Positions 1-55,999 of a stretch of 55,999 bases of DNA are shown piece after piece. The notes beneath the pieces are model-generated. The model worked only from the letters and a program-made list of their open reading frames with translations, had not been told where the DNA came from and made no database searches. Within the stretch, counting starts at the first letter, position 1. The number at the start of each line of letters is the position of its first letter. Source of the stretch: a virus. The DNA lies in IMG/VR virus record IMGVR_UViG_3300018036_000011, positions 1 to 55,999 of that record; one strand, given 5' to 3'. Made by a program: the position numbers and the translations under genes.

Positions 1-203
1 AGAAGGGATTGAACTCGTTTAGCCCCTTTGTCGTCAGAAGGTATCTTTACCAACTTTCCTTTTTTATCCCACTTAGCGACAAGTTTCCCACCGCCCCAAG
101 AGGCTCTGAGTTCTTGCCCATCTGTAGTGAGGACTCTACCCTCAAAGGGTTTTTTGTCAAGGAAAGCTCCAATAGTCTTCTTATCTAAAAGAGTGATTTT
201 CAA
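1..203 (-). CDS. Partial hypothetical protein, C-terminus beyond the window
   Basis: A minus-strand frame stays open from about position 203 to the left edge, so the 3' end lies outside the window. A stop codon precedes the frame, and the only sensible start is TTG at 203, behind an AGGAAGAAGAG ribosome-binding stretch at good spacing. The visible product begins LKITLLDKKTIGAFLDKK and is about 67 residues long, charged and lysine-rich, with no motif I recognise. It follows the three paralogues upstream in the same direction and is probably co-transcribed with them. The plus-strand ORF over the same bases looks like a shadow. Function unknown. Confidence 0.5.
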   Translation of the reverse strand, partial: MKITLLDKKTIGAFLDKKPFEGRVLTTDGQELRASWGGGKLVAKWDKKGKLVKIPSDDKGAKRVQSL

Positions 204-233
204 TTTCTCTTCTTCCTAGTTTAATGGTTATGG

Positions 234-905
234 TTAAAGTACGTTACCTTCACCATCATATACTACCACATAAGGGTCAAGGTTGACACCATTAACTGTG
301 CGAGTACTCTTCATAAGAAGAAGATCACCTTGAGCTACAGAAATCCAAAAGCTTGAGTCTTCTTCTAGGACTGGTGACATGATGCTATAGTCAAAGAAGC
401 TTGTAGTCAAAGGCTGGAATGCACCCCCAACTTCAACTACATGACCTGCTGGAACAGTGTATCTTGCACCTGCAACGATTTGAAGAACATCTTCAACAGT
501 TGCAGTAGAAGTAGCTACTCCAATACCTGCTGTAGCTACTTCAGCAGCAATCAAAGCATTGATCTGTGCAAGCGTGAGTGAGTTACCTGCAACCATTCTA
601 GCAATGATAGCATCAGCAATATCTTTTGCATTTGCAGGGGTAATTGCAGCACCTACTGCTGGGTCAGCAGAACCATCATCAAGGTTCACTAAAAGATAAC
701 CAGCTAAACCACTAACTTCTTGAGTCACGACACCACCAACTACTACAGGAAGAGTCGCAGTCTCAACTACTCGTAAGTAGCGAGGACCTTGAGCAACAGG
801 GTCTAAAACAGGGTTAGCTTGTGATCTATTAGGCCAAAGGTCTTTAACCATAAGCTGACCATTACTGATTGAAGCATCACGAATACAAATTGCTGGACTT
901 GCCAT
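234..905 (-). CDS. Putative virion protein, tandem paralogue 3 of 3
   Basis: This 223-residue protein is the last of three consecutive related genes. They share an N-terminal block of the form ITDLxPNxSQxNxxxDPxxxGPxYL, a middle segment IADAIIARMxxxxSLTLAxIN, and a C-terminal block with VPAGxxVxxGGxF and FWISxxxGxL. The ATG is preceded by AAAGGAGAATAAATT, a strong ribosome-binding site. The composition is beta- and alanine-rich with no signal peptide or membrane segment, as expected of a capsid decoration or other surface protein. That role is inferred only from abundance-type features (strong binding sites, tandem copies) and neighbours; no catalytic motif is visible. Confidence 0.75.
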   Translation of the reverse strand: MASPAICIRDASISNGQLMVKDLWPNRSQANPVLDPVAQGPRYLRVVETATLPVVVGGVVTQEVSGLAGYLLVNLDDGSADPAVGAAITPANAKDIADAIIARMVAGNSLTLAQINALIAAEVATAGIGVATSTATVEDVLQIVAGARYTVPAGHVVEVGGAFQPLTTSFFDYSIMSPVLEEDSSFWISVAQGDLLLMKSTRTVNGVNLDPYVVVYDGEGNVL

Positions 906-923
906 AATTTATTCTCCTTTATA

Positions 924-1631
924 TTAAATGTAGAGTGAACCGTCGTCACCATAGATGACGACTAAAGGTGCTGCATTGCCAGCAACTGTTCTTTCTTGAG
1001 CTTTTCTAAGCTGACCTCTTTTAGCAGAGATCCAGAAAGAAGGGTTGTTGTCAAAGTCAGTCCAAAGGCTAGAAGCGTCAGCAGGGTCTGAGAAGAAGCC
1101 TGCTTGAGCTGGAGCACCTAAAGCTACAAAAACACCACCATTTTGGATGTCTTGCCCTGCTGGGACAGTAAATACTTTATATCCAGATACAATTTGAAGA
1201 ACTTCTTCAACTGTGCCTGTTGAGTTTCCTAAAGTACCATCAAGATCATTACCAGCACCGATTTCATCTACAATAGCAGAATTGATATCAGCTAATGTTA
1301 AAGATTGAGCTGATTCCATTCTAGCAATGATAGCGTCAGCTATTGCTTGTGCCTCAGGAGCAGTAAGAGCTACAGTTGCAGCATCTGTATTCTCGACAGT
1401 AGTCAAGATATATACTGCTAAACCTGAGAAATTAGCTGTGGTGGCAAAGTTACCATCGAGAGCAACATCTTCAGTTATATCACGACTATGTGCATAAAGG
1501 TATGCAGGACCTTTAAAGTTAGGTGTGATTGTAGCATTAGATTGAGTTTTGTGAGGGTGTAGGTCTGTAATCTGAACAGAAACACGACCATCTGTAGAGT
1601 TAAGAACTCTAGGTGTACACATGAAAGGCAT
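924..1631 (-). CDS. Putative virion protein, tandem paralogue 2 of 3
   Basis: The 235-residue product is the middle copy of the tandem family. It has the conserved QITDLHPHKTQSNATITP block near residues 20-37, the IADAIIARMESAQSLTLADI helix region near the middle, and the FWISAKRGQL block near the C-terminus. The ATG lies behind AAGGAGAATTAAT. It is separated from the genes on both sides by 11-18 bases, consistent with one transcript. Identity to its neighbours is moderate and spread along the length, so the duplication is old. A structural role is an inference. Confidence 0.75.
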   Translation of the reverse strand: MPFMCTPRVLNSTDGRVSVQITDLHPHKTQSNATITPNFKGPAYLYAHSRDITEDVALDGNFATTANFSGLAVYILTTVENTDAATVALTAPEAQAIADAIIARMESAQSLTLADINSAIVDEIGAGNDLDGTLGNSTGTVEEVLQIVSGYKVFTVPAGQDIQNGGVFVALGAPAQAGFFSDPADASSLWTDFDNNPSFWISAKRGQLRKAQERTVAGNAAPLVVIYGDDGSLYI

Positions 1632-1642
1632 ATTAATTCTCC

Positions 1643-2356
1643 TTAGCTGTAGATTGAGCCATCGTTATTGTAAACAGTGAGAAGTGGAGAGGTTGAGCGA
1701 ACCCCAGCGAACAGATCGCCATTTACAGCATCTCTAACTGTGGTCAAGCCTCTTAAAGAACCCTCTGAGAAAGAGATTTTCCAAGAAGCATCATTTGGAA
1801 CAAGGTTACGCATGGTTGAGCCTAAAGTACCTGGAGAGATAACAGCAGAGAATGTGCCATTAGCAGCTTGAACAGGAATACCACCTGCAACAGTGTACTC
1901 CTCACCAGCAAGAATTGAAAGAATGTCAGTAAGAACAGCAGTTGAGTTGCCCTCACCGATACCTGAACCTGCACTCACACCATTACATACACCATTAACA
2001 GCAGCAACAGTAAGACTTTGACCAGCACGAACTCTTGCAAGTAGGCCATCAGCGATCTCTTCAGCTTCAGCTATTGTCAAAGCATCTGCAGCACCATTAG
2101 GAACTGCTTCAATGTTTGCAACTAAGTAAGCTACAAGACCCTTCGCTTCACGAAGAAACTCTGTTGATGTATCAGCGTTTACTTTAATAATAGGTCTTGA
2201 AGCACCTGTAGAGCCTATGTTAGCTACACGAACATAGAAAGGACCTTGACCTTTAGGGTCATTCACAAGGTTTCTTTGTGAGTCATTTGGAAAAAGATCT
2301 GTAACTTGAACAGACCCATTTTGAATTTCACTTCTTCGAGCAATTATGAAAGGCAT
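1643..2356 (-). CDS. Putative virion protein, tandem paralogue 1 of 3
   Basis: First transcribed of the three paralogues (237 residues). The N-terminus has QVTDLFPNDSQRN, the middle has IADGLLARVRAGQSLTVAAV, and the C-terminus has SWKISFSEGSLRG, matching its neighbours block by block. It starts with ATG after AAGGAGAACTATT. The 58-base gap upstream holds a promoter-like motif shared with other minus-strand genes of the window, so transcription of the tandem set may begin here. No enzymatic motif is seen; a structural or decoration role is a guess. Confidence 0.75.
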   Translation of the reverse strand: MPFIIARRSEIQNGSVQVTDLFPNDSQRNLVNDPKGQGPFYVRVANIGSTGASRPIIKVNADTSTEFLREAKGLVAYLVANIEAVPNGAADALTIAEAEEIADGLLARVRAGQSLTVAAVNGVCNGVSAGSGIGEGNSTAVLTDILSILAGEEYTVAGGIPVQAANGTFSAVISPGTLGSTMRNLVPNDASWKISFSEGSLRGLTTVRDAVNGDLFAGVRSTSPLLTVYNNDGSIYS

Positions 2357-2393
2357 AATAGTTCTCCTTATATCTAGTTTTCTATTTAAGGCT

Positions 2394-2413
2394 AGATATA
2401 AAACAACTATTAG
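2394..2413 (-). promoter_or_regulatory. Promoter-like motif upstream of the tandem virion genes
   Basis: On the minus strand this reads TAATAGTTGTTTTATATC. It resembles the TAGTCTATTTATAC element found at several other minus-strand starts in this window and sits about 41 bases before the ATG at 2356, the same distance as in the other cases. This is a weaker match than most, and assignment as a promoter is inference. Confidence 0.3.
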
Positions 2414-2414
2414 A

Positions 2415-3134
2415 CTACTTTTGATTTACCACTGAGCATCTTATTGTAAATTGTGGGGTAGAGTCTTTTCCTGCAAAGAAGAACTCACCTACAGCACTTG
2501 AGTTGAGAGAAAAGTCAGCACCTGGCTTAACTACAGTAGGTGGCATTCCAACAGCACAAGAAACATAGAGATCTTCACCAGCAACTTCTGAAAGGTTTAC
2601 AACTTCAACAGATTGACTAAAGCTAGGAAGATGTAAATTAACTGCATTATTTGTGAGGGTGTCTGGTAAATCAGCACCAATATCAGGTGCAGTGCCTATC
2701 ATTGTGAATATTGGGGAAGTCACACTAAAGAAGTCATAAGGGACAACAACAACAATAGGACCTAAGTTTGTAAACTCCCCTGTACCCTTAATCCGACCTC
2801 TAATTCTTAGATAGCAAGTCTCATCATCTGTAGGGACTCGAGTCGTATTTGCTTTAGGTGTCGTTGCATATTCATCTAGGTTAAAAACAAATCTAGTCAG
2901 ATCTCTACTATTTTGTTCAAAGTTAACCCCAGACTTACGAATAAAAGGACTTTCGAAAGTAAAGTCATACCTAACTTCAAAAATCTTAATGGGATCTGTT
3001 TTAGCGTCATCAAAGTTTGAAGCTACTAAGACCTCAATAAGATCTAAACCTCTAAGGTTTTTGTTCGGCAGGCTCATATCAATCAAGCCTTTACTTCTGT
3101 AATTTAAACTTGGTATTAAACGACCTCTACTCAT
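2415..3134 (-). CDS. Putative virion structural protein
   Basis: A 239-residue protein, mostly predicted beta strand from its alternating hydrophobic pattern, without signal peptide, membrane segment or recognised motif. Its ATG overlaps the stop of the preceding gene (ATGA at 3131-3134), which indicates translational coupling with the small zinc-ribbon gene. It is followed by the three tandem paralogues in the same direction. The beta-rich composition and location fit a head or tail accessory protein, but I do not recognise the family. Confidence 0.65.
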   Translation of the reverse strand: MSRGRLIPSLNYRSKGLIDMSLPNKNLRGLDLIEVLVASNFDDAKTDPIKIFEVRYDFTFESPFIRKSGVNFEQNSRDLTRFVFNLDEYATTPKANTTRVPTDDETCYLRIRGRIKGTGEFTNLGPIVVVVPYDFFSVTSPIFTMIGTAPDIGADLPDTLTNNAVNLHLPSFSQSVEVVNLSEVAGEDLYVSCAVGMPPTVVKPGADFSLNSSAVGEFFFAGKDSTPQFTIRCSVVNQK

Positions 3135-3517
3135 TTCTTACTCTCTTTCTCTTTTGCAATAAGTGGCTCATAGGATTCTGTGCTCTTACCCTTAGACTTA
3201 GCTAGTTTTTGAGCATCTGACCAAGAGTCTACACGCTCACCATCTACATTTGGTGCTAGGGTAACACTCGGAGCATCTTTCTTCATTTCATTCTGTCTAA
3301 CATCAAGCTTTTCATTCTTTTTACGCATTTGCTTTTTAATGCGTTCATTTTTAGTACTCCAACCATCTCCTTTGAAGACATGGTTTATACATGGTTTAAA
3401 AAGCTTCATGTTTTCAGTAGAGCATTCTGGACAAGGTTGTGGTGTCTTATGTTCAGACATAGAGATATAGCAAACATAGTCATGGCTGCAATTTGAACAT
3501 TGGTAATAGTATTTCAT
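3131..3517 (-). CDS. Small zinc-ribbon protein (FmdB-like)
   Basis: The first 40 residues hold two CxxC knuckles, YYQCSNCSHDY and PCPECSTENM, about 20 residues apart. This is the layout of FmdB-type zinc ribbons, which bind one structural zinc. The remaining 85 residues are lysine- and serine-rich and probably disordered. The start at 3517 is supported by GGAG nearby and by ATGA overlap with the gene upstream. In phages such proteins are usually of unknown role; nucleic-acid binding is plausible but not shown here. Confidence 0.65.
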   Translation of the reverse strand: MKYYYQCSNCSHDYVCYISMSEHKTPQPCPECSTENMKLFKPCINHVFKGDGWSTKNERIKKQMRKKNEKLDVRQNEMKKDAPSVTLAPNVDGERVDSWSDAQKLAKSKGKSTESYEPLIAKEKESKK

Positions 3518-3894
3518 AGGTTAGCTCCAAAGTAGTCTCTCAGAACCACATAAACATGCTTACACACCTTATGTGTCCCATCAGGATCTTTTTTATCTGG
3601 CTTAGTTGCCGTACCCTTTGTTTTACCATGCAAATACTCATTATTGATAGCATGGTACTCAGAGCCTTGATACTTCCAATAGTTGCAAGTACAGGAGAGA
3701 TATAAGTCTGGAAACTCTTTATCCCCTTTGGCCTCTACTATAACTTCGTATTCTCCAACCTTAAACACTATGGGCTTCTTAAATACATTTTTCTCGAATT
3801 GAGTAGTCACAGCTTTAATAGAGCTTGCGTTATCTACTACCTTTTTATCTAAGTTTTCTAGTATTTTCGATAGTGTAGCTGAAGTCTTTCTCAT
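3514..3894 (-). CDS. SWIM-type zinc-finger protein
   Basis: I place the start at the ATG at 3894, directly behind GGAGGATAT, rather than at the in-frame ATG 21 bases upstream, which lacks a binding site. The 126-residue product contains LYLSCTCNYWKYQG and, about 50 residues later, HKVCKHVYVVLRDYF. That gives the CxC...CxH metal-binding pattern of SWIM domains, with a long insertion. SWIM fingers bind nucleic acid or protein. The gene is coupled to the zinc-ribbon gene by an ATGA overlap, so the two small zinc proteins are probably made together. Confidence 0.65.
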   Translation of the reverse strand: MRKTSATLSKILENLDKKVVDNASSIKAVTTQFEKNVFKKPIVFKVGEYEVIVEAKGDKEFPDLYLSCTCNYWKYQGSEYHAINNEYLHGKTKGTATKPDKKDPDGTHKVCKHVYVVLRDYFGANL

Positions 3895-3937
3895 ATATCC
3901 TCCATTATATTTCAATGGTGCATATATAAAGGACTTA

Positions 3938-4777
3938 TTAAACTTTAGAGAGCCTTTCTACCAGTGTCATAATAAACTTGCGATACTCACCCTCGCCTAG
4001 AGCTCTGTACTTAGGGCTTGAAGAATAGACAACATCTCCAAATACATCCCCACCCCAGAAAGAAGCAGCTACTTCCCTACAAGAAAAGCCTTCTATGTGC
4101 CTATCGGAGGATACGGATATGATTCTTCTTTTAACATCATAAACGCACATGACACGATTATCTCTATACAGACCGCTAACATCTTCGCCTTTTGTCTTTC
4201 TACAGATAAGACCACAAGGGTATTCTTTATAGAAAGACTCCTCGTCTAGCTTTTCTTGTAAGTAAATATAGGCAGATCCCATACGAGTAGCTACATGACC
4301 ATCTAGTAATGCTTCTTTAATAAAGCTAAAAGCTTCTTCACAGAAGTCTCCTATCTCAACATAAGAGAACCCCTCTGCTTCAGAGAGTGGGTCGTTCTCT
4401 ATCACCCATGCTTTAATCCCATTATAGATAGTCCAATATTTGCTTTCTGGGTCTTTTTTATCGCTTGCGATATATTTCCAGAAGTCCATGTCAATCATGC
4501 TAAGACCCTTAGCCCTCATCAGGCCACCTAGCGTATCTAGGTTTAGGTTTTTAACCAGCACAACTTCTTCTTCTTGAAGGACAGGGATTTTATCATCAAG
4601 ACAAGGAGTAGGTAAATTGTAAAATTTAGTGTTCTTTGGGGAGTCGTTAATACTTGTGTGTTTTACACCCTCACATATATAAGCCCCATACCTTGTGTTT
4701 ATTGTTAAGCTAGGTGGGTGTTTTAATGAGTGAGAAGTAGAAGCACCTTGTGCTGTTAGTGAAGCTATCACTATCAT
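3938..4777 (-). CDS. Hypothetical protein
   Basis: A 279-residue protein starting at ATG 4777 behind AAAGGAATAAAA. It has no membrane segment and no motif I can assign. The first residues are hydrophobic (MIVIASLTAQG) but look like a beta strand rather than a signal peptide. It is divergently oriented from the helicase gene at 4832, with only 54 bases between the two starts. Downstream genes in the same direction are the small zinc-finger proteins. Function unknown. Confidence 0.65.
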   Translation of the reverse strand: MIVIASLTAQGASTSHSLKHPPSLTINTRYGAYICEGVKHTSINDSPKNTKFYNLPTPCLDDKIPVLQEEEVVLVKNLNLDTLGGLMRAKGLSMIDMDFWKYIASDKKDPESKYWTIYNGIKAWVIENDPLSEAEGFSYVEIGDFCEEAFSFIKEALLDGHVATRMGSAYIYLQEKLDEESFYKEYPCGLICRKTKGEDVSGLYRDNRVMCVYDVKRRIISVSSDRHIEGFSCREVAASFWGGDVFGDVVYSSSPKYRALGEGEYRKFIMTLVERLSKV

Positions 4778-4831
4778 TTTTATTCCTTTAATAATAATAT
4801 ATCCCCTAAAGATAATATTTTCGGAGATGCC

Positions 4832-7800
4832 ATGAAAAATCTAAGTCTGAGACCTGAGATCGAGTTATTTAAATTCTACCTAGCCATATATGGTTTTAAA
4901 AGAAAAGGGGGTTCTGAAAGAACTTTAAAAGCTGGAGCTGATTTATTGAAGAGAAGAACTGACATCAGAAACAATATTATAAAGTCTATTGTTTCGCCTC
5001 TTACAGAAGATGTACAGGTTTTTAAAACACTCCCTAACGTATTAAGAAATAGATTAAGAGGTTCGGCTGGGTCAGAGGAACAAGCTGTTGGCTTAGGTGA
5101 AATATTTTATAGTATCTGTTTATACTACTCAAGCAGAACAACCAAGGTAAAAGAAACCCTCACAGACTCAAAAGAGAGGGGCTATTTTCTGTCTGCTCTC
5201 CAAGCCTGTTCTAAAGAAGGTGTTTCACTAAATATCTTAATGGGAGACAACCTAAAGGACAAGAGACTTAAGAAATGGGTTGAGAAAGCAAGTGTTGAAG
5301 TTAAAGAGTCTACACTTACAGAAGTAAAGGTAAATCAACTTAAAGAAATTGAGACTATCTCTAAAGCAATTAAACTTATAGAGAGCAGAATAAAGTCTCC
5401 TGATACAACAGACATTGAAAGAATTTCTTTACTTAAGGAAAAAGAAAAGAGGATGCAATCGCTAGAATCTGCAACTGAAAAAATGGGAGAGGATTCTCCA
5501 GCAGCTCTTGCGGTTGTGACTTCTATCTTGAGTAAGAAATCTGACCACTTAACAGATACAGGTAAAAAGCAAGGTCTGAGCACCGAACAAGAAGACGTTC
5601 TTGTTTCAAAGGGAGAGCTAGAAGTTTCTGCTGGTGCAGGCTCGGGTAAAACTAAAGTGATTGCTAGTAAGGTAGCTTACACAATCCAAGAATTAAATGT
5701 CCCATCTGATAAAATGATTGTAGTGTCTTCAACAAAAGAAAGTTCAGATAACCTAAGAGAAAAGGTTATAAGCTACAGTGGTGCTAATTCAACAGGAAGA
5801 TTTGTTGGGGTCACCCCAGAGTCCGTTGCATTCAGTATTCTTGATGAATCTGGTTATTTAAGAGACAAGAACCTTATTTTAGAAGAAGACTTGAGCGAGT
5901 GGGTGGATGCATCCATTGAGCAAGTAAGACAGGGCGAAGGCTCTGAAGCACCTGTAAAGCAAGCAATGTTAAGGAAAGCTTCTATTGGAGAAGATCCAAG
6001 ACTAAAACCTCTCCTTATTAAAGTTGCAAGAGTCATTGCTGAAAAGGCATATCTAACAGAAGCCCCTAATCTCCTGTCCTTAGTTTCTCCTGCTGTTAAA
6101 GAAATTTCAGATGGTGAGATTAAGCTTGCTGATGGCTCAGACTCTATATGGGATGATTTGAACTTTAGGTCTTCTATAAATGATTATATCTCTACCTCTC
6201 AAGGAAAAGAAATTCTCAAGTCTGCAAAACCATACTCTCAGTTTAGTAGGTTTGCATCTATAGGTTCTAAACCACCTAAGTTAGCTTCTGGTAGGAATGA
6301 ATGGTTTAACTTAGGTTTTGACCCTATGAGCAATGTTTCTAAACCCAATACAAATGAGATGAAAAAGTATATCCTCCAGAAGCAAAAGCAAATGGTATCT
6401 GCTTCTGACCTCTGGGCTAAGAGAGATAAAAACCCACCTCTATCTATCAATCAACTCGAAAAGAGAATTGAAGAAGATATGAAGATAGCGACTTATGGTG
6501 CTTTTGAATATCTTAAGAAAGAACAAGGGTCTGTGGATAGGAGAGATTATGCATTACTTGCAAGTCAAGCTTTGATTGACAATCCTAAGATCTTGGAAAA
6601 GATGAATGAAAAGTATTCTCATATCTTTATAGACGAAGCTCAGGATTTAAGTAAATCTGAAAAGACTATGTTTGACTTAATCGCAGGCTCTTTAGACCCT
6701 AAGACCTTAACTCCCAAAACAGCTTCTGCTGAAAGCTATTTGTTAATAGGTGACTCTAACCAAAAGAATACTAAAACTGCAAGTGAAGCCAAAAAAGCTG
6801 TTCTTACTACTAACTATAGGTCAAGACTGAATATAGTAGAAGCAGCTAATAATATCATATCTCCAAGTCTCTTGAGTTGTGAAGCTAGTCCTTACAAAGA
6901 TGGTGGAGAGATCTACTACAAGATATGTGAGGAAGGTCTTAGTCCAGGTAAAGAAGAAATAACTCAAGAGATCAAGCAAAAAGTTGAGTTTGAGGGTTGG
7001 GTTCACGACAATGAAAACCACAAGTTTGGAATTGTATGTAGATCCGAAAAAGAAGTAGTAGGGTATGCTTTAGAACTGATGATCAACAAAGTATCTTGTA
7101 GTACCAAACATGATATTTTAGATACAGGTTCTGTTAATGCTCTCACACATATTCTTGGCATAAAGTCTAACAACCCTCTTACTCAATATAAGTCTGTTTG
7201 TAATATACACAAATACTTAGACTTTAACCTGCCTGAAGACTTCAACGACTACCTTAACCCAGAGGGCGAAAGTGTATTAGATGCCCTCTTAAATGAAAGC
7301 TTTGCTTTCTCTAAGAGTAAAGAAGTGAAAAGCTATGTAGATTACTTAATGAAAGTAATTGAGTATGAAGGAGATTTAGAAAGTCTTTTAGAGTATCTGG
7401 CTTTTGAAATCAAAGATGCAGATGACGAAGAGCTTTTCAAAAAGAATCTTTTAACAAAAGAGGAAAAGCTCTTTTTAGAGAAAGAAGCAATGGGAGAAAA
7501 AGTTAGCTCTTATGAGAAGCTTGAATACTTAAAGTCTGGTTTAGGATTAGTTGCTAGAATCTTCTCAGAGAAAGATTGGATGATTGAAGAAGGTCTTGAT
7601 TATATGGAGAGCATGAAGAAAGTTTCTAAAATGTCTTCAAAAGAAAGAGACTTAAATAGAGTCTTAATCAGAACTTGTGAGCAGTGGAAAGGCTTAGAGT
7701 GTAGAGATATTTATGTTTCTATGACTCCCACAAGATTCCCTAGAATAGGCTTAGATCTTCAAGGTGAAGAAAAGCTGGGTTATTTAGCTATCACAAGAGG

Positions 7801-7957
7801 GCAGGACAAAGTTAAAGTCCTTTGTGGAGGAGACACACCTTACTTAGTAGAGAAAGCCTGTTTACTCTCAGAAGAAGAATTCTTAAATAAAACCTCTCAA
7901 CCAAAGAGTGCAAGCTTTGTTGATGCTATGACTCTTTGGTTAGAGGAGAATCAGTGA
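4832..7957 (+). CDS. UvrD/Rep-family SF1A DNA helicase with long N-terminal extension
   Basis: An ATP-dependent DNA helicase of 1041 residues. Walker A is SAGAGSGKT near residue 267, Walker B is FIDEAQDLS near 600, motif III is LLIGDSNQ near 640, motif IV is TTNYRSRLNIVEAANNI near 660, and motifs V/VI appear near 950-990 (TCEQWKGLE, GYLAITRGQDKVKVL). This is the order of UvrD, Rep and PcrA. The roughly 250 residues before Walker A are helical and charged and match no domain I know; family members usually begin close to Walker A. The start has GGAG at proper spacing. It likely acts in phage repair or recombination with the RecA and SbcC-like genes converging on it. The last 7 bases overlap the end of the opposing gene. 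Confidence 0.9.
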   Translation: MKNLSLRPEIELFKFYLAIYGFKRKGGSERTLKAGADLLKRRTDIRNNIIKSIVSPLTEDVQVFKTLPNVLRNRLRGSAGSEEQAVGLGEIFYSICLYYSSRTTKVKETLTDSKERGYFLSALQACSKEGVSLNILMGDNLKDKRLKKWVEKASVEVKESTLTEVKVNQLKEIETISKAIKLIESRIKSPDTTDIERISLLKEKEKRMQSLESATEKMGEDSPAALAVVTSILSKKSDHLTDTGKKQGLSTEQEDVLVSKGELEVSAGAGSGKTKVIASKVAYTIQELNVPSDKMIVVSSTKESSDNLREKVISYSGANSTGRFVGVTPESVAFSILDESGYLRDKNLILEEDLSEWVDASIEQVRQGEGSEAPVKQAMLRKASIGEDPRLKPLLIKVARVIAEKAYLTEAPNLLSLVSPAVKEISDGEIKLADGSDSIWDDLNFRSSINDYISTSQGKEILKSAKPYSQFSRFASIGSKPPKLASGRNEWFNLGFDPMSNVSKPNTNEMKKYILQKQKQMVSASDLWAKRDKNPPLSINQLEKRIEEDMKIATYGAFEYLKKEQGSVDRRDYALLASQALIDNPKILEKMNEKYSHIFIDEAQDLSKSEKTMFDLIAGSLDPKTLTPKTASAESYLLIGDSNQKNTKTASEAKKAVLTTNYRSRLNIVEAANNIISPSLLSCEASPYKDGGEIYYKICEEGLSPGKEEITQEIKQKVEFEGWVHDNENHKFGIVCRSEKEVVGYALELMINKVSCSTKHDILDTGSVNALTHILGIKSNNPLTQYKSVCNIHKYLDFNLPEDFNDYLNPEGESVLDALLNESFAFSKSKEVKSYVDYLMKVIEYEGDLESLLEYLAFEIKDADDEELFKKNLLTKEEKLFLEKEAMGEKVSSYEKLEYLKSGLGLVARIFSEKDWMIEEGLDYMESMKKVSKMSSKERDLNRVLIRTCEQWKGLECRDIYVSMTPTRFPRIGLDLQGEEKLGYLAITRGQDKVKVLCGGDTPYLVEKACLLSEEEFLNKTSQPKSASFVDAMTLWLEENQ

Positions 7958-9066
7958 TCGAGTCCTCTTTCACAAAGAGGGCAAATCTCACCCATAGAAG
8001 AAAGAAGACCCTCAAGATCTGCTACAATAGTAGCAAGGTTATCTTCTAGGGTAGAGATACTAGAGGCAAGAGCCTTTCTCTCTTTTGTGATATCTAAAGA
8101 GTCATCTACTTTAATAGTTGGAAGCTCTAAAGATAAAACAGGTTCAATCTCTGAAATAGCCCCTAGAAGATCTTTTCTTTTAGACTGAACACTTTCTAAG
8201 GAAGAAGTGTCTGGGATTGATTCAGGGAGATCTGGGAAGCTTTCTAAGCCTACTCCTATAGACATTGTAGTCATGAAGTGTTTGTTTCTTTCAATATTTA
8301 ATGCAGTCAGCTCTTTAAGAGATTCTTGCAAAGAAAGATCCACATTAGGGAGTTCTACATCACCAAGATCCTCTAGAATTTGAATGCTCCTTAGATACTG
8401 ATTTCTCGCATCCCTAACTCTTGAAAGAGAGTCGGCTTGAGAAAGAAAGGTTTCTGCTTCTTCCTCAAGTAGGTTCTTTTCTTCTAAGATAGACTCTAAA
8501 TCAGAAATACCTTCAAAGTTAGCTTCCTTTTCTTTTTCAAGAAGAAGATCTTCATTCTTAACTTTGAGTCTGGTCTTAGCTTTTCGAGTATCAGAGTTAG
8601 CTAGGTCAGAAGCCTTTTCAAGAGCCTGTATCTTTTCTACATCTGAAAGAGCAGAAGATAAGACACTTGGGGGCATATCTAAAAGAAAGATTTGCTCAAA
8701 CTGTTTAGCAACTTGAGGCCAAACCTCTTTCCCAGAAACATCAACAGAGACTACACCAGATGCTTTTACCTCATCTGGAACAGAAGAACCTACCTTGTCT
8801 ATGAGTTCTCCATCTACAAGGTAGTTGTTTACACCCTTGCCTTTTCTCCATTCGATAGTCTTAGAGTCTCCAAAGTCAACAAGGACAGAAGAAAACTTCT
8901 CACCTATGCGAACATGAGAGTGCCCTCTAGTGTTAGAAAAGACTCCAGTTAAAGCTCTAGCACAGGCTGACTTACCTGTGTTATTAGCACCTGAGATAAC
9001 AGTAAGTCCTTTTACCTCAAATTCTGCTTCTTTGATGGACTGATAGTTTTCTATTTTCACTTTCAT
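7951..9066 (-). CDS. SbcC/Rad50-like ATPase half-protein ending at the zinc hook
   Basis: The 371-residue product starts like Rad50/SbcC/RecF: a beta strand, then Walker A SGANNTGKSACARAL near residue 25. A long charged coiled coil spans about residues 150-350. The protein stops right after GEICPLCERGLDH, a CxxC zinc-hook knuckle. Full SbcC would continue through a second coil to the signature motif and Walker B; these are absent here. ATG 9066 follows GAGGTGTCAT. An SbcD-like nuclease lies at 18.6 kb on the other strand. It may dimerise through the hook and use a separately encoded C-terminal half, or be a distinct phage ATPase type. ATP hydrolysis by this polypeptide alone seems unlikely. 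Confidence 0.75.
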   Translation of the reverse strand: MKVKIENYQSIKEAEFEVKGLTVISGANNTGKSACARALTGVFSNTRGHSHVRIGEKFSSVLVDFGDSKTIEWRKGKGVNNYLVDGELIDKVGSSVPDEVKASGVVSVDVSGKEVWPQVAKQFEQIFLLDMPPSVLSSALSDVEKIQALEKASDLANSDTRKAKTRLKVKNEDLLLEKEKEANFEGISDLESILEEKNLLEEEAETFLSQADSLSRVRDARNQYLRSIQILEDLGDVELPNVDLSLQESLKELTALNIERNKHFMTTMSIGVGLESFPDLPESIPDTSSLESVQSKRKDLLGAISEIEPVLSLELPTIKVDDSLDITKERKALASSISTLEDNLATIVADLEGLLSSMGEICPLCERGLDH

Positions 9067-9102
9067 ATGACACCTCTAAACTATCATACCTAGAAGATAG
9101 GG

Positions 9103-10314
9103 TTAGCTTCCAAAAATCTCATTGATTTCATCTAGAGCGTCACAAGCGTCACCTTCAAGAGCATTTGCATCAGAGGCATCTTCCACATCTTTGGTCTTAG
9201 AAGTGAGGTATGGCTTTACTTGTGCAAACATAGTAGACAACCAATCCTCTGGGAGAAGATTTCGGAAGTTATCAAGACCTTGACCTTTATACTCTTGACC
9301 ACTCTTAGGGTCTGACCATGTATACCATGCACCACCTTTTTTAATCAAGCCCACAGTGATTGCAAGCTCAAGGACAGTACGCTCATTGTCTACACCAATA
9401 CCATTTACAAGGTAGAAGTCTGCTTCATGCTTATAGGCATCTGAAACCTTACACTTATCCAGAACAGCACGAACAAGATTACCTTTTACAGTATCAATCA
9501 TCTTATTTTGAAGACCATCCCACTCTTTACCTCTATCCTTACCTACAACTTTAAGCATCATCTTTAGTGTAGAGTAGTAAGTCCAAGCTTGACCACCTTG
9601 TGGCTTGCGAGTAGGTCCGCCACCAAAGCCACCCATACCACCAATCGCTTCACGCAACTGAGATATACCAATGACAGCAGTGCCTGTTTTAGAAATCACA
9701 CGCTTGAATAAAGGTAAGAACTGAGACCATTGACGAGCAAGCAAACCAACGGCTGCTTGGTCTCCAGCTTCTTTTTGAGCCATCTTCTCGGGCACACCTG
9801 CACCCACAGAGTCAACAACAATAAGATCAACCCCAGCTTGTGCAAACTTAACCATGAGCTTAAATCCTTGCTCAAGGGTTTCAGGCTGAAGAAGCATGAA
9901 CTTGCTTTTGTCTGTGACAGGAACACCGAGTTTAGAAGCATAACGAGGTTCTACTTCATTTTCCCAGTCGATATACACACATGTACCACCTTCAGAACAA
10001 GCAGTTGCTGCTGTCTGTAAAGCGATAGTGGTTTTACCTGCACCAGCCAAACCATAAATGTTTGTAATGCGACCTCTTGGAATACCTGGACAAGGGCGAA
10101 CACCTTGTGAGTTTTCTTTACCACCAATGAGGTAGTCAAGGGCAACAGAACCTGTGCTGATATGTGCCATAGAGCTTGACAGTGAGTCAATGTCGAGTTC
10201 AACAAGAGAGCTTTCGCTTTGTCCTTTTTCTGCTTCTTTTAGCACAGCAGAGAGGTCAATCCCTTTTTTTGTTTTAGCACTTGTACTTTTTTTGCTTGTG
10301 GCTTTCTTTGCCAT
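9103..10314 (-). CDS. recA: RecA-type recombinase
   Basis: A homologous-recombination strand-exchange ATPase of 403 residues. Walker A is GLAGAGKTT near residue 90, followed by the adenine-pocket strand VYIDWENEV. Walker B is VDLIVVDSVGAGVP near 165. Loop L1/L2-type sequence GISQLREAIGGMGGFGGG follows near 215-235. The N-terminal 35 residues are lysine/serine-rich, and the C-terminus is acidic, as in bacterial RecA and phage UvsX. ATG 10314 follows AAGGAGATTAAAAC. It lies next to the SbcC-like gene, fitting a recombination module. The closest family branch (RecA versus UvsX) cannot be settled by eye. Confidence 0.93.
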   Translation of the reverse strand: MAKKATSKKSTSAKTKKGIDLSAVLKEAEKGQSESSLVELDIDSLSSSMAHISTGSVALDYLIGGKENSQGVRPCPGIPRGRITNIYGLAGAGKTTIALQTAATACSEGGTCVYIDWENEVEPRYASKLGVPVTDKSKFMLLQPETLEQGFKLMVKFAQAGVDLIVVDSVGAGVPEKMAQKEAGDQAAVGLLARQWSQFLPLFKRVISKTGTAVIGISQLREAIGGMGGFGGGPTRKPQGGQAWTYYSTLKMMLKVVGKDRGKEWDGLQNKMIDTVKGNLVRAVLDKCKVSDAYKHEADFYLVNGIGVDNERTVLELAITVGLIKKGGAWYTWSDPKSGQEYKGQGLDNFRNLLPEDWLSTMFAQVKPYLTSKTKDVEDASDANALEGDACDALDEINEIFGS

Positions 10315-10438
10315 GTTTTAATCTCCTTATTAAATACAGTAATACTCACCTTATAAAATTAAGGTAAGACCTCAATAGTTTTTGTGTTCTTTTTAGGTGG
10401 GTGTTGCTTAACCTATAGAAATGTAAAGGACTTTCAAG

Positions 10439-10657
10439 ATGAAAAACGAAGACACCGATGAAATCATAGATTCCATACTCAACATACCTGATGTGGAAGG
10501 ATTGCGTGAATGGAAGACTACACCGACACCTAGCAAGGTTGTTAAAGAAGTGAACATCATAGATTTGAAAGGCAAGAGATTTAAGTTTCCAGGTCATTTT
10601 TTAATGACAGAGGAAAATGGGTCTATTACCTTTCAAGCAAAGAAATTAAAAGAATAG
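10439..10657 (+). CDS. Small hypothetical protein
   Basis: A 72-residue acidic protein with a good ribosome-binding site (AAAGGACTTTCAAG) before the ATG. Its plus-strand reading is preferred over the overlapping minus-strand ORF, which has no binding site and an odd composition. The C-terminal half contains a beta-type segment (IIDLKGKRFKFPG). It stands alone on the plus strand, converging on the MazG-like gene, with 3 bases between the two stops. No known family. Confidence 0.55.
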   Translation: MKNEDTDEIIDSILNIPDVEGLREWKTTPTPSKVVKEVNIIDLKGKRFKFPGHFLMTEENGSITFQAKKLKE

Positions 10658-10660
10658 TCT

Positions 10661-11110
10661 CTAGCGATTGTCCCCAGAACCACCAATAACACCCCTAGCT
10701 TTCCTATCTAACAGCTTGTCCATATTCTCCTCTGCAATCTGAGAGAGATTCAGACCAAGTTCATCAGCAAGACGAGCAGCATACCAAAGTACATCTCCGA
10801 TTTCAGAGGACATAGCTTGTACCCATTCTTCTCTGGTCATTTTGCTATCTCCATCTCGAATCCATTTCTTCATCTTACCTGCAACCTCACCTGCTTCAGA
10901 AGCAATGCCTAGTGAAAGGTAGACCATAGCAAATTCTTGTGGGTACTTTGCAGTCTGAGCTGTGGCTTTCTGATAGCCACTAAAAGTCTCGTTAGAGAAG
11001 GGAACAAGATTGTTCTCTTTGATATATGCTTCCACACTCTCTACACTGCCAGCAGATTCAATAATATCTTTGAGAGTTAGAATTGTTTCAGATTTGTTTA
11101 CAAATTTCAT
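10661..11110 (-). CDS. MazG-like nucleotide pyrophosphohydrolase
   Basis: Of the all-alpha NTP-pyrophosphatase (MazG/dCTPase) superfamily, which hydrolyses (d)NTPs to monophosphates. The hallmark metal-binding EExxE...ExxD pattern is visible as SEAGEVAGKMKKW and, about 25 residues later, SEIGDVLWYAARLAD. I start it at the ATG at 11110, which has AAGGAT at correct spacing. A longer frame would need a TTG at 11140 without a binding site. The resulting 149-residue length fits the single-domain family. In phages such proteins are thought to adjust nucleotide pools or lower ppGpp signalling; which substrate applies here is unknown. Confidence 0.85.
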   Translation of the reverse strand: MKFVNKSETILTLKDIIESAGSVESVEAYIKENNLVPFSNETFSGYQKATAQTAKYPQEFAMVYLSLGIASEAGEVAGKMKKWIRDGDSKMTREEWVQAMSSEIGDVLWYAARLADELGLNLSQIAEENMDKLLDRKARGVIGGSGDNR

Positions 11111-11147
11111 TTTTAGATCCTTGTATCTCTTAAAACTCAAACAAGTC

Positions 11148-11615
11148 TTACAGGATTGGAGTTTGCTCAGAGTCAGAGGCTTCTTCTTCCTCTTCTTCAG
11201 GGTTCAAGTTAACATCAACTCTCCAATTACCATTACGCTCAATCTCTTGAGAGAAGTAGAAGACATCTGGGGTTTGGATAAAGTATTTCATTTCTCCAGT
11301 CTTTTCATCTTCGACACCACCAATAAAGCAAAGAAGATGATCAAGCAAAGCTCTGCGGTGCTCATCATTCAACAATGCCCAACAGTCATTAGCGAGGGTG
11401 ATTACAAACTTGTATTCACGTTCTCCAAGAACTGAAAGAATTGCAGGTGCTTTTGCAGTAGTACCCATGATTGGAGTCTCTCCCTTACGACTTGCTTTAT
11501 CTTTGAAGATAATAGCAATGTCATCCATCACATCAACAAGGTGAGGATGGCAGTTTCCAACCAGATCGTGAAGAAGTTCATTTGTTAGGCTTGATGCTTT
11601 CCATTTTTCGGACAT
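11148..11615 (-). CDS. Phage metallopeptidase-family protein with degenerate active-site motif
   Basis: The 155-residue protein resembles the small phage 'putative metallopeptidase' family. It has an N-terminal segment ending NCHPHLVDVMDDIAIIFKD, a GTTAKAP turn, a strand and helix FVITLANDCWALLNDEHR, and then ALLDHLLCFIGGVED. The last segment sits where catalytic members have an HExxH zinc motif, but here the glutamate and second histidine are replaced (HLLCF). Proteolysis is therefore doubtful. The C-terminus is a run of glutamates. ATG 11615 follows AAGGAAATATTT. I recall related phage proteins with the same DHLLC variant, so this is probably a stable subfamily rather than a decayed gene. 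Confidence 0.6.
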   Translation of the reverse strand: MSEKWKASSLTNELLHDLVGNCHPHLVDVMDDIAIIFKDKASRKGETPIMGTTAKAPAILSVLGEREYKFVITLANDCWALLNDEHRRALLDHLLCFIGGVEDEKTGEMKYFIQTPDVFYFSQEIERNGNWRVDVNLNPEEEEEEASDSEQTPIL

Positions 11616-11662
11616 AAATATTTCCTTTTTTAAGAGTTAAAGATGTTTCTTGTTATATGATT

Positions 11663-11908
11663 TCAATCTTCATCCTTGAAAAACTTGGACAAAGACTCTC
11701 TGACCTTTATATCTACCATTGTGAGTATACTTTCAATGTATAAAAATATGAGCATCATAAAACTAGGGTCTACACAAAGATATATTCTAGTAAACAGTTT
11801 CATCTGTTCAACACTTGCTTCATTGTCTTCACTGAAAATAAAAGTAGTGTCTCCATCTTTGTGTACTACTATTATAATATCTTCTTTGCTGATGTTTTCA
11901 TCTTCCAT
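11663..11908 (-). CDS. Small hypothetical protein with hydrophobic segment
   Basis: An 81-residue product whose ATG directly follows the stop of the preceding gene (TGAATG), which supports it over the opposite-strand ORF. It has an acidic N-terminus with two short strands and a hydrophobic stretch near residues 48-65 (FMMLIFLYIESILTMV) that could be a membrane helix. The C-terminus is charged. It is probably translationally coupled to the upstream gene. Function unknown. Confidence 0.5.
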   Translation of the reverse strand: MEDENISKEDIIIVVHKDGDTTFIFSEDNEASVEQMKLFTRIYLCVDPSFMMLIFLYIESILTMVDIKVRESLSKFFKDED

Positions 11909-12238
11909 TCAAATACCACTTTCTAAGTAACTCTCTCGAATAAGATGGAGTACCTTATTTCCCACTTCATGGTATTTTGTTTTACCATTGTAAACCACAC
12001 CCCACATCTTATCTTTACAAATAATGTTGTGATACCATGATCTCTCATTTTGTAGAGTAACAATAACCCTCATTTGATTGCACTCTCTATGAACGAATTC
12101 AAATAGCTTATCTGGGGGGTTTAAGTAAACAAGCTCATACCCTGCTTCCTCTAAAAGAACAATAAGATAAGTAGGGTAAGAAAAATCCCCTATATATTCC
12201 AGACACACACGCTTTCCATTTTTGATTTCAGATAACAC
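11909..12238 (-). CDS. Hypothetical protein, GTG start behind an SD-sequestering hairpin
   Basis: A 109-residue soluble protein. The start is GTG at 12238, nine bases after a perfect AGGAGG. The ATG closer to the AGGAGG opens a frame that stops after 17 codons, so GTG decides. The AGGAGG lies in the 3' arm of an 8-bp GC-rich hairpin (12248-12273), suggesting regulated translation. The sequence alternates short strands and helices and is fairly basic, with no motif I recognise. The following small gene starts immediately at its stop. Confidence 0.6.
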   Translation of the reverse strand: MLSEIKNGKRVCLEYIGDFSYPTYLIVLLEEAGYELVYLNPPDKLFEFVHRECNQMRVIVTLQNERSWYHNIICKDKMWGVVYNGKTKYHEVGNKVLHLIRESYLESGI

Positions 12239-12247
12239 AACATCTTG

Positions 12248-12273
12248 CCTCCTGTTTCTTTGACTACAGGAGG
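12248..12273 (-). promoter_or_regulatory. Hairpin that sequesters the ribosome-binding site
   Basis: On the minus strand CCTCCTGT pairs perfectly with ACAGGAGG across a 10-base loop (AGTCAAAGAA). The 3' arm contains the complete Shine-Dalgarno AGGAGG of the GTG-start gene at 12238. An 8-bp stem with five GC pairs would hide the site until opened or bound. There is no T-run after it, so it is not a terminator. Translational operators of this form are known in phages; regulation here is inferred from structure only. Confidence 0.55.
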
Positions 12274-12290
12274 AGAGTATCTAACCTATA

Positions 12291-12557
12291 TTAATCTGAA
12301 TCTGTGACTAGGAAGCCCATCTTTCTTAGTCTTAGAGATAAGTCTGCTAGCTTTAAAGGGTCATTTGAAGTAACTATCAATCTGTTTTCATTAACAATTT
12401 GAACAGACCAGCCTTCATAGATTAAAGACCTAACAAATTTCTCTGGGAATGGGGAGTCTTTTGCATGCACAGTAATATCATATTGATGTTGCATCACACT
12501 CTCTATCCACTTTTTGACAATATTCTTGGGCAGAACAGCTTTTTCTTCTTTATTCAT
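12291..12557 (-). CDS. Small hypothetical protein
   Basis: An 88-residue protein starting at ATG 12557 behind GAAGGTTATCAT, overlapping the stop of the HTH-protein gene by four bases. It shows an alternating strand-helix pattern (WSVQIVNENRLIVTSNDP, then LADLSLRLRKMGF) like a small alpha/beta fold. No motif is recognised. Position between the transcription-related genes and the hairpin-controlled gene suggests the same transcript. Confidence 0.6.
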   Translation of the reverse strand: MNKEEKAVLPKNIVKKWIESVMQHQYDITVHAKDSPFPEKFVRSLIYEGWSVQIVNENRLIVTSNDPLKLADLSLRLRKMGFLVTDSD

Positions 12558-13123
12558 ATGATAACCTTCTTTTGAACAAAAGAATCAGGGTCTGTTCTGA
12601 GTAATGTAAGATTGTCCCCAACTATCTTCATAGACAGATAAACATCTTCTAAGTTTGGGGCTTGAGATAAGCTTTGCATACATTTTAGAAACCTGTACCT
12701 GACTTTCCCTTGAGTGTCTCCAAGCATTCGAGCAACATGGCTCTGACTAGAGTACAGGTATAAATAAACAAGAACATCTATGTCTTTTTGGTCAGTGAAG
12801 AATCCCCTAAGACGCTTCCTAAGCTCTTCTTCTGTGTATAGGGAAATTTGAAGATAGATTTTGAGTCTTTCTATACCTCTATTGATACGATAATGAACAT
12901 TAGGCTGGGTATATCCAAAGATTTTACCTAAGAGAGCTTGGCTAACACCTTTCAACAAATGAAGCTCTACCATATCTGCTTCTACTGGAGATATTAAACT
13001 CATGTGACCTAGTATCTCTTGAACTTGGTAATCCGTTTCTGGTGCTACATATGTGCTATATGAGGGAAGGCTATTAAGACCTTGATCCGAAGAGAAGATT
13101 TCTTCCATTAGTTTAGCATCCAT
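12554..13123 (-). CDS. Double helix-turn-helix (sigma-region-4-like) protein
   Basis: The 189-residue protein carries two similar HTH units. The first, around residues 45-95, reads ADMVELHLLKGVSQALLGKI then FGYTQPNVHYRINRGIERLK. The second, around 120-160, reads DIDVLVYLYLYSSQSHVARM then LGDTQGKVRYRFLKCMQSL. Both follow the layout of sigma-factor region 4: hydrolyse-like first helix, 'S/Q-x-V/L-A/G-x-x' turn, and an R-rich recognition helix. It may redirect RNA polymerase or repress. The ATG follows TGGAGGCTGTAGATT, and the gene overlaps the NusG-like gene by 11 bases, so the two are co-expressed. A sigma-like or regulator role is inference. Confidence 0.55.
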   Translation of the reverse strand: MDAKLMEEIFSSDQGLNSLPSYSTYVAPETDYQVQEILGHMSLISPVEADMVELHLLKGVSQALLGKIFGYTQPNVHYRINRGIERLKIYLQISLYTEEELRKRLRGFFTDQKDIDVLVYLYLYSSQSHVARMLGDTQGKVRYRFLKCMQSLSQAPNLEDVYLSMKIVGDNLTLLRTDPDSFVQKKVII

Positions 13124-13649
13124 AATCTACAGCCTCCACAGATAAGCAATTTGCACTTGTTATGATTTCCACACTTCTCATCTTTATGAGTAGCGTATAC
13201 ATTCTTAGGTTTTCTTTTTTAAAGAGAGAGACAACTTCAGCTTCAAAGCCCATAAACTCTCCCTCTACAATCTTAACCCTATCCCCAACATCAAACTTAG
13301 CACCTAACTCATCTGCTTTTTTTAACATATGGTTAAGGTCTTTACTCTCAATAACACCTACACTAATAAGACCTGTTCTACTATCTACCTGACTTACTAT
13401 ATTCGAGACTAGATAAGTTCTTTTCAAGTCATAGTAGTCAGAAGTACTATATCCAGACTTAATGAAGATATATCCTTCCATCATCCAAATGGAACGACTC
13501 CCATGTTTAACTATAGGGATAAATATATCTGATTCTTTAAAAGGAGAGTTCTCAAGCAACAGATCTTTTAAAAGACCATTTGTTGCTGCTTCCTCTCCTT
13601 TTGAGGTTATCTCTAGAATAACCCAAGAGGAAACTTCCTTCTTTGGCAT
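13113..13649 (-). CDS. nusG: NusG-like transcription elongation/antitermination factor
   Basis: A 178-residue protein of NusG size. The N-terminal domain starts SWVILEITSKGEEAATNGLL and carries the 'P...GYIFIK' type strand (IWMMEGYIFIKSGY) typical of NGN domains. The C-terminal KOW domain is visible in FDVGDRVKIVEGEFMGFEAE followed by VVSLFKKENLRMYTLLIKM. NusG binds RNA polymerase and controls pausing and termination. A phage-borne copy suggests antitermination or switching of transcription to phage genes. The gene overlaps the HTH-protein gene and may work with it. The ribosome-binding site is weak (GAGTATCG). Confidence 0.8.
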   Translation of the reverse strand: MPKKEVSSWVILEITSKGEEAATNGLLKDLLLENSPFKESDIFIPIVKHGSRSIWMMEGYIFIKSGYSTSDYYDLKRTYLVSNIVSQVDSRTGLISVGVIESKDLNHMLKKADELGAKFDVGDRVKIVEGEFMGFEAEVVSLFKKENLRMYTLLIKMRSVEIITSANCLSVEAVDYGC

Positions 13650-13683
13650 AGACGATACTCGCTAGTTTGTAAGTTTTATTTTT

Positions 13684-14880
13684 TTATTTCTCTAACTTAC
13701 TTTTTACCAACGAAGCGAACATTGACAAGGACATTGATTGATTTTCTTTAACATTTCCCTCTTTTGGTGTCTCTACGGGCAAATCTTTTTTCACAAATAC
13801 GCTCTCTTGCCTTTGTGGTATTTGACCCCCATACATACTCCATTTCAAGAAATCCACTTTAAACATTGCACCCGTTGGTCTTAAAGGGGCAGTCGCTAAT
13901 GCGTCAGCTAACACTAATAAATTAGTCTGATGCATATCCCATGCTTTCTCTAAAATGTCTTTTTTCCAAAAAGGTGGTGGGTTGCCAGCATTTAAGCCAA
14001 TAGTAATTGCCCATGATGTTGCAGTAAGCAATCTGTCATACAAAACACCCACAGGAGAACTGCCCAAGAGATCATCAATAATGCCTAAAGCATTAGGAGT
14101 GTCTTCAATAAGAAGCTGGGAGATTTGGTCATTCCTATCAACATGAAGATATGCCCTTACTCCATCAAGACCTACATTACCATCATTTGAACTAGCTACA
14201 CCCTCAATTGCTTTTAGGGCATCTCTAATATGCCCCTCTGTGAAGTCTGCAATTAATAAAAGAGCCTCTCTTTCATATGTAAAGCTTTCTTCCTCACAAA
14301 CCTTAGCAAGTCGGTCTGCAATCTCATCGGACTTAACATGTTTGATTATAAAAGCAGGGGCACACCTTGAGAGAACAGTCTGTCTCATTTTCTCTGGTTC
14401 AGTAGTAGCAAAGATACAAACAAGCTTTTTGTTAAAGCTACCTTTGTCATTCTCTTCCATCGGTTTCAAAAGAGCATCTAGGGCATCTTTTGAAAGCTGA
14501 TGAGCTTCGTCAAAAAGATATAGCTTCTTAGATCCTGAAAATGATGTATATGCGAGATCTTCCAATAGCTTTTTCACATCTGCTTTACCACTATTTGTGG
14601 CAGCATCTACTTCAATAAAGCTATCATGTGAGCCATCTAACATAGATTTACATGAAACACATTCATCACAAGGTTCACCATCCACAGTAGAAGAACATAA
14701 CAATGCTCTTGCCATAATCCTACCTAAGGTTGTTTTACCAGAACCATAAGGTCCTGCAAAAAGGTAAGACTGTCTCCACCCTGCATCTGACTTAATAAAC
14801 CCTTTAAGGGTCTTAATTGTTTCTTTCTGACCTAGAACATCACTGTACTTGTAAGGTCTGTACTTTGTATCTAAAGACAT
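13684..14880 (-). CDS. dnaX: Clamp-loader ATPase, DnaX (gamma/tau) type
   Basis: The motor subunit of a sliding-clamp loader. The 398-residue sequence begins KYRPYKYSDVLGQ as in DnaX, with Walker A AGPYGSGKTT near residue 45. A four-cysteine zinc module (CSSTVDGEPCDECVSCKSML) is characteristic of bacterial DnaX. Walker B KLYLFDEAHQLS lies near 120, and the sensor/arginine finger region ATTEPEKMRQTVLSRC near 160. The C-terminal ~100 residues beyond the collar are short, so it is gamma-like rather than tau-like. ATG 14880 follows GGAGAATTGA. Probable partners delta' and delta are at 42-43.5 kb. Confidence 0.9.
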   Translation of the reverse strand: MSLDTKYRPYKYSDVLGQKETIKTLKGFIKSDAGWRQSYLFAGPYGSGKTTLGRIMARALLCSSTVDGEPCDECVSCKSMLDGSHDSFIEVDAATNSGKADVKKLLEDLAYTSFSGSKKLYLFDEAHQLSKDALDALLKPMEENDKGSFNKKLVCIFATTEPEKMRQTVLSRCAPAFIIKHVKSDEIADRLAKVCEEESFTYEREALLLIADFTEGHIRDALKAIEGVASSNDGNVGLDGVRAYLHVDRNDQISQLLIEDTPNALGIIDDLLGSSPVGVLYDRLLTATSWAITIGLNAGNPPPFWKKDILEKAWDMHQTNLLVLADALATAPLRPTGAMFKVDFLKWSMYGGQIPQRQESVFVKKDLPVETPKEGNVKENQSMSLSMFASLVKSKLEK

Positions 14881-14943
14881 TCAATTCTCCAATCCTATAT
14901 TTATATACTTACCTTTATAGGATTAGAGCGACAGATCGAATAT

Positions 14944-15297
14944 CTATTTCTTCTTCTTTTTCCTGTCTGGGTTTCTTTTTTCATAGTCAGCCCTTGCTTT
15001 CCTCAATCTACACCTATCAGAACAATACTTCTTCCTTGAAGATGCAATTTTCTCGGAACAGCCATAGTGGTTGCAAATGTCCTTAGCTTCTGGTTTAACA
15101 GGTTCTGAAATGTCAACTAGCTTTCCTATTCTTCCAGGACATGATCCAAGCCAGCAATGGGTTTTATCCATTTTAAAACCATAAGAGGATAGTTGGTTTC
15201 TACAAGCCCACCTCTCAAAGCCTTGCTTGTCCTGAAACCACAATACATTGCATTTAGGTTTCCTGATTACTGTAGGGACTTCTTCTTCATCAATCAT
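14944..15297 (-). CDS. Cysteine-rich zinc-binding protein
   Basis: A 117-residue basic protein with seven cysteines. The C-terminal part contains CNHYGCSEKIASSRKKYCSD followed by RCRLRKA, a CxxxxC...CxxxC layout seen in small treble-clef or zinc-ribbon proteins, then a lysine-rich tail. The N-terminal half has further Cys residues (CNVLWF, WACRN, CWLGSCPG). It begins at ATG 15297 with AAGG upstream and sits just downstream of the divergent thyX promoter region. DNA or RNA binding is plausible from charge; not proven. Confidence 0.6.
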   Translation of the reverse strand: MIDEEEVPTVIRKPKCNVLWFQDKQGFERWACRNQLSSYGFKMDKTHCWLGSCPGRIGKLVDISEPVKPEAKDICNHYGCSEKIASSRKKYCSDRCRLRKARADYEKRNPDRKKKKK

Positions 15298-15381
15298 TTT
15301 TTCAAGCCTTAAACTTTTTTCTGCTTTTCATTAGCCACTAGGTAATATTACCACATTGGTGGTTATTCAAAGGATTAAACT

Positions 15382-16134
15382 ATGTCAACAGATTTTCAAA
15401 ACAACAGAGTCAACATTTATAATGATAACATCGGGGGTGTCTCTCTTATCCAAAGTATGGGAGATGATCTTACCATCGTAAACGCTGCAAGGGCTTCTTT
15501 AGATAAAGTAAGTACAGAATGGTCAGACAGAGAAGAAAGATTATCCAGCTTCCTCATCAGAGAAGGCCATACCTCTACCACAGAACACAATGTTTTAACA
15601 TTCTGGATTAAAGTTCCTATGTTTGTTGCTCGTCAACAAATGAGACACAGAACATTCTCTTACAATGAAATATCTCGCAGATACACTTCAGATAAGATCG
15701 AGTTTTATTACCCACAAGAAATGAGAATGCAGGACACTAAGAACAGACAAGCGAGTCTCGATGAGACTTTCAACCCTGTGATTGAGTTCGATCCTTACGA
15801 CCACCCACAGTTCTTAAAGCTGGACAGTGTATCTGCTATCAAGAACCATGTAAAAGAGTCTGTGAAGCTCTATGACAAGATGATTGATAAAGGGATTGCT
15901 AGAGAGCAGGCTAGAATGATCTTGCCACAAAACCTATATACAACCTATTGGGCTACAGGTTCATTGCACAACTGGGTGAATAGCTTTGTTGCTAAAAGAG
16001 ACCACCCAGATGCTCAATGGGAGATTAAACTACTAGCTAGAGAAATCAGTAGACAGATTCAAGCTCTCTGGCCTAAGGCACATGAGAACTTTGTTAAGCA
16101 TGGAAAGATTCCAGACCTTAACTCCCCTATTTAG
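15382..16134 (+). CDS. thyX: Flavin-dependent thymidylate synthase ThyX
   Basis: ThyX makes dTMP from dUMP with FAD, NADPH and methylene-tetrahydrofolate. The diagnostic ThyX motif RHRxxSxNExSxRY is intact as RHRTFSYNEISRRY near residue 90, preceded by HTSTTEHNVLTFWIKVP. The length (250 residues) is normal for the family, and the ATG follows AAAGGATTAAACT. The gene stands alone on the plus strand and overlaps the opposing gene by 8 bases at its 3' end. It fits the nucleotide-supply genes of the window (RNR, kinase, MazG-like). Confidence 0.96.
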   Translation: MSTDFQNNRVNIYNDNIGGVSLIQSMGDDLTIVNAARASLDKVSTEWSDREERLSSFLIREGHTSTTEHNVLTFWIKVPMFVARQQMRHRTFSYNEISRRYTSDKIEFYYPQEMRMQDTKNRQASLDETFNPVIEFDPYDHPQFLKLDSVSAIKNHVKESVKLYDKMIDKGIAREQARMILPQNLYTTYWATGSLHNWVNSFVAKRDHPDAQWEIKLLAREISRQIQALWPKAHENFVKHGKIPDLNSPI

Positions 16135-16795
16135 AGTAAATAAACTCACCATCCTCCATTGCATTAGGAAGAGTGTCTACAAGAATTTCAATCACTTTTT
16201 GTTTAAATCCTGTACTCATTCTTGATGGAAGGTCTGGGTCTTTTCTTTTTCTCAGGTTAAATGTCCAAACCCTAAGAAGCTCTTCAGCGTACCACTTTTT
16301 CTGGTCTAAAGAAGTAATAGGTTTTCTTCTTAATATTCTATCAAGGCTTTCAAGACCTCCCTTGTCAAGAATCAATTGAGCAACTTCTTGAGGGGTCTTC
16401 TTAACTACAGGTACTTTAGGAGCTTTTCGTATCCTACCCTTAGTTATCTTAACTTTGCCTGATTTCTTGAAATACGTTAAAGTTGCCTTGAAAGTTGGCT
16501 TGAAGACGGTTTTGCTGAAAACAAAAACAACCTTTACCTGAGTTGGCTTGTTAAGTGCTTCTAAGATATCATAATGACTGACATTCAACATATTTGCGTA
16601 TGTGTGGAGAAGCGTTCCCTCTATATCTTCAACAACATCTAAATAAACTGTGTCTACGACACCTGGCTGATCAACAATCCATTGTGCAATGTCCTCGAGA
16701 GTAGCTTTCTCCATAGGAAGCTGAAACCCTGATTTCTTCTCAAGGCTAGATGTTCTGGTTTCTAATTCTGCTATTTTTTCTTGTATTGTTTTCAT
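16127..16795 (-). CDS. Hypothetical protein with N-terminal coiled coil
   Basis: A 222-residue protein starting at ATG 16795 behind AAGGAGATATAGAT. It opens with a short heptad segment (IAELETRTSSLEKKS) that also begins four other proteins of this window. The rest contains a strand-rich region near residues 85-125 (VKVVFVFSKTVFKPTFKATL) and a basic linker RIRKAPKVPVVKKTP. No catalytic motif. The shared N-terminus suggests a common oligomerisation or docking role with those proteins. Confidence 0.6.
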   Translation of the reverse strand: MKTIQEKIAELETRTSSLEKKSGFQLPMEKATLEDIAQWIVDQPGVVDTVYLDVVEDIEGTLLHTYANMLNVSHYDILEALNKPTQVKVVFVFSKTVFKPTFKATLTYFKKSGKVKITKGRIRKAPKVPVVKKTPQEVAQLILDKGGLESLDRILRRKPITSLDQKKWYAEELLRVWTFNLRKRKDPDLPSRMSTGFKQKVIEILVDTLPNAMEDGEFIYSK

Positions 16796-16819
16796 ATCTA
16801 TATCTCCTTAGTTTTATAA

Positions 16820-16987
16820 CTATAGAAAACTTATTATCATGGTCGCTATCCCAAAGAGGGTATAGAAAGCCACTTCTGAGTTTGTTTCTTCTTCTGTCAG
16901 GTTTTCAGAACCATAGTTAGTGAGCCTATAGGCATAGTAGTAGCAGGCAAAACTAACAAGTGCTGAGAATAAGCTGGCATTGTCCAT
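16820..16987 (-). CDS. Small two-segment membrane protein
   Basis: An unannotated-size ORF of 55 residues: MDNASLFSALVSFACYYYAY, then a polar loop with EEE, then a second hydrophobic segment FYTLFGIATMIISFL at the very C-terminus. Two short transmembrane helices are likely. It lies between the coiled-coil gene and the terminator of the next gene, all on the minus strand. The ribosome-binding site is weak, so the start is uncertain. Function unknown. Confidence 0.5.
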   Translation of the reverse strand: MDNASLFSALVSFACYYYAYRLTNYGSENLTEEETNSEVAFYTLFGIATMIISFL

Positions 16988-17017
16988 GTATTATCCATTT
17001 CTAAGTGTCTAAAAACG

Positions 17018-17057
17018 AAAAAAGCCACATACTCGTAATGTGAATATGTGGCTTTTT
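17018..17057 (-). terminator. Intrinsic terminator
   Basis: AAAAAAGCCACATA pairs with TATGTGGCTTTTTT across a 12-base loop, giving a GC-containing stem with a T-run on both strands. It is placed 29 bases past the stop of the 471-residue gene and would end its transcript. It could also act in the other direction. Confidence 0.8.
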
Positions 17058-17085
17058 TAAAAGAACCAAAGAACCAATTTAGATT

Positions 17086-18501
17086 TTATGCTTGAGTGGT
17101 TAGTCGGAATAGACCCTCAGCGGTGTCTTGGACATCTCCAGAGTTTCTATATACAAAGCTATAAAATAGACCTAGACGATTGAGTTTAGCTCCAGAATTC
17201 TGTCTAAGGAATCTATCTAAGTTACCCTTAGTTAAGTGGAGTTGGTCTTTGAAAAGTTTTCGAGGAATCAATACAGCAGCAACGACCTCTCCATTTTTCA
17301 TAGCAAGTTTGATTTTTGCTTTAGTAAATGTTTCCCCTACAACACTCCCATCCTTTTGTAGCTTAACTTTGTTAAGACGTTCAACTTGAGCTACTTTGAG
17401 AAGCCTCTCTGTAGACTTCTTTACATTTAAGGCTTTCTTTGCTTCATCATGAACGAAATTGATAATTTGCGTAAGCATGCGAGCAAAAAGTTTTGGATCA
17501 GACTCCATCTCAGACTCATCGTACTTTTTATACAGAGCCTTATAAACTTCTTCCAAAGCAATGCTTTGATTATCCTCAATAGTGTAAATAAAGTTGTTTC
17601 TAGGACTTAGCTCTACATAAATATTAAGGTATGCAGAACGAATAGTACTCGTACTAAAAGTTTCTGAGCCATCTGTGTATGTTTCAGGAATATCATAATC
17701 AATGTCAATGCCATTAATTTTTAATGAGGCATAGATGGATTCCAATACTGAATCTAACTTATCATTCATCTCTTTTTTGGCCAATTCATGTTTAACATTC
17801 TTGTATGCTTTAATTGCATCTCTAATTTTAGATCTAAAATCACGATTTGAAATTAAACCCTCTTCCATATATCGTAAAGAGCCACTTGTGAAAGTCACAT
17901 CAAAAGATTCACCTACAACATAGAATGTGATTGATCCCTCTTGACCTTCCACAGAGAAGTCAATCTCATATTTTACGCTGAAATTAAGACCCCAATCAGT
18001 TTTAATAGCGTGAGTCTCTGAGTCATCAGAAACTTCAACATCTACACTGACAACCTCAGCCATATTTCTGACCCATTTAATATGGTTATCTTCCAATAAC
18101 TTAAGAAGATCGTCTTTTGCTTTGTTAAGTTTATCAGCTTTACCATCTTCTATTTCTTTAGCTGTGTTCTTGATTCCAGAAACAGCCTCTGCCACAGAGT
18201 TATATTCAAGATTCTTCCCCCAAGAGTTGAAAGACCCCTTCAAAATAGTATCTTTCTTATCTTCAAGTTCAAAAGTTACTTCGATAGTCTCTGGGTCAAT
18301 AGATTCAACTGCAACTTCAATCCTATAATCCAGAGGATTGTCTCCATCTCTATGATGGAGTTTTAGCTCTACAGCCCAATCATCATCTGCAATGCCCTCT
18401 TCAAGAGAAACAGCGAGTGAGTTATAGATGTTGAGACTTCGATCTTCTTCGATCTTGTTGCCAATGGCCTTTAGTGCTTCATAAGCTTCATTTTTAGTCA
18501 T
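17086..18501 (-). CDS. Large hypothetical protein
   Basis: A 471-residue, acidic, soluble protein with no membrane segment. Helical segments (KAIGNKIEEDRSL, SGIKNTAKEIEDGKADKLNK) alternate with long beta stretches (DWGLNFSVKYEIDFSVEGQE, GSITFYVVGESFDVTF). Its beginning and middle have similar helix-strand patterns, so an internal duplication is possible. Its start at 18501 lies downstream of a C-tract promoter-like element (18531-18561), and a terminator follows its stop, so it is probably its own transcription unit. I recognise no family. Confidence 0.65.
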   Translation of the reverse strand: MTKNEAYEALKAIGNKIEEDRSLNIYNSLAVSLEEGIADDDWAVELKLHHRDGDNPLDYRIEVAVESIDPETIEVTFELEDKKDTILKGSFNSWGKNLEYNSVAEAVSGIKNTAKEIEDGKADKLNKAKDDLLKLLEDNHIKWVRNMAEVVSVDVEVSDDSETHAIKTDWGLNFSVKYEIDFSVEGQEGSITFYVVGESFDVTFTSGSLRYMEEGLISNRDFRSKIRDAIKAYKNVKHELAKKEMNDKLDSVLESIYASLKINGIDIDYDIPETYTDGSETFSTSTIRSAYLNIYVELSPRNNFIYTIEDNQSIALEEVYKALYKKYDESEMESDPKLFARMLTQIINFVHDEAKKALNVKKSTERLLKVAQVERLNKVKLQKDGSVVGETFTKAKIKLAMKNGEVVAAVLIPRKLFKDQLHLTKGNLDRFLRQNSGAKLNRLGLFYSFVYRNSGDVQDTAEGLFRLTTQA

Positions 18502-18530
18502 GATATTTCATCTCTTTCTTTGATTAAGTG

Positions 18531-18561
18531 TTTACCTTATTATCAATAACGTGCGAGGGGG
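18531..18561 (-). promoter_or_regulatory. C-tract promoter-like element
   Basis: On the minus strand: CCCCC, ten bases, TTGATAATAA, then GGTAAAC, about 35 bases before the ATG at 18501. The same arrangement (C-tract, 9-10 bases, TTGATAATAA, GTAAA) occurs upstream of the genes at 54150 and 55054, and more loosely at 34607. The recurrence before starts suggests a phage-specific promoter or activator site. Confidence 0.5.
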
Positions 18562-18623
18562 CATGTAATTTTTTAGCTGGGCTAAAGTATTATTTTATAA
18601 AGAAACTAAAAAAGGATTTGAAC

Positions 18624-19595
18624 ATGATAAAGCTAATCTGGAGAACAGATGTACACATGGCAGATAAGACACCAAGAAGAAGGACAGGTTCTTGGACTGA
18701 TGATGTCTGCAATAAACTTAAATGGATTGGGAATCTCTCAAATGAGATAAAGGCAGACTTTGTTCTGGATGGGGGTGACTTCTTTGACGTTAAGTCTCCA
18801 ACCAAGAACTCACATAGTCTTGTTAAGAACACCTTTGATGCACATGAGAATTACAACTGTCCTATATACTGCTTAGTAGGAAACCATGATGTTAAATATG
18901 GTAAATACGAATACTTGCCAGAACAGCCCTTAGGGGTTCTTTTCTCATCAGGTCTGTTCAAAGAGTTAGGTGATGAAAAAGAACTCGTTATAGAGCAATC
19001 TGGAGTTAAACTGAGGGTAGTAGGTATTCCTTATCATGGAACAGTCTATGACTTTGACCGACTCTCTAACATTAAGAAGAAAGATGAAGACATTCTCTTA
19101 GTTGCTTGCCACCTCTTAGCTAGGAAAGGCAAGACAGGTTCTATGTTTGAATCTGAAGATATAGTAGGCTATGACTTCTTAAATACCATTCCAGATGTAG
19201 ATGGTTGGTTCTTTGGGCATTGGCATAAGGATCAAGGGATCACACAACTCCCTAATGGTTCAACAGTTGTTAATGTCGGTTCTTTAACAAGAGGTTCTTT
19301 GCACCTAGATGATATGGATAGAGAGCCTTGTGTTGTAGAAGTTCAAGTCCAGAAAAATAAAGTAGACTTCATTCGACACAATCTCCCTGTGAAACCTGCT
19401 TCTGTTGCTTTCAAAGTAGAAGAAGCAATCAGAGAAAAGGGAGAGGAACAAAGAATGAGTGAGATTGTAGATAAAATGAAAAAGGTCGCTACTTCTGGTT
19501 GGTCTGAGTTGACCCTTAAAGAAAGAGTTATGGAAGTAGATGCATCAAATGAGGCTAGAGAGTTAGCCATTAATTATTTAGAAAAGGTAGAATAA
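18624..19595 (+). CDS. sbcD: SbcD/Mre11-type DNA repair nuclease
   Basis: A calcineurin-like metallophosphoesterase, the nuclease partner of SbcC/Rad50. The five metal-site motifs are in order: DVHMAD, DGGDFFD, VGNHDVKYG, ACHLL and FFGHWHKD. I begin it at the ATG at 18624 (AAGGATTTGAAC upstream), giving 323 residues. The longer frame from 18528 would cross the divergent promoter region and lacks a binding site. The C-terminal 100 residues are helical and could be the SbcC-binding part. The only SbcC-like gene in the window (7951-9066) is half-length. The next gene starts immediately after the stop. Confidence 0.88.
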   Translation: MIKLIWRTDVHMADKTPRRRTGSWTDDVCNKLKWIGNLSNEIKADFVLDGGDFFDVKSPTKNSHSLVKNTFDAHENYNCPIYCLVGNHDVKYGKYEYLPEQPLGVLFSSGLFKELGDEKELVIEQSGVKLRVVGIPYHGTVYDFDRLSNIKKKDEDILLVACHLLARKGKTGSMFESEDIVGYDFLNTIPDVDGWFFGHWHKDQGITQLPNGSTVVNVGSLTRGSLHLDDMDREPCVVEVQVQKNKVDFIRHNLPVKPASVAFKVEEAIREKGEEQRMSEIVDKMKKVATSGWSELTLKERVMEVDASNEARELAINYLEKVE

Positions 19596-20111
19596 ATGAG
19601 TTTTAATATCCCTAATGAAAACAAAGATCTCGTACTCAAGAAGCTCTCTGAGTATATGAGTGAATACACAAACCTAAGTCAAATGTTTAGCTTCTCTGGA
19701 ACAAAAGAAGACAGAAGCAATTTGAATGAGTATGCAGCAACTATTTTAGACCAACTCTTTAATGCTTCTTTTGAGGGGGCAGAGAATGATTGGAACTGGC
19801 AGGCTTTCCAAGAGGTGAAAAGTAATTGGCAAGGCCAGAACCATACAAATACGAAAGAAGAGATTATAGAGTATGTTGTATACAATGTTGGGAACTATGA
19901 TTCTTCAATGCACACAGGAGAAAAGTGGGAATACTTAAGAGAAGAAGACAACTGTCTAATCTTCGAGCCTATGAGAGATCACTTCTCTCTTTCAATGAAA
20001 GAGGCTCTTGAGTTAAAAGAGCAATTTAGCAACATTAAAGATATAGAGTTAAAGACTGTTGGCTTAAACAGCCAAGTGAGGCTCTATATTAGCTTGTATG
20101 TCCTTAACTAA
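19596..20111 (+). CDS. Hypothetical protein in the sbcD operon
   Basis: A 171-residue acidic, mostly helical protein whose ATG directly follows the sbcD stop (TAAATG), so translation is coupled. It contains EYAATILDQLFNASFEG and WEYLREEDNCLIFEP; no known motif. The operon position suggests a repair-related accessory role, but nothing in the sequence proves it. The 3' end overlaps the opposing membrane-protein gene by 48 bases, which is long for this genome. Confidence 0.6.
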   Translation: MSFNIPNENKDLVLKKLSEYMSEYTNLSQMFSFSGTKEDRSNLNEYAATILDQLFNASFEGAENDWNWQAFQEVKSNWQGQNHTNTKEEIIEYVVYNVGNYDSSMHTGEKWEYLREEDNCLIFEPMRDHFSLSMKEALELKEQFSNIKDIELKTVGLNSQVRLYISLYVLN

Positions 20112-21590
20112 ACTAGGTCTGGACTTTATGATCTCAAGAATTTGAGGGTTCACTTTTTCCTCACCTTTTAGAATATTAAAGAAGACAGAACTAAATTCAC
20201 CGCCCTTCAAAGAAGATTCTAATTTCTCTGTCATCTTCATTGTCATATCTTTTTCGATGTATCTAAAGAGGAAAGAGCTTTCTTCATTAGAAGTCTTAAG
20301 ACCCTTAACATACTCTACACCTTTACCCATCCATTTAGGGAGAAGGTCTTGCCAGCTTTGGTCATCTAAGCCCTTTATGTTTGCAAGGCTTTTTTCAATA
20401 GCAGGTCTAACATTATCTTGAAAATCCTTATGGACATCTACCATCTTCTTCTTCATCTCGTCATAGGTAAGACTATCATCATCCATAATGGCATCGAGCT
20501 TTTTGTTGTATTCTTTTTCTAGTTTTTCTGGTGTTGCAATACCTATAAAAATCTGCTCCGCAATTTCTTCGTACTCATTCTCTAAAGGCAAAACTATATC
20601 GACAACCTTCCAGATTGCTAGAACAATAACGTAAGCTACTGCATAGCTAATTGCAAAAGAGAGAGCAAAGCCAGTAAGCCCAACAAGTTTCAAGCCTAGT
20701 ACTTTCACAGCATATTTCGTAATAAAACCATTTAAGGTACTAGCATGCCCTCCAAAGAACATTGATACTAAACCCAGCACAAGAGGAAGTGCCTGTCTAA
20801 GGATAAAATCTGTGAACAACTTAATCATAGGTCGCATGATTTCCAAGCCAAGCCTTCGAAACGACTGGTTAATGCTCTTGCCGATAGTTTGAAATAAAAC
20901 TATCGTTGTAGTAACCAGCTTTTCACCAACACTTCTGCTTTTATCAGTGTTAAAAATTTTGAGGGTGTCAAATCCATCTTTAATACCCTCAATCAAAGGG
21001 TCTCCTACTACTGCAACCGAGTGAATCATTTGTAGAGGTAGCTTTTTTGCAACAGCCTCATACTTTTGTTGTGTCCATGTTCTTTGATAGCCTTCTGTTT
21101 TGAAAGACTTACGAATACCCTCTGAAACCTGAATAATGTCAGCTTCATAAATCTCTCTTTCAAATCTAACAGGTTTGATCTTATTGTCCTCATAAAAGAG
21201 GATTTCCAACTCATGGAAGTCTTTATCTTCTTGGGCTTGTACAGTTTCTTTTGTTCTCTCCCCTGTCCTTATTTCCATGAGCCACTTTTGAAACATTATT
21301 GAAGCATAAGAGTACTTCTGTTGTAGACAATAGTTACTCTCCCTTCTCAGCTCTGAGATTTCGTGCCACCCATGAAGAACCCAATAACCAATCATTTTAC
21401 CTTTTTCATAAGGGTGTGGTCCTCTCCAAACTTGATTGATATCTTCAAACTCTTTCCAATCTTGGTCAGACATATCTTTGAGGACAGTAATATTTGAGTC
21501 TCTGAGATTAACCCTTTTCTTTAGAGGGTTAATCTCCTGAATCTGTTTTTTAACATCTTCATATAAACCACTTGTTTTCTCAGACTTCAT
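20064..21590 (-). CDS. Hypothetical protein with central membrane segments
   Basis: A 508-residue protein. The N-terminal 250 residues are charged and soluble. A hydrophobic block near residues 265-345 has two or three likely helices (LPLVLGLVSMFFGG, LVGLTGFALSFAISYAVAYV, IVLAIWKVVDIVLP). The C-terminus is helical and charged. Phage proteins of this form include internal virion or ejected proteins, and inner-membrane-associated ones; I cannot decide. The ATG follows AAGGCGGTCTGGAT, and a TAGTCTCTTTATAC motif lies about 42 bases upstream, as for other presumed late genes. Confidence 0.6.
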   Translation of the reverse strand: MKSEKTSGLYEDVKKQIQEINPLKKRVNLRDSNITVLKDMSDQDWKEFEDINQVWRGPHPYEKGKMIGYWVLHGWHEISELRRESNYCLQQKYSYASIMFQKWLMEIRTGERTKETVQAQEDKDFHELEILFYEDNKIKPVRFEREIYEADIIQVSEGIRKSFKTEGYQRTWTQQKYEAVAKKLPLQMIHSVAVVGDPLIEGIKDGFDTLKIFNTDKSRSVGEKLVTTTIVLFQTIGKSINQSFRRLGLEIMRPMIKLFTDFILRQALPLVLGLVSMFFGGHASTLNGFITKYAVKVLGLKLVGLTGFALSFAISYAVAYVIVLAIWKVVDIVLPLENEYEEIAEQIFIGIATPEKLEKEYNKKLDAIMDDDSLTYDEMKKKMVDVHKDFQDNVRPAIEKSLANIKGLDDQSWQDLLPKWMGKGVEYVKGLKTSNEESSFLFRYIEKDMTMKMTEKLESSLKGGEFSSVFFNILKGEEKVNPQILEIIKSRPSLVKDIQANIEPHLAV

Positions 21591-21630
21591 ATCCAGACCG
21601 CCTTTTAGCTTGAGTTTACTTTTAAAGATA

Positions 21631-21646
21631 GTATAAAGAGACTATT
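21631..21646 (-). promoter_or_regulatory. Promoter-like motif (TAGTCTCTTTATAC)
   Basis: Minus-strand AATAGTCTCTTTATAC, about 42 bases before the ATG at 21590. It matches the TAGTCTATTTATAC element at 32041 and 35923 with a single change. It lies in the gap between divergent genes and could serve the minus-strand gene. Promoter function is inferred from recurrence and constant spacing. Confidence 0.4.
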
Positions 21647-21662
21647 AGTATAAGGAGAAGCA

Positions 21663-22088
21663 ATGGACTTTGATAATGTTCTGACATCAAATGCGATGTT
21701 TATAAAAGAGTACTTGGCTCATAAGGAAATACCGATTGAAGAAGCAGAGCCTATGGTGACTTACTTTAGGATTTATGAGAAAGAAGGCAAACTTCTTGCA
21801 CATCATAGTATTCCTCCATTAGAGCTTGGCGATGAAGATCCAGAGATGTGGTCTACTTTAATCAACCATAAGCTACACAATCAAGATCTACCCAACTTTA
21901 TGTTCTTCGGTATCTGTGAGATTGAAGAAGAAGACTTACTGTTTGTAGTCTGCTATTTTGGAGGCGAGGGTAAAATTGAAAGCCGATTATTTGACTTAGA
22001 GCTTAAGGACATGTCTGAGTTTGATGTTAAAGATGCTTTCCCTAACTTTGACATCATTGACTTTAGTAAAGCCGATATCGCCCACTGA
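21663..22088 (+). CDS. Hypothetical acidic protein
   Basis: A 141-residue, strongly acidic protein with ATG behind ATAAGGAGAAGCA. It has alternating strands and acidic loops (FFGICEIEEEDLLFVVCYFG). Acidic phage proteins of this size often act as inhibitors or DNA mimics, but there is no specific evidence here. It is divergent from the membrane-protein gene and converges on the next gene with a 26-base overlap at the 3' ends. Confidence 0.55.
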   Translation: MDFDNVLTSNAMFIKEYLAHKEIPIEEAEPMVTYFRIYEKEGKLLAHHSIPPLELGDEDPEMWSTLINHKLHNQDLPNFMFFGICEIEEEDLLFVVCYFGGEGKIESRLFDLELKDMSEFDVKDAFPNFDIIDFSKADIAH

Positions 22089-23076
22089 AAACCATTCTTA
22101 GGTATCTTGAAGCAACTCTGGAAGCAGTCTTTCCTTTTTCTTCTTTTTCCTTAGAGCCTTTGTTTATAACCTCAACATACTTTTTAGCTCTGTCTTTTAC
22201 TTCATTCAGAGCTTTCTCCATCTCTTTTTCATAGGCTTCTTGATCAAAGACCCCATCCTTAATAAAAGAGGATAGGGCTTTTACTTCATCTTTTGATGGA
22301 ACACTATAGATTCCTTTGTAAAGTTGATCGAGAAGATCTTGGCTGGTGACTTCCTTTGCAGATTTCTTTTTATACTGCTTGGCTTCAGCTTCATTTCTAC
22401 TTTTAACATATTTCTCATGCTTATCTATTTTATTTAGATCTAAGAGATTCACTCCCGCTTCAAAAAGGAAAGGAATTGCATAAATACCACCTGCAATAGC
22501 CTTACCAGAAACAGACAAAGCTGCCCCAGCTAATCCTGTCATTGCAGAAATGCCGTACCTGCCAACCTCTTTGCCGATTTCTTTAGAAGCTTCTGAAAGA
22601 TGTTCCATAGCAGTAGTCTTACTTTTCATAAGGCTATCTGTCATCTTTTCTTCTTCACCTTCTTTAAGGTCTTTCTTAAAGACTTTCTTGAAGAATTGAC
22701 CCATCTCTTTTTTGATCTTCTCTTGGCTTTTAGGGTCAGGGTTTGCAAAAAGGTTGAAGCCTTTTTCAAAAGCAGTTGAGGGATTGTCTATTTTAGCTGA
22801 AAGGCTTCTAGGGATTCTTTTAAGTACCTTGACCGCACCTCCAGCCATAGTGGAGTTCCAATCTTTGAGTGCCCTTGCAGCAGACTCGTCATAATTCTCC
22901 ATAATCCTATCGGTGAAGAACTCTTTCTTATTATAGTACTTTTCTTTTTTCTTCTTATAGCTCTCCAAGAACTTTTTAGCATCTTCATGCTGGGCACTAT
23001 CAGGGTCAGAGGCATAAGACTCAACAGTATCTAAGTAGATTTTCTTCTTTTTATAATAGACTACCTTTTTAGCCAT
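22063..23076 (-). CDS. Putative virion-associated protein with C-terminal RVASRYLR tag
   Basis: A 337-residue, lysine-rich protein. A central glycine/alanine segment (ISAMTGLAGAALSVSGKAIA) is amphipathic to hydrophobic; flanking regions are charged helices. The C-terminus reads ASRVASRYLRMVFSGRYRLY, and RVxSRYLR recurs at the end of the protein at 24717-25973. ATG follows AGAAGGTAAATAAG, and the gene begins 5 bases after the C39-like protein gene stop. Shared terminal tags and position suggest proteins packaged in, or assembled onto, the virion together; this is inference. Confidence 0.55.
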   Translation of the reverse strand: MAKKVVYYKKKKIYLDTVESYASDPDSAQHEDAKKFLESYKKKKEKYYNKKEFFTDRIMENYDESAARALKDWNSTMAGGAVKVLKRIPRSLSAKIDNPSTAFEKGFNLFANPDPKSQEKIKKEMGQFFKKVFKKDLKEGEEEKMTDSLMKSKTTAMEHLSEASKEIGKEVGRYGISAMTGLAGAALSVSGKAIAGGIYAIPFLFEAGVNLLDLNKIDKHEKYVKSRNEAEAKQYKKKSAKEVTSQDLLDQLYKGIYSVPSKDEVKALSSFIKDGVFDQEAYEKEMEKALNEVKDRAKKYVEVINKGSKEKEEKGKTASRVASRYLRMVFSGRYRLY

Positions 23077-23081
23077 CTTAT

Positions 23082-24665
23082 TTACCTTCTCTCAAGCTCA
23101 ATAATTTGTTTTGTGTTGTAGATACTTGCAGGGTAGGGGCTTAGAGAGATGTTGAAGAAGAGATAATGAGAACCATACTCTGACTCCTTCTTTAAGTCAC
23201 CTGCCTCAATAGTGTAAGTGCCCTCTGAAAGAGACCTACTTTGCATGGAGTTGTATCTTTGGATGGCACTTTGAAAAAACTTTAAGATAGTCTCCATCTT
23301 CCTTTCTTGACTGCTAGTAAAAGGAGTGCTTGATTCTACTTCAAATCTAAATTGAACAGGGGAATCTGGGAGTGTTTTAGGTGTTTCAGATACAACATGG
23401 TTTGCGAAAGAGCTTCTTGTCTGCGTTTCCATTTTTTTAATAAGTTGTAATGGGATGGTCTTTTTAATAGAGGCTTGTTTCTCGGGACTCCTTTTCTTAT
23501 GCTTAATCTTCCTAGAGCTACCTTTAGCAACATCTCTTTCTCTGTTCTGGTGTACACCTTTTCCAGAGCTGCCTACTCCATCTTCAAACATACCAGAGGT
23601 GTTAGGGTCTCTGAACTTAGGCATCTTGTTAGAAGGTTTACGCTTCTTTTTCTTTTTTTTCCCTGCAAGCCTAGACATGTTGTCTAGGTCTCTGAGGGCG
23701 AGGTCTATCATACTAAACCTACCTGTAATCGCATGACCATCAAGTAAGTTAGCAAGCATTATAGCTTTCTCTCTCCTTGAGATGCCCTCAGGTAAAGACT
23801 CAAGAGCTAATCTAGCTTCTTCATCACCTACTGTAGTTTGAGATTGAATGCAGGGTAATACAGAAGCCATTCTTGAAGTTTGCTTAGGTAGGTGTCTGAT
23901 AATCTCTGGAAATCTTGAGATTTCTTTAATGGTTCTTACAACTCTCCTACCCTCAATAAGCCTTACAGAGGGGATAGGGCTTCTTTCAAATTCGAGAGTG
24001 TAGTCTTCAATGCCAGGCACAGAGATTTTGTAAGTAGGGTTTTCATCAGTAGTTGACCATTGGTTTTCTACAATCAAGAAACCGAGGTGTCTTATGTTAG
24101 AAACTATTTCTCTAACTGCTTGAGGGAATGTTGTCCCTAAGCTAGCCATGATTTGTCTGCCATCAGGAGTAACTTCTCTGTCTATCATAAGAGCAGGTCT
24201 TCTAACTAAAAAGTTAGGCCATTTCTCAAACCACTTGTTGTAGAAGTCATCTTCCCCAACAACTCTTACAGTTTTATCTGGGTTAGGGATATTGGGGTCT
24301 GCAACATGTACTTCATAACTTCCCTTTTCACCTGTCACATCATAAATCAGAGATGCGTGACTCCAATCACGACCCTCAGGATTCCATGCAATGAGAACAG
24401 GTCTACCTGAATCTGTCCATTCTTTAACTTGAGTGAGGGTAGCTGGTGTGGTGAGGGTAGCTCTACAACCGAAGTATTGGCAGCAGGCAAGTACTTCTTC
24501 CCACCTTGATCCTCTTAGTGCTTGAGCACCAATGATCTCATTAACAGTTTCCTCATCACACTTTACACCTAGTGCTTGTAAAGCCATGCATGTAGAGGTT
24601 GCAACACAAGTGAACTGTGTTCTTTGTCTAATTGGCTTAACATCAGCTTTTGCTTTTCTTCTCAT
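23082..24665 (-). CDS. Protein with N-terminal C39-like papain-fold cysteine peptidase domain
   Basis: Residues 1-160 look like a C39-family peptidase: the oxyanion glutamine and catalytic cysteine in IRQRTQFTCVATSTCMALQA, the histidine in GRDWSHASLIYDV and the aspartate in HVADPNIPNPDK, in the right order and spacing. C39 peptidases cut after Gly-Gly-type leaders, but phage relatives may have other targets. The remaining 360 residues contain a lysine-rich disordered stretch (KKKKKKRKP) and a C-terminal beta-rich domain with no known match. The total of 527 residues is far longer than a bare C39 domain. Virion maturation or host-entry roles are possible. ATG follows AGGAGTAGACCT. Confidence 0.65.
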   Translation of the reverse strand: MRRKAKADVKPIRQRTQFTCVATSTCMALQALGVKCDEETVNEIIGAQALRGSRWEEVLACCQYFGCRATLTTPATLTQVKEWTDSGRPVLIAWNPEGRDWSHASLIYDVTGEKGSYEVHVADPNIPNPDKTVRVVGEDDFYNKWFEKWPNFLVRRPALMIDREVTPDGRQIMASLGTTFPQAVREIVSNIRHLGFLIVENQWSTTDENPTYKISVPGIEDYTLEFERSPIPSVRLIEGRRVVRTIKEISRFPEIIRHLPKQTSRMASVLPCIQSQTTVGDEEARLALESLPEGISRREKAIMLANLLDGHAITGRFSMIDLALRDLDNMSRLAGKKKKKKRKPSNKMPKFRDPNTSGMFEDGVGSSGKGVHQNRERDVAKGSSRKIKHKKRSPEKQASIKKTIPLQLIKKMETQTRSSFANHVVSETPKTLPDSPVQFRFEVESSTPFTSSQERKMETILKFFQSAIQRYNSMQSRSLSEGTYTIEAGDLKKESEYGSHYLFFNISLSPYPASIYNTKQIIELERR

Positions 24666-24700
24666 AGGTCTACTCCTTTTTTTCCAGCTAACTATAAAAG

Positions 24701-24717
24701 GAGTATAAATAGAAAGC
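24701..24717 (-). promoter_or_regulatory. Promoter-like motif (CTATTTATACTCC)
   Basis: Minus-strand GCTTTCTATTTATACTC, about 39 bases before the ATG at 24665. It keeps the CTATTTATAC core of the recurrent element but not the leading TAGT. It lies in the short gap between two co-directional genes, so the peptidase-like gene may have its own start of transcription. Confidence 0.4.
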
Positions 24718-25973
24718 TATCTCAGATACCTGGACACAACTCTTTGTATAGAAGACTTTCTTCTTCTAAAGAGCCTATCCAATAAGCTACCCTCTTCTTT
24801 TTTCAACTCTTCGATTTTTGTTTTAGCAAATTCTTTAATTTCATCCACCTTAGCTGTAAGGCTTGGGTTTCTAGATTCTGAATTTTTTGACATACTATCA
24901 AGATCTATTAAGAGGTCTTTGACCTGCCTTATAGACCTTGAACTTTTAATCTCATCTTCTCTTTTTAGAACATTGCTTGCGAACTCTACAGTTTGCTTAA
25001 AGGCTTCGACCTCTAAGAAGAAAGCTGATTCTTTTCTGATATCCTTCCCAAGTACTTTCTTCATTTCAACAATCCAAGAGTTAACAATTCTTAGAGACTC
25101 TTTTAGTTTTGAGTTAGAGATCATAGAGGGGTCTTTTTTTACTCGAAGTATAATCTTAGCAACTTTTCCTTTAATCTCAGTAACTCTGTTTCCTTTTTGC
25201 TTTTTTGCAATCTCCCTCATCTCATCAGTCATGCCCTTAACATCTCTCATTTGAAAGATTCTGTAGGGGTCTATTCCTTTAAGACCATTTACATTTCGAC
25301 CTGATAAAGAAAAGGATCTAGGGAAATATGTATTTTTAAACTCAAAGCCATTAAGATTATAGTTTTTAATGTGGGCACAGAATGTACCTCCCTCAAAATA
25401 AAAACTGCCCTCTGATTGAATTCTAAGCTGGTCACAATTAACATCACCCATTTTTGTATCTTTAAAAGTACAGTTCTTGAAGATGAGTGTGAAGCTTGAG
25501 CCTAATGTCCCGAACCTACAGCTTTTAAAGTGACAGTTCACAAACTCAAAAGAACCACCTCTCTCCTTTAACCTCTCAGCTCTCTGGAAAGAATTTTCAA
25601 GACCCAAAGAGTGTGAAAAATAGGTATCTTCAAATATTTCTCCACTAACTTCACCACTGTCTCTCTTTCTTTCTTTTCTCTCACTCGCATTGTCGAAATC
25701 ATAGAAAATTGCTTCAAAGACAGTTGAGTTTTTTACTTGGTCAACCCATTCCTGAGAAGACTCTTCTTCTTTGTTGTAGAAATCTTCATTGAGGTCTTCA
25801 AAATGGGTAGAAGCATCATCATAGCTGTCGAATTCAAATTTCTCTACTTCTCTAGACAGCTCTACCTTACTCCCCTTTATAATTTGATAGGTTATGACAG
25901 GTACATAATACACTATAGATTTATCATGTGAGGGATTGCTGAAATTGAAATGCTTATGTGAATTTTTTCTCAT
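24717..25973 (-). CDS. Pentapeptide-repeat-like protein with C-terminal tag
   Basis: A 418-residue protein. Residues about 130-240 show a right-handed beta-helix signature with a hydrophobic or aromatic residue every fifth position (FEFVNCHFKSCRF, LIFKNCTFKDTKM, FYFEGGTFCAHIKNYNLNGF). The C-terminal half is a charged helical domain that ends SIQRVVSRYLR, similar to the tag on the protein at 22063-23076. Two more pentapeptide-repeat proteins lie at 28.6-30 kb. Such helices can mimic DNA or serve as scaffolds; neither is shown here. ATG 25973 follows AAGGAGTATCGGACT. Confidence 0.6.
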   Translation of the reverse strand: MRKNSHKHFNFSNPSHDKSIVYYVPVITYQIIKGSKVELSREVEKFEFDSYDDASTHFEDLNEDFYNKEEESSQEWVDQVKNSTVFEAIFYDFDNASERKERKRDSGEVSGEIFEDTYFSHSLGLENSFQRAERLKERGGSFEFVNCHFKSCRFGTLGSSFTLIFKNCTFKDTKMGDVNCDQLRIQSEGSFYFEGGTFCAHIKNYNLNGFEFKNTYFPRSFSLSGRNVNGLKGIDPYRIFQMRDVKGMTDEMREIAKKQKGNRVTEIKGKVAKIILRVKKDPSMISNSKLKESLRIVNSWIVEMKKVLGKDIRKESAFFLEVEAFKQTVEFASNVLKREDEIKSSRSIRQVKDLLIDLDSMSKNSESRNPSLTAKVDEIKEFAKTKIEELKKEEGSLLDRLFRRRKSSIQRVVSRYLR

Positions 25974-26048
25974 AGTCCGATACTCCTTTTTTTTTGAGGG
26001 TTTTATAAATAAGGTATTAGCTTTTTATAGACTATATATAAAATCACC

Positions 26049-26069
26049 TATATGGTCATTGACCATATA
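26049..26069. promoter_or_regulatory. Perfect inverted repeat, candidate operator
   Basis: TATATGGTCA and TGACCATATA form a perfect 10-bp inverted repeat around a single central T, 24 bases before the start codon of the synthetase-like gene. The arms are too close for an RNA hairpin, so a dimeric DNA-binding protein is the likelier partner. It is also just upstream of the divergent pentapeptide gene's leader and could affect both. Confidence 0.5.
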
Positions 26070-26092
26070 ATCCCCACAAAGAAAGGAATTGT

Positions 26093-26908
26093 ATGTTAGA
26101 TACATTCGGATACCACCACACTTTATTAAAAGCTCGAGAGTTCTTCCTATCAAAAGGACTTATCGAAGTACCTGTTCAATCAAGACTTTCTATTCTCGCT
26201 GCTTGCGAAGATCCAAAAACAGTCAGAACTTTTGAATATGATAACATTATTTGGCCTCTTCCCCAGACTGGTCAAATGTGGCTTGAGCATGAATTGTTAA
26301 AAAACCCGACACAAGTTGGGTTTTTTTGTGTCTCCACATCATACAGAAATGAGCCAAACCCTATACCAGGTCGTCATGAAAAGATCTTCCCAATGCTTGA
26401 GTTTGAAATGAAGGGTAATCAGGAAGACCTTATTCAGTTTGAAATCGACTTTGTTGAGTTTTTACTTGGTGAGAAGTCTATTGAAGTAGACTATGAGGAC
26501 ATGAGTGCAAAGTATGGTGTTTCTATTTTAGAGAATGAGCATGAGGAGCAAATCTGCAAAGACCATTCTGCTTCTACTATCCTAAAAGATTTCCCTAGAA
26601 GAACCAGCCCTTTCTGGAATATGAGAAGACATGATGGGACAAAAGAACACTACAAGAAAGTAGATGTTCTTATTGATGGTATTGAAACCATAGGTTCAGC
26701 AGAGAGAGCAGTAAGTGTTGAAGAAATGAAAGAGGACTTCTACACAATTTCTGATGGTGAATATGCAGAGCTTCTATTTGAGAAGTTTGGCAAAGAGCGT
26801 GTAGAAGCAGAACTTAATGAGTATCTATCAAACGATTTCTTTGAGCGTTTTGGTGGTGGTATTGGCATGACCAGATTAGCTCAAGCATATAACAGAAGAT
26901 TCCTCTAA
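26093..26908 (+). CDS. Class II aminoacyl-tRNA-synthetase-like catalytic core (Asp/Asn/Lys type)
   Basis: The 271-residue protein has the class II fold signatures without an anticodon-binding domain. Motif 2 appears as VSTSYRNEPNPIPGRHEKIF followed by PMLEFEMKG near residues 80-110 (the fRxE arginine is present). Motif 3 appears as FGGGIGMTRLAQA near the C-terminus. A full synthetase would have about 150 further residues at the N-terminus. Stand-alone cores of this type include EpmA (attaches beta-lysine to EF-P) and archaeal asparagine synthetase. It could adenylate an amino acid for a non-tRNA acceptor. The ATG follows AAAGGAATTGT. A terminator-like hairpin sits inside the gene at 26299-26327. 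Confidence 0.8.
   Translation: MLDTFGYHHTLLKAREFFLSKGLIEVPVQSRLSILAACEDPKTVRTFEYDNIIWPLPQTGQMWLEHELLKNPTQVGFFCVSTSYRNEPNPIPGRHEKIFPMLEFEMKGNQEDLIQFEIDFVEFLLGEKSIEVDYEDMSAKYGVSILENEHEEQICKDHSASTILKDFPRRTSPFWNMRRHDGTKEHYKKVDVLIDGIETIGSAERAVSVEEMKEDFYTISDGEYAELLFEKFGKERVEAELNEYLSNDFFERFGGGIGMTRLAQAYNRRFL
26299..26327 (+). terminator. Terminator-like hairpin inside the synthetase-like gene
   Basis: AAAAAACCCGAC pairs with GTTGGGTTTTTT (one G-T pair) across the loop ACAA, followed by a run of seven T. This is a textbook intrinsic terminator, yet it lies within codons about 70-79 of the open reading frame (encoding KNPTQVGFF). Transcription might be partly ended here unless ribosomes or NusG-type factors prevent it. 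Structure seen directly; activity is inferred. Confidence 0.5.
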
Positions 26909-26980
26909 TACTTTATTTGTCCTTTTCTACTCTCTGAATCATATAAGAAATGATATATACAGAGACAAAGGATAAACTAA

Positions 26981-27733
26981 ATGGAACAGAAAATTGCTTG
27001 TGAAGCCATTGTAGAGGCAATTAAGAAAGACAATGCTCGTAAAGGGTCGAAGAGGAAAAAAGTAGACCATTGGAAAAAGGCTGCTTGTGCTTCTTTAGAA
27101 ATCAAGAAGATGGGCAATGCAAGATGGACAGCGATCTTGGAGTATGGCTATAAGAACCAATACTTCAAAAAAGATATGTATGGAGATAAAGAGATTCTCT
27201 CTCTTGCTGATAAAGCTCCTATTCTGGACTTCTTATCTTCTGAGAAGCCTATTGTAGAAGAACCTAAACCACCTGCTAATGAGAAAAGAGATTCTAAGGG
27301 ATATAAGCCCTCAGATTATCTTTCAGGGAATATTCTCAAGACTTCTGCCACTAGACCTAAATCTATCAAAGAAAACAGCCACAGAGCAGATTACGCACCC
27401 AGAGAGGGTGATCTTATGTGGGCTATCTATCCAGATGGAAAATTAGTCCATGTTGAAATCCAAGAGGTCAGCTTTGGGCTTCATGTAGTACCTATGAACA
27501 AAAAAGATGGTCATTGGAGCTACCTTACCTCAAATGATGTATTTGAAGATAAAGACTCTGCAAAGAATGCCCAGAGCGAGAGAGTTATATCCAGAGACAA
27601 AAAAGGTATCTATTGGTCAAAAGACGCAATGGGTCAGGAAGAATATGCCTTGTTCAAAGAGTATGAGGAACACAGGGAAGAGTTTAAAAGATTTTTAGAA
27701 AGTAAGAGCAATGAATCTAACGAAAATAGTTAA
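26981..27733 (+). CDS. Hypothetical protein
   Basis: A 250-residue charged protein. The N-terminal 60 residues are helical and basic, the middle is a proline/lysine linker (EEPKPPANEKRD), and the C-terminal part has a beta-containing domain (GDLMWAIYPDGKLVHVEIQE). The ATG follows ACAAAGGATAAACTAA. It begins a three-gene plus-strand run: its last 23 bases overlap the first of two paralogues. No family recognised. Confidence 0.6.
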   Translation: MEQKIACEAIVEAIKKDNARKGSKRKKVDHWKKAACASLEIKKMGNARWTAILEYGYKNQYFKKDMYGDKEILSLADKAPILDFLSSEKPIVEEPKPPANEKRDSKGYKPSDYLSGNILKTSATRPKSIKENSHRADYAPREGDLMWAIYPDGKLVHVEIQEVSFGLHVVPMNKKDGHWSYLTSNDVFEDKDSAKNAQSERVISRDKKGIYWSKDAMGQEEYALFKEYEEHREEFKRFLESKSNESNENS

Positions 27734-28163
27734 TGGTAAAAGGTCTATAAAGAAACTACCTCATTGGTATTGTCTTCAAAAAAGCACTCCAGAAAGCTGG
27801 TTTGAAAGGTGGATTACTTTCACCTGCCATTTAATGGTAGAGCTTGGGTTTAAAGTTCAAAAAGATACAGGAACTGTAAAGTTAAAAGGTATTGGATATA
27901 GTCAATACGTTATTTTTGAACACAAAGATATAGGAGAACTCTCTTTCTATTTTGAAAGGAAAAGAGTTCAAGAAGGTGGGATTATCACCATTAAAGACGT
28001 TATTAATGCAGGAGATGATTTTACCATTGAGGTAGAAATTAACACAGTCGCTAATTGTAAACTAAACCCTAATTCTTCCCCATACATGAGCAGGATAGAT
28101 GTGGGAAGTTCAATGATTGAGACAATCAGAAAATTTTGGATAGAAAAGTCAAAAAAGCAATGA
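27711..28163 (+). CDS. Hypothetical protein, tandem paralogue A
   Basis: A 150-residue protein, closely related to the next gene. Both start with an 'xIVNGKRSIKKLPxWYxxxKSTPExWFERW' segment and end with 'PYMSRxDVGxxxIxxIRxxW'. The conserved W, Y and R pattern suggests a nucleic-acid or protein-binding fold, but I know no match. It overlaps the upstream gene by 23 bases and the following paralogue by the ATGA signal. Confidence 0.65.
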   Translation: MNLTKIVNGKRSIKKLPHWYCLQKSTPESWFERWITFTCHLMVELGFKVQKDTGTVKLKGIGYSQYVIFEHKDIGELSFYFERKRVQEGGIITIKDVINAGDDFTIEVEINTVANCKLNPNSSPYMSRIDVGSSMIETIRKFWIEKSKKQ

Positions 28164-28603
28164 ATATAACGGAAATAGTTAATGGTAAAAGGTCTATAAA
28201 GAAACTGCCTCGTTGGTACTCCTGTAATAAAAGTACCCCAGAAAGATGGTTTGAAAGGTGGGCTAAATTCACTGATGATTTAATGATAGAGCTTGGATTT
28301 GAATCCTTACAAGATTCAGACATTATGAAGTTTGGTAAAGGCAAGGCATGGAGCAGAGTTCTTAATTTTGAACATAAAGAAATAGGCTCAATTGAAATCA
28401 CTCTTGAAAGAAAGAGGTCTCAAGATGGAGGATTGATCATCGTTAGGAACACAGCCATACCAACAGATGGTGCTGTTGAGGTAGATATTAACACAGTCCT
28501 CAAGAATCCATCTATTAACCACAACAATCCCTATATGAGTAGGGTAGATGTTGGAAATGCAATAATCAGCTCTATTAGACTCATCTGGCGAAAAAACCAA
28601 TAA
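28160..28603 (+). CDS. Hypothetical protein, tandem paralogue B
   Basis: A 147-residue copy of the preceding protein. I start it at the ATG at 28160 that overlaps the upstream stop (ATGA) rather than at the ATG at 28136 inside the previous gene; the chosen start aligns with the start of paralogue A (MNxTxIVNGKRSIKKLP). The first 25 bases after the start are almost identical between the two genes, pointing to a fairly recent tandem duplication or gene conversion at the 5' end. Function unknown. Confidence 0.65.
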   Translation: MNITEIVNGKRSIKKLPRWYSCNKSTPERWFERWAKFTDDLMIELGFESLQDSDIMKFGKGKAWSRVLNFEHKEIGSIEITLERKRSQDGGLIIVRNTAIPTDGAVEVDINTVLKNPSINHNNPYMSRVDVGNAIISSIRLIWRKNQ

Positions 28604-28617
28604 GACTATTTTAGGTG

Positions 28618-28634
28618 GAGTATAAATAGACTAC
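28618..28634 (-). promoter_or_regulatory. Orphan copy of the TAGTCTATTTATAC motif
   Basis: Minus-strand TGTAGTCTATTTATACTC in the 38-base gap between two convergent genes. Unlike the other copies it has no start codon about 40 bases downstream. It may be left over from a rearrangement that moved a minus-strand gene away, or be an antisense start. Confidence 0.35.
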
Positions 28635-28641
28635 AAAGACC

Positions 28642-29268
28642 TTAGATCTTTGTAAGAAGAAGCCTCTCAAAGTGGAGTCTGTCTCCTCTGTTTAGTTTCT
28701 GCTCAAGCAGGTTCTTTATCTGCTTCTCAGTCAGAGCTTCTTGATTCTCTATCTTTCTTAAATTCTTTGCTTTAGAGAAGTCGCAGTTGTCGAATCGACC
28801 AGAGATAAGCCTAACACCTGTGAAGTCTGTCATCCAGAATGTAGTGTTCCTGAAAACACAACTTGCAAAGATACTGTTCTTTAGAGAGCCTTTAGAGTAA
28901 TGAACACCTATGAACTGACATTGGAGAAAGTCACAGTTAATGAAATAGTTGTCTTTAAAACGCTGGCTTATGAACTTTACTTTTTCAAAGCTCTTGCCAT
29001 CAATTTTCAGTCCTATATTTTCTTCTGCTTCATATTCTTTATTTGAGAATGAATCAGTAAGAGCTATTTCTTGTTTCTTTTCTAATTTAGACAAGGCTGC
29101 ATCGAATTCTTCTTTAGTAATCTTACCTCCCATGTAGATTTTATTTAGAAATTTATACTCTCTATAAAAAACCTTATCCATTTCTTTTTCCAATTGGTTG
29201 AATGGGATTGAAGATGCTTTTTCAAGTCTGGCGATTCTGATCTCAAGGGATTGTATTTTATCTTTCAT
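28642..29268 (-). CDS. Pentapeptide-repeat protein with N-terminal coiled coil
   Basis: A 208-residue protein. It opens with the shared heptad segment (IQSLEIRIARLEKASS). Residues about 95-175 form a pentapeptide-repeat helix (YFINCDFLQCQFIGVHY, SIFASCVFRNTTFWMTDFTG). It ends with a helix and the sequence GDRLHFERLLLTKI, identical in all but one position to the end of the next gene upstream. Start ATG 29268 with AGAAAGAAACAAG before it. Pentapeptide proteins such as Qnr and MfpA mimic DNA and bind gyrase; whether that holds here is unknown. Confidence 0.65.
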   Translation of the reverse strand: MKDKIQSLEIRIARLEKASSIPFNQLEKEMDKVFYREYKFLNKIYMGGKITKEEFDAALSKLEKKQEIALTDSFSNKEYEAEENIGLKIDGKSFEKVKFISQRFKDNYFINCDFLQCQFIGVHYSKGSLKNSIFASCVFRNTTFWMTDFTGVRLISGRFDNCDFSKAKNLRKIENQEALTEKQIKNLLEQKLNRGDRLHFERLLLTKI

Positions 29269-29310
29269 CTTGTTTCTTTCTAAGTTTAGAATACAAAAAA
29301 ATATAGGGTC

Positions 29311-29961
29311 TTAGATCTTTGTAAGAAGAAGCTTCTCAAAGTGGAGTCTGTCTCCTCTACTAAGTTCCTGGTCAAGCAAATTACTTATCTGTTTATTAGA
29401 TAATACGTCTTTATTTAATAGTTTTAAATTCCTTGCTTTTCTAAGGTCGCATCTCTCAAATCTGACTGATTGAAGTCTAGCACCCTTAAAGTCTGTCATG
29501 TAAGCTGTGTAGTCTTTAAAAACACAAGCTAAAATAAAAGAATCTACGAAAGACCCTTTAGAATCGGATGTTTGATAAAAATTACATTCAGACAAAATAC
29601 AGTTTAAGAAATGAGTATTCTTAAGTCGCATTCTTCTAAATGTGACCTTTTCAAGATCTGATCCCTCAAACAGATTATTTGTAAACTTGCCACCTTCAAA
29701 TTCATAATTTTTGATGTCATGCTTCCCTGTCACACCACCGATAGAGTCATCCATATTCTCAAGATAGTCATGAGAATAATATTTCGTAGAATCCAAATAG
29801 TAATCATCTTCCCTAGTCAAATCATAGAAGGTCTGCTCCTTTGGGATCTTCTTATTGTACTGTTTCCTGATTATCTTTCTTAGTTCCATTTCGTCCTTTG
29901 ATGGCTTCCTGTATTTATATTCATTGAGATTATATGGGAGTGGATATTTATTTTTTGACAT
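29311..29961 (-). CDS. Pentapeptide-repeat protein, paralogue of its neighbour
   Basis: I start the gene at ATG 29961 (AAAGAGATAGAA upstream); the longer ORF would add a hydrophobic leader with no binding site. The 216-residue product has an N-terminal charged domain, then repeats (YEFEGGKFTNNLFEGSDLEK, FLNCILSECNFYQ, SFILACVFKDYTAYMTDFKG) and ends GDRLHFEKLLLTKI. The 3' ends of this gene and the next are nearly identical, including the stop region, so they arose by duplication. The N-terminal domains differ: no shared coiled coil here. Confidence 0.65.
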   Translation of the reverse strand: MSKNKYPLPYNLNEYKYRKPSKDEMELRKIIRKQYNKKIPKEQTFYDLTREDDYYLDSTKYYSHDYLENMDDSIGGVTGKHDIKNYEFEGGKFTNNLFEGSDLEKVTFRRMRLKNTHFLNCILSECNFYQTSDSKGSFVDSFILACVFKDYTAYMTDFKGARLQSVRFERCDLRKARNLKLLNKDVLSNKQISNLLDQELSRGDRLHFEKLLLTKI

Positions 29962-30021
29962 TTCTATCTCTTTCTTTAAGTTGGTTTTGTCTACATAGAG
30001 TGTGTGTATATAAATAATAAA

Positions 30022-30062
30022 AAAAAGGGCTGACCCCAAACAAATGGAAGCCAGCCCTTAGA
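30022..30062 (-). terminator. Intrinsic terminator of the ssDNA-binding-protein gene
   Basis: On the minus strand AAGGGCTG pairs with CAGCCCTT around a 19-21-base loop and is followed by a run of eight T. It lies 43 bases after the stop at 30105. A motif related to the minus-strand promoter-like element follows at 30007-30020, before the pentapeptide gene. Confidence 0.75.
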
Positions 30063-30104
30063 GCGTAGGCGAAACACCTACTTGACGAAACCAGAGTTTA
30101 TAGC

Positions 30105-30860
30105 TTAGAGCATATCCTCTAGGATGTCATCTGCATCAAAAGATGCTTGGAAACCACTGTTATTAGTAGCTGGGCTACCAACAGAGCTGTTATTTGAAGA
30201 GAACTTCTCAACAAGCTCCTCATAAGTGTAAACATTTACAGAGTCTTGGATAGTGCTATGCACAAACTGTGCTCGTTTTACAATGCTGTTAAAGAGTTCT
30301 GGCTTCTTCTCTGAAAGAGTTTTCAACAAGCTCTCTTTACGAGGTGTAAAAGTCATTTGGTGCATATCATTAGTAACAGAAATACTTAGATCATGCTGTG
30401 AGAAAGGATAATCTCGAACAAGTGCACCAAGTTGTGCAAATTTAGTCTTAGTAAAGCCGTAAGACTTTACTTCAAACTCGCCATTCTGAACTCGGTTCAT
30501 ATCAACTTGACCCTTATGGTCTAAAGGCCAAAGGACAAGAGTTGTATACGCTTTTGTACTTGCCTTTGCAGGAGAGCCATCTCGATTTGCAGGGATCCCA
30601 GGAATCTTAGCGAATCGTGGTTCACTTACAAGGAACTTACCAACACCTTTACCACCCCACATTGAAGTAATAGGGATAAGCTCTGGGTTAGTCTCATTAC
30701 CATCAGCATCTACAAATTGTAGATTACCTTCTTTTAGACCTGGCAATGCCACAAAAGAAACTCGATAGTTGTCACCCTTCTTGGGCTTAAGTTCAGTACC
30801 TTCAGTTGAAAGCTCAGAGGGAGTAGACCCTCCTAGTGTGAATGATGAAAATGACATCAT
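30105..30860 (-). CDS. Probable single-stranded DNA-binding protein
   Basis: A 251-residue protein with a beta-rich centre (NYRVSFVALPGLKEGNLQFV, YTTLVLWPLDHKGQVDMN) and a flexible Ser/Asn linker ending in FDADDILEDML. An acidic, hydrophobic C-terminal tip is typical of SSB and T7 gp2.5-like proteins, which use it to recruit replication partners. Its own strong terminator and the binding site GTAAGGAGACA suggest high expression. No clear sequence family is recognised, so the SSB call rests on layout and tail. It may start at either of two adjacent ATGs (30860 or 30857). Confidence 0.5.
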   Translation of the reverse strand: MMSFSSFTLGGSTPSELSTEGTELKPKKGDNYRVSFVALPGLKEGNLQFVDADGNETNPELIPITSMWGGKGVGKFLVSEPRFAKIPGIPANRDGSPAKASTKAYTTLVLWPLDHKGQVDMNRVQNGEFEVKSYGFTKTKFAQLGALVRDYPFSQHDLSISVTNDMHQMTFTPRKESLLKTLSEKKPELFNSIVKRAQFVHSTIQDSVNVYTYEELVEKFSSNNSSVGSPATNNSGFQASFDADDILEDML

Positions 30861-30977
30861 TGTCTCCTTACGTTATATGTTTAAAAAAAGAGCTTTGGGT
30901 TTTCAGAACTATCTGCTTTCCCTTTGCTCATAGGTCTTATACAATATATGAATAAGGAGTGAAATTATTTTTCACCT

Positions 30978-31445
30978 CTAAGAGAAATAATCAAATACCT
31001 TGAGGATGAGTTGCTTTAATTTCAAGAAGCCACCAAAGATAGACTTAAAAATAGTCTGCAAGAAAATAACTACAACAGCTAAAGTAGCAATAGCTAACAT
31101 AGTAATCTCAGGCAAGTAGTATCCTATTGCAACTAAGTCAAAGTCAGAGAGTGGAGCTGCTACTTTGGTTTTATGGCTATCTAAAATATATTCAATCTGA
31201 TTTACAGGGTTTGAACCAGCTTTGGCTTTAACCATTTTAAGATACTTTTTAAAACCAGAAGATCGAGTGACTGATGGGAAGTGCTTAAGGATATTCTTCT
31301 TTCCTGCACTATGAAATACATCTGAGACTCTTTCTTTAATCCTCACAAACTTTTTAAAGTGTTTTGAAGTGATTAAATCTATCTCAAGCATTGCCACCTT
31401 GTCCTCAAGGATAGCGATTTTCTCTGATGCTGTTAAGATCTTCAT
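30978..31445 (-). CDS. Coiled-coil protein with C-terminal membrane segment, paralogue 2
   Basis: I start it at ATG 31445, right after the TAA of the previous gene, with GGAAGC upstream; a longer frame lacks support. The 155-residue product begins MKILTASEKIAILEDKVAML, like its neighbour, continues with a basic helical part (SGFKKYLKMVKAKAGSNPVNQIEYIL) also shared, and ends with a hydrophobic helix (EITMLAIATLAVVVIFLQTI) and an amphipathic tail. It is probably membrane-bound or packaged in the virion. Function unknown. Confidence 0.6.
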   Translation of the reverse strand: MKILTASEKIAILEDKVAMLEIDLITSKHFKKFVRIKERVSDVFHSAGKKNILKHFPSVTRSSGFKKYLKMVKAKAGSNPVNQIEYILDSHKTKVAAPLSDFDLVAIGYYLPEITMLAIATLAVVVIFLQTIFKSIFGGFLKLKQLILKVFDYFS

Positions 31446-31446
31446 G

Positions 31447-32001
31447 TTAGCTTCCAGACTTGCCCATGAACCAGCCAACAATAAATGTCACTAAACTCAT
31501 CCAGAAAGCAGTTCCAATTGAGACATCAAAGAAAGCTTCTTTGTTTTGAGAACCTAGCTTCTTAATACCTGTCACATTAAGCACCCATACAACAATAGAA
31601 CCTACAAGAAGGCAAGCAACAATAAGAATCTCTGGGTTTAAAATAAACTCCATCAAGTCAAAGCTTACACGATTCATTGAAGCCATTCTTCTCTGAGCGT
31701 TATTTCTCTCTTCAAGAATAAACTTAACTTGCTTTACAGGATTAGAACCTACTTCCTTACGAAGTGCAGCTAAAGCTTTTTTAAACTCAGGTGTCTTTGA
31801 AACACGACCATACTCTTTTGCAACTCTTTTTGGACCGCCTGCTTTCTTGAAAACTTGACCTACTTTACTTTGAACACCTTTGAAAGCTTGAAGGCCTTCT
31901 GAAACCTGTTGTCTCATTTCATCAAGAATGGCTTGCTTTTCAAGTTGAGCAACTCTGTTCTCAAGAATTGCAATTTTCTCTGATGCCGTTAAATGTCTCA
32001 T
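31447..32001 (-). CDS. Coiled-coil protein with two membrane segments, paralogue 1
   Basis: The 184-residue protein begins MRHLTASEKIAILENRVAQL, which is a heptad segment shared with four other genes. It shares SKTPEFKKALAALRKEVGSN and the following KQVKFIL region with its downstream paralogue. Two hydrophobic helices follow near residues 125-145 (ILIVACLLVGSIVVWVLNV) and 160-180 (FWMSLVTFIVGWFMG). ATG 32001 follows AAAAGGAAAAAGCA, and a TAGTCTATTTATAC motif is about 42 bases upstream. Possible roles include membrane attachment of a phage structure or an internal virion protein. Confidence 0.6.
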   Translation of the reverse strand: MRHLTASEKIAILENRVAQLEKQAILDEMRQQVSEGLQAFKGVQSKVGQVFKKAGGPKRVAKEYGRVSKTPEFKKALAALRKEVGSNPVKQVKFILEERNNAQRRMASMNRVSFDLMEFILNPEILIVACLLVGSIVVWVLNVTGIKKLGSQNKEAFFDVSIGTAFWMSLVTFIVGWFMGKSGS

Positions 32002-32040
32002 TGCTTTTTCCTTTTGTTAAAGATTATAAAGGACAGCGTA

Positions 32041-32055
32041 GGTATAAATAGACTA
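32041..32055 (-). promoter_or_regulatory. Promoter-like motif TAGTCTATTTATAC
   Basis: The minus strand carries TAGTCTATTTATACC about 42 bases before the ATG at 32001. On the plus strand the same bases read TATAAATAGACTA, 44 bases ahead of the deoxynucleoside kinase gene, so use in either direction cannot be excluded. The minus-strand reading is preferred because constant spacing is found only for minus-strand genes. Confidence 0.45.
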
Positions 32056-32086
32056 TAAACGTAATATATTTTAAACAGGAGGCTGC

Positions 32087-32659
32087 ATGAGAGTTATTGT
32101 AGAGGGGTTGATTGGAGTAGGCAAAAGCACATTCACAACGGAGTTTGCAAGAATACATAAGCTAAACCCAATGTATGAGTCTGTTGATGATAATCCTTTT
32201 CTCTCAAAGTTCTATTCAGACCCAGAGAGATGGGCTTACACTCTTCAAATGCATTTCCTCTACGACAGATACTCAAAGCACCTTCCAGAGAACATCATCT
32301 TAGACAGGTCTATCTGGGGTGACCTTTGCTTTGCAAACATACTAAGAGAAGATGGTACTCTGACAGAAGAAGAGTATGAGTCTTATTTGAGCCATTCAAA
32401 AGTTTTAACAAACCATGTCCCTAAAGTAGACTTGTGTATACACCTTGATGTACCTGTCTATAAAGCAATGGACAGGATTAGTAAAAGGGGGAGAGGTTTT
32501 GAGACTTCTATTTCAGAAGATTACTTGGTTAGGCTCAAGAAAGAAATAGACTCACTCCCCTCTTTCTTACCCTCTGACATTAAGTATGTTAAAATTGATT
32601 GGGAAGACATGAGCCTAGATGAAATATCTAGATATATTTCAAATATAGATTTAAAATAA
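32087..32659 (+). CDS. Deoxynucleoside kinase
   Basis: A kinase of the dCK/dGK family that phosphorylates deoxynucleosides to monophosphates using ATP. The P-loop is VEGLIGVGKST at residues 4-14; the substrate-binding ERS/DRS element is IILDRSIWGD near residue 71, and the lid-type segment RISKRGRGFE lies near 128. At 190 residues it is slightly short but normal for bacterial and phage members. The ATG follows AGGAGGCTGC. It complements thyX and RNR by salvaging nucleosides from degraded host DNA. Which base it prefers is not visible. Confidence 0.9.
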   Translation: MRVIVEGLIGVGKSTFTTEFARIHKLNPMYESVDDNPFLSKFYSDPERWAYTLQMHFLYDRYSKHLPENIILDRSIWGDLCFANILREDGTLTEEEYESYLSHSKVLTNHVPKVDLCIHLDVPVYKAMDRISKRGRGFETSISEDYLVRLKKEIDSLPSFLPSDIKYVKIDWEDMSLDEISRYISNIDLK

Positions 32660-34189
32660 GGATACTTGACCTTTCTCATCTAGCTTTAGTCTTTCTTCTT
32701 TATATATTTCGCAGCTATTTTCGTTTACTTGTTCCCTTAAGTTTGAAGGTGCTGATCTGCCTTTCCTCGTTGTATTCGCTTGTCTTCTTAGTGCTTCATC
32801 AGACCTTAAAGGTAAGGAATCCATAGTGTTAGGGGTTGCCCATATAGATTCCTCTATATCTACACCCCTCTCCTCAGCTTCAACTTGAACCTGTAGAGTA
32901 GGTGCGAAGGTCTCTTTGCCCTGCTCTAAGCGACTCTTCATTCTTGAGATATAATGACGTAGGTTCTCACCCCTCTGTGAAGCTGGAGGAGTTGACCAAT
33001 TCTCTCCATAAATCAACGAAGGCTCTTCTTGCAGTATCTGGAACAACTCCATTTCCAAGCATTCTGAGCTCATCCGTTCTATTATCAAAGGACTCGTACA
33101 GCTTGGTTGCACCCACCCTATTGGAAGCCCCATCAAGGTCTCTACCCACCTCGGGTTCAACTTCATTGCAGCGTCCTTGCCCATGCTCACACGATCTGCG
33201 AAGTTCAGAGAGTGTGACTCCCCCACCCCTTTCGCTTTCCTTCGACCCGTCATTGTCAGAGTTATCTCTTTGTGGTGTATTTCCTGCGTTGTTGGAGTTG
33301 GCCACCCATATAAAGGGATGCTCGCTTCCTTCTCTTGAGTCTCCTTCAGGAGATCCTGATATATCTCTATTGCGTGAGGGTTCACCTGCTCCCGTAGATT
33401 GCCTGGATGGGAGCGTCTTTTCCTCCCCCCTGCTCTTGCTAGTCTTCTCAATGCCTCGTCGCTCCTCTGGTCTAGATGATCGAGAGTATTGGGAGTCCCC
33501 CAGAGTGACTCTTGGAGGCTCCCATGAGTATTGGTCTCTTCCTCTTGAGGATGGGTATATAGAGCCACTTGTGTCTCGGTTTCGGTCAAGGAGTCCATTG
33601 ACCCATTCCAAGCTTTCTCTTTCGGTACCTCTTTTAATACCAAGAATGAAGACTCGCTTCCTTCTATGTGGAGCACCGACTTCTCTCGCTGAGAATATAC
33701 CTGCCGTTGCTTCGTAACCCACCCTCTCCAATTCTCTAAGAACATGGAGCAAAACCGATGTTCCTTTTGGATCTGACCAATCATCTGATTTGAGTTCTGC
33801 TGAGAGGATTCCTTCGACATTCTCAAGGAAAATAACGGAAGGTTGAGATACTTTAACTCCTCTGATGATATGTGGGAAGAGGTGTCTTGGGTCTGAGTCT
33901 GCTTTTCTTTTTCCTGCTGAACTAAAGGGCTGACAAGGGAAGCCTCCTGACAAGATATCCACTTTTCCACGAAAGATTTCCCAGTCGAGGGTTTTAAGAT
34001 TCGACCAGATAGGTGCTGGCTCAATAAACCCTTTTTCCATCTTTGCAACCAAGTTGCAGATTGGGAAGCTTTCGATCTCCACATAAGTGATTGTTCTGAC
34101 ATCTCCGAGAGCTTTTTTAAGTCCGATGTCGATTCCCCCATAACCTGCACAGAGTGATAGGTGTTTAAGTTCTTTGGTACTATCCACAT
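32651..34189 (-). CDS. 512-residue ORF overlapping the dcm gene in another frame
   Basis: This frame starts at ATG 34189, two bases before the GTG of the methyltransferase gene and behind the same AGGAG. It covers that gene completely and runs 316 bases past its stop. It carries two copies of a 45-residue unit (33355-33497 and 32700-32839) of the form TPNTxDxLxxRSDEALRR...NLREQVN...EIY. Fifteen residues in the two blocks are identical between copies, while ten of those codons differ only synonymously. It also has LNPRWVETLMGLPIGWV, which I recall from phage methyltransferase-type entries. So at least its second half is under protein-level selection. It may be a separate overlapping gene or a frameshift extension. 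Function unknown. Confidence 0.6.
   Translation of the reverse strand: MWIVPKNLNTYHSVQVMGESTSDLKKLSEMSEQSLMWRSKASQSATWLQRWKKGLLSQHLSGRILKPSTGKSFVEKWISCQEASLVSPLVQQEKEKQTQTQDTSSHISSEELKYLNLPLFSLRMSKESSQQNSNQMIGQIQKEHRFCSMFLENWRGWVTKQRQVYSQREKSVLHIEGSESSFLVLKEVPKEKAWNGSMDSLTETETQVALYTHPQEEETNTHGSLQESLWGTPNTLDHLDQRSDEALRRLARAGGRKRRSHPGNLREQVNPHAIEIYQDLLKETQEKEASIPLYGWPTPTTQEIHHKEITLTMTGRRKAKGVGESHSLNFADRVSMGKDAAMKLNPRWVETLMGLPIGWVQPSCTSPLIIERMSSECLEMELFQILQEEPSLIYGENWSTPPASQRGENLRHYISRMKSRLEQGKETFAPTLQVQVEAEERGVDIEESIWATPNTMDSLPLRSDEALRRQANTTRKGRSAPSNLREQVNENSCEIYKEERLKLDEKGQVSLF
32967..34187 (-). CDS. dcm: DNA cytosine-C5 methyltransferase
   Basis: Transfers a methyl group from S-adenosylmethionine to carbon 5 of cytosine in DNA. 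Motif I is LSLCAGYGGIDIGL near residue 10, motif IV with the catalytic cysteine is GGFPCQPFSSAG near 82, motif VI is IFLENVEGI near 120, motif VIII is REVGAPHRRKRVFILG near 170, and motif X is ELRMLGNGVVPDTARRAF near the C-terminus. Start is GTG, sharing the AGGAGAAATTA site with the overlapping ATG frame. Residues about 190-330, where a target-recognition domain should be, are unusually rich in R, S, G and E, and that stretch is visibly richer in GC than the rest of the window. Here the other frame seems to be the constrained one. Confidence 0.85.
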   Translation of the reverse strand: MDSTKELKHLSLCAGYGGIDIGLKKALGDVRTITYVEIESFPICNLVAKMEKGFIEPAPIWSNLKTLDWEIFRGKVDILSGGFPCQPFSSAGKRKADSDPRHLFPHIIRGVKVSQPSVIFLENVEGILSAELKSDDWSDPKGTSVLLHVLRELERVGYEATAGIFSAREVGAPHRRKRVFILGIKRGTERESLEWVNGLLDRNRDTSGSIYPSSRGRDQYSWEPPRVTLGDSQYSRSSRPEERRGIEKTSKSRGEEKTLPSRQSTGAGEPSRNRDISGSPEGDSREGSEHPFIWVANSNNAGNTPQRDNSDNDGSKESERGGGVTLSELRRSCEHGQGRCNEVEPEVGRDLDGASNRVGATKLYESFDNRTDELRMLGNGVVPDTARRAFVDLWRELVNSSSFTEG

Positions 34190-34244
34190 TAATTTCTCCT
34201 ATAATAACATGCTACACTTATATATTATACCTAAACCCCCCAGA

Positions 34245-34287
34245 CAAAAAAGCCCCACTTCCCAGTTAAGGGAAGCAGGGCTTAAAA
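34245..34287 (-). terminator. Intrinsic terminator
   Basis: On the minus strand AAGCCCTGCTTCCC pairs with GGGAAGTGGGGCTT (one mismatch) around a short loop, followed by TTTTTT. It lies about 24 bases past the stop of the small membrane-protein gene at 34311 and separates it from the methyltransferase unit. Confidence 0.8.
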
Positions 34288-34310
34288 AGATACCAACATA
34301 GAACTTTTAA

Positions 34311-34607
34311 TTAGTTTGTTGGAGGACTTGTTCTCTTACACTTTTTATGGAAGTCAATGCTGTGGTATGACTCTCCATTAGATAGTGTCCATCTCTTCTT
34401 TGAAGTGTTTTTTGCTGTCTGGACTCCATCAATGCCTTCACAAATGTATGTTTTGTGCTCTTGCATCTCTGATACAGAAGCAACACACAAGTACATCATG
34501 AAGAAGCCAATGAGGAGTCTAATATCATCTCTTAAAAGACCATACATAAAGGTCGCAAGAGACATTAGGAAGAACACACAAAAAATAATTGTCTGACCAT
34601 CTTTCAT
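34311..34607 (-). CDS. Small membrane protein
   Basis: A 98-residue protein with two hydrophobic helices near the N-terminus (IIFCVFFLMSLATFMYGLL and LLIGFFMMYLCVASVSEM) separated by a short charged turn, then a polar C-terminal domain with two cysteines. It starts at ATG 34607 behind AAAGGTTTTTAAA, downstream of a C-tract element, and has its own terminator, so it is a monocistronic unit. No family recognised. Superinfection exclusion or membrane modification would be typical for such genes but is not shown. Confidence 0.6.
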   Translation of the reverse strand: MKDGQTIIFCVFFLMSLATFMYGLLRDDIRLLIGFFMMYLCVASVSEMQEHKTYICEGIDGVQTAKNTSKKRWTLSNGESYHSIDFHKKCKRTSPPTN

Positions 34608-34635
34608 TTTAAAAACCTTTCTTAATAATTTAATC

Positions 34636-34666
34636 TACTTAAAGTTATCTGTCCAGAGAGGGGGGG
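34636..34666 (-). promoter_or_regulatory. C-tract promoter-like element, degenerate copy
   Basis: Minus strand: CCCCCCC, ten bases, GATAACTTTAAGTA, then ATTAAATTA, about 30-60 bases before ATG 34607. The GATAA and AGTA parts and the C-tract match the three stronger copies (18.5, 54.1 and 55.0 kb), but the TTGATAATAA core is altered. Confidence 0.35.
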
Positions 34667-34741
34667 TGAAAAAACTTAACCTCCGCTTGCTGGTAATAAG
34701 GCTATTATCTAAAAAATGAAGAAATTGTTAAAAATCTTATG

Positions 34742-35116
34742 CTAGCCATTCCATTCAAAATTAAAGAATGGGCTATGGAACATCCCTTTAACTTTCCATT
34801 CCAGAAGCCAGCTTTCGTCAAGCCTATCTGAATATATTTTTATAGGCTCTTTGTTTTTAATAGCTCTAGCAAACTCATTTTTCTTGACATAGAGCTTCTC
34901 ATTCTTAGTGACCCTAGTAGGTACACCCGTGCCTCCTAATGGTCTTAGAAGCAAGTTTGTTGTATTTGGGAAATAAACCCCATCCCCCATATTTTTTCTA
35001 AGGAATGTTCTAATGTGCTTGTACCTGAAGTACGCTTTGTTTTTATTCCCACCAAAGAAAAAAGCTTGCTTCTCTAATCTGGCAATACGACTTTCAAGGT
35101 TTGCGATGCTGTCCAT
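34742..35116 (-). CDS. Hypothetical protein with N-terminal coiled coil
   Basis: I start this gene at ATG 35116, behind GAGGAGAGATC, giving 124 residues; the longer ORF begins with basic residues and no binding site. It opens IANLESRIARLEKQA, the fifth copy of the shared heptad segment, followed by a basic domain (YKHIRTFLRKNMGDGVYFPN) and an aromatic C-terminus (FHSPFFNFEWNG). The role is unknown; the shared N-terminus may tie it to the other coiled-coil proteins. Confidence 0.6.
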   Translation of the reverse strand: MDSIANLESRIARLEKQAFFFGGNKNKAYFRYKHIRTFLRKNMGDGVYFPNTTNLLLRPLGGTGVPTRVTKNEKLYVKKNEFARAIKNKEPIKIYSDRLDESWLLEWKVKGMFHSPFFNFEWNG

Positions 35117-35164
35117 GATCTCTCCTCTTCTTTTATTCAATAAGGAGATGCCATAAAGAGGTTA

Positions 35165-35881
35165 TTAACTAGAAGCCCAGCCAAAGAAAACAAAGCCTTT
35201 GGTCTTGTTGCTTAACTTACTTTGAACCAATTTACCTCTTACAGTGTAGGTAGCAAGTTTAGAGGAATCTTGATAAGACATACCTCCTTGGTCTTGAACC
35301 TTTAAAATACGAATAACTTCGTCTGGGTCTATTCTGTTTGTAACTTGCATAAGCTCTTTCAAACGAGCAACAGCTTCTTTCTTTGTAGAAAACTTCTCAG
35401 AGGTGTTACTAGACCTCACAAAGTAAACATCACCTGTTGGTTTATGTGTTACAATCTTCCTTTTCCCTGCTGGTGTTGTCAGAACAACACCATCCCTCCA
35501 AGAAATCTCAACCTCAAGGATAGCTCCTGCTCTTTTTCTTTTGAGTTTCATCTTCTCTTCGACAATCCTTCGTGCTTCATTCCCATCTTTAGCTTTAACT
35601 TTCACTTCAAAGTCCTTTTCAACAAGCACTTTTTTTTCAGCGAAAGCTACACAACTAGCGGGATCCCACTTTGTAATTTTAAAATTATTATCCTCAGCAT
35701 ACTGATGAGCTTGTTCTTCAGTCATAACTTGACTAGTAGCCATGACAAAACTGTCTTTTTCAGCAATAGTTCCAGTATAGCCTCTGCTTCCATACTCATA
35801 CCTTGCATCCTCCACAAGGGAATTAAATACTTTTCGAGCATCTGACCCATAGCCAACTTCGATAAATGATTGTGCACCCAT
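35165..35881 (-). CDS. Hypothetical protein
   Basis: A 238-residue mixed alpha/beta protein. It has repeated strand patterns (VLVEKDFEVKVKAKDGNEAR, then EVSWRDGVVLTTPAGKRKIV) and a basic, positively charged C-terminal half. ATG 35881 follows AGGAGAAACTATT, with the TAGTCTATTTATA motif about 44 bases upstream, as for presumed late genes. No family recognised. It lies just downstream of the nrdB-like insertion region. Confidence 0.6.
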   Translation of the reverse strand: MGAQSFIEVGYGSDARKVFNSLVEDARYEYGSRGYTGTIAEKDSFVMATSQVMTEEQAHQYAEDNNFKITKWDPASCVAFAEKKVLVEKDFEVKVKAKDGNEARRIVEEKMKLKRKRAGAILEVEISWRDGVVLTTPAGKRKIVTHKPTGDVYFVRSSNTSEKFSTKKEAVARLKELMQVTNRIDPDEVIRILKVQDQGGMSYQDSSKLATYTVRGKLVQSKLSNKTKGFVFFGWASS

Positions 35882-35922
35882 AATAGTTTCTCCTATTCTA
35901 TTGTTTCTTATATACTATTTTT

Positions 35923-35937
35923 ATATAAATAGACTAC
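35923..35937 (-). promoter_or_regulatory. Promoter-like motif TAGTCTATTTATA
   Basis: Minus-strand GTAGTCTATTTATATA, about 44 bases before ATG 35881. It is one of the best copies of the recurrent element. It lies directly after the duplicated nrdB tail, so it would restart transcription downstream of the inserted endonuclease region. Confidence 0.45.
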
Positions 35938-35951
35938 AAAGTAGGAAAAAT

Positions 35952-35987
35952 AAATGCCCACTATGCCGAGATATTTGACCAATCCCA
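35952..35987 (-). pseudogene. Second copy of the nrdB 3' end
   Basis: Minus-strand TGGGATTGGTCAAATATC then TCGGCATAG encodes WDWSNISA-stop, matching WDWDKITA-stop at the true end of nrdB (37572-37600). The similarity covers about 35 bases with 6 differences and continues past the stop (GCATAGTGGGCATTT is identical in both). Nothing upstream of it looks like nrdB. The most likely origin is the original gene end, left behind when a homing endonuclease segment inserted with its own version of the tail. Confidence 0.65.
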
Positions 35988-36099
35988 AGGTTGCACTGAG
36001 TCATGCAATCAAAGAACTGAGCGATTAATGGGGAATCTTCTGTAAGAACTTACATTTAAGATTGAATAAACAATCTACCACTTACGAATACCGAAACAC

Positions 36100-36128
36100 T
36101 TGACACTAACTTGTTGAGTACTTAGATT
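36100..36128 (+). promoter_or_regulatory. Sigma-70-like promoter
   Basis: TTGACA at 36100-36105, a 17-base spacer, and TAGATT at 36123-36128 resemble a host-type promoter. It lies about 36 bases before the small secreted protein gene, the only plus-strand gene of this interval. Confidence 0.45.
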
Positions 36129-36163
36129 TGAAATATGTAAAACTTTCCTCAAAGGAATCAGAC

Positions 36164-36409
36164 ATGAAGAAAACTATTCTTATCGCAACTCTTTTTATGT
36201 TCATCTCGTCAGTTGCTGTCGCCCAAAGCCCTATGGCTCGTTGGAACGGACTCGCAGGAAGTGGTCATCAGGGTGGAAGCTCAAAGAGCAGTGGAAGCTC
36301 AAAGAGCAGTGGTGGCTCAAAGAGCAGTGGAAGCTCTAAGAGTGGTGGCTCAAAGGGTGGTGGAAGCTCTAAGAGTGGTGGCTCAAAGGGTGGGAAGAAA
36401 GGGAAATAA
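36164..36409 (+). CDS. Small secreted Gly/Ser/Lys-repeat protein
   Basis: I start at ATG 36164 (AAAGGA upstream), giving 81 residues. The first 21 form a clear signal peptide: MKKTILIATLFMFISSVAVAQ, with basic start, hydrophobic core and a VAQ-S cleavage site. The mature part begins SPMARWNG and then consists of short repeats of GGSSKSSG and SKSGGSKGG up to the end, giving a basic, flexible protein. It lies between the endonuclease gene and the nrdB tail copy and runs against them. It could be cargo of the inserted segment. Function unknown. Confidence 0.6.
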   Translation: MKKTILIATLFMFISSVAVAQSPMARWNGLAGSGHQGGSSKSSGSSKSSGGSKSSGSSKSGGSKGGGSSKSGGSKGGKKGK

Positions 36410-36417
36410 GAATTTTC

Positions 36418-37497
36418 TTATAGGGACTTGGTACTCACAGCTTCATAACCTCGCTTGCTGCCAAGCTCCCAATCTCCCCTCTTCAGCAACAAACTCTTAG
36501 CCTTACCCTTGCCTAAGATGCAAGTCTGCTTGAGAGTGTGGTTTCTCACCTGTAAGTTCGCACTCTTAAAGGTATAGCCCTCCTCTAACTTGTCCAAGTA
36601 AACCTCACGAGGCACAAGCTCTACCTCACCCTCTAAGTTAATCAACTTCACAGGCTTCAAAGACCAATTCCCCATCTGACCCTTAGACTTGGCCTCCCGA
36701 ACACCCTCTAACTTAGAGATCACATCATAGTTGACCCTCTCTAAGTCATAGTGAGTTCCAAACTTGAACCCATGCTCCAAAACAAGATGCTTCACCACAT
36801 CATGCTGACCACAACTATATATCCCAATGTCCATATGGTGAATGTTCACAACACCCTTAGAGCAAAGCGACCAACCCAGCCTAAAGTACTCCGCTAACTG
36901 CTCTCTTGGTATCTCGATCTCAACTCCGTCTTTCTCTACCTTGATCGGTTTCATATTTCCGTCCCTACATTTACCTTTCCACTCGATATTGTCATACATA
37001 ACATCTCTTTGCTTCTTCTTAAACGAGGGGTCCTTTATAGTCTTAGTATAAGACTCATGCCACCTCTGTCGTGCTTCTCCCTCTCTTGAAGCAAGAACCT
37101 TCTCACGATAGCCCTCATCCTCCCATAAGGATTTCGTCCTCTCACTCATCTCCATCCTAACGATAGAGTCCGAGCAATAATGCTTCAAAGCGTTAGATGA
37201 AGAACCCATACCCCCACTGTTCATGTTCAAACAAAGTGGGTCGTGGTCATCACCACCGATATACTTCTCGCCCACAATATCTGCCTCATAAGCGTAAGCT
37301 TCACTCTCCTCATCAAACTCCTTTAAGATTTCTTTCTCAAACTCATTAGGGTGAGCTTTCATCTTACGCAAAAGCAAGATGCCAGAGCCTTGATACTTAC
37401 TTCCATCTGGATCTCGATCAGAGTAAGTACCCTTGCCGATGTAATACTCGCCTGTCCTCTTGTTAAACTGACGATAAACATAATAACCTTTAGCCAT
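36418..37497 (-). CDS. GIY-YIG homing endonuclease
   Basis: A 359-residue endonuclease. The GIY-YIG domain spans residues 1-95: YYVYRQFNKRTGEYYIGKGT holds the YVY and YIG strands, and a helix with glutamate-rich segment (YAYEADIVGEKYI) and LCLNMNSGGMG follow. The C-terminal half has two similar modules, one with KPIKVEKDGVEIEIPREQL and one with KPVKLINLEGEVELVPREVY, which could contact DNA. It lies 75 bases downstream of nrdB in the same direction, and base composition is somewhat richer in GC than its neighbours. Such enzymes cut intron- or insertion-less alleles and spread by recombination. The nrdB tail is duplicated around it. Confidence 0.85.
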   Translation of the reverse strand: MAKGYYVYRQFNKRTGEYYIGKGTYSDRDPDGSKYQGSGILLLRKMKAHPNEFEKEILKEFDEESEAYAYEADIVGEKYIGGDDHDPLCLNMNSGGMGSSSNALKHYCSDSIVRMEMSERTKSLWEDEGYREKVLASREGEARQRWHESYTKTIKDPSFKKKQRDVMYDNIEWKGKCRDGNMKPIKVEKDGVEIEIPREQLAEYFRLGWSLCSKGVVNIHHMDIGIYSCGQHDVVKHLVLEHGFKFGTHYDLERVNYDVISKLEGVREAKSKGQMGNWSLKPVKLINLEGEVELVPREVYLDKLEEGYTFKSANLQVRNHTLKQTCILGKGKAKSLLLKRGDWELGSKRGYEAVSTKSL

Positions 37498-37571
37498 CTC
37501 AAATGCCCTTTCAAAGTATTTATTGAAAAGTGTACTTGAGTGCTAAGATTTAGTCAATCCTAAAATGCCCA

Positions 37572-38546
37572 CTATGCTGTGATTTTATCCCAATCCCACT
37601 CGCCCGAAAGACCATTATTTGAATAATCTGAGACAACCCCCTCAAAGAAGTTCTTAAAGCTATCACCACTTACGACCCAATCGAGCCATTTTAGGGGATT
37701 ATTTTTCTGACCGAAGACAGGTTTGAGTCCGAGTTGTAGGAGTCTTCTATCTGCAAGGTATCGAACATAAGTCTTAACCTCTTGAGAGGTGAGACCTTGA
37801 AGTTCTACACCTTGGAAAACAAGATCTACAAGAGCATCCTCAAGCTCAACGGCTTTTTCATAGTTTGTGTAGATGTAGCTCTTGAGCTTATCTGTCACAA
37901 CTCTGGGGTGTTCCTTGCAGTATTCCTGAAAGAGCTTAGTCATACCTTCTACATGAGTGCTTTCATCTCTAATGCTCCATTCAACAATCTCACACATGCC
38001 TTTCATCTTCCCAAAGCGTTGGAAGTTGAGCAGCATAACAAAAGCAGAGAAGAGACTCATGCCCTCATTGCAGACAGAACGTGCAAGTTCAAATGCAAGG
38101 TGAGTGGCCTTCCCCAGACCCTCAGGAGCTTCTGTCATGAATTCAATCTTCTCACGCATCTCATCAAACTTGAGAAATGCGGAGTATTCTTTTTCTGCAA
38201 GACCCAGAGTATCATTAAGTAAAGCATATGCTCTCTGGTGAGTACCCTCTCTATTTGCGAAAGAGAGAAGCATATTCCTAATCTCATTGTTCTTAAACTC
38301 TTTAATAAAAACATCACAGTAGTTGCCACCGACTGCAACATCACTCTGGGTGAAGATTCTTAGGATTTGAGTAATGAAATCTCTTTCTTGGTCTGTAAGA
38401 CCTTGACCTTTCCATTGGTTTACATCATCTTGAAGCTTTGCTTCCCAAGTACCCCAATGGATTTTTTCATGTTCTTCACTGATCTGCATAGCCCAAGGGT
38501 ATTGGAATGGTTTAAATGCTTTACTGAAACTTGTTAATCCTGACAT
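37572..38546 (-). CDS. nrdB: Ribonucleotide reductase small subunit (class I, NrdB)
   Basis: Houses the diiron-tyrosyl radical cofactor of class I RNR. I start at ATG 38546 behind GGAAAAGATAT, giving 324 residues. Iron ligands are visible as SDVAVGGNY (Asp), ANREGTHQRAYALL (Glu, His and the radical tyrosine at the normal spacing E-x-x-H-x-x-x-Y) and RDESTHVEG (Glu and His). The helix EGLGKATHLAFELARSVCNEG fits the second helical pair. The C-terminus ends GEWDWDKITA; this tail normally docks with NrdA. The nrdA gene is on the other strand at 43.5 kb. The tail is repeated at 35952-35987. Confidence 0.95.
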   Translation of the reverse strand: MSGLTSFSKAFKPFQYPWAMQISEEHEKIHWGTWEAKLQDDVNQWKGQGLTDQERDFITQILRIFTQSDVAVGGNYCDVFIKEFKNNEIRNMLLSFANREGTHQRAYALLNDTLGLAEKEYSAFLKFDEMREKIEFMTEAPEGLGKATHLAFELARSVCNEGMSLFSAFVMLLNFQRFGKMKGMCEIVEWSIRDESTHVEGMTKLFQEYCKEHPRVVTDKLKSYIYTNYEKAVELEDALVDLVFQGVELQGLTSQEVKTYVRYLADRRLLQLGLKPVFGQKNNPLKWLDWVVSGDSFKNFFEGVVSDYSNNGLSGEWDWDKITA

Positions 38547-38790
38547 ATATCTTTTCCTTTTGATGAACACAGCTCAAAACAAAGCTGCTTAATACTGCCT
38601 TTAAAGGCATCTTACCTGTGTGCTAATAACTCTAAATCTTTGAAACAATATTCTTGCACTTTAGAGTTGGTAACAATACTAGCAAAATCAATATAAGGTC
38701 TAGCAGAAGCTAGATCATTATCCTTACATTATTCCTCAATGAAATTAAATCCCTAAAGCCAGATTTAAATTTTGAGTTTTTTTTAGACAT
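38547..38790. other. Intergenic region without visible genes
   Basis: This stretch between the nrdB start and the terminator of the next gene contains no convincing ORF, tRNA or strong repeat. It is A/T-rich. A ribosome-binding site for nrdB (GGAAAAGATAT) lies at its left end. Nothing else is apparent to me. Confidence 0.4.
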
Positions 38791-38827
38791 AAAAAAAGGC
38801 AGAGGGCTGTGAAGCCTCTCTACCTTT
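38791..38827 (-). terminator. Intrinsic terminator
   Basis: On the minus strand AAAAGGTAGAGAGGCTTCAC pairs with AGCCCTCTGCCTTTT, with small mismatches, followed by TTTTTTT. It is positioned about 65 bases past the stop of the 250-residue coiled-coil gene. Confidence 0.7.
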
Positions 38828-38891
38828 TCTAACTCTTCCTACTACAACAAGAAGTAATCTACACTCATTATAGGGTGATGGCAAGCATAAA

Positions 38892-39644
38892 TTATGTCCA
38901 TTCATCAAATAATTCATCTAGGTTTACATCATCAACATTTGTGTTGACCTTATCTAATGAAATCTTTTCAATCACAGCAATAGATGCGGTGTTATTTGTA
39001 GGTAGTTCTTTTCTCTTGGTAGAAGATAGAAGATTGACAATCTCCTCTCCAGAGGTATTTTCTTCTTTTTCAACTCCCTGAGAAACAAAGTTATCTATAA
39101 TATCATTTAAGCCAGTGCTTGATTCTCGGTTAATATTAAACGACTTAGACCCCCATCGTTGACCTAAAGCAATTTGCTCTTGGCAAAGCTTAAGCTGATC
39201 TCTGAGTCGGCCTTGAATGTCTTTTAAGTCTGACCTTTTTGCTTTGATAACAACAAGCAGGTCTTCAAGGTCGTGTACAGAGAGACTAAAGTCATTAATC
39301 TTACTTTGAATATGTACTAGTCGAGTAGCTGCTAGAGCTTCACGTTCTTTTTGACTTCTACCAGACCTAACATGAGGGTCATTTGCAATAAGCTGAGTCT
39401 GCTCGAGAGTATATTCAGTTTGCTTTACAAGCAGAGATCTCTTTAGCTTTTGCTGGTTATGACTTACTTCCATAAAGATCTTCTCTGTGGCAGAGAGAAA
39501 TCCTCTAACTTCACTAACTTTATAGTTTAGTCTACTTGGACCAAACTCAATAGGGTCAGCATCTAGCTGTACATCCATTTCAGATAGTTTTGTATATATG
39601 CGATCAATGTACTCTTGTGTAATCATAGCTCTCTCCATCATCAT
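38892..39644 (-). CDS. Coiled-coil protein of unknown function
   Basis: A 250-residue, largely helical protein. Residues 1-160 form an extended coiled coil with heptad repeats; NDPHVRSGRSQKEREALAAT near residue 90 resembles a segment I recall in conserved phage proteins of unknown function. The C-terminal 70 residues are acidic and disordered, ending NVDDVNLDELFDEWT. The ATG overlaps the previous stop (TAATG) and follows AGGAGAAAAGTA. A role in replication or recombination is possible from its acidic tip, like that of the SSB candidate, but is not shown. Confidence 0.55.
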   Translation of the reverse strand: MMMERAMITQEYIDRIYTKLSEMDVQLDADPIEFGPSRLNYKVSEVRGFLSATEKIFMEVSHNQQKLKRSLLVKQTEYTLEQTQLIANDPHVRSGRSQKEREALAATRLVHIQSKINDFSLSVHDLEDLLVVIKAKRSDLKDIQGRLRDQLKLCQEQIALGQRWGSKSFNINRESSTGLNDIIDNFVSQGVEKEENTSGEEIVNLLSSTKRKELPTNNTASIAVIEKISLDKVNTNVDDVNLDELFDEWT

Positions 39645-39970
39645 TACTTTTCTCCTGCAAGCAAGAGTTGTTTGTAGTTGGCTTTAGTTCCTGCAACCGC
39701 TTCGTTCATTTCATTAACAGAAATAATACCTGATGCACAGGCTTGTCTAAAAGCTAGCACATTAACTTCTAAAGACAACAGGTTTGAAGCAATCCTTGCT
39801 TCATCTGTTGAGAGACCCTCGTCATAGTTTGACACCATAGATAAGAAAACATCACCACCATTACGGGGTACTTTCACTATACGACTTGCAGTGATCTGCG
39901 TAATCTTACCTTTTTCTCGAATCGTTTCAATTTTTGTTTTTAAGTTATCCAAATCAATATCCTTTCTCAT
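39644..39970 (-). CDS. Hypothetical helical protein
   Basis: A 108-residue protein, mainly helical after a basic start (DLDNLKTKIETIREKGKITQ), with the rest (ARIASNLLSLEVNVLAFRQA) forming a likely helical hairpin. It is translationally coupled to the coiled-coil gene by a TAATG overlap. A TTAAGA-17-TATAAT promoter-like sequence lies 13-41 bases upstream of its ATG. The ribosome-binding site is poor. Function unknown. Confidence 0.55.
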   Translation of the reverse strand: MRKDIDLDNLKTKIETIREKGKITQITASRIVKVPRNGGDVFLSMVSNYDEGLSTDEARIASNLLSLEVNVLAFRQACASGIISVNEMNEAVAGTKANYKQLLLAGEK

Positions 39971-39982
39971 TATTCTATGTGT

Positions 39983-40011
39983 ATTATAGGATTGACTTGG
40001 ACTCCTCTTAA
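39983..40011 (-). promoter_or_regulatory. Possible sigma-70-like promoter
   Basis: Minus-strand TTAAGA, 17 bases, TATAAT, ending 13 bases before ATG 39970. The -10 box is perfect and the -35 box matches 4 of 6. It would drive the two coupled genes below it. Confidence 0.3.
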
Positions 40012-40012
40012 T

Positions 40013-40147
40013 TTAATCTTCTTCTCTGCTGTAATATTTGCCGTTTATATACTTGTGATGCTGGTGTAAAACCATGAAGCAAAAAACAACAGCACTTGTT
40101 ACCAATAAGATTAAGATAACAAGCAATACAAGAATCGCATATGTCAT
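40013..40147 (-). CDS. Single-span membrane peptide
   Basis: A 44-residue ORF starting at ATG 40147, six bases after the stop of the preceding gene. It has one hydrophobic helix (YAILVLLVILILLVTSAVVF) followed by a polar, histidine-rich cytoplasmic tail ending SREED. The tight spacing and clean helix-plus-tail layout support a real gene; the binding site (AGAGG within the previous gene) is rather far. Function unknown. Confidence 0.5.
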   Translation of the reverse strand: MTYAILVLLVILILLVTSAVVFCFMVLHQHHKYINGKYYSREED

Positions 40148-40152
40148 AAAAT

Positions 40153-41472
40153 TCACTTAAGCCTCTTTACAGTCAAAACAGGGTCTGACCCCTCTACTTT
40201 AATCGCTATTCTAAATCGTTCCTTATAAACCAAATCCCCATATTTGTTTCTTCTGCCTTTTGCTGAATCATGATCTAAGACTTGGCAATCAGGAATTTCA
40301 TGGGTATCTAAGTACTCTTTAAGTACCCACACTCTCCTATAGTGTGAAGAATAATATCTGGGGTCTACTTCTTTTCTATTTCTCTTAACAGAAGAAGCCC
40401 ATTCTGGCTCACCTCCAGAGATATATGTGATCTTATAGTATTCACCATTTGATTTCTTCACTTTTCCATAGAAAGGTGTTTGAGCGTTTTTCTTTCTTGA
40501 GGCCACTCTAGTTTTCTTAGTAGTGACTTCTTTTGATCTTGCATACAGAAGAGTCTTAATCCCTATATCCATAGCTTCTCCCATTCTGGAGAGTTCCAGA
40601 TTGAAGCTATCAGAAGTCTCTGCTTTGAAAGAGTAGTTTCTATCAACACTAATATCAAACTCGAAACCAAGACTCTCTCCGAGTCCGAGTTGAATAAACT
40701 CTATCTTCTCTTTCAGATCTGACATATCTTTTGCATACAGTCTAGCAAGAGAAAAGGTACTTTCATGATTTGGTTCAGATACTAGATGAACAGCAATAGG
40801 ATTTCTAGTTCCTAAATACCTTTCAAAGTGATCTTTTGAAACTTCCCATTCCTGACCATTCATCTTTTCAAAGTTAACAATCAGGACACCACCTACTTTT
40901 GATTCGTTCGCAGAAAACTTGTATCCACTTTTGGTTTGAAAAGACTCATTACTATCAGAGAAAGCAATTGCAGATTTAACATACAGAGAAGAGTTGCTTG
41001 TACTCACCCAACTAATAGCAGGTAGATCAACCAGATCTTCATAAGGAGTTTTATCTACAGGGATAGCTTTCAGTGATTCTATTAACTCATCTTTGATAGA
41101 ATACTCATCAGCACCTTTAACGTAGTAGTTTAGCAAGTAGTTTATTTCTTGAGGAATCATCAACAGGTAGTTGAGAGCTAACTCAACAACATCTGTTTCT
41201 ATTTCTCCTACATAAACTTTTACATCTTGCCATGCAGTATCTTTATTTTCTTCCAGATCTATTTCATCTTTTTGATGAGCAATCAAACCATATGCTCTAT
41301 CATTCAGAGATTGAGTAACTACTTGAATCAATCTCTCATGTAAGTCTTTCCTATACACAGGAAGACTTACTTTTCTTAATTCATTCTTAAGGGAGTTAAA
41401 GAAATCTTTAGTCATAGAATCAGATTCTATACGTTTTAGAAGACTATCTTTAGGAATAGTTGTTGTTATCAT
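40153..41472 (-). CDS. Hypothetical protein with uncertain start
   Basis: A 439-residue protein with no membrane segment. The N-terminal 300 residues alternate helices and strands; the C-terminal part is basic (TKKTRVASRKKNAQTPFYGK) and ends in a small beta domain. The RVASRKK segment resembles the RVASRYLR tags of other genes. The ATG at 41472 has no recognisable ribosome-binding site, and the frame stays open for about 37 codons upstream, encoding a Ser/Thr/Asn-rich stretch with no usual start codon. The real 5' end may differ. No family recognised. Confidence 0.55.
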   Translation of the reverse strand: MITTTIPKDSLLKRIESDSMTKDFFNSLKNELRKVSLPVYRKDLHERLIQVVTQSLNDRAYGLIAHQKDEIDLEENKDTAWQDVKVYVGEIETDVVELALNYLLMIPQEINYLLNYYVKGADEYSIKDELIESLKAIPVDKTPYEDLVDLPAISWVSTSNSSLYVKSAIAFSDSNESFQTKSGYKFSANESKVGGVLIVNFEKMNGQEWEVSKDHFERYLGTRNPIAVHLVSEPNHESTFSLARLYAKDMSDLKEKIEFIQLGLGESLGFEFDISVDRNYSFKAETSDSFNLELSRMGEAMDIGIKTLLYARSKEVTTKKTRVASRKKNAQTPFYGKVKKSNGEYYKITYISGGEPEWASSVKRNRKEVDPRYYSSHYRRVWVLKEYLDTHEIPDCQVLDHDSAKGRRNKYGDLVYKERFRIAIKVEGSDPVLTVKRLK

Positions 41473-42012
41473 ATTTGTAAAACCATTTGTTGTATGAGTT
41501 GTATTAGAACTACTACTATTAGCTGAAGCTATATTAGTATTGGTATGTGTTATATGATTAGTTGTAGAAGAAGAACTAGATTATGTTTTCTTTTTTTTCG
41601 TAAACCTTAGACGATACAAGTATCTTACTAACCTTTACTCAAACTATTAGAGTCTTACATCCTCTAATAGATATATACTTAAGTAATGTTATCTTTGTAG
41701 ATACTAGAAGAGACTAGTTAGAGATAGTTGCCTATCAGATATCTCAACGGAGTAATGAGACTAACCTTCTCCCAGAAAGCATATCCTCTAAAGTTTATTT
41801 TTAGAGGATACCTATAAGCCTTCATAGCGTATGAACAGTTATTTGATAGCTAGGTGCGTACTAACAAGTAGCTTATCCCACCTAGTAGGTATTACCTACC
41901 TCTCTACCTGTAAGAGTTGAGAGGGCTGGTTCTCTTTATACAATAATTCATGCTGAGTGCAAGAAAATTTATAAGAGGGGTTGAACAAAGAAAAATAAAA
42001 GGAGAGAGATTG
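41473..42012. other. 540-bp gene-free, hairpin-rich region between divergent genes
   Basis: The longest non-coding stretch of the window. Its left 110 bases are low-complexity and continue the frame of the gene at 41472 on the minus strand. The rest contains several inverted repeats: TATTAGAG/CTCTAATA at 41645-41669, GTT-GAGATA/TATCTCAAC (one bulge) at about 41720, TATCCTCTAAA/TTTAGAGGATA at 41782-41810, and GTAGGT/ACCTAC near 41886-41900. It leads into the clamp-loader and nrdA genes. It could hold a structured RNA, a leader or a replication origin; the sequence does not tell which. Confidence 0.45.
41782..41810. repeat. Strong inverted repeat
   Basis: TATCCTCTAAA and TTTAGAGGATA form a perfect 11-bp stem around the 7-base loop GTTTATT. 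There is no T-run directly after it, so it is not an ordinary terminator. It is the strongest of several hairpins in the gene-free region before the clamp-loader genes. Confidence 0.6.
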
Positions 42013-42603
42013 ATGATTGTTATACATCATGGGAGTGGAGTAGAAACAGCTTTAGGAGAGCTGCTAGAAGATAAGAATCTTGTTAAGCCACCTTATAAGG
42101 ATTTAAAAGCAGATGCTGTGAGAGATCTTGTAGCTACTTATTCACAAGTATGGCCTATTAGGAATCCTGTAATAGTTGCTGGTCCTCTTGATGAAGCTAA
42201 TCCCTCAACTTTAGATATTCTGTTGAAAAGAATAGAAGAACCTCTTGAGGGTTCTCCAGAGTTAATTCTGTGGGCTAGAGATTATGGTTCTGTTCCTCCA
42301 ACTATTAGATCACGCTGTGGTGAACAGTTTCATTATCAGTTTGTAGGTCAACATGAACTATATCAGTTAGCAGAAACGCTCTTAAAAGGACTTTTAGAGA
42401 AAAACCTAGTGGTTGTATCGGATTCACTAAGAAAAGTCGATACAGGTCAATACAGAGCTTTTCTTGAAGCTTATGTGGAAGTTGTTTTAGATAAGAAAGA
42501 AGTAGATTTGTATACAGAAGATCTGAAGATGGTTTTAAGAAGACCTAGAGTAAGTCAAATAGCCTTGTATGGATTCTTTTTAGGGGGTCTGAAATGTCAG
42601 TAA
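42013..42603 (+). CDS. holB: Clamp-loader subunit delta' (HolB-like)
   Basis: I start at ATG 42013, behind AAAAGGAGAGAGATTG, giving 196 residues. The fold signature of a clamp-loader AAA+ domain without a P-loop is visible: PVIVAGPLDEANPSTLDILL then KRIEEPLEGSPELILWARD, matching 'DEAdxxsxxAxNALLKxLEEPP'; and PTIRSRCGEQFHYQF, matching the 'tixSRCq' sensor element. Lack of ATP-binding residues fits delta', the stator. The 3' end overlaps the delta gene. DnaX (13.7 kb) would be its partner. The protein is short compared with bacterial delta' (about 330), so the collar domain is reduced. Confidence 0.75.
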   Translation: MIVIHHGSGVETALGELLEDKNLVKPPYKDLKADAVRDLVATYSQVWPIRNPVIVAGPLDEANPSTLDILLKRIEEPLEGSPELILWARDYGSVPPTIRSRCGEQFHYQFVGQHELYQLAETLLKGLLEKNLVVVSDSLRKVDTGQYRAFLEAYVEVVLDKKEVDLYTEDLKMVLRRPRVSQIALYGFFLGGLKCQ

Positions 42604-43511
42604 TGGTTTTACATGGGAACTCAAAGAGTTATATCCAGATTAGATCTCAAGAGATTCTTGAAGAATACAGAGCGAATGGTTATGAAGTCAGAGATCTTTC
42701 CCCAAAGAGTGAACTCTCTCTGGAAGAGTGTTTCAGCTCTGGTTTGTTTGACACAAGCCCTATTTTAGTTTTTGTTAAGAACCCTATGAAAGTTAAAGGT
42801 CTTAGTGCTTACTTGAAAGATACAAGGGGTTGTGAGGTTCTTGTATGTTATGACAAGGATAAATTGCCGAAGATGTTAACAGGCTATATGTCTCAATGTT
42901 TTACAGAGCCTAAATACGACAATCAGAAATTAGATTGGTGTGCTAAGTTTGTATCAGACTATGTAGAAAGGCACGGGAAGAAGATTTCGAAAGATCTTTC
43001 AAAGGCTGTTGTTTCAAAAGTAGGTACAGATCTTGGTGTCCTTCGATTTGAGGTCTTGAAATATGTCATGTCAAGCGAGGGGGAAGATATTACTCCACGA
43101 ACCATTGCAGGGAACTTGGGGGATTTGACAGGGCCAGAGTCTTCTGATTTGATTGACTCTATCATAAGCAGAGACTCGAGAAGATTTCTTAAGGTATGTG
43201 CCAAGATAGAAAAGAGTAGTTCAACAGATCAAACGATGGCTGTTTGTAATGGTCTTTTGTTCTACACTTTAAGACAGTTATTTGACGTAGGTGTTTTGCT
43301 TGCAGAAAAATATACACCCGATCAGATTGCAAATGATTTAGGAAAGAACCCTTGGTTGGTACAAAATATATTAAAGCCTCAAGTTGAGTCATTGGGTCTT
43401 GAAAGAATTATTCTTTTAATAGAGTCTCTATATAACTCAGAGAATTCTGTTCTGAAAGGTTCACGAAACCCTTGGAGCAAATTCAAGTCAGAAATCTTAA
43501 GAAACATTTAA
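42594..43511 (+). CDS. holA: Clamp-loader subunit delta (HolA-like)
   Basis: A 305-residue protein overlapping the delta' gene by 10 bases. The layout follows bacterial delta, which opens the sliding clamp: N-terminal domain with strand VMVLHGNSKSYIQIRSQEIL, then SLEECFSSGLFDTSPILVFV, matching 'a.slFs..rlv.v', followed by a lid domain with helices (LSKAVVSKVGTDLGVLRFEV, as in 'L.....nD...l..Ele KL') and a C-terminal helical collar. The family is divergent, so this rests on pattern and on the neighbour. ATG follows TAGGGGGTCTGAA. Confidence 0.75.
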   Translation: MSVMVLHGNSKSYIQIRSQEILEEYRANGYEVRDLSPKSELSLEECFSSGLFDTSPILVFVKNPMKVKGLSAYLKDTRGCEVLVCYDKDKLPKMLTGYMSQCFTEPKYDNQKLDWCAKFVSDYVERHGKKISKDLSKAVVSKVGTDLGVLRFEVLKYVMSSEGEDITPRTIAGNLGDLTGPESSDLIDSIISRDSRRFLKVCAKIEKSSSTDQTMAVCNGLLFYTLRQLFDVGVLLAEKYTPDQIANDLGKNPWLVQNILKPQVESLGLERIILLIESLYNSENSVLKGSRNPWSKFKSEILRNI

Positions 43512-43549
43512 ATGAAGCCCACAAGGTTATAGTGGGCGAAGGATATGAA

Positions 43550-46225
43550 ATGAAGGTTCAATTCTCAGACCACGCAAATTCTTTGTTGAAATCTTATTAC
43601 ATGAAAGATAGTGATGCTTCTGTTGAAGATGCTTTTAAAAGAGCCTCTTTTGCATACACACCGAACAAGGAGTTGGCTCAAAGAATATATGAGTATGCTT
43701 GTAAGGGCTGGTTTATGTTTAGCTCTCCAATTCTATCTAATGCTGAAAGTTCAGGTATGCCTATTTCTTGCTTTCTCTCGTATGTAGAAGACACAGTAGA
43801 AGGGTTGATTGAACACACGGAAGAATTAAGATGGATGTCTGTGATGGGTGGTGGAGTAGGAGGCCATTGGGATCATGTTCGTTCAGTGAGCAAGAAATCT
43901 CCTGGTCCTATTCCTTTCTTAAAGACTGTTGATTCAGATATGGTTGCATACAGACAAGGATTAACTCGAAAGGGTTCTTATGCAGCATATATGGATGTGA
44001 GTCACCCAGACATTATTGAGTTCTTGAACTTGAGATTGCCAACAGGTGGAGACCCAGCTAGGAAATGTTTTAATCTTAACAATGCAGTAAATCTGACTGA
44101 TGAGTTCATGAGTGCAGTTATGGCTGGTGATAAGTGGGATCTTGTAGACCCTAAGGACAAGACTGTTCGTAATACAGTAGATGCTCGTGAGCTTTGGCAA
44201 AGAATCCTTGAGGTTCGCTTTAGGACAGGAGAACCTTATCTTAACTTCATTGACGAGGCGAACCGACACCTACCTCAACCTCTCAAAGATAAGGGCTTGA
44301 AGATTCATGGTTCAAACCTTTGTGTTCGAGGTGACACACAAGTACTTACTCGTGATGGTTATTTCCAGATCTCATCTTTGGATAATCAAGATGTTGAGGT
44401 TTGGAACGGAAAAGAATGGTCTATGACCACCGTTGTCCAAACAGGAGAAGATCAAGAGATCCTTGAGGTTGTTCTTGACAATGGGACTACTCTTTACACA
44501 ACACCTTATCACAAGTTTTATGACCATAAGGGTCATGTGGCAGAGGCCAAAGATTTAACCACTTCCACAAAGCTCTTGAAGTTTGAGATGCCTGTGGTTG
44601 AGGGTAGGGGCGATTGGGAGAACGCTTATTCTTGTGGGTTCTTCACAGGAGACGGGACATACAACCACCTCCATCAACCAATATCTTATCTTTACGGTAA
44701 GAAGAAGGCATTACTTGACAGGGTCGCCACACCTCTTTGTCGAGTCCACACAGGTTCTAAATCGGATCGGTTTTCAGTTCTCCATGACAAGTCCGAAATC
44801 AAAGCAAAGTACGAAGTGCCTCTTGGTATGTCCTTAAGCACTCGCTTAAAGTGGCTCTCGGGACTCTTAGATGCAGATGGTTGCGTGGCTAGGAATGGGC
44901 TAAATCAAAGCTTACAGCTTGCGTCTACAAATCGAGACTTTCTCACCGATCTGTGTCTCATGTTAAATACACTTGGAGTTCAGCCCAGAGTGTCAGACTT
45001 CATGCCTGAGAGAACGGTAAACTTTGGCTCGGAGAGGGGTGGTGAGTATCGTTGTAAGGAAGCATGGAGGATCTTAATCAACTCTAACGATACTCAAAAG
45101 CTACTTGGATTGGGCTTGGAAACTCATCGTCTAGTCTTGAAGGAGCACAAGCCACAAAGGTCAGCTTCAAGGTTTGTTCGTGTCCTTAGTGTCTCTAAGT
45201 CACAGGATGCAGACACTTATTGTTTCAACGAACCGAAGAGACACATGGGGGTGTTTAATGGTGTTCTTACAGGCAACTGTAATGAAATTCATCTCCCAAC
45301 AGGTAAAGGTAGGTCTGCTGTTTGTTGCCTTTCAAGCCTTAATGTGGAGATGTTTGATGAGTGGAAAGACACAACTATTGTTGAAGACTTGATTGAGTTT
45401 CTTGATGATGTTTTACAGTACTTCATTGAGAATGCTCCCCCTCAGTTAGGGAAAGCTATCTACAGTGCCAAGAGAGAAAGGTCTTTGGGTCTGGGTACTA
45501 TGGGTTTCCATGCTTACCTCCAAAAGAAGGGTCTTCCCTTTGAGTCTGTCTTTGCTGTTTCAGCTAATCGTAAGATTTACTCAACCATTAAGGAAAGGGC
45601 AGTTGCTTCTTCAAAGCGTCTAGCAGAAATCAAAGGTGAGTATCTTGATGGTATTGGATCTGGCATGAGAAATAGCCACCTGCTTGCTATTGCTCCAAAT
45701 GCTAACTCAGCTATTATTCTTGATACAAGCCCAAGCATTGAACCTTGGAAGTCAAATGCTTTCACACATAGAACCAGAGCAGGTTCTTTTCTTCAGTTTA
45801 ATAAGCATCTAATGGCTGTGCTTGAAAAGCATAGTCCAGAAGAAGATAAGCAAGAGTGGATTGACTCACAGGTTCAGTCTATTATTTTAGCTCAAGGTTC
45901 TGTGCAACATTTAGAGTATTTAAGTGACTTTGAGAAAAATACTTTTAAGACAGCATTTGAGATTGACCAGATGTGGATAGTGGAACACGCTTCTGTAAGA
46001 CAGGAGTGGGTCTGTCAGGGTCAATCTGTAAACTTGTTCTTCCCTGCTGGTTCAGACAAGAACTATGTGAACGCTGTTCACCTTTCAGCATGGAAGAAGA
46101 AGCTCAAGGGTCTGTATTATCTCCGAACCAATGCAGGTGTAGTTGCTGACAAGGTTAGTGAGAAGATTGAGCGTAAGGCATTGAAGGATTATGACATTGA
46201 TGAATGTATGAGCTGTCAGGGTTAG
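43550..46225 (+). CDS. nrdA: Ribonucleotide reductase large subunit (class I, NrdA) with an intein
   Basis: Reduces ribonucleotides to deoxyribonucleotides together with NrdB. I start at ATG 43550 behind AAGGATATGAA; the 26 residues upstream overlap holA. Of 891 residues, 319 form an intein and 572 remain after splicing. Extein landmarks: SSPILSNAESSGMPISCFL (first redox cysteine), GSNL|CNEIHLPT (Asn-x-Cys-x-Glu catalytic triad, split by the intein), SAVCCLSSLNVEM, RERSLGLGTMGFHAYL and the C-terminal CMSC redox pair. There is no N-terminal ATP cone, so activity is probably not dATP-inhibited. Confidence 0.95.
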   Translation: MKVQFSDHANSLLKSYYMKDSDASVEDAFKRASFAYTPNKELAQRIYEYACKGWFMFSSPILSNAESSGMPISCFLSYVEDTVEGLIEHTEELRWMSVMGGGVGGHWDHVRSVSKKSPGPIPFLKTVDSDMVAYRQGLTRKGSYAAYMDVSHPDIIEFLNLRLPTGGDPARKCFNLNNAVNLTDEFMSAVMAGDKWDLVDPKDKTVRNTVDARELWQRILEVRFRTGEPYLNFIDEANRHLPQPLKDKGLKIHGSNLCVRGDTQVLTRDGYFQISSLDNQDVEVWNGKEWSMTTVVQTGEDQEILEVVLDNGTTLYTTPYHKFYDHKGHVAEAKDLTTSTKLLKFEMPVVEGRGDWENAYSCGFFTGDGTYNHLHQPISYLYGKKKALLDRVATPLCRVHTGSKSDRFSVLHDKSEIKAKYEVPLGMSLSTRLKWLSGLLDADGCVARNGLNQSLQLASTNRDFLTDLCLMLNTLGVQPRVSDFMPERTVNFGSERGGEYRCKEAWRILINSNDTQKLLGLGLETHRLVLKEHKPQRSASRFVRVLSVSKSQDADTYCFNEPKRHMGVFNGVLTGNCNEIHLPTGKGRSAVCCLSSLNVEMFDEWKDTTIVEDLIEFLDDVLQYFIENAPPQLGKAIYSAKRERSLGLGTMGFHAYLQKKGLPFESVFAVSANRKIYSTIKERAVASSKRLAEIKGEYLDGIGSGMRNSHLLAIAPNANSAIILDTSPSIEPWKSNAFTHRTRAGSFLQFNKHLMAVLEKHSPEEDKQEWIDSQVQSIILAQGSVQHLEYLSDFEKNTFKTAFEIDQMWIVEHASVRQEWVCQGQSVNLFFPAGSDKNYVNAVHLSAWKKKLKGLYYLRTNAGVVADKVSEKIERKALKDYDIDECMSCQG
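44321..45277 (+). mobile_element. Intein with LAGLIDADG (DOD) homing endonuclease in NrdA
   Basis: A 319-residue protein intron that excises itself. Splicing block A is CVRGDTQVLTRDGYFQI, block B is NGTTLYTTPYHKFYD with the T-x-x-H, and the C-terminal blocks are DADTYCFNEPKRHMGVFNGV and LTGN followed by C. The first residue is Cys, the last is Asn, and the +1 residue is Cys, as required. The DOD endonuclease motifs are SCGFFTGDGTY and LKWLSGLLDADGCV. Insertion is right before the NrdA catalytic cysteine. The DNA looks somewhat richer in GC than neighbouring genes, suggesting separate origin. Confidence 0.93.
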
Positions 46226-46286
46226 TATTTTATTAGTTTCTTTATCTAAAATTCTATAACACATAGAAAAGATAAAGGACTGAAAA

Positions 46287-46697
46287 ATGATAGAAGTAGA
46301 ATACCAACATGACCAATATGCTAGCATTCCTCAACCACCTAGCAAGTCTAAAAAGATGAGTAAGGCTCAACTTATTAAGTTGATCAATGAATACTCAAAT
46401 AGAGCAGATGAGCTAGCAGAACAGCTTGAATCAAAAGACCCTCTTTATGAGAGGAGAGATTCAGCTAACTACTCAAACTTCAAAGTAGCTAAAGTACTAC
46501 ATAAGATGAACTTTGAGGATAAACCTAATGCAGCATACCCCCCAAGAATCTGGGTAGACATCTATGTTTATTCACTAGAAAATGGTGGTGAAACCTTTTT
46601 CCGAAGTTCGATAATCATAAATGCAAAGGATTTCTTGTTCCACACAGGAGCAAGAACCTTAAGCAACAAGATCAGAGCACTTAAGGGCTTACTTTAG
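46287..46697 (+). CDS. Hypothetical protein
   Basis: A 136-residue protein with ATG behind AAAGGACTGAAAA. The N-terminus contains a short heptad stretch (KLINEYSNRADELAEQLESK), followed by a beta-rich part (PPRIWVDIYVYSLENGGETF) and a basic C-terminus. It is transcribed after nrdA and converges with the portal gene, with a 4-base overlap of the 3' ends. No known family; function unknown. Confidence 0.6.
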   Translation: MIEVEYQHDQYASIPQPPSKSKKMSKAQLIKLINEYSNRADELAEQLESKDPLYERRDSANYSNFKVAKVLHKMNFEDKPNAAYPPRIWVDIYVYSLENGGETFFRSSIIINAKDFLFHTGARTLSNKIRALKGLL

Positions 46698-48361
46698 AAC
46701 CTGCCACCCTCTTCAGCAGGCTTGCTGTATTTGAGAGATAGATTCTTAGCTATTGTTTCAATAACTTCAGTGTTCTCAGCAAGCATACGACCAGCTTCAC
46801 CATAGATACCTCTAAGTACCTCGTTAAACTGAGAATCGTTAAGAGTCCACATGTCTCTTTCCAACTTAGCTTTGGTAGAGATGGGGTCTACATTAAGAAG
46901 CTCTAAGATAACATCAATGTCCAAAGAACCTTTTTGGTAAAGGTTGAACAGAGCATCAAATGTATCTTGGTTGTCTCGAAGCCCAAGGCGAGTAAAGCTA
47001 AGGGTTGGGTGTAGAACTATCTCTTCCCCATCTTCATCTTCTTCGATGAAGCCCATACGCTTACACATAGGCTTTAGGATATTTTCCTCTACCATTTCTT
47101 GGAGGACTTCTCTCATAAGCATATAACGTGTATTGATGACTTCAAGATTGATTCTATCTCCAGAATAGCTTGACTCTCCAGATAGAAGAGACTCTGTGAC
47201 ACCAAGACCAGCATACATTTGTCGGTCTGTCATATCATACTCACCAGAGAGTTCAAGCAGACGAGAATCAGCACCCATCTCTTCCCAAGAAACTTGGAAG
47301 TTGGCAATGATTGAGTAGTCTGGGTCTTGGAGAGCAATGTCTACTTGTTCTCTCAATGCTTCAACATCTGCTGCATCCATATCCTCTGCATAGACAAGTC
47401 GAATAGGTGTCATGTGTCTTGAAGCGATAGAGGTTTGTGCCTGTCTGAGTTTGTCTCTGTAAACCAAGATCCTTAAACAACGCTCAAGCATTGAGTGTCC
47501 TCTGGGTTCATATTGAGATTTCTTACGAGCCATGTAGTAAACAAAAGACCCTTGATCTGGATCTGTGTTTAGTCTGATGTTTCTACCTTCTCTAATTGCT
47601 TCTACAACATCTTCAGGCATTGACTCTACAACCCTTAATGCAGAGGGGTCTTGTAAAGTTGCTCTTTCTACAATGTCTTTAGTCTTACTGTCAGGTATAA
47701 GCTCTATAATTTTTTCACTTGTGAAAGGAAAGCTTTCCATATGAACTTGCTCTGGAGGTAGGACTCTTAGACCTGTCCAGCCTTTGTAGTTCTTCTTGAG
47801 CCATCTGTAAGCTCTAACATTTGAATCCGAGTATTCTTCCCACTCTGTTGCAGCACTGCCATCTTCCCTAAGTACATTTCGTTCTTTATGTGTAACAGAC
47901 TTAGGCATATCAGGGTTATTATCTTCACAGAACACAAAAACTTCACCTAAGAGATTGTATTCATGGAGGATTTCTATGAGTCTGTGCAAGAGACCTGTTC
48001 TTTTAGCCCACTTCTCACAGAATCTGAGTGCTTCATTGGCCATTTCATGGTTTCTAGCTTTTGGTAATCCAAGTCTGATTTTACTAAGAGGCAATTCAGT
48101 GTGCAGGTCAACAGCTTGACCAACAAAGGGGTCTGTTCTATAGAAGAATCTAAAATAGTTTCTTTGCTCATCTTGGCTTTGGGGTAGTTCTAAAAAGTCG
48201 GTAGACAATTCAGGACTGTAGAAGTTTCCCCCAGAGCCCATCATAGTTCCATTTGTAGTCATAGCAACTTTGACTCTGGACTTCATATCTTTGAGATCAA
48301 ACTTTCTAGTGGTTGCTTTTGATCTTGATTGAACTTTCCCAATAATATCTTCCTCACTCAT
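46694..48361 (-). CDS. Portal protein
   Basis: Forms the dodecameric ring at one vertex of the head through which DNA is packaged. The 555-residue sequence has typical portal features: an N-terminal FRFFYRTDPFVGQAVDLHTE segment, LHEYNLLGEVFVFCED (clip/wing strand) near residue 140, LRVLPPEQVHMESFPFT near 205, and SYSGDRINLEVINTRYMLMR near 395, which fits the stem/crown helix. The C-terminal 100 residues are helical and acidic. It overlaps the small gene upstream by four bases (ATGA). The gene is near terL, as expected of a packaging cluster. Confidence 0.88.
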   Translation of the reverse strand: MSEEDIIGKVQSRSKATTRKFDLKDMKSRVKVAMTTNGTMMGSGGNFYSPELSTDFLELPQSQDEQRNYFRFFYRTDPFVGQAVDLHTELPLSKIRLGLPKARNHEMANEALRFCEKWAKRTGLLHRLIEILHEYNLLGEVFVFCEDNNPDMPKSVTHKERNVLREDGSAATEWEEYSDSNVRAYRWLKKNYKGWTGLRVLPPEQVHMESFPFTSEKIIELIPDSKTKDIVERATLQDPSALRVVESMPEDVVEAIREGRNIRLNTDPDQGSFVYYMARKKSQYEPRGHSMLERCLRILVYRDKLRQAQTSIASRHMTPIRLVYAEDMDAADVEALREQVDIALQDPDYSIIANFQVSWEEMGADSRLLELSGEYDMTDRQMYAGLGVTESLLSGESSYSGDRINLEVINTRYMLMREVLQEMVEENILKPMCKRMGFIEEDEDGEEIVLHPTLSFTRLGLRDNQDTFDALFNLYQKGSLDIDVILELLNVDPISTKAKLERDMWTLNDSQFNEVLRGIYGEAGRMLAENTEVIETIAKNLSLKYSKPAEEGGRF

Positions 48362-48603
48362 TTGCTCTTCCTTTTCTTAATTGCTTTCAGATAGCTCTTA
48401 ATTATTTTTTTAAGTAAAACAATATGATCTGGGTTTCCTTCAAAAAAGGCAGCCCAAGACCCACCTTTTTTTTGATATACCAGAGATACCTTCTCCAGAA
48501 CATCTTGTGAAGGCTTAGAAAAGCCATAGATAGTGAAGATCTTTTTTATAATCCTAAGATCTGCTCTTTCTTGCTCTCTGAATTCATATCTTTTTTTAGT
48601 CAT
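48358..48603 (-). CDS. Small basic protein upstream of portal
   Basis: An 81-residue lysine-rich helical protein (ADLRIIKKIFTIYGFSKPSQ, then LKKIIKSYLKAIKKRKSK at the end). The ATG is directly behind AAAGGAGGAGAT. It overlaps the portal gene by the ATGA signal, so expression is coupled. Small basic proteins in this position could be DNA-binding or packaging accessory factors; the sequence shows no family. Confidence 0.6.
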   Translation of the reverse strand: MTKKRYEFREQERADLRIIKKIFTIYGFSKPSQDVLEKVSLVYQKKGGSWAAFFEGNPDHIVLLKKIIKSYLKAIKKRKSK

Positions 48604-48642
48604 ATCTCCTCCTTTATTATACTAGAGGAGATAAAAACTATA

Positions 48643-49155
48643 TCAAGACTCTACAACTTTTAAGTACAATTTTTTCCACTGACCCATTTTTGGTTCGGGG
48701 TGAGAGGAAAGCATATTAAAAGCTTCCCAGAGCTTAAGGGAATCTTCTAAAGGTATATCTTTCATTTTATAACTGATGGTCATTTCAGTTCTTTTCTTCA
48801 ATATATCAATGTCAGAAACTGCATCTTGGCTTGTTTCTTCAAAGATGTCTTCTTTCTTTTTATATACCCAAGGAGTCAAGTTGTACTTGGACTCTAATAG
48901 ATAACAGGCTTTATTAAACTCAACTCCCTCTATCTCCATAACAGTAGATATAGAGTCTCTCGTTTTACCACAGGCAAAGCAATACCATGAGTTAGACTCT
49001 GGGTATGCTCTGGCACTAGGTGCGTTGTCTGAACCATCACCATGCAAGTCACAACGGAACTGTTGTTCTTTCTCAACGTTGATAACATCATAACCATATC
49101 CACTAAGCACAGACATGATTGATATTTTTTCTTTTATACGCTCAGATCTTTTCAA
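48643..49155 (-). CDS. Isolated primase-type CHC2 zinc-finger protein
   Basis: The N-terminal 80 residues match the zinc-binding domain of DnaG primase: FRCDLHGDGSDNAPSARAYP and SWYCFACGKTRDSIS give the CxxH...CxxC metal site, followed by the helix VEFNKACYLLESKYNL. The TOPRIM catalytic domain is absent; the remainder is a short helical region. Start is TTG at 49155, supported by AAAGG at nine bases; the first ATG in frame lies inside the domain. A single-domain protein could recognise template for a separately encoded catalytic subunit, or be a regulator. Confidence 0.7.
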   Translation of the reverse strand: MKRSERIKEKISIMSVLSGYGYDVINVEKEQQFRCDLHGDGSDNAPSARAYPESNSWYCFACGKTRDSISTVMEIEGVEFNKACYLLESKYNLTPWVYKKKEDIFEETSQDAVSDIDILKKRTEMTISYKMKDIPLEDSLKLWEAFNMLSSHPEPKMGQWKKLYLKVVES

Positions 49156-49350
49156 TACTGAATGCCTTTCTTAGGTTTCTGGAAAAAAGGATAGCTTCCA
49201 AGTAAGATTGGAAGGTAAGGCTCTTGTTTTCAAATTTAACTATGTACATCTTAAAAATCACTTTCAGCTATGGTGGGCTTAAAGATCTTTATAGAAAGTT
49301 TATAAGAAGTTCTACTTCAAATATGATTATTTTTAAGGTGGTTATAAGTT

Positions 49351-49761
49351 ATGAGTAAGAATGTTCCTGTAGACAAAAAGCTCTGGTCTGAAATTCAATC
49401 CCTAGCAAAAGGTGAGAGAAAGACACCTGTTTCTAGGGGCAAAGAAACTGTGAACCCTGTCAACAATGGTTCAGGGTTTAAAGTATTCCCATCTGCTTAT
49501 GCCAATGGCTGGGCTTTGGCTCAGTACAAAAGACTAGGTGGCAAGTGGAAGAAAGAAAGCTCAGAGTTCAAAGAGCCTCGCAAGTGGGACAAAGAACACT
49601 GTGAATCTAAGACCTGTGATGAGATGGGCTTTTCAGAAAAGGCATCTTGTAGACCTTATAAGAACTGCTACAAGAAATCGAGTACTGAAGAATCTCTATT
49701 GTATAATGTTGTAAACAGATACATGGAGAAAATATATGACAGTCGAAGAGATCGTTTTTAA
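49351..49761 (+). CDS. DUF5872-like protein
   Basis: A 136-residue protein. The centre reads FKVFPSAYANGWALAQYKRL followed by GGKWKKES, the conserved core of a small domain common in large phages (DUF5872). A cysteine cluster follows (HCESKTCDEMGF, SCRPYKNC), maybe a zinc site. The C-terminus LLYNVVNRYMEKIYDSRRD vaguely recalls the RVASRYLR tag of other genes. The ATG follows AAGGTGG. The methyltransferase gene overlaps its end by 26 bases. Role unknown; a virion location has been suggested for such proteins only by context. Confidence 0.6.
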   Translation: MSKNVPVDKKLWSEIQSLAKGERKTPVSRGKETVNPVNNGSGFKVFPSAYANGWALAQYKRLGGKWKKESSEFKEPRKWDKEHCESKTCDEMGFSEKASCRPYKNCYKKSSTEESLLYNVVNRYMEKIYDSRRDRF

Positions 49762-50749
49762 GATCAAAAGTTTAGAATGGGATATTCAAAATCTTAGCTT
49801 GGATAATTCCAGAGTCCAAAAGATTACAATGGCTCTTTCTTCTTTGAATAACTTAGTCCAGAATAAAGTTTCGGAAGCGGACACAGATTCAGGGGACTTA
49901 GAGAAAGACGATAGACAGAGGTCTAGCACATTCAATGGTATGTCTGCTAAAGAGTGGGTTCTCAATAGCAGGAATGTCTGGTCTGATGTCTTTCAACCAC
50001 CAAGAACAAAAGAAGAAGCAGAACATGGAGCAACTTACCCTAAAAGCCTAACTGATAGGCTTATCTCCATGTATTCAAAAGAAGGCGATTTAGTTTTCGA
50101 TCCTTTTTTGGGTACAGGTACTTCCTTAATGTCTGCCATATTTAAGAACAGAGATGCTGTTGGTATTGAACTTAACCCAGAGTTCTTTGAGTTTGCTCAA
50201 AAGAGAGTTAACTCAGAGTATTCAATGTTCAGCACATGTGATGTAAAGCTATATAACGATAACTGTATGAACTTGGACAACTACTTAAAAGATGAGTCTG
50301 TTCAACTTACAGTGACTTCCCCACCTTACGCTGACTTTATCCAGAAGTCTTTAGAGGACAGGGCTAAGGTACACAAGGACTCTATTATAAAGAACAAGAA
50401 TAACTCATCGGTTCGTCAGTATTCTACATCGAAAGAAGACTTTGGGAACTTACCTTATGATGAGTTCTTAAAAGAGGCACAGGGTCTCCTAAGTCTTATC
50501 CTCAAGAAGACAAAGAGTGGAGGTTATGGTGCTTGGGTTGTTAAAGATTATAGAGACACGAAGAATGGCATTCCTTATGTAGACTTCCATTCTGACTTAG
50601 CTAAGGTTGGAGAGGCAGCAGGTTTTAAATACCATGACCTTATTGTTTGGGATCAGAGTAATCAGAGAAGTCTTTTTCTACAGGGATACCCTAGTAAGTT
50701 TTACACAAACCAAAACTCTAGCTTCATCGTTGTCTTTAGGAAAGACTAG
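49736..50749 (+). CDS. DNA methyltransferase, beta class (N6-adenine or N4-cytosine)
   Basis: An AdoMet-dependent DNA-amino methyltransferase of 337 residues. Catalytic motif IV is TVTSPPYADF near residue 200, and AdoMet motif I is FDPFLGTGTSLMSAIF near 120, followed by AVGIELNPEFFEFAQ. The SPPY form suits N4-cytosine or N6-adenine; the sequence does not decide. The first 75 residues are a helical segment not seen in the core family. ATG follows GGAGAAAATAT and lies inside the preceding gene. No restriction endonuclease is nearby, so it is an orphan, probably protecting phage DNA. Confidence 0.85.
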   Translation: MTVEEIVFKIKSLEWDIQNLSLDNSRVQKITMALSSLNNLVQNKVSEADTDSGDLEKDDRQRSSTFNGMSAKEWVLNSRNVWSDVFQPPRTKEEAEHGATYPKSLTDRLISMYSKEGDLVFDPFLGTGTSLMSAIFKNRDAVGIELNPEFFEFAQKRVNSEYSMFSTCDVKLYNDNCMNLDNYLKDESVQLTVTSPPYADFIQKSLEDRAKVHKDSIIKNKNNSSVRQYSTSKEDFGNLPYDEFLKEAQGLLSLILKKTKSGGYGAWVVKDYRDTKNGIPYVDFHSDLAKVGEAAGFKYHDLIVWDQSNQRSLFLQGYPSKFYTNQNSSFIVVFRKD

Positions 50750-50800
50750 TTTCTGTTTTGTAGTTTTTTAATGGTCTGCCTTAAAACACAGGAGGTAGTT

Positions 50801-53431
50801 ATGTCCAAAAAAGCTGTCAAAAGAGATGACCCTAAAAAAAAGAACACAGGTGAAGGTGGTCTTGATACATGGTTTGCAGGGCATGGTGGTGGTAAACCTG
50901 ATGAAAGAGCAACATGGGGTGATTGGGTTTCTATAACTCCTGTTAAGAAAACAATAACTAAAGAAGATGGATCTAAGAAGACATATGAACCAGGTGACAT
51001 TGTTGGCCCATGTGGGATATCTAGTGACCCAGAGTGGTCATCCATTACAGAGAATGGAAAAAAGCCCCTCAAATGTATGCCAAGAGAAAAAGCTCATGAT
51101 ATGGCAAAAAAAGACAGAGCAGAACTCGCTAAGAACAAGAAAAAACAAGAGAGTGGTGGAAAGAAGCCTACTAACACTCCTACCTTTTCTGAGGAAGCTA
51201 AAGAAGTTTTAGACAAGAAGTCTGCTCTAGGGATTACTAGAAACTCTAGGGCTGTATCGAAGCTGAAAAAAGCTATCTTACACCTTTTAGCTTTCTATGC
51301 AGAAGATCAAGACAAGAAGATTACAGAGTTCTTGAGCCTTGTTTTGGATAAAGTCGAGTCTAGGCTTCAAAATCAGTTCAATATCAGAAGGTTTTCTTTA
51401 GAATCTGCTTCAATAAATAGGTATGACCCTTCTGCAACTAACATTTCCCTTTACTATGCGATAAATGGGGGGAGTTATAGGGTAGACCTGAACATAGGGT
51501 ATTCAAACCAATACTCTAGATTTAATAGCAATGTTCCTTTGAGAAAGAGAATGGGTGTAGCTCTGTACTCCATAAAAAAGGTGGCAAGTAGTTCTATCTT
51601 AATCCCACCCCCACCCTCTGAAGAAGAACACCTCCGAGAGCTTTCTGAAGTATCGTATCAGTATGAAAATAGATATAATGCTCCAGAGTTGCAGGACGCT
51701 TTAGATTCAAGTTCAGAACATCTTTTTTCAAATCTCTTACTAGAACATGGTCATGTTGAGTCACCTGTTAACATCAAATCTATGATGGATGGGATTCTGG
51801 GAAGTATAGTTATTCATAAAAGCTTCTTCAATGTCTCAAGGCCTAATGTTCTAGCTAGCAAACATGGTATTCCATTTAAGTATGACTACTTAGAGTCTGC
51901 ACAGACACCTAGCTACCCTAGTGGACACACAGCTCAGGCTTACTATGCTGCTCTCTTACTTGCTGATAAATACCCTCTCCTGAGAGAGGGTTTATTAAAT
52001 ATAGCCAGGATGGTTGAACAATCGAGAGTAGATAGAGGTGTCCATTACCCTTCAGACAACAAGGCAGGTAAACTACTCGCTACTGTTCTTTATGAGAATA
52101 AGAAGCTAGGAAAGAAAGCAGACTTCTTTAGAGAAGTATCTCCACCAGATTCTTTAACAAGTTTAAATCAAGGAAGTCATGGTAAGGATGAGAACCCCGA
52201 TGGTGTAAATGACCACAGTTCTTTGCCTAATGGGGATTCAGCAAGGAATATAGGCAGACCTTCTCCAGATTCTCCTAATCTGAAGTATAAAGATCTTCAC
52301 AATCAACCTAGACCTACAAATGTTATAGACAGAGGGTATGTGAATAACAGTGGTAGTGGTTCAGCGAGGGTCATACCTCAGTCTTTAAAACAAGCTGGTT
52401 CTCAACCTGCACAAGATTTAGCTGGTGTGAAGACATGGGTGACTAAGACCAGACAAGATCAAATAAATAATGACACTAACCCCGAAAAGACAAGAGCAGA
52501 TTATGAAGACGGTAAGCCTCAGAGAGACAGAGTTCTACCTTTACCTAGTGGACACCCAGAGGGGAGAACGGAAGACAGGGCAGCACCGAAAGGATTTAAT
52601 ACTGTGCCCGATTCTAGTGGTCAGGGTGGACAGAATAGACCACCGAAAGATCCAAGTGCATTAAAAGACCAACCAGAGGGTAAAGCACTACACGAAAGAC
52701 CTCGATCTAGTGCTGTTCCAGGAGAGAACTATGGACATCCTTATATAGATCAGTCTACTTCTACGGGTCTTAAACGCAGAATTGTGGGAAATACTGAATT
52801 CTGGGATGTTGAAGATGGTGAGGTTGTGGCTGGTCAGTCTAAGCGTAAGACCAACTATAGAATCAAACGCAGACTTAGGATGCGACCTAGTACAAAGTCT
52901 CTTCGCAAGAGAAGAACCAATGTACAACAAAGAAATAGGCAACGGAAGCTATATAGAAAACGAATCAAGACAGACTCTAATTTTAGAAAGAACAGAAAAG
53001 ACTATCGTAAGCAGTATTACAAGAAGCACAAAAAAAGCTCAGAAGGTGAAGTTCTTCCTTTTGAGACTCAAGGGCTAAAGAAAAGTAAGATGATTAAACA
53101 GATGCCTGCTCAAATAGATGAGATCTGGGATGTTGATGACAATGGTGAATTAATAAAAGTTGCTGTAAGGTCTTTGATGCCTCAAAAAAATAGACAGAAG
53201 AAGATGAAGGGTCAAGTCCGTATTGAATATGATAAGAAAAGAAGACGGATGTCCAAAGGTGAAAAGCACAAAGAGTCTCTCAGGGCTAAAAGAAGATATA
53301 ATAGAAACCCCAATAGGGCTATAAAGTATCAACAAAACAGGAGAAAGAGGCCAAAGCCTTATAGTCGTAAGGAATTTGGTGGCCCTCGAACTAAAATCCA
53401 ACAGAAAAAACAGAAAGAGAAAGATAAATGA
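50801..53431 (+). CDS. Large putative virion protein with PAP2-type phosphatase signature
   Basis: I start at ATG 50801 behind AGGAGGTAGTT, giving 876 residues. Residues 15-105 match a small phage domain (GEGGLDTWFAGHGGGKPDER, then ATWGDWVSITP) related to DUF6321-type sequences. Residues about 345-440 carry the three PAP2/haloperoxidase phosphatase motifs in order: KSFFNVSRP, PSYPSGHTAQAY and SRVDRGVHYPSD. A long Gly/Pro/Ser/Asp-rich stretch follows (about 450-660) and the last 200 residues are extremely basic (KRKTNYRIKRRLRMR), likely binding DNA. I cannot say whether it is an ejected protein or a head protein. The Dps gene overlaps its end. Confidence 0.7.
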   Translation: MSKKAVKRDDPKKKNTGEGGLDTWFAGHGGGKPDERATWGDWVSITPVKKTITKEDGSKKTYEPGDIVGPCGISSDPEWSSITENGKKPLKCMPREKAHDMAKKDRAELAKNKKKQESGGKKPTNTPTFSEEAKEVLDKKSALGITRNSRAVSKLKKAILHLLAFYAEDQDKKITEFLSLVLDKVESRLQNQFNIRRFSLESASINRYDPSATNISLYYAINGGSYRVDLNIGYSNQYSRFNSNVPLRKRMGVALYSIKKVASSSILIPPPPSEEEHLRELSEVSYQYENRYNAPELQDALDSSSEHLFSNLLLEHGHVESPVNIKSMMDGILGSIVIHKSFFNVSRPNVLASKHGIPFKYDYLESAQTPSYPSGHTAQAYYAALLLADKYPLLREGLLNIARMVEQSRVDRGVHYPSDNKAGKLLATVLYENKKLGKKADFFREVSPPDSLTSLNQGSHGKDENPDGVNDHSSLPNGDSARNIGRPSPDSPNLKYKDLHNQPRPTNVIDRGYVNNSGSGSARVIPQSLKQAGSQPAQDLAGVKTWVTKTRQDQINNDTNPEKTRADYEDGKPQRDRVLPLPSGHPEGRTEDRAAPKGFNTVPDSSGQGGQNRPPKDPSALKDQPEGKALHERPRSSAVPGENYGHPYIDQSTSTGLKRRIVGNTEFWDVEDGEVVAGQSKRKTNYRIKRRLRMRPSTKSLRKRRTNVQQRNRQRKLYRKRIKTDSNFRKNRKDYRKQYYKKHKKSSEGEVLPFETQGLKKSKMIKQMPAQIDEIWDVDDNGELIKVAVRSLMPQKNRQKKMKGQVRIEYDKKRRRMSKGEKHKESLRAKRRYNRNPNRAIKYQQNRRKRPKPYSRKEFGGPRTKIQQKKQKEKDK

Positions 53432-54063
53432 TTATAGAAGCAAGTAATTTAGCAGTATTACAGTTTGTACTCTGCACCCTTAGAGCTGCTCACTGGTCTC
53501 ATTGGACTAGCCATTGGCAAGTCAGAGGTGGTCATTTTTATGGAGACCATGAAATGATGGATAGGATTTATAGTTCTTTAGTAGAAGAGATTGATCTTCT
53601 TGCAGAGAAGATTGCAGCTTCTGCTGGGTCAGAAGCATTAGATCCTGTTCCTCAAGCTCAACTTATGGCAAACAAGTTGCTTCCTATTGTTGAAATAAAG
53701 GGAGAAAAAGACCCTATAAAAAGGGCTTTGTTTGTAGAGGAGGCTTTGCAGTTCATATTCAAGCATTCTTATAACATCCTTAAGGAAAGAGATGCCTTGA
53801 CTCTAGGTATGGATGATTTCCTCATGTCTATTGCAAGTGCTCACGAAACCAATCTTTATCTTTTGAGACAGAGATGTGATAGTAGACCTATGTCCCGTAA
53901 AGCCTTTAACAAATACAACCCCACAGAGCTTATCTTGCAGTTATATAGAGTCCTATACAAAAATGGTCTTACAGATACTGTTGAGTACTTAAATAAGCAC
54001 AGAGTACCTAAGGTTGTAAATGATGCTTGGATAAACAGGGGTAAACTCGAGCTTATCGACTAG
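53428..54063 (+). CDS. dps: Dps-like ferritin with intact ferroxidase ligands
   Basis: A 211-residue, all-helical protein. HWQVRGGHFYGDHEMMD and the next helix (RIYSSLVEEIDLLAEKIA) hold His, His, Asp, Asp and Glu at offsets 0, 12, 16, 27 and 31, exactly the spacing of H51, H63, D67, D78 and E82 of E. coli Dps. Dps shells of 12 subunits oxidise and store iron and protect DNA. The C-terminal 60 residues extend beyond a normal Dps. It starts inside the preceding gene (ATGA at 53428), so the two are co-translated. Iron chemistry or virion protection are both possible; the ligands say ferroxidase. Confidence 0.8.
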   Translation: MIIEASNLAVLQFVLCTLRAAHWSHWTSHWQVRGGHFYGDHEMMDRIYSSLVEEIDLLAEKIAASAGSEALDPVPQAQLMANKLLPIVEIKGEKDPIKRALFVEEALQFIFKHSYNILKERDALTLGMDDFLMSIASAHETNLYLLRQRCDSRPMSRKAFNKYNPTELILQLYRVLYKNGLTDTVEYLNKHRVPKVVNDAWINRGKLELID

Positions 54064-54085
54064 ATTCTATTGTTAAAAAAATAAT

Positions 54086-54120
54086 CCCCCCATGTCTGTA
54101 TTTGATAATAAGAGTAAATA
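54086..54120 (+). promoter_or_regulatory. C-tract promoter-like element
   Basis: CCCCCC, ten bases, TTGATAATAA, then GAGTAAATA, about 38 bases before the TATG-start gene at 54150. One of three strong copies of the element described at 18531-18561. Confidence 0.5.
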
Positions 54121-54149
54121 CAGATTAAATTAGAAAAGGATTATTTATT

Positions 54150-54659
54150 ATGGCAATTCAAACAGTTGAAGTTAAAATTGAGAATCTCCCAGCCCACATT
54201 TCAGCCCCTTTCTATGGCAAGAATGTTGATGAGAATGGGAACGCTCTTCCAAGCAAGAGAGAGAAGTCTTGGACATTCACCCTAAGTAATAGTCGGTTGA
54301 ATACACACATGACTTTCAAGTCTGTTCGTTCAAAAGGTGACTACCTTACTGATCCCACAACTCTATATGTTATGGATGGTAATGATGTTTATGAGAGAAT
54401 CGGTACTGTCGCTTTTGGTGTCTTCCGACCCTCAGCAGTAAATACCTCTCGGTTAGTCCTAGCACAAGAGACACTAAGCTGGTTATTGCAATCAACTCAA
54501 GAGGACATGGATAACTCTCCACACCTCAAGATTTACGCTCAGTCTCGGTGTGCTAGGTGTGCTAGAAAGCTAACGAACCCCAACTCTATCGAGTTTTTCT
54601 TTGGGCCTATTTGTCGAGGCAAGGCAAACATTAGTAAGCCTGCTCAACCTAAGAAGTAA
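54150..54659 (+). CDS. DUF6011-like protein with C-terminal zinc finger
   Basis: A 169-residue protein. The first 110 residues form a beta-rich domain (WTFTLSNSRLNTHMTFKSVR). The C-terminus carries QSRCARCARKLTNPNSIEFF followed by FGPICRGKA, the CxxCxxxL...GPxC pattern of the small DUF6011 zinc finger. The ATG follows AAAAGGATTATTTATT. It has its own C-tract promoter-like element and appears monocistronic. In other phages DUF6011 proteins are of unknown role; nucleic-acid binding is a reasonable guess. Confidence 0.65.
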   Translation: MAIQTVEVKIENLPAHISAPFYGKNVDENGNALPSKREKSWTFTLSNSRLNTHMTFKSVRSKGDYLTDPTTLYVMDGNDVYERIGTVAFGVFRPSAVNTSRLVLAQETLSWLLQSTQEDMDNSPHLKIYAQSRCARCARKLTNPNSIEFFFGPICRGKANISKPAQPKK

Positions 54660-54660
54660 T

Positions 54661-54741
54661 TTACTTCAGTAGGTCTTTTATTGCACCAAAGAAGAATGGG
54701 GAATAAAAGACAAATATCATTGTGATGTATATGTAGCTCAT
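54661..54741 (-). CDS. Tiny membrane peptide
   Basis: A 26-residue ORF: SYIYITMIFVFYSPFFFGAI after the initiator methionine, then KDLLK. It is one hydrophobic helix with a basic tail. The ATG at 54741 follows GAAAGGTTTCAGTT, a good binding site for this genome. It runs against the DUF6011-like gene and is divergent from the next small gene. Short lengths occur by chance, so support is limited to composition and the binding site. Confidence 0.35.
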   Translation of the reverse strand: MSYIYITMIFVFYSPFFFGAIKDLLK

Positions 54742-54812
54742 AACTGAAACCTTTCAAAGCTTTTAGTTTTTTCGCCATATACTCACCTAAATAAGAAAAG
54801 GCAAGGCGGTTT

Positions 54813-54983
54813 ATGAATTTTTTTGACAGGTTTATTTCTAAAAACCTAGACAATGCTTGGGTGATGCTTCCTATTAGCTCCCTATTCATGTTTGGCTATA
54901 TTTTTTGCATCTCACTGTGGTTTTCTTCACCTATAATTATTTTGATGGTGATCGCCCATTATTTAGATGCTTGGGGGTTATAG
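54813..54983 (+). CDS. Small membrane protein
   Basis: A 56-residue protein: an amphipathic start (NFFDRFISKNLDNAWVM) and two hydrophobic segments (LPISSLFMFGYIFCISLWF and PIIILMVIAHYL). The ATG follows AAGGCGGTTT. It is placed between divergent transcripts, with a C-tract element immediately after its stop. Holin, superinfection-exclusion or host-membrane functions would be typical of such proteins, but I see nothing that decides. Confidence 0.5.
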   Translation: MNFFDRFISKNLDNAWVMLPISSLFMFGYIFCISLWFSSPIIILMVIAHYLDAWGL

Positions 54984-54990
54984 AAATATA

Positions 54991-55026
54991 CCCCCCCCTC
55001 ATTACTATTGATAATAATAGTAAATA
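54991..55026 (+). promoter_or_regulatory. C-tract promoter-like element
   Basis: CCCCCCCC, nine bases, TTGATAATAA, TAGTAAATAAC, about 27 bases before the micro-ORF at 55054. The C-tract is the longest of the set. Together with the element at 54086 it shows the motif twice within 1 kb, both on the plus strand and both before a small gene. Confidence 0.5.
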
Positions 55027-55053
55027 ACAACACAAAACAGAAACGAGGATATT

Positions 55054-55131
55054 ATGATTGTACTATACAGCATTATTTTAACAGCCAGCTATACAGTTCT
55101 ACTAATGAGTGCTCTTGAGGTTCAGAATTAA
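55054..55131 (+). CDS. Hydrophobic micro-protein
   Basis: A 25-residue ORF: IVLYSIILTASYTVLLMSAL after the initiator methionine, then EVQN. The ATG follows ACGAGGATATT. It looks like a single-span membrane peptide, similar in size and form to type I toxin or phage-encoded membrane peptides. It is the first reading frame after the C-tract promoter-like element, and the next micro-ORF starts directly at its stop. Confidence 0.4.
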   Translation: MIVLYSIILTASYTVLLMSALEVQN

Positions 55132-55191
55132 ATGATTATTCACACAATTATTGTCATTCTAGTCATTAGTATTATCACTGATCTATGCTAG
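55132..55191 (+). CDS. Possible second micro-peptide
   Basis: A 19-residue ORF (MIIHTIIVILVISIITDLC), starting directly after the stop of the preceding micro-ORF (TAAATG). All hydrophobic with a C-terminal cysteine. Coupled translation is the only support; it could be chance. Confidence 0.25.
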   Translation: MIIHTIIVILVISIITDLC

Positions 55192-55237
55192 TATATTAGT
55201 AACTATACTTTGACCTAATAGGTTTCAGTTATAGTCC

Positions 55238-55268
55238 AGCCTCTACTAATAGTAGGGGCTTTTCTTTT
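55238..55268 (+). terminator. Intrinsic terminator
   Basis: AGCCTCTACT pairs with AGTAGGGGCT (one T-G pair) across a 3-base loop and is followed by TTTCTTTTT. It ends the short transcript that begins at the C-tract element at 54991, confirming that this unit is discrete. Confidence 0.75.
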
Positions 55269-55281
55269 TAGGGGAAGAAAT

Positions 55282-55515
55282 ATGGAAAAGAAAAAGCTAT
55301 CTCCCCAAGCAATCGCAAACATTAAGATTAAGAACTTGCGAAATAGAACTCCAGAAGAAGCTGAAGAAGCTCGTAGGAGATTCAGGGAGAACATGGAAAG
55401 TCAAGAGGTCTTAGAGTTCATTGAAAGAGAAGTGAGCCGACAGAACCTTGAAGACGAACACAAGAAAGCAAAAGACTATCTCAAAGAGAGACTAAAGCAG
55501 ATTTACTCTAGGTAA
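55282..55515 (+). CDS. Small charged coiled-coil protein
   Basis: A 77-residue highly charged helical protein with alternating Glu/Arg/Lys (AEEARRRFRENMESQEVLEF), starting behind AGGGGAAGAAAT. It lies after the terminator at 55238 and converges on the terminase gene. It resembles no known family; scaffolding or regulatory peptides often have such composition. Confidence 0.5.
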   Translation: MEKKKLSPQAIANIKIKNLRNRTPEEAEEARRRFRENMESQEVLEFIEREVSRQNLEDEHKKAKDYLKERLKQIYSR

Positions 55516-55554
55516 GTTGCTTAGTCCAGAGATATTCTTTTGCCTTTTTTTTGC

Positions 55555-55999
55555 CTATTTTTTTCCGTACCTTCCGTTTATAGACCCTCTGAGATCATAC
55601 CTAGATCTTTTAGGTGCTATTCTCTTTGAATCAGATCCGCCTCTGCCTGTGTATCTACCACCTGTAGCAAAGCTTTTCCCACCAGCAAGAGGGTGAGATC
55701 CACCTCTTGAGCCTTGTGCGAAGTATCTGGTTTTACCCATACTGTTTGAAGCTAACCAGATCATTCTAACAAGTGCATCAGACATATCGTCATGTTTCCC
55801 AGCAGTTTGCGGTGCTTCCACAGTAATAAGGTGTTTTGAATGCACTGTTTGCTGTAGCTCTAAAAGCTCTGCAATATAAGGTTCGTGACCATCTACATAA
55901 GGGTCTTTCTTGTTGTAGAGCTTTAGCTTCTTATCCCACATCATGTCCTTAAAGTTTTGGAACATATTCGATGTGATTTGTTTAGTCATGTTGACAGAA
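55555..55999 (-). CDS. terL: Large terminase subunit, C-terminal fragment (gene continues off the right edge)
   Basis: The frame stays open to the right edge of the window, so only the last ~148 residues are visible. ELLELQQTVHSKHLITVEAP and AGKHDDMSDALVRMIWLA are typical of the large-terminase nuclease domain; the second contains the aspartates (HDDMSDAL) that complete its metal site. The remaining C-terminal 65 residues are Gly/Arg-rich (GSRGGSHPLAGGKSFATGGR) and basic, unlike the core domain. TerL packages DNA with the portal. The portal gene lies 7.2 kb away on the same strand. Confidence 0.8.
   Translation of the reverse strand, partial: SVNMTKQITSNMFQNFKDMMWDKKLKLYNKKDPYVDGHEPYIAELLELQQTVHSKHLITVEAPQTAGKHDDMSDALVRMIWLASNSMGKTRYFAQGSRGGSHPLAGGKSFATGGRYTGRGGSDSKRIAPKRSRYDLRGSINGRYGKK

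Follow-up and report, generated by a model that had tools for sequence, protein, structure and literature searches.

A viral locus that probably encodes the two subunits of a cytosine-C5 DNA methyltransferase in overlapping frames opened at a twin start

The window analyzed here, a stretch of 55,999 nucleotides from a bacterial virus (IMG/VR virus record IMGVR_UViG_3300018036_000011), contains a locus that probably encodes a two-subunit cytosine-C5 DNA methyltransferase, with a catalytic subunit in frame A and a recognition subunit in frame B, the two frames overlapping. Judged from sequence comparison, we give this reading a probability of about 0.85. As originally predicted, the bases ATGTG behind one AGGAG open frames of 512 and 406 codons on the same strand, and the longer frame continues for 316 bases beyond the stop of the shorter one (Table 1). 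The AGGAG lies six bases 5' of the common ATGTG, and frame A is fully enclosed by frame B, which is the +1 frame of A. The arrangement recurs in more than 100 related viral and bacterial loci. The second frame had also been taken for a possible unrelated overprinted gene; this did not hold, because, as single-frame relatives show, B carries the motif IX missing from A together with the predicted recognition region belonging to that enzyme.

Table 1. Positions of the features of the locus in the window
Feature	Position	Strand	Description and basis
Frame B	32651..34189	minus	512 aa, ATG start; predicted recognition subunit (beta): motif IX, WxTP cassettes and extra N-terminal domain
Frame A	32967..34187	minus	406 aa, GTG start; predicted catalytic subunit (alpha) of cytosine-C5 DNA methyltransferase
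AGGAG before both starts	34196..34200	minus	putative, ribosome-binding-site-like; read from sequence
ATGTG twin start	34185..34189	minus	B ATG 34189-34187, A GTG 34187-34185; sequence
A motif I (LSLCAGYGGID)	34128..34160	minus	residues 10-20; sequence and alignment
A motif IV with catalytic Cys (GGFPCQPFS)	33921..33947	minus	residues 81-89; sequence and M.HhaI chain match
A motif VI (FLENVE)	33813..33830	minus	residues 120-125; sequence and M.HhaI chain match
A motif VIII (GAPHRRKR)	33654..33677	minus	residues 171-178; sequence and M.HhaI chain match
A motif X (LGNGVVP), after R/S/G/E-rich linker	33039..33059	minus	residues 377-383; sequence
B N-terminal domain, over A motifs I-IV	33935..34189	minus	residues 1-85; identity above shadow level at ~17-85
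B segment opposite A motif VIII	33635..33769	minus	residues 141-185, predicted long helix 151-173; conserved residues and pLDDT
B cassette 1 (WGTPNTLDH...REQV)	33305..33502	minus	residues 230-295; cassette analysis
B cassette 2 (WPTPTTQEIHHKE...)	33161..33304	minus	residues 296-343; cassette analysis
B motif IX (LNPRWVETLMGLPIGW)	33113..33160	minus	residues 344-359; sequence, 21-column profile match to single-frame relatives
B cassette 3 (WSTPPASQRGEN...), largely beyond A stop	32843..32998	minus	residues 398-449; cassette analysis
B cassette 4 (WATPNTMDSL...REQV), beyond A stop	32654..32842	minus	residues 450-512; resembles cassette 1

Frame A matches PF00145 with 128.1 bits (cut-off 22), phrog_363 with 1.1e-51 and M.HhaI with 6.7e-10. 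Searched as a single protein against viral contigs, it matched nothing besides the 312 kb contig from which this sequence comes. Together with the PF00145 score, its motifs I, IV (PCQ), VI (ENV) and VIII identify it as a C5 catalytic subunit. A complete single-chain C5 methyltransferase would hold motif IX and a recognition domain on the same chain, and A falls short of this, motif IX being present only in B. The expectation that A contains all key motifs from I to X is correct for I, IV, VI, VIII and X and wrong for IX. Moreover, the TIGR00675 match on A is confined to residues 10-205. The R/S/G/E-rich low-complexity stretch noticed earlier in A is real, and it is the out-of-frame image of the WxTP cassettes of B.

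A was recognised in 130 loci, many of them retrieved through B. Motif IX was detected in 114 of these, where it occupies the +1 frame in 113, the +2 frame in one and frame A in none; the other 16 gave no motif IX. The 40 distinct loci retrieved by A alone comprise 30 with motif IX in an open B and 10 with an open B in which motif IX was undetected, and none is single-frame. Furthermore, a search for the twin start in DNA only returned 107 distinct loci. Among the 77 with 600 codons of downstream DNA, A has PCQ or PCT in 75, B has motif IX in 59, and A has motif IX in none. All 10 single-frame relatives of actinophage type that were inspected have the same xPTP units in a single frame, after motif VIII and before motif IX. 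The hhalign match between B and these relatives covers just 21 columns around motif IX, with the cassettes outside it. In the relative L026, motifs IX and X are both in B, and A has 9 stops over the cassette region, where 9.7 are expected. These observations bear on whether B might be an independent protein that shares the DNA by chance, such as a regulator or an anti-restriction protein, and no subunit at all. Such a role would fit the Pfam searches, in which the B protein of the window matched no family over the cut-off and no family recurred among 89 B proteins. It is nevertheless extremely improbable, given that the sole motif IX is in B, placed as in the single-frame relatives, and that L026, with motif X in B, has lost the openness of A over the cassettes. 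Annotation is uneven among the records examined, because two proteins overlap in one stretch: C75C1 lists A only, and Ssp-JY39 lists B only. Some relatives have lost an intact frame, namely L438, L358, L380 and L344, the last with a stop at codon 108 of B.

Within frame B, residues W2, P5, D23, L60, L65 and S68 of the N-terminal domain and, further downstream, W154, V158, R162 and R168 are conserved in at least 90% of 89 rows. Among the 89 aligned B proteins, phrog_1008 hits 87 and phrog_26627 hits 84. The local pLDDT of residues 141-185 is about 91-94 in AlphaFold2; the models of B and of B 1-190 are poor (mean pLDDT 56 and 61), and hence no fold supports the N-terminal domain. The cassettes are exchanged between loci. 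Single-linkage clustering put 246 of 441 cassettes into one cluster, so cluster sizes are unusable as counts of cassette types.

To compare the two frames, stops were counted in synonymous shuffles that preserve A, using 95 non-redundant loci with the window's own copy included. Over the conserved half of A, the +1 frame has a mean of 0.25 stops against 3.06 in the shuffles, while the control +2 frame has 8.49 against 8.55. With the A protein fixed, 110 of the 118 split loci keep the +1 frame open across motifs I-VIII, where 8.9 are expected; in the single-frame relatives, a small (9 loci) and G+C-rich (0.62) control, it is open in one of nine (0.07 expected). Likewise, with the B protein fixed, 93 of 95 loci keep A open through the cassettes, where 4.1 are expected. 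In these genes, the +1 frame is inherently poorer in stops than the +2 frame, as the shuffled means indicate, and B might on this ground be regarded as a chance open frame. In our view, this is already refuted by the comparative counts, namely the stops in the shuffles and the open frames of A and B, together with the identity of B and the DNA-only twin-start search, and its probability is close to nil.

For residues ~17-85 of B, identity is 0.617 at an A identity of 0.745, as estimated from mutually non-independent pairs, and the shadow levels for comparison are 0.423 for the +1 frame of flanking genes and 0.415 for single-frame methyltransferases (two pairs). This part of B, opposite motifs I-IV of A, is conserved beyond the shadow of A. 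Residues ~91-149 reach 0.451 against 0.423; without real excess conservation, they may be a mere linker. For residues ~147-180, the identity of 0.531 exceeds the 0.423 of flanking genes, but single-frame methyltransferases show 0.576 (seven pairs), and excess conservation is therefore unproven here. The ratio of third- to first-position changes, again from non-independent pairs, is 1.72, 1.91 and 2.23 over the first part of A, against 2.16, 2.87 and 4.44 in flanking genes (identity bins of at least 0.7). The ratio is also lowered over B ~91-149 (1.76, 1.91 and 2.50), so that its decrease is not specific to the conserved B domain. In the bins with an identity under 0.6, values of 1.41 and 1.54 are level with the 1.43 and 1.57 of flanking genes. 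Identity is higher than in shuffles in both alternative frames, at 0.374 against 0.269 for +2 and 0.417 against 0.275 for +1. The +2 excess is due in part to shared ancestry; as a control the +2 identity is unclean, and flanking genes and single-frame relatives were used instead. Collectively, these comparisons show selection on both frames. The original prediction would have given up double coding if homologues had stops in the second frame or if third positions fitted A only; both checks were run, and double coding was not refuted in the clade. It stands over most of the overlap, while the constraint on B is not limited to the low-complexity part of A, as had been supposed, and extends to residues ~17-85.

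The ATGTG twin start is identical in 67 of the 92 loci in which both starts were placed, the nearest start pair being taken by script from 20 to 70 bases before motif I. At the twin start of the window no hairpin was found, RNA folding being less structured than shuffles in one test (z +2.68), and Rfam gave no match at gathering scores in 32000-35000. An alternative frameshift product had also been proposed, in which a programmed frameshift would fuse both frames into one enzyme. A fused chain can work, because a single-frame version exists in mycobacteriophage ShiLan gp70 (L173). However, motifs I-VIII are in A, IX is in B and X is again in A, so that one chain would need two shifts, +1 and then back, and both frames have their own starts, at most 16 bases apart in 92 of the 94 loci examined; we regard such fusion as very unlikely.

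It is also conceivable, though improbable, that translation of B begins only at an internal start and yields a short subunit with motif IX, nested within A, the upstream open +1 frame being a by-product. Nested pairs do exist: in Paenibacillus phage Shelly gp55/gp56 and similar pairs, the gene for the catalytic protein contains motif IX and WxTP cassettes in its +1 frame, as in the window, and the Shelly record names gp56 'g55 internal gene'. In addition, stops interrupt the +1 frame in part of the motif I-IV region in L011, L012 and L015, B is open for just 14-41 codons before motif IV in L457, L458 and L459, and B of L344 has its stop at codon 108. In contrast to Shelly-type pairs, whose B starts within A and whose +1 frame is partly closed by stops opposite motifs I-IV, the +1 frame in the clade of the window is free of stops up to the common start in 94 of 95 loci (past codon 20 of the examined region). 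The B start at the common place is conserved, and so are residues ~17-85 above shadow level, which favors a B that begins beside A.

A two-subunit C5 enzyme in overlapping frames is of the kind known from M.EcoHK31I, in which methylation requires both polypeptides. Lee et al. are said to have reported in 1995 that the coding sequence of its small subunit lies within that of the large one, in a different frame. This small subunit has an internal start, whereas the B of the window is open and apparently conserved up to the common start; it also differs in covering all of A and more, with an N-terminal domain. Phage C5 methyltransferases of the SPR and phi3T type are multispecific and carry several tandem recognition domains in one frame and one chain; the locus resembles them in its row of recognition units, which are predicted and belong to a pair of frames. 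Enzymes of the mycobacteriophage ShiLan gp70 type share the kind of motif IX and the xPTP units between VIII and IX, but they keep everything in a single frame. According to PMC3404938, M.EcoHK31I (YGGCCR) has motifs I-VIII and X on the larger subunit, to which the predicted recognition domain is also assigned, and motif IX on a second polypeptide, while M.AquI has both IX and X on the second subunit. The locus is like M.EcoHK31I in having I-VIII and X on one frame and IX on the other, and unlike it in that the recognition-like units, which presumably contact DNA, are in B rather than in the larger catalytic subunit. Similarly, it is like M.AquI as a split C5 enzyme with IX on the second subunit, and unlike it in that motif X is in A; L026 has the M.AquI-like distribution. 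The 'hidden HNH' of ShiLan, an endonuclease that according to PMC11855218 is inserted out of frame into a phage methylase, was rejected as a counterpart, being unlike the content of frame B.

New here are the start-to-start double coding, the extra overprinted B domain and the shuffled cassettes. To our knowledge, extensive double coding on one strand is rare among DNA viruses and bacteria; in the present case more than 100 loci retain it, and both proteins appear to be part of one enzyme. Among the papers listed by searches of the openly licensed PMC literature, M.EcoHK31I appears as a two-polypeptide enzyme, and the listings contain no description of a start-to-start overlapping pair. Selection on each frame is measurable for every region separately, and the single-frame, nested and L026-like relatives provide natural controls. 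The locus also makes testable how ribosomes divide initiation between overlapping start codons, how a catalytic core can acquire a new overprinted domain, and whether the other frame becomes free to shuffle recognition units when the linker needs only openness.

For the proposed two-subunit enzyme, ribosomes on the single AGGAG would initiate at the ATG of B or, two bases later, at the GTG of A, and both products could come from one message since one AGGAG would serve either start. A would form the catalytic domain (I-VIII), continue as a flexible linker across the cassette-coding DNA and end in motif X, which would pack back onto the catalytic domain as in solved C5 methyltransferases. B would provide motif IX and a target-recognition region consisting of a row of exchangeable WxTP cassettes, and its N-terminal domain most likely keeps A and B together. 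More tentatively, and at somewhat less than even odds, the inert linker of A may let B freely swap and stack cassettes, giving a multispecific and quickly re-aimed enzyme from one ribosome-binding site, two starts and a new overprinted B domain; the cassettes past the stop of A might be spares or extra specificities. The likely role is methylation of phage DNA against host restriction, because no restriction endonuclease was recognised beside the locus: PADLOC gave no match on six neighboring ORFs, and the three of ten neighboring ORFs with Pfam matches include no restriction enzyme. A homing endonuclease is located at 36418-37497.

Two frames of the window open behind one AGGAG. Frame B is the +1 frame of frame A, spans the whole of it and continues for 316 bases more. 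By its sequence matches, frame A encodes a cytosine-C5 methyltransferase, scoring 128.1 bits against PF00145 (cut-off 22) and 1.1e-51 against phrog_363; the solved chains that it matches include M.HhaI and M.HaeIII. The conserved motifs I, IV, VI, VIII and X of these enzymes lie in A, motif IX is missing, and the TIGR00675 match is confined to residues 10–205. Motif IX of this enzyme type, LNPRWVETLMGLPIGW, is located in frame B, with two WxTP-headed cassettes ahead of it and two behind. Window B also matches phrog_1008 (‘DNA methyltransferase’) at 1.8e-06. The original prediction had the frames and starts right; its statement that A carries every key motif is correct except for motif IX.

Features of the window with positions and strands
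Feature	Position	Strand	Basis or match
AGGAG, then ATGTG six bases downstream		minus	read from sequence
Frame B, 512 codons, ATG start	34189 to 32651	minus	ORF reading
Frame A, 406 codons, GTG start	34187 to 32967	minus	ORF reading
Pentapeptide-repeat protein	29311-30039	minus	PF13599
359-aa protein	36418-37497	minus	phrog_314 (homing endonuclease)
Ribonucleotide reductase large subunit, 917 aa	43472-46225	plus	
886-aa protein	50771-53431	plus	PAP2 domain match at 347-439

To collect relatives, we scanned viral_contigs with alignments of B and of A, and genome_contigs with A, each scan yielding the 80 best-ranked among a larger number of loci. The loci examined also took in the copy in the window and 15 loci from phage records. 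Among the matches listed, 130 distinct loci have a recognisable frame A; many were retrieved via B. Motif IX was sought by regular expressions that miss some variants, so ‘not found’ differs from ‘absent’. It was detected in 114 of the 130, lying in the +1 frame in 113, in +2 in one and in frame A in none, and the +1 frame is open between motif IV and the position of IX in all 114. The scan with A alone, which involves no selection for B, gave 40 distinct classified loci among the matches listed: 30 with IX in an open B, 10 with an open B without detected IX, and none with all motifs in a single frame. Among the bacterial loci (best 80 of a longer list), A was recognised in 42; for those listed, IX matches in +1 in 28, one of which (L245) has it outside an open B, and was not detected in 14. 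Furthermore, a DNA-only search with 23 fixed start-region bases, a pattern derived from known loci, found at least 119 stretches (107 distinct), many on the contigs of the previous scans. Of at least 107 distinct stretches, 77 had 600 codons of DNA downstream, and among those listed PCQ or PCT occurs in A in 75/77, IX in B in 59/77 and IX in A in 0/77.

The whole of window B matched one of 50,697 phage records, Phage C75C1 (71% covered). The layout is the same in C75C1, Synechococcus phage Ssp-JY39 and Acinetobacter phage ABMM1, with only A annotated in the C75C1 record and only B in that of Ssp-JY39. The B N-terminal profile is rare in bacterial genomes, with at least 6/289 in the class to which Rhizobium locus L197 belongs and at least 3/288 in the phylum of L176, centre genomes included; these are lower bounds because scoring covered no more than 11 candidates in each genome. 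Eight loci were inspected after this genome search. L453, L455, L456 and L460 resemble the twin layout (A and B from adjoining starts), B being open 81–128 codons ahead of motif IV and IX not detected by the narrow pattern applied to them. In L457, L458 and L459, B is open merely 14–41 codons ahead of motif IV, and L462 has no recognisable A. Other relatives have damaged frames: L380 lacks the catalytic PCQ part and keeps start, IX and X; L358 has both frames closed within 42 codons; L344 has a stop in B at codon 108; and in L438 frame A ends at 215, with IX in the third frame. In Mycobacterium phage Jarcob (L003), a methyltransferase with a ShiLan-type motif IX is annotated as two end-overlapping genes, 69 and 70. 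Motifs IV and VI occur in its first frame, where no match to motif VIII was found, so the break apparently lies between VI and VIII.

Starts were searched 20–70 bases upstream of motif I in 94 loci, choosing the A start nearest that of B, which favours short distances; 2/94 had no B start. The other 92 have ATGTG (67), GTGTG (2), TTGTG (2) or starts separated by 4 to 16 bases, with either of the two first (21). RNA folding gave less structure for the window start region than for shuffles. Among the matches listed from all scans, 291 distinct loci comprise 173 twin, 66 with an open +1 frame without detected IX, 42 other, 9 single-frame and 1 nested (B starting inside A). The tree of the A catalytic core (73 rows sampling 43 of the 173 twin loci, unrooted, with long branches, and leaving out enterobacterial and Acinetobacter phage members) has a 100/98 branch that sets apart all 43 twin rows, together with two ‘other’ rows, L207 (contig end) and L056 (contig of L344 and L107, with a B stop there). 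The opposite side has 18 other rows besides the nested one and the 9 single-frame ones. For this sample, it is simplest to suppose that the twin layout arose once.

Selection on B was measured against shuffles permuting synonymous codons with the A protein and codon use fixed. In 95 loci, A's conserved half holds 0.25 +1 stops versus 3.06 expected, and 8.49 stops versus 8.55 in the +2 control; a +1 stop past codon 20 of the region occurs only in L011, a nested type. When the region was shortened slightly and loci were added, 110/118 split loci had an open +1 frame versus 8.9 expected. The nine single-frame relatives, a small and G+C-rich control, have 2.89 +1 stops versus 3.76 expected, with 1/9 open. 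When the window is compared with L005, the differences at A codon positions 1, 2 and 3 number 13, 6, 14 over A residues 1–60; 9, 4, 10 over 61–120; 5, 2, 17 over 121–186; and 1, 3, 20 in the single-coding tail of B (B residues 407–460). In pairwise comparisons, where pairs are not independent, third-position differences (third/first ratio) in the first part of A versus flanking genes of the same loci are 0.356 (1.72) versus 0.507 (2.16) at A identity 0.7–0.8, 0.262 (1.91) versus 0.386 (2.87) at 0.8–0.9, and 0.140 (2.23) versus 0.175 (4.44) at ≥0.9; below 0.6 the ratio does not differ between the two. Because the ratio is lowered over A's second part too, it cannot alone locate the constraint.

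Conservation of one protein by itself forces some identity on its +1 frame. This forced level is 0.423 in flanking genes, at an identity of 0.733 in the coding frame, and 0.415 in two pairs of single-frame methyltransferases. B residues ~17–85 reach 0.617 at A identity 0.745; residues ~91–149 reach 0.451, no real excess over this forced level; and residues ~147–180 reach 0.531, above flanking genes and not above single-frame methyltransferases (0.576). Read region by region in this way, B consists of a conserved N-terminal domain over A motifs I–IV, a linker, an uncertain helix, and the cassettes with motif IX. Structure prediction for B gave no usable model.

Between motifs VIII and IX, the roles of the frames switch. 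With the B protein fixed by shuffling, frame A has 0.105 stops in this region versus 5.02 expected (95 loci) and is open across it in 93/95 versus 4.1 expected; the third frame has 8.29 versus 7.68. The exceptions are L061, with one stop, and L026, with nine (9.7 expected). L026:3001-4230 combines a twin start with an M.AquI-like split, its motif X lying in frame B behind IX. In L026, no motif X lies ahead in frame A, which is decayed over the cassettes, and this single locus acts as the natural control for the proposal that A crosses the B cassettes solely to reach motif X.

Among 168 B proteins, 441 segments open with [WFL]x[TS]P; 24 lie behind a detected motif IX, and the other 417 include those from 27 B proteins without detected IX. 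Small cassette families reappear across loci beside differing neighbours. In the window, cassette 1 (ahead of IX) is similar to cassette 4 (behind IX, beyond the A stop); in L005, whose B is 73% identical, a different type occupies the place of cassette 1. Because a similar row of xPTP units separates motif VIII from motif IX in ten single-frame relatives, we take the cassettes as putative recognition units, and each may have its own target. In a profile comparison with single-frame relatives, motif IX alone aligned (21 columns, probability 93.4, E 2.4e-07). B extends beyond the A stop in 15/92 loci. In L022:3001-4767 and L101:2999-4891, motif IX occurs twice in B, the second copy beyond the A stop.

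Most likely, one message with one ribosome-binding site would yield two proteins, A and B. By analogy with the domain roles of C5 methyltransferases in passages of PMC3404938, A would most likely perform S-adenosylmethionine binding and chemistry, and B would supply motif IX and recognition, its N-terminal domain probably being its grip on A. The same passages name M.EcoHK31I and M.AquI as natural two-subunit C5 enzymes, the former also appearing as such in part of PMC3439449. M.EcoHK31I is the nearest kind, with I–VIII and X on one chain and IX on the other as in the window, whereas those passages (PMC3404938) place its predicted recognition domain in the larger subunit. Paenibacillus phage Shelly has the nested layout, its record stating ‘g55 internal gene’. 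The small subunit of M.EcoHK31I starts internally, unlike window B. Among the openly licensed PMC papers listed by our searches, we found no description of a start-to-start A/B overlap. A close parallel in layout is the tymovirus frame pair, with starts seven bases apart. The tymovirus overlap is mentioned in PMC8227390.

Neighbouring genes belong to nucleotide metabolism (deoxynucleoside kinase, ribonucleotide reductase). Since no restriction endonuclease was recognised among the neighbouring ORFs scanned, the enzyme more likely protects phage DNA than forms part of a restriction system. The phrog_314-matching protein adjoins the ribonucleotide reductase small subunit. Family matches of the large subunit are interrupted by a gap of ~270 residues with a LAGLIDADG_3 match at 458–507, which looks like an intein.
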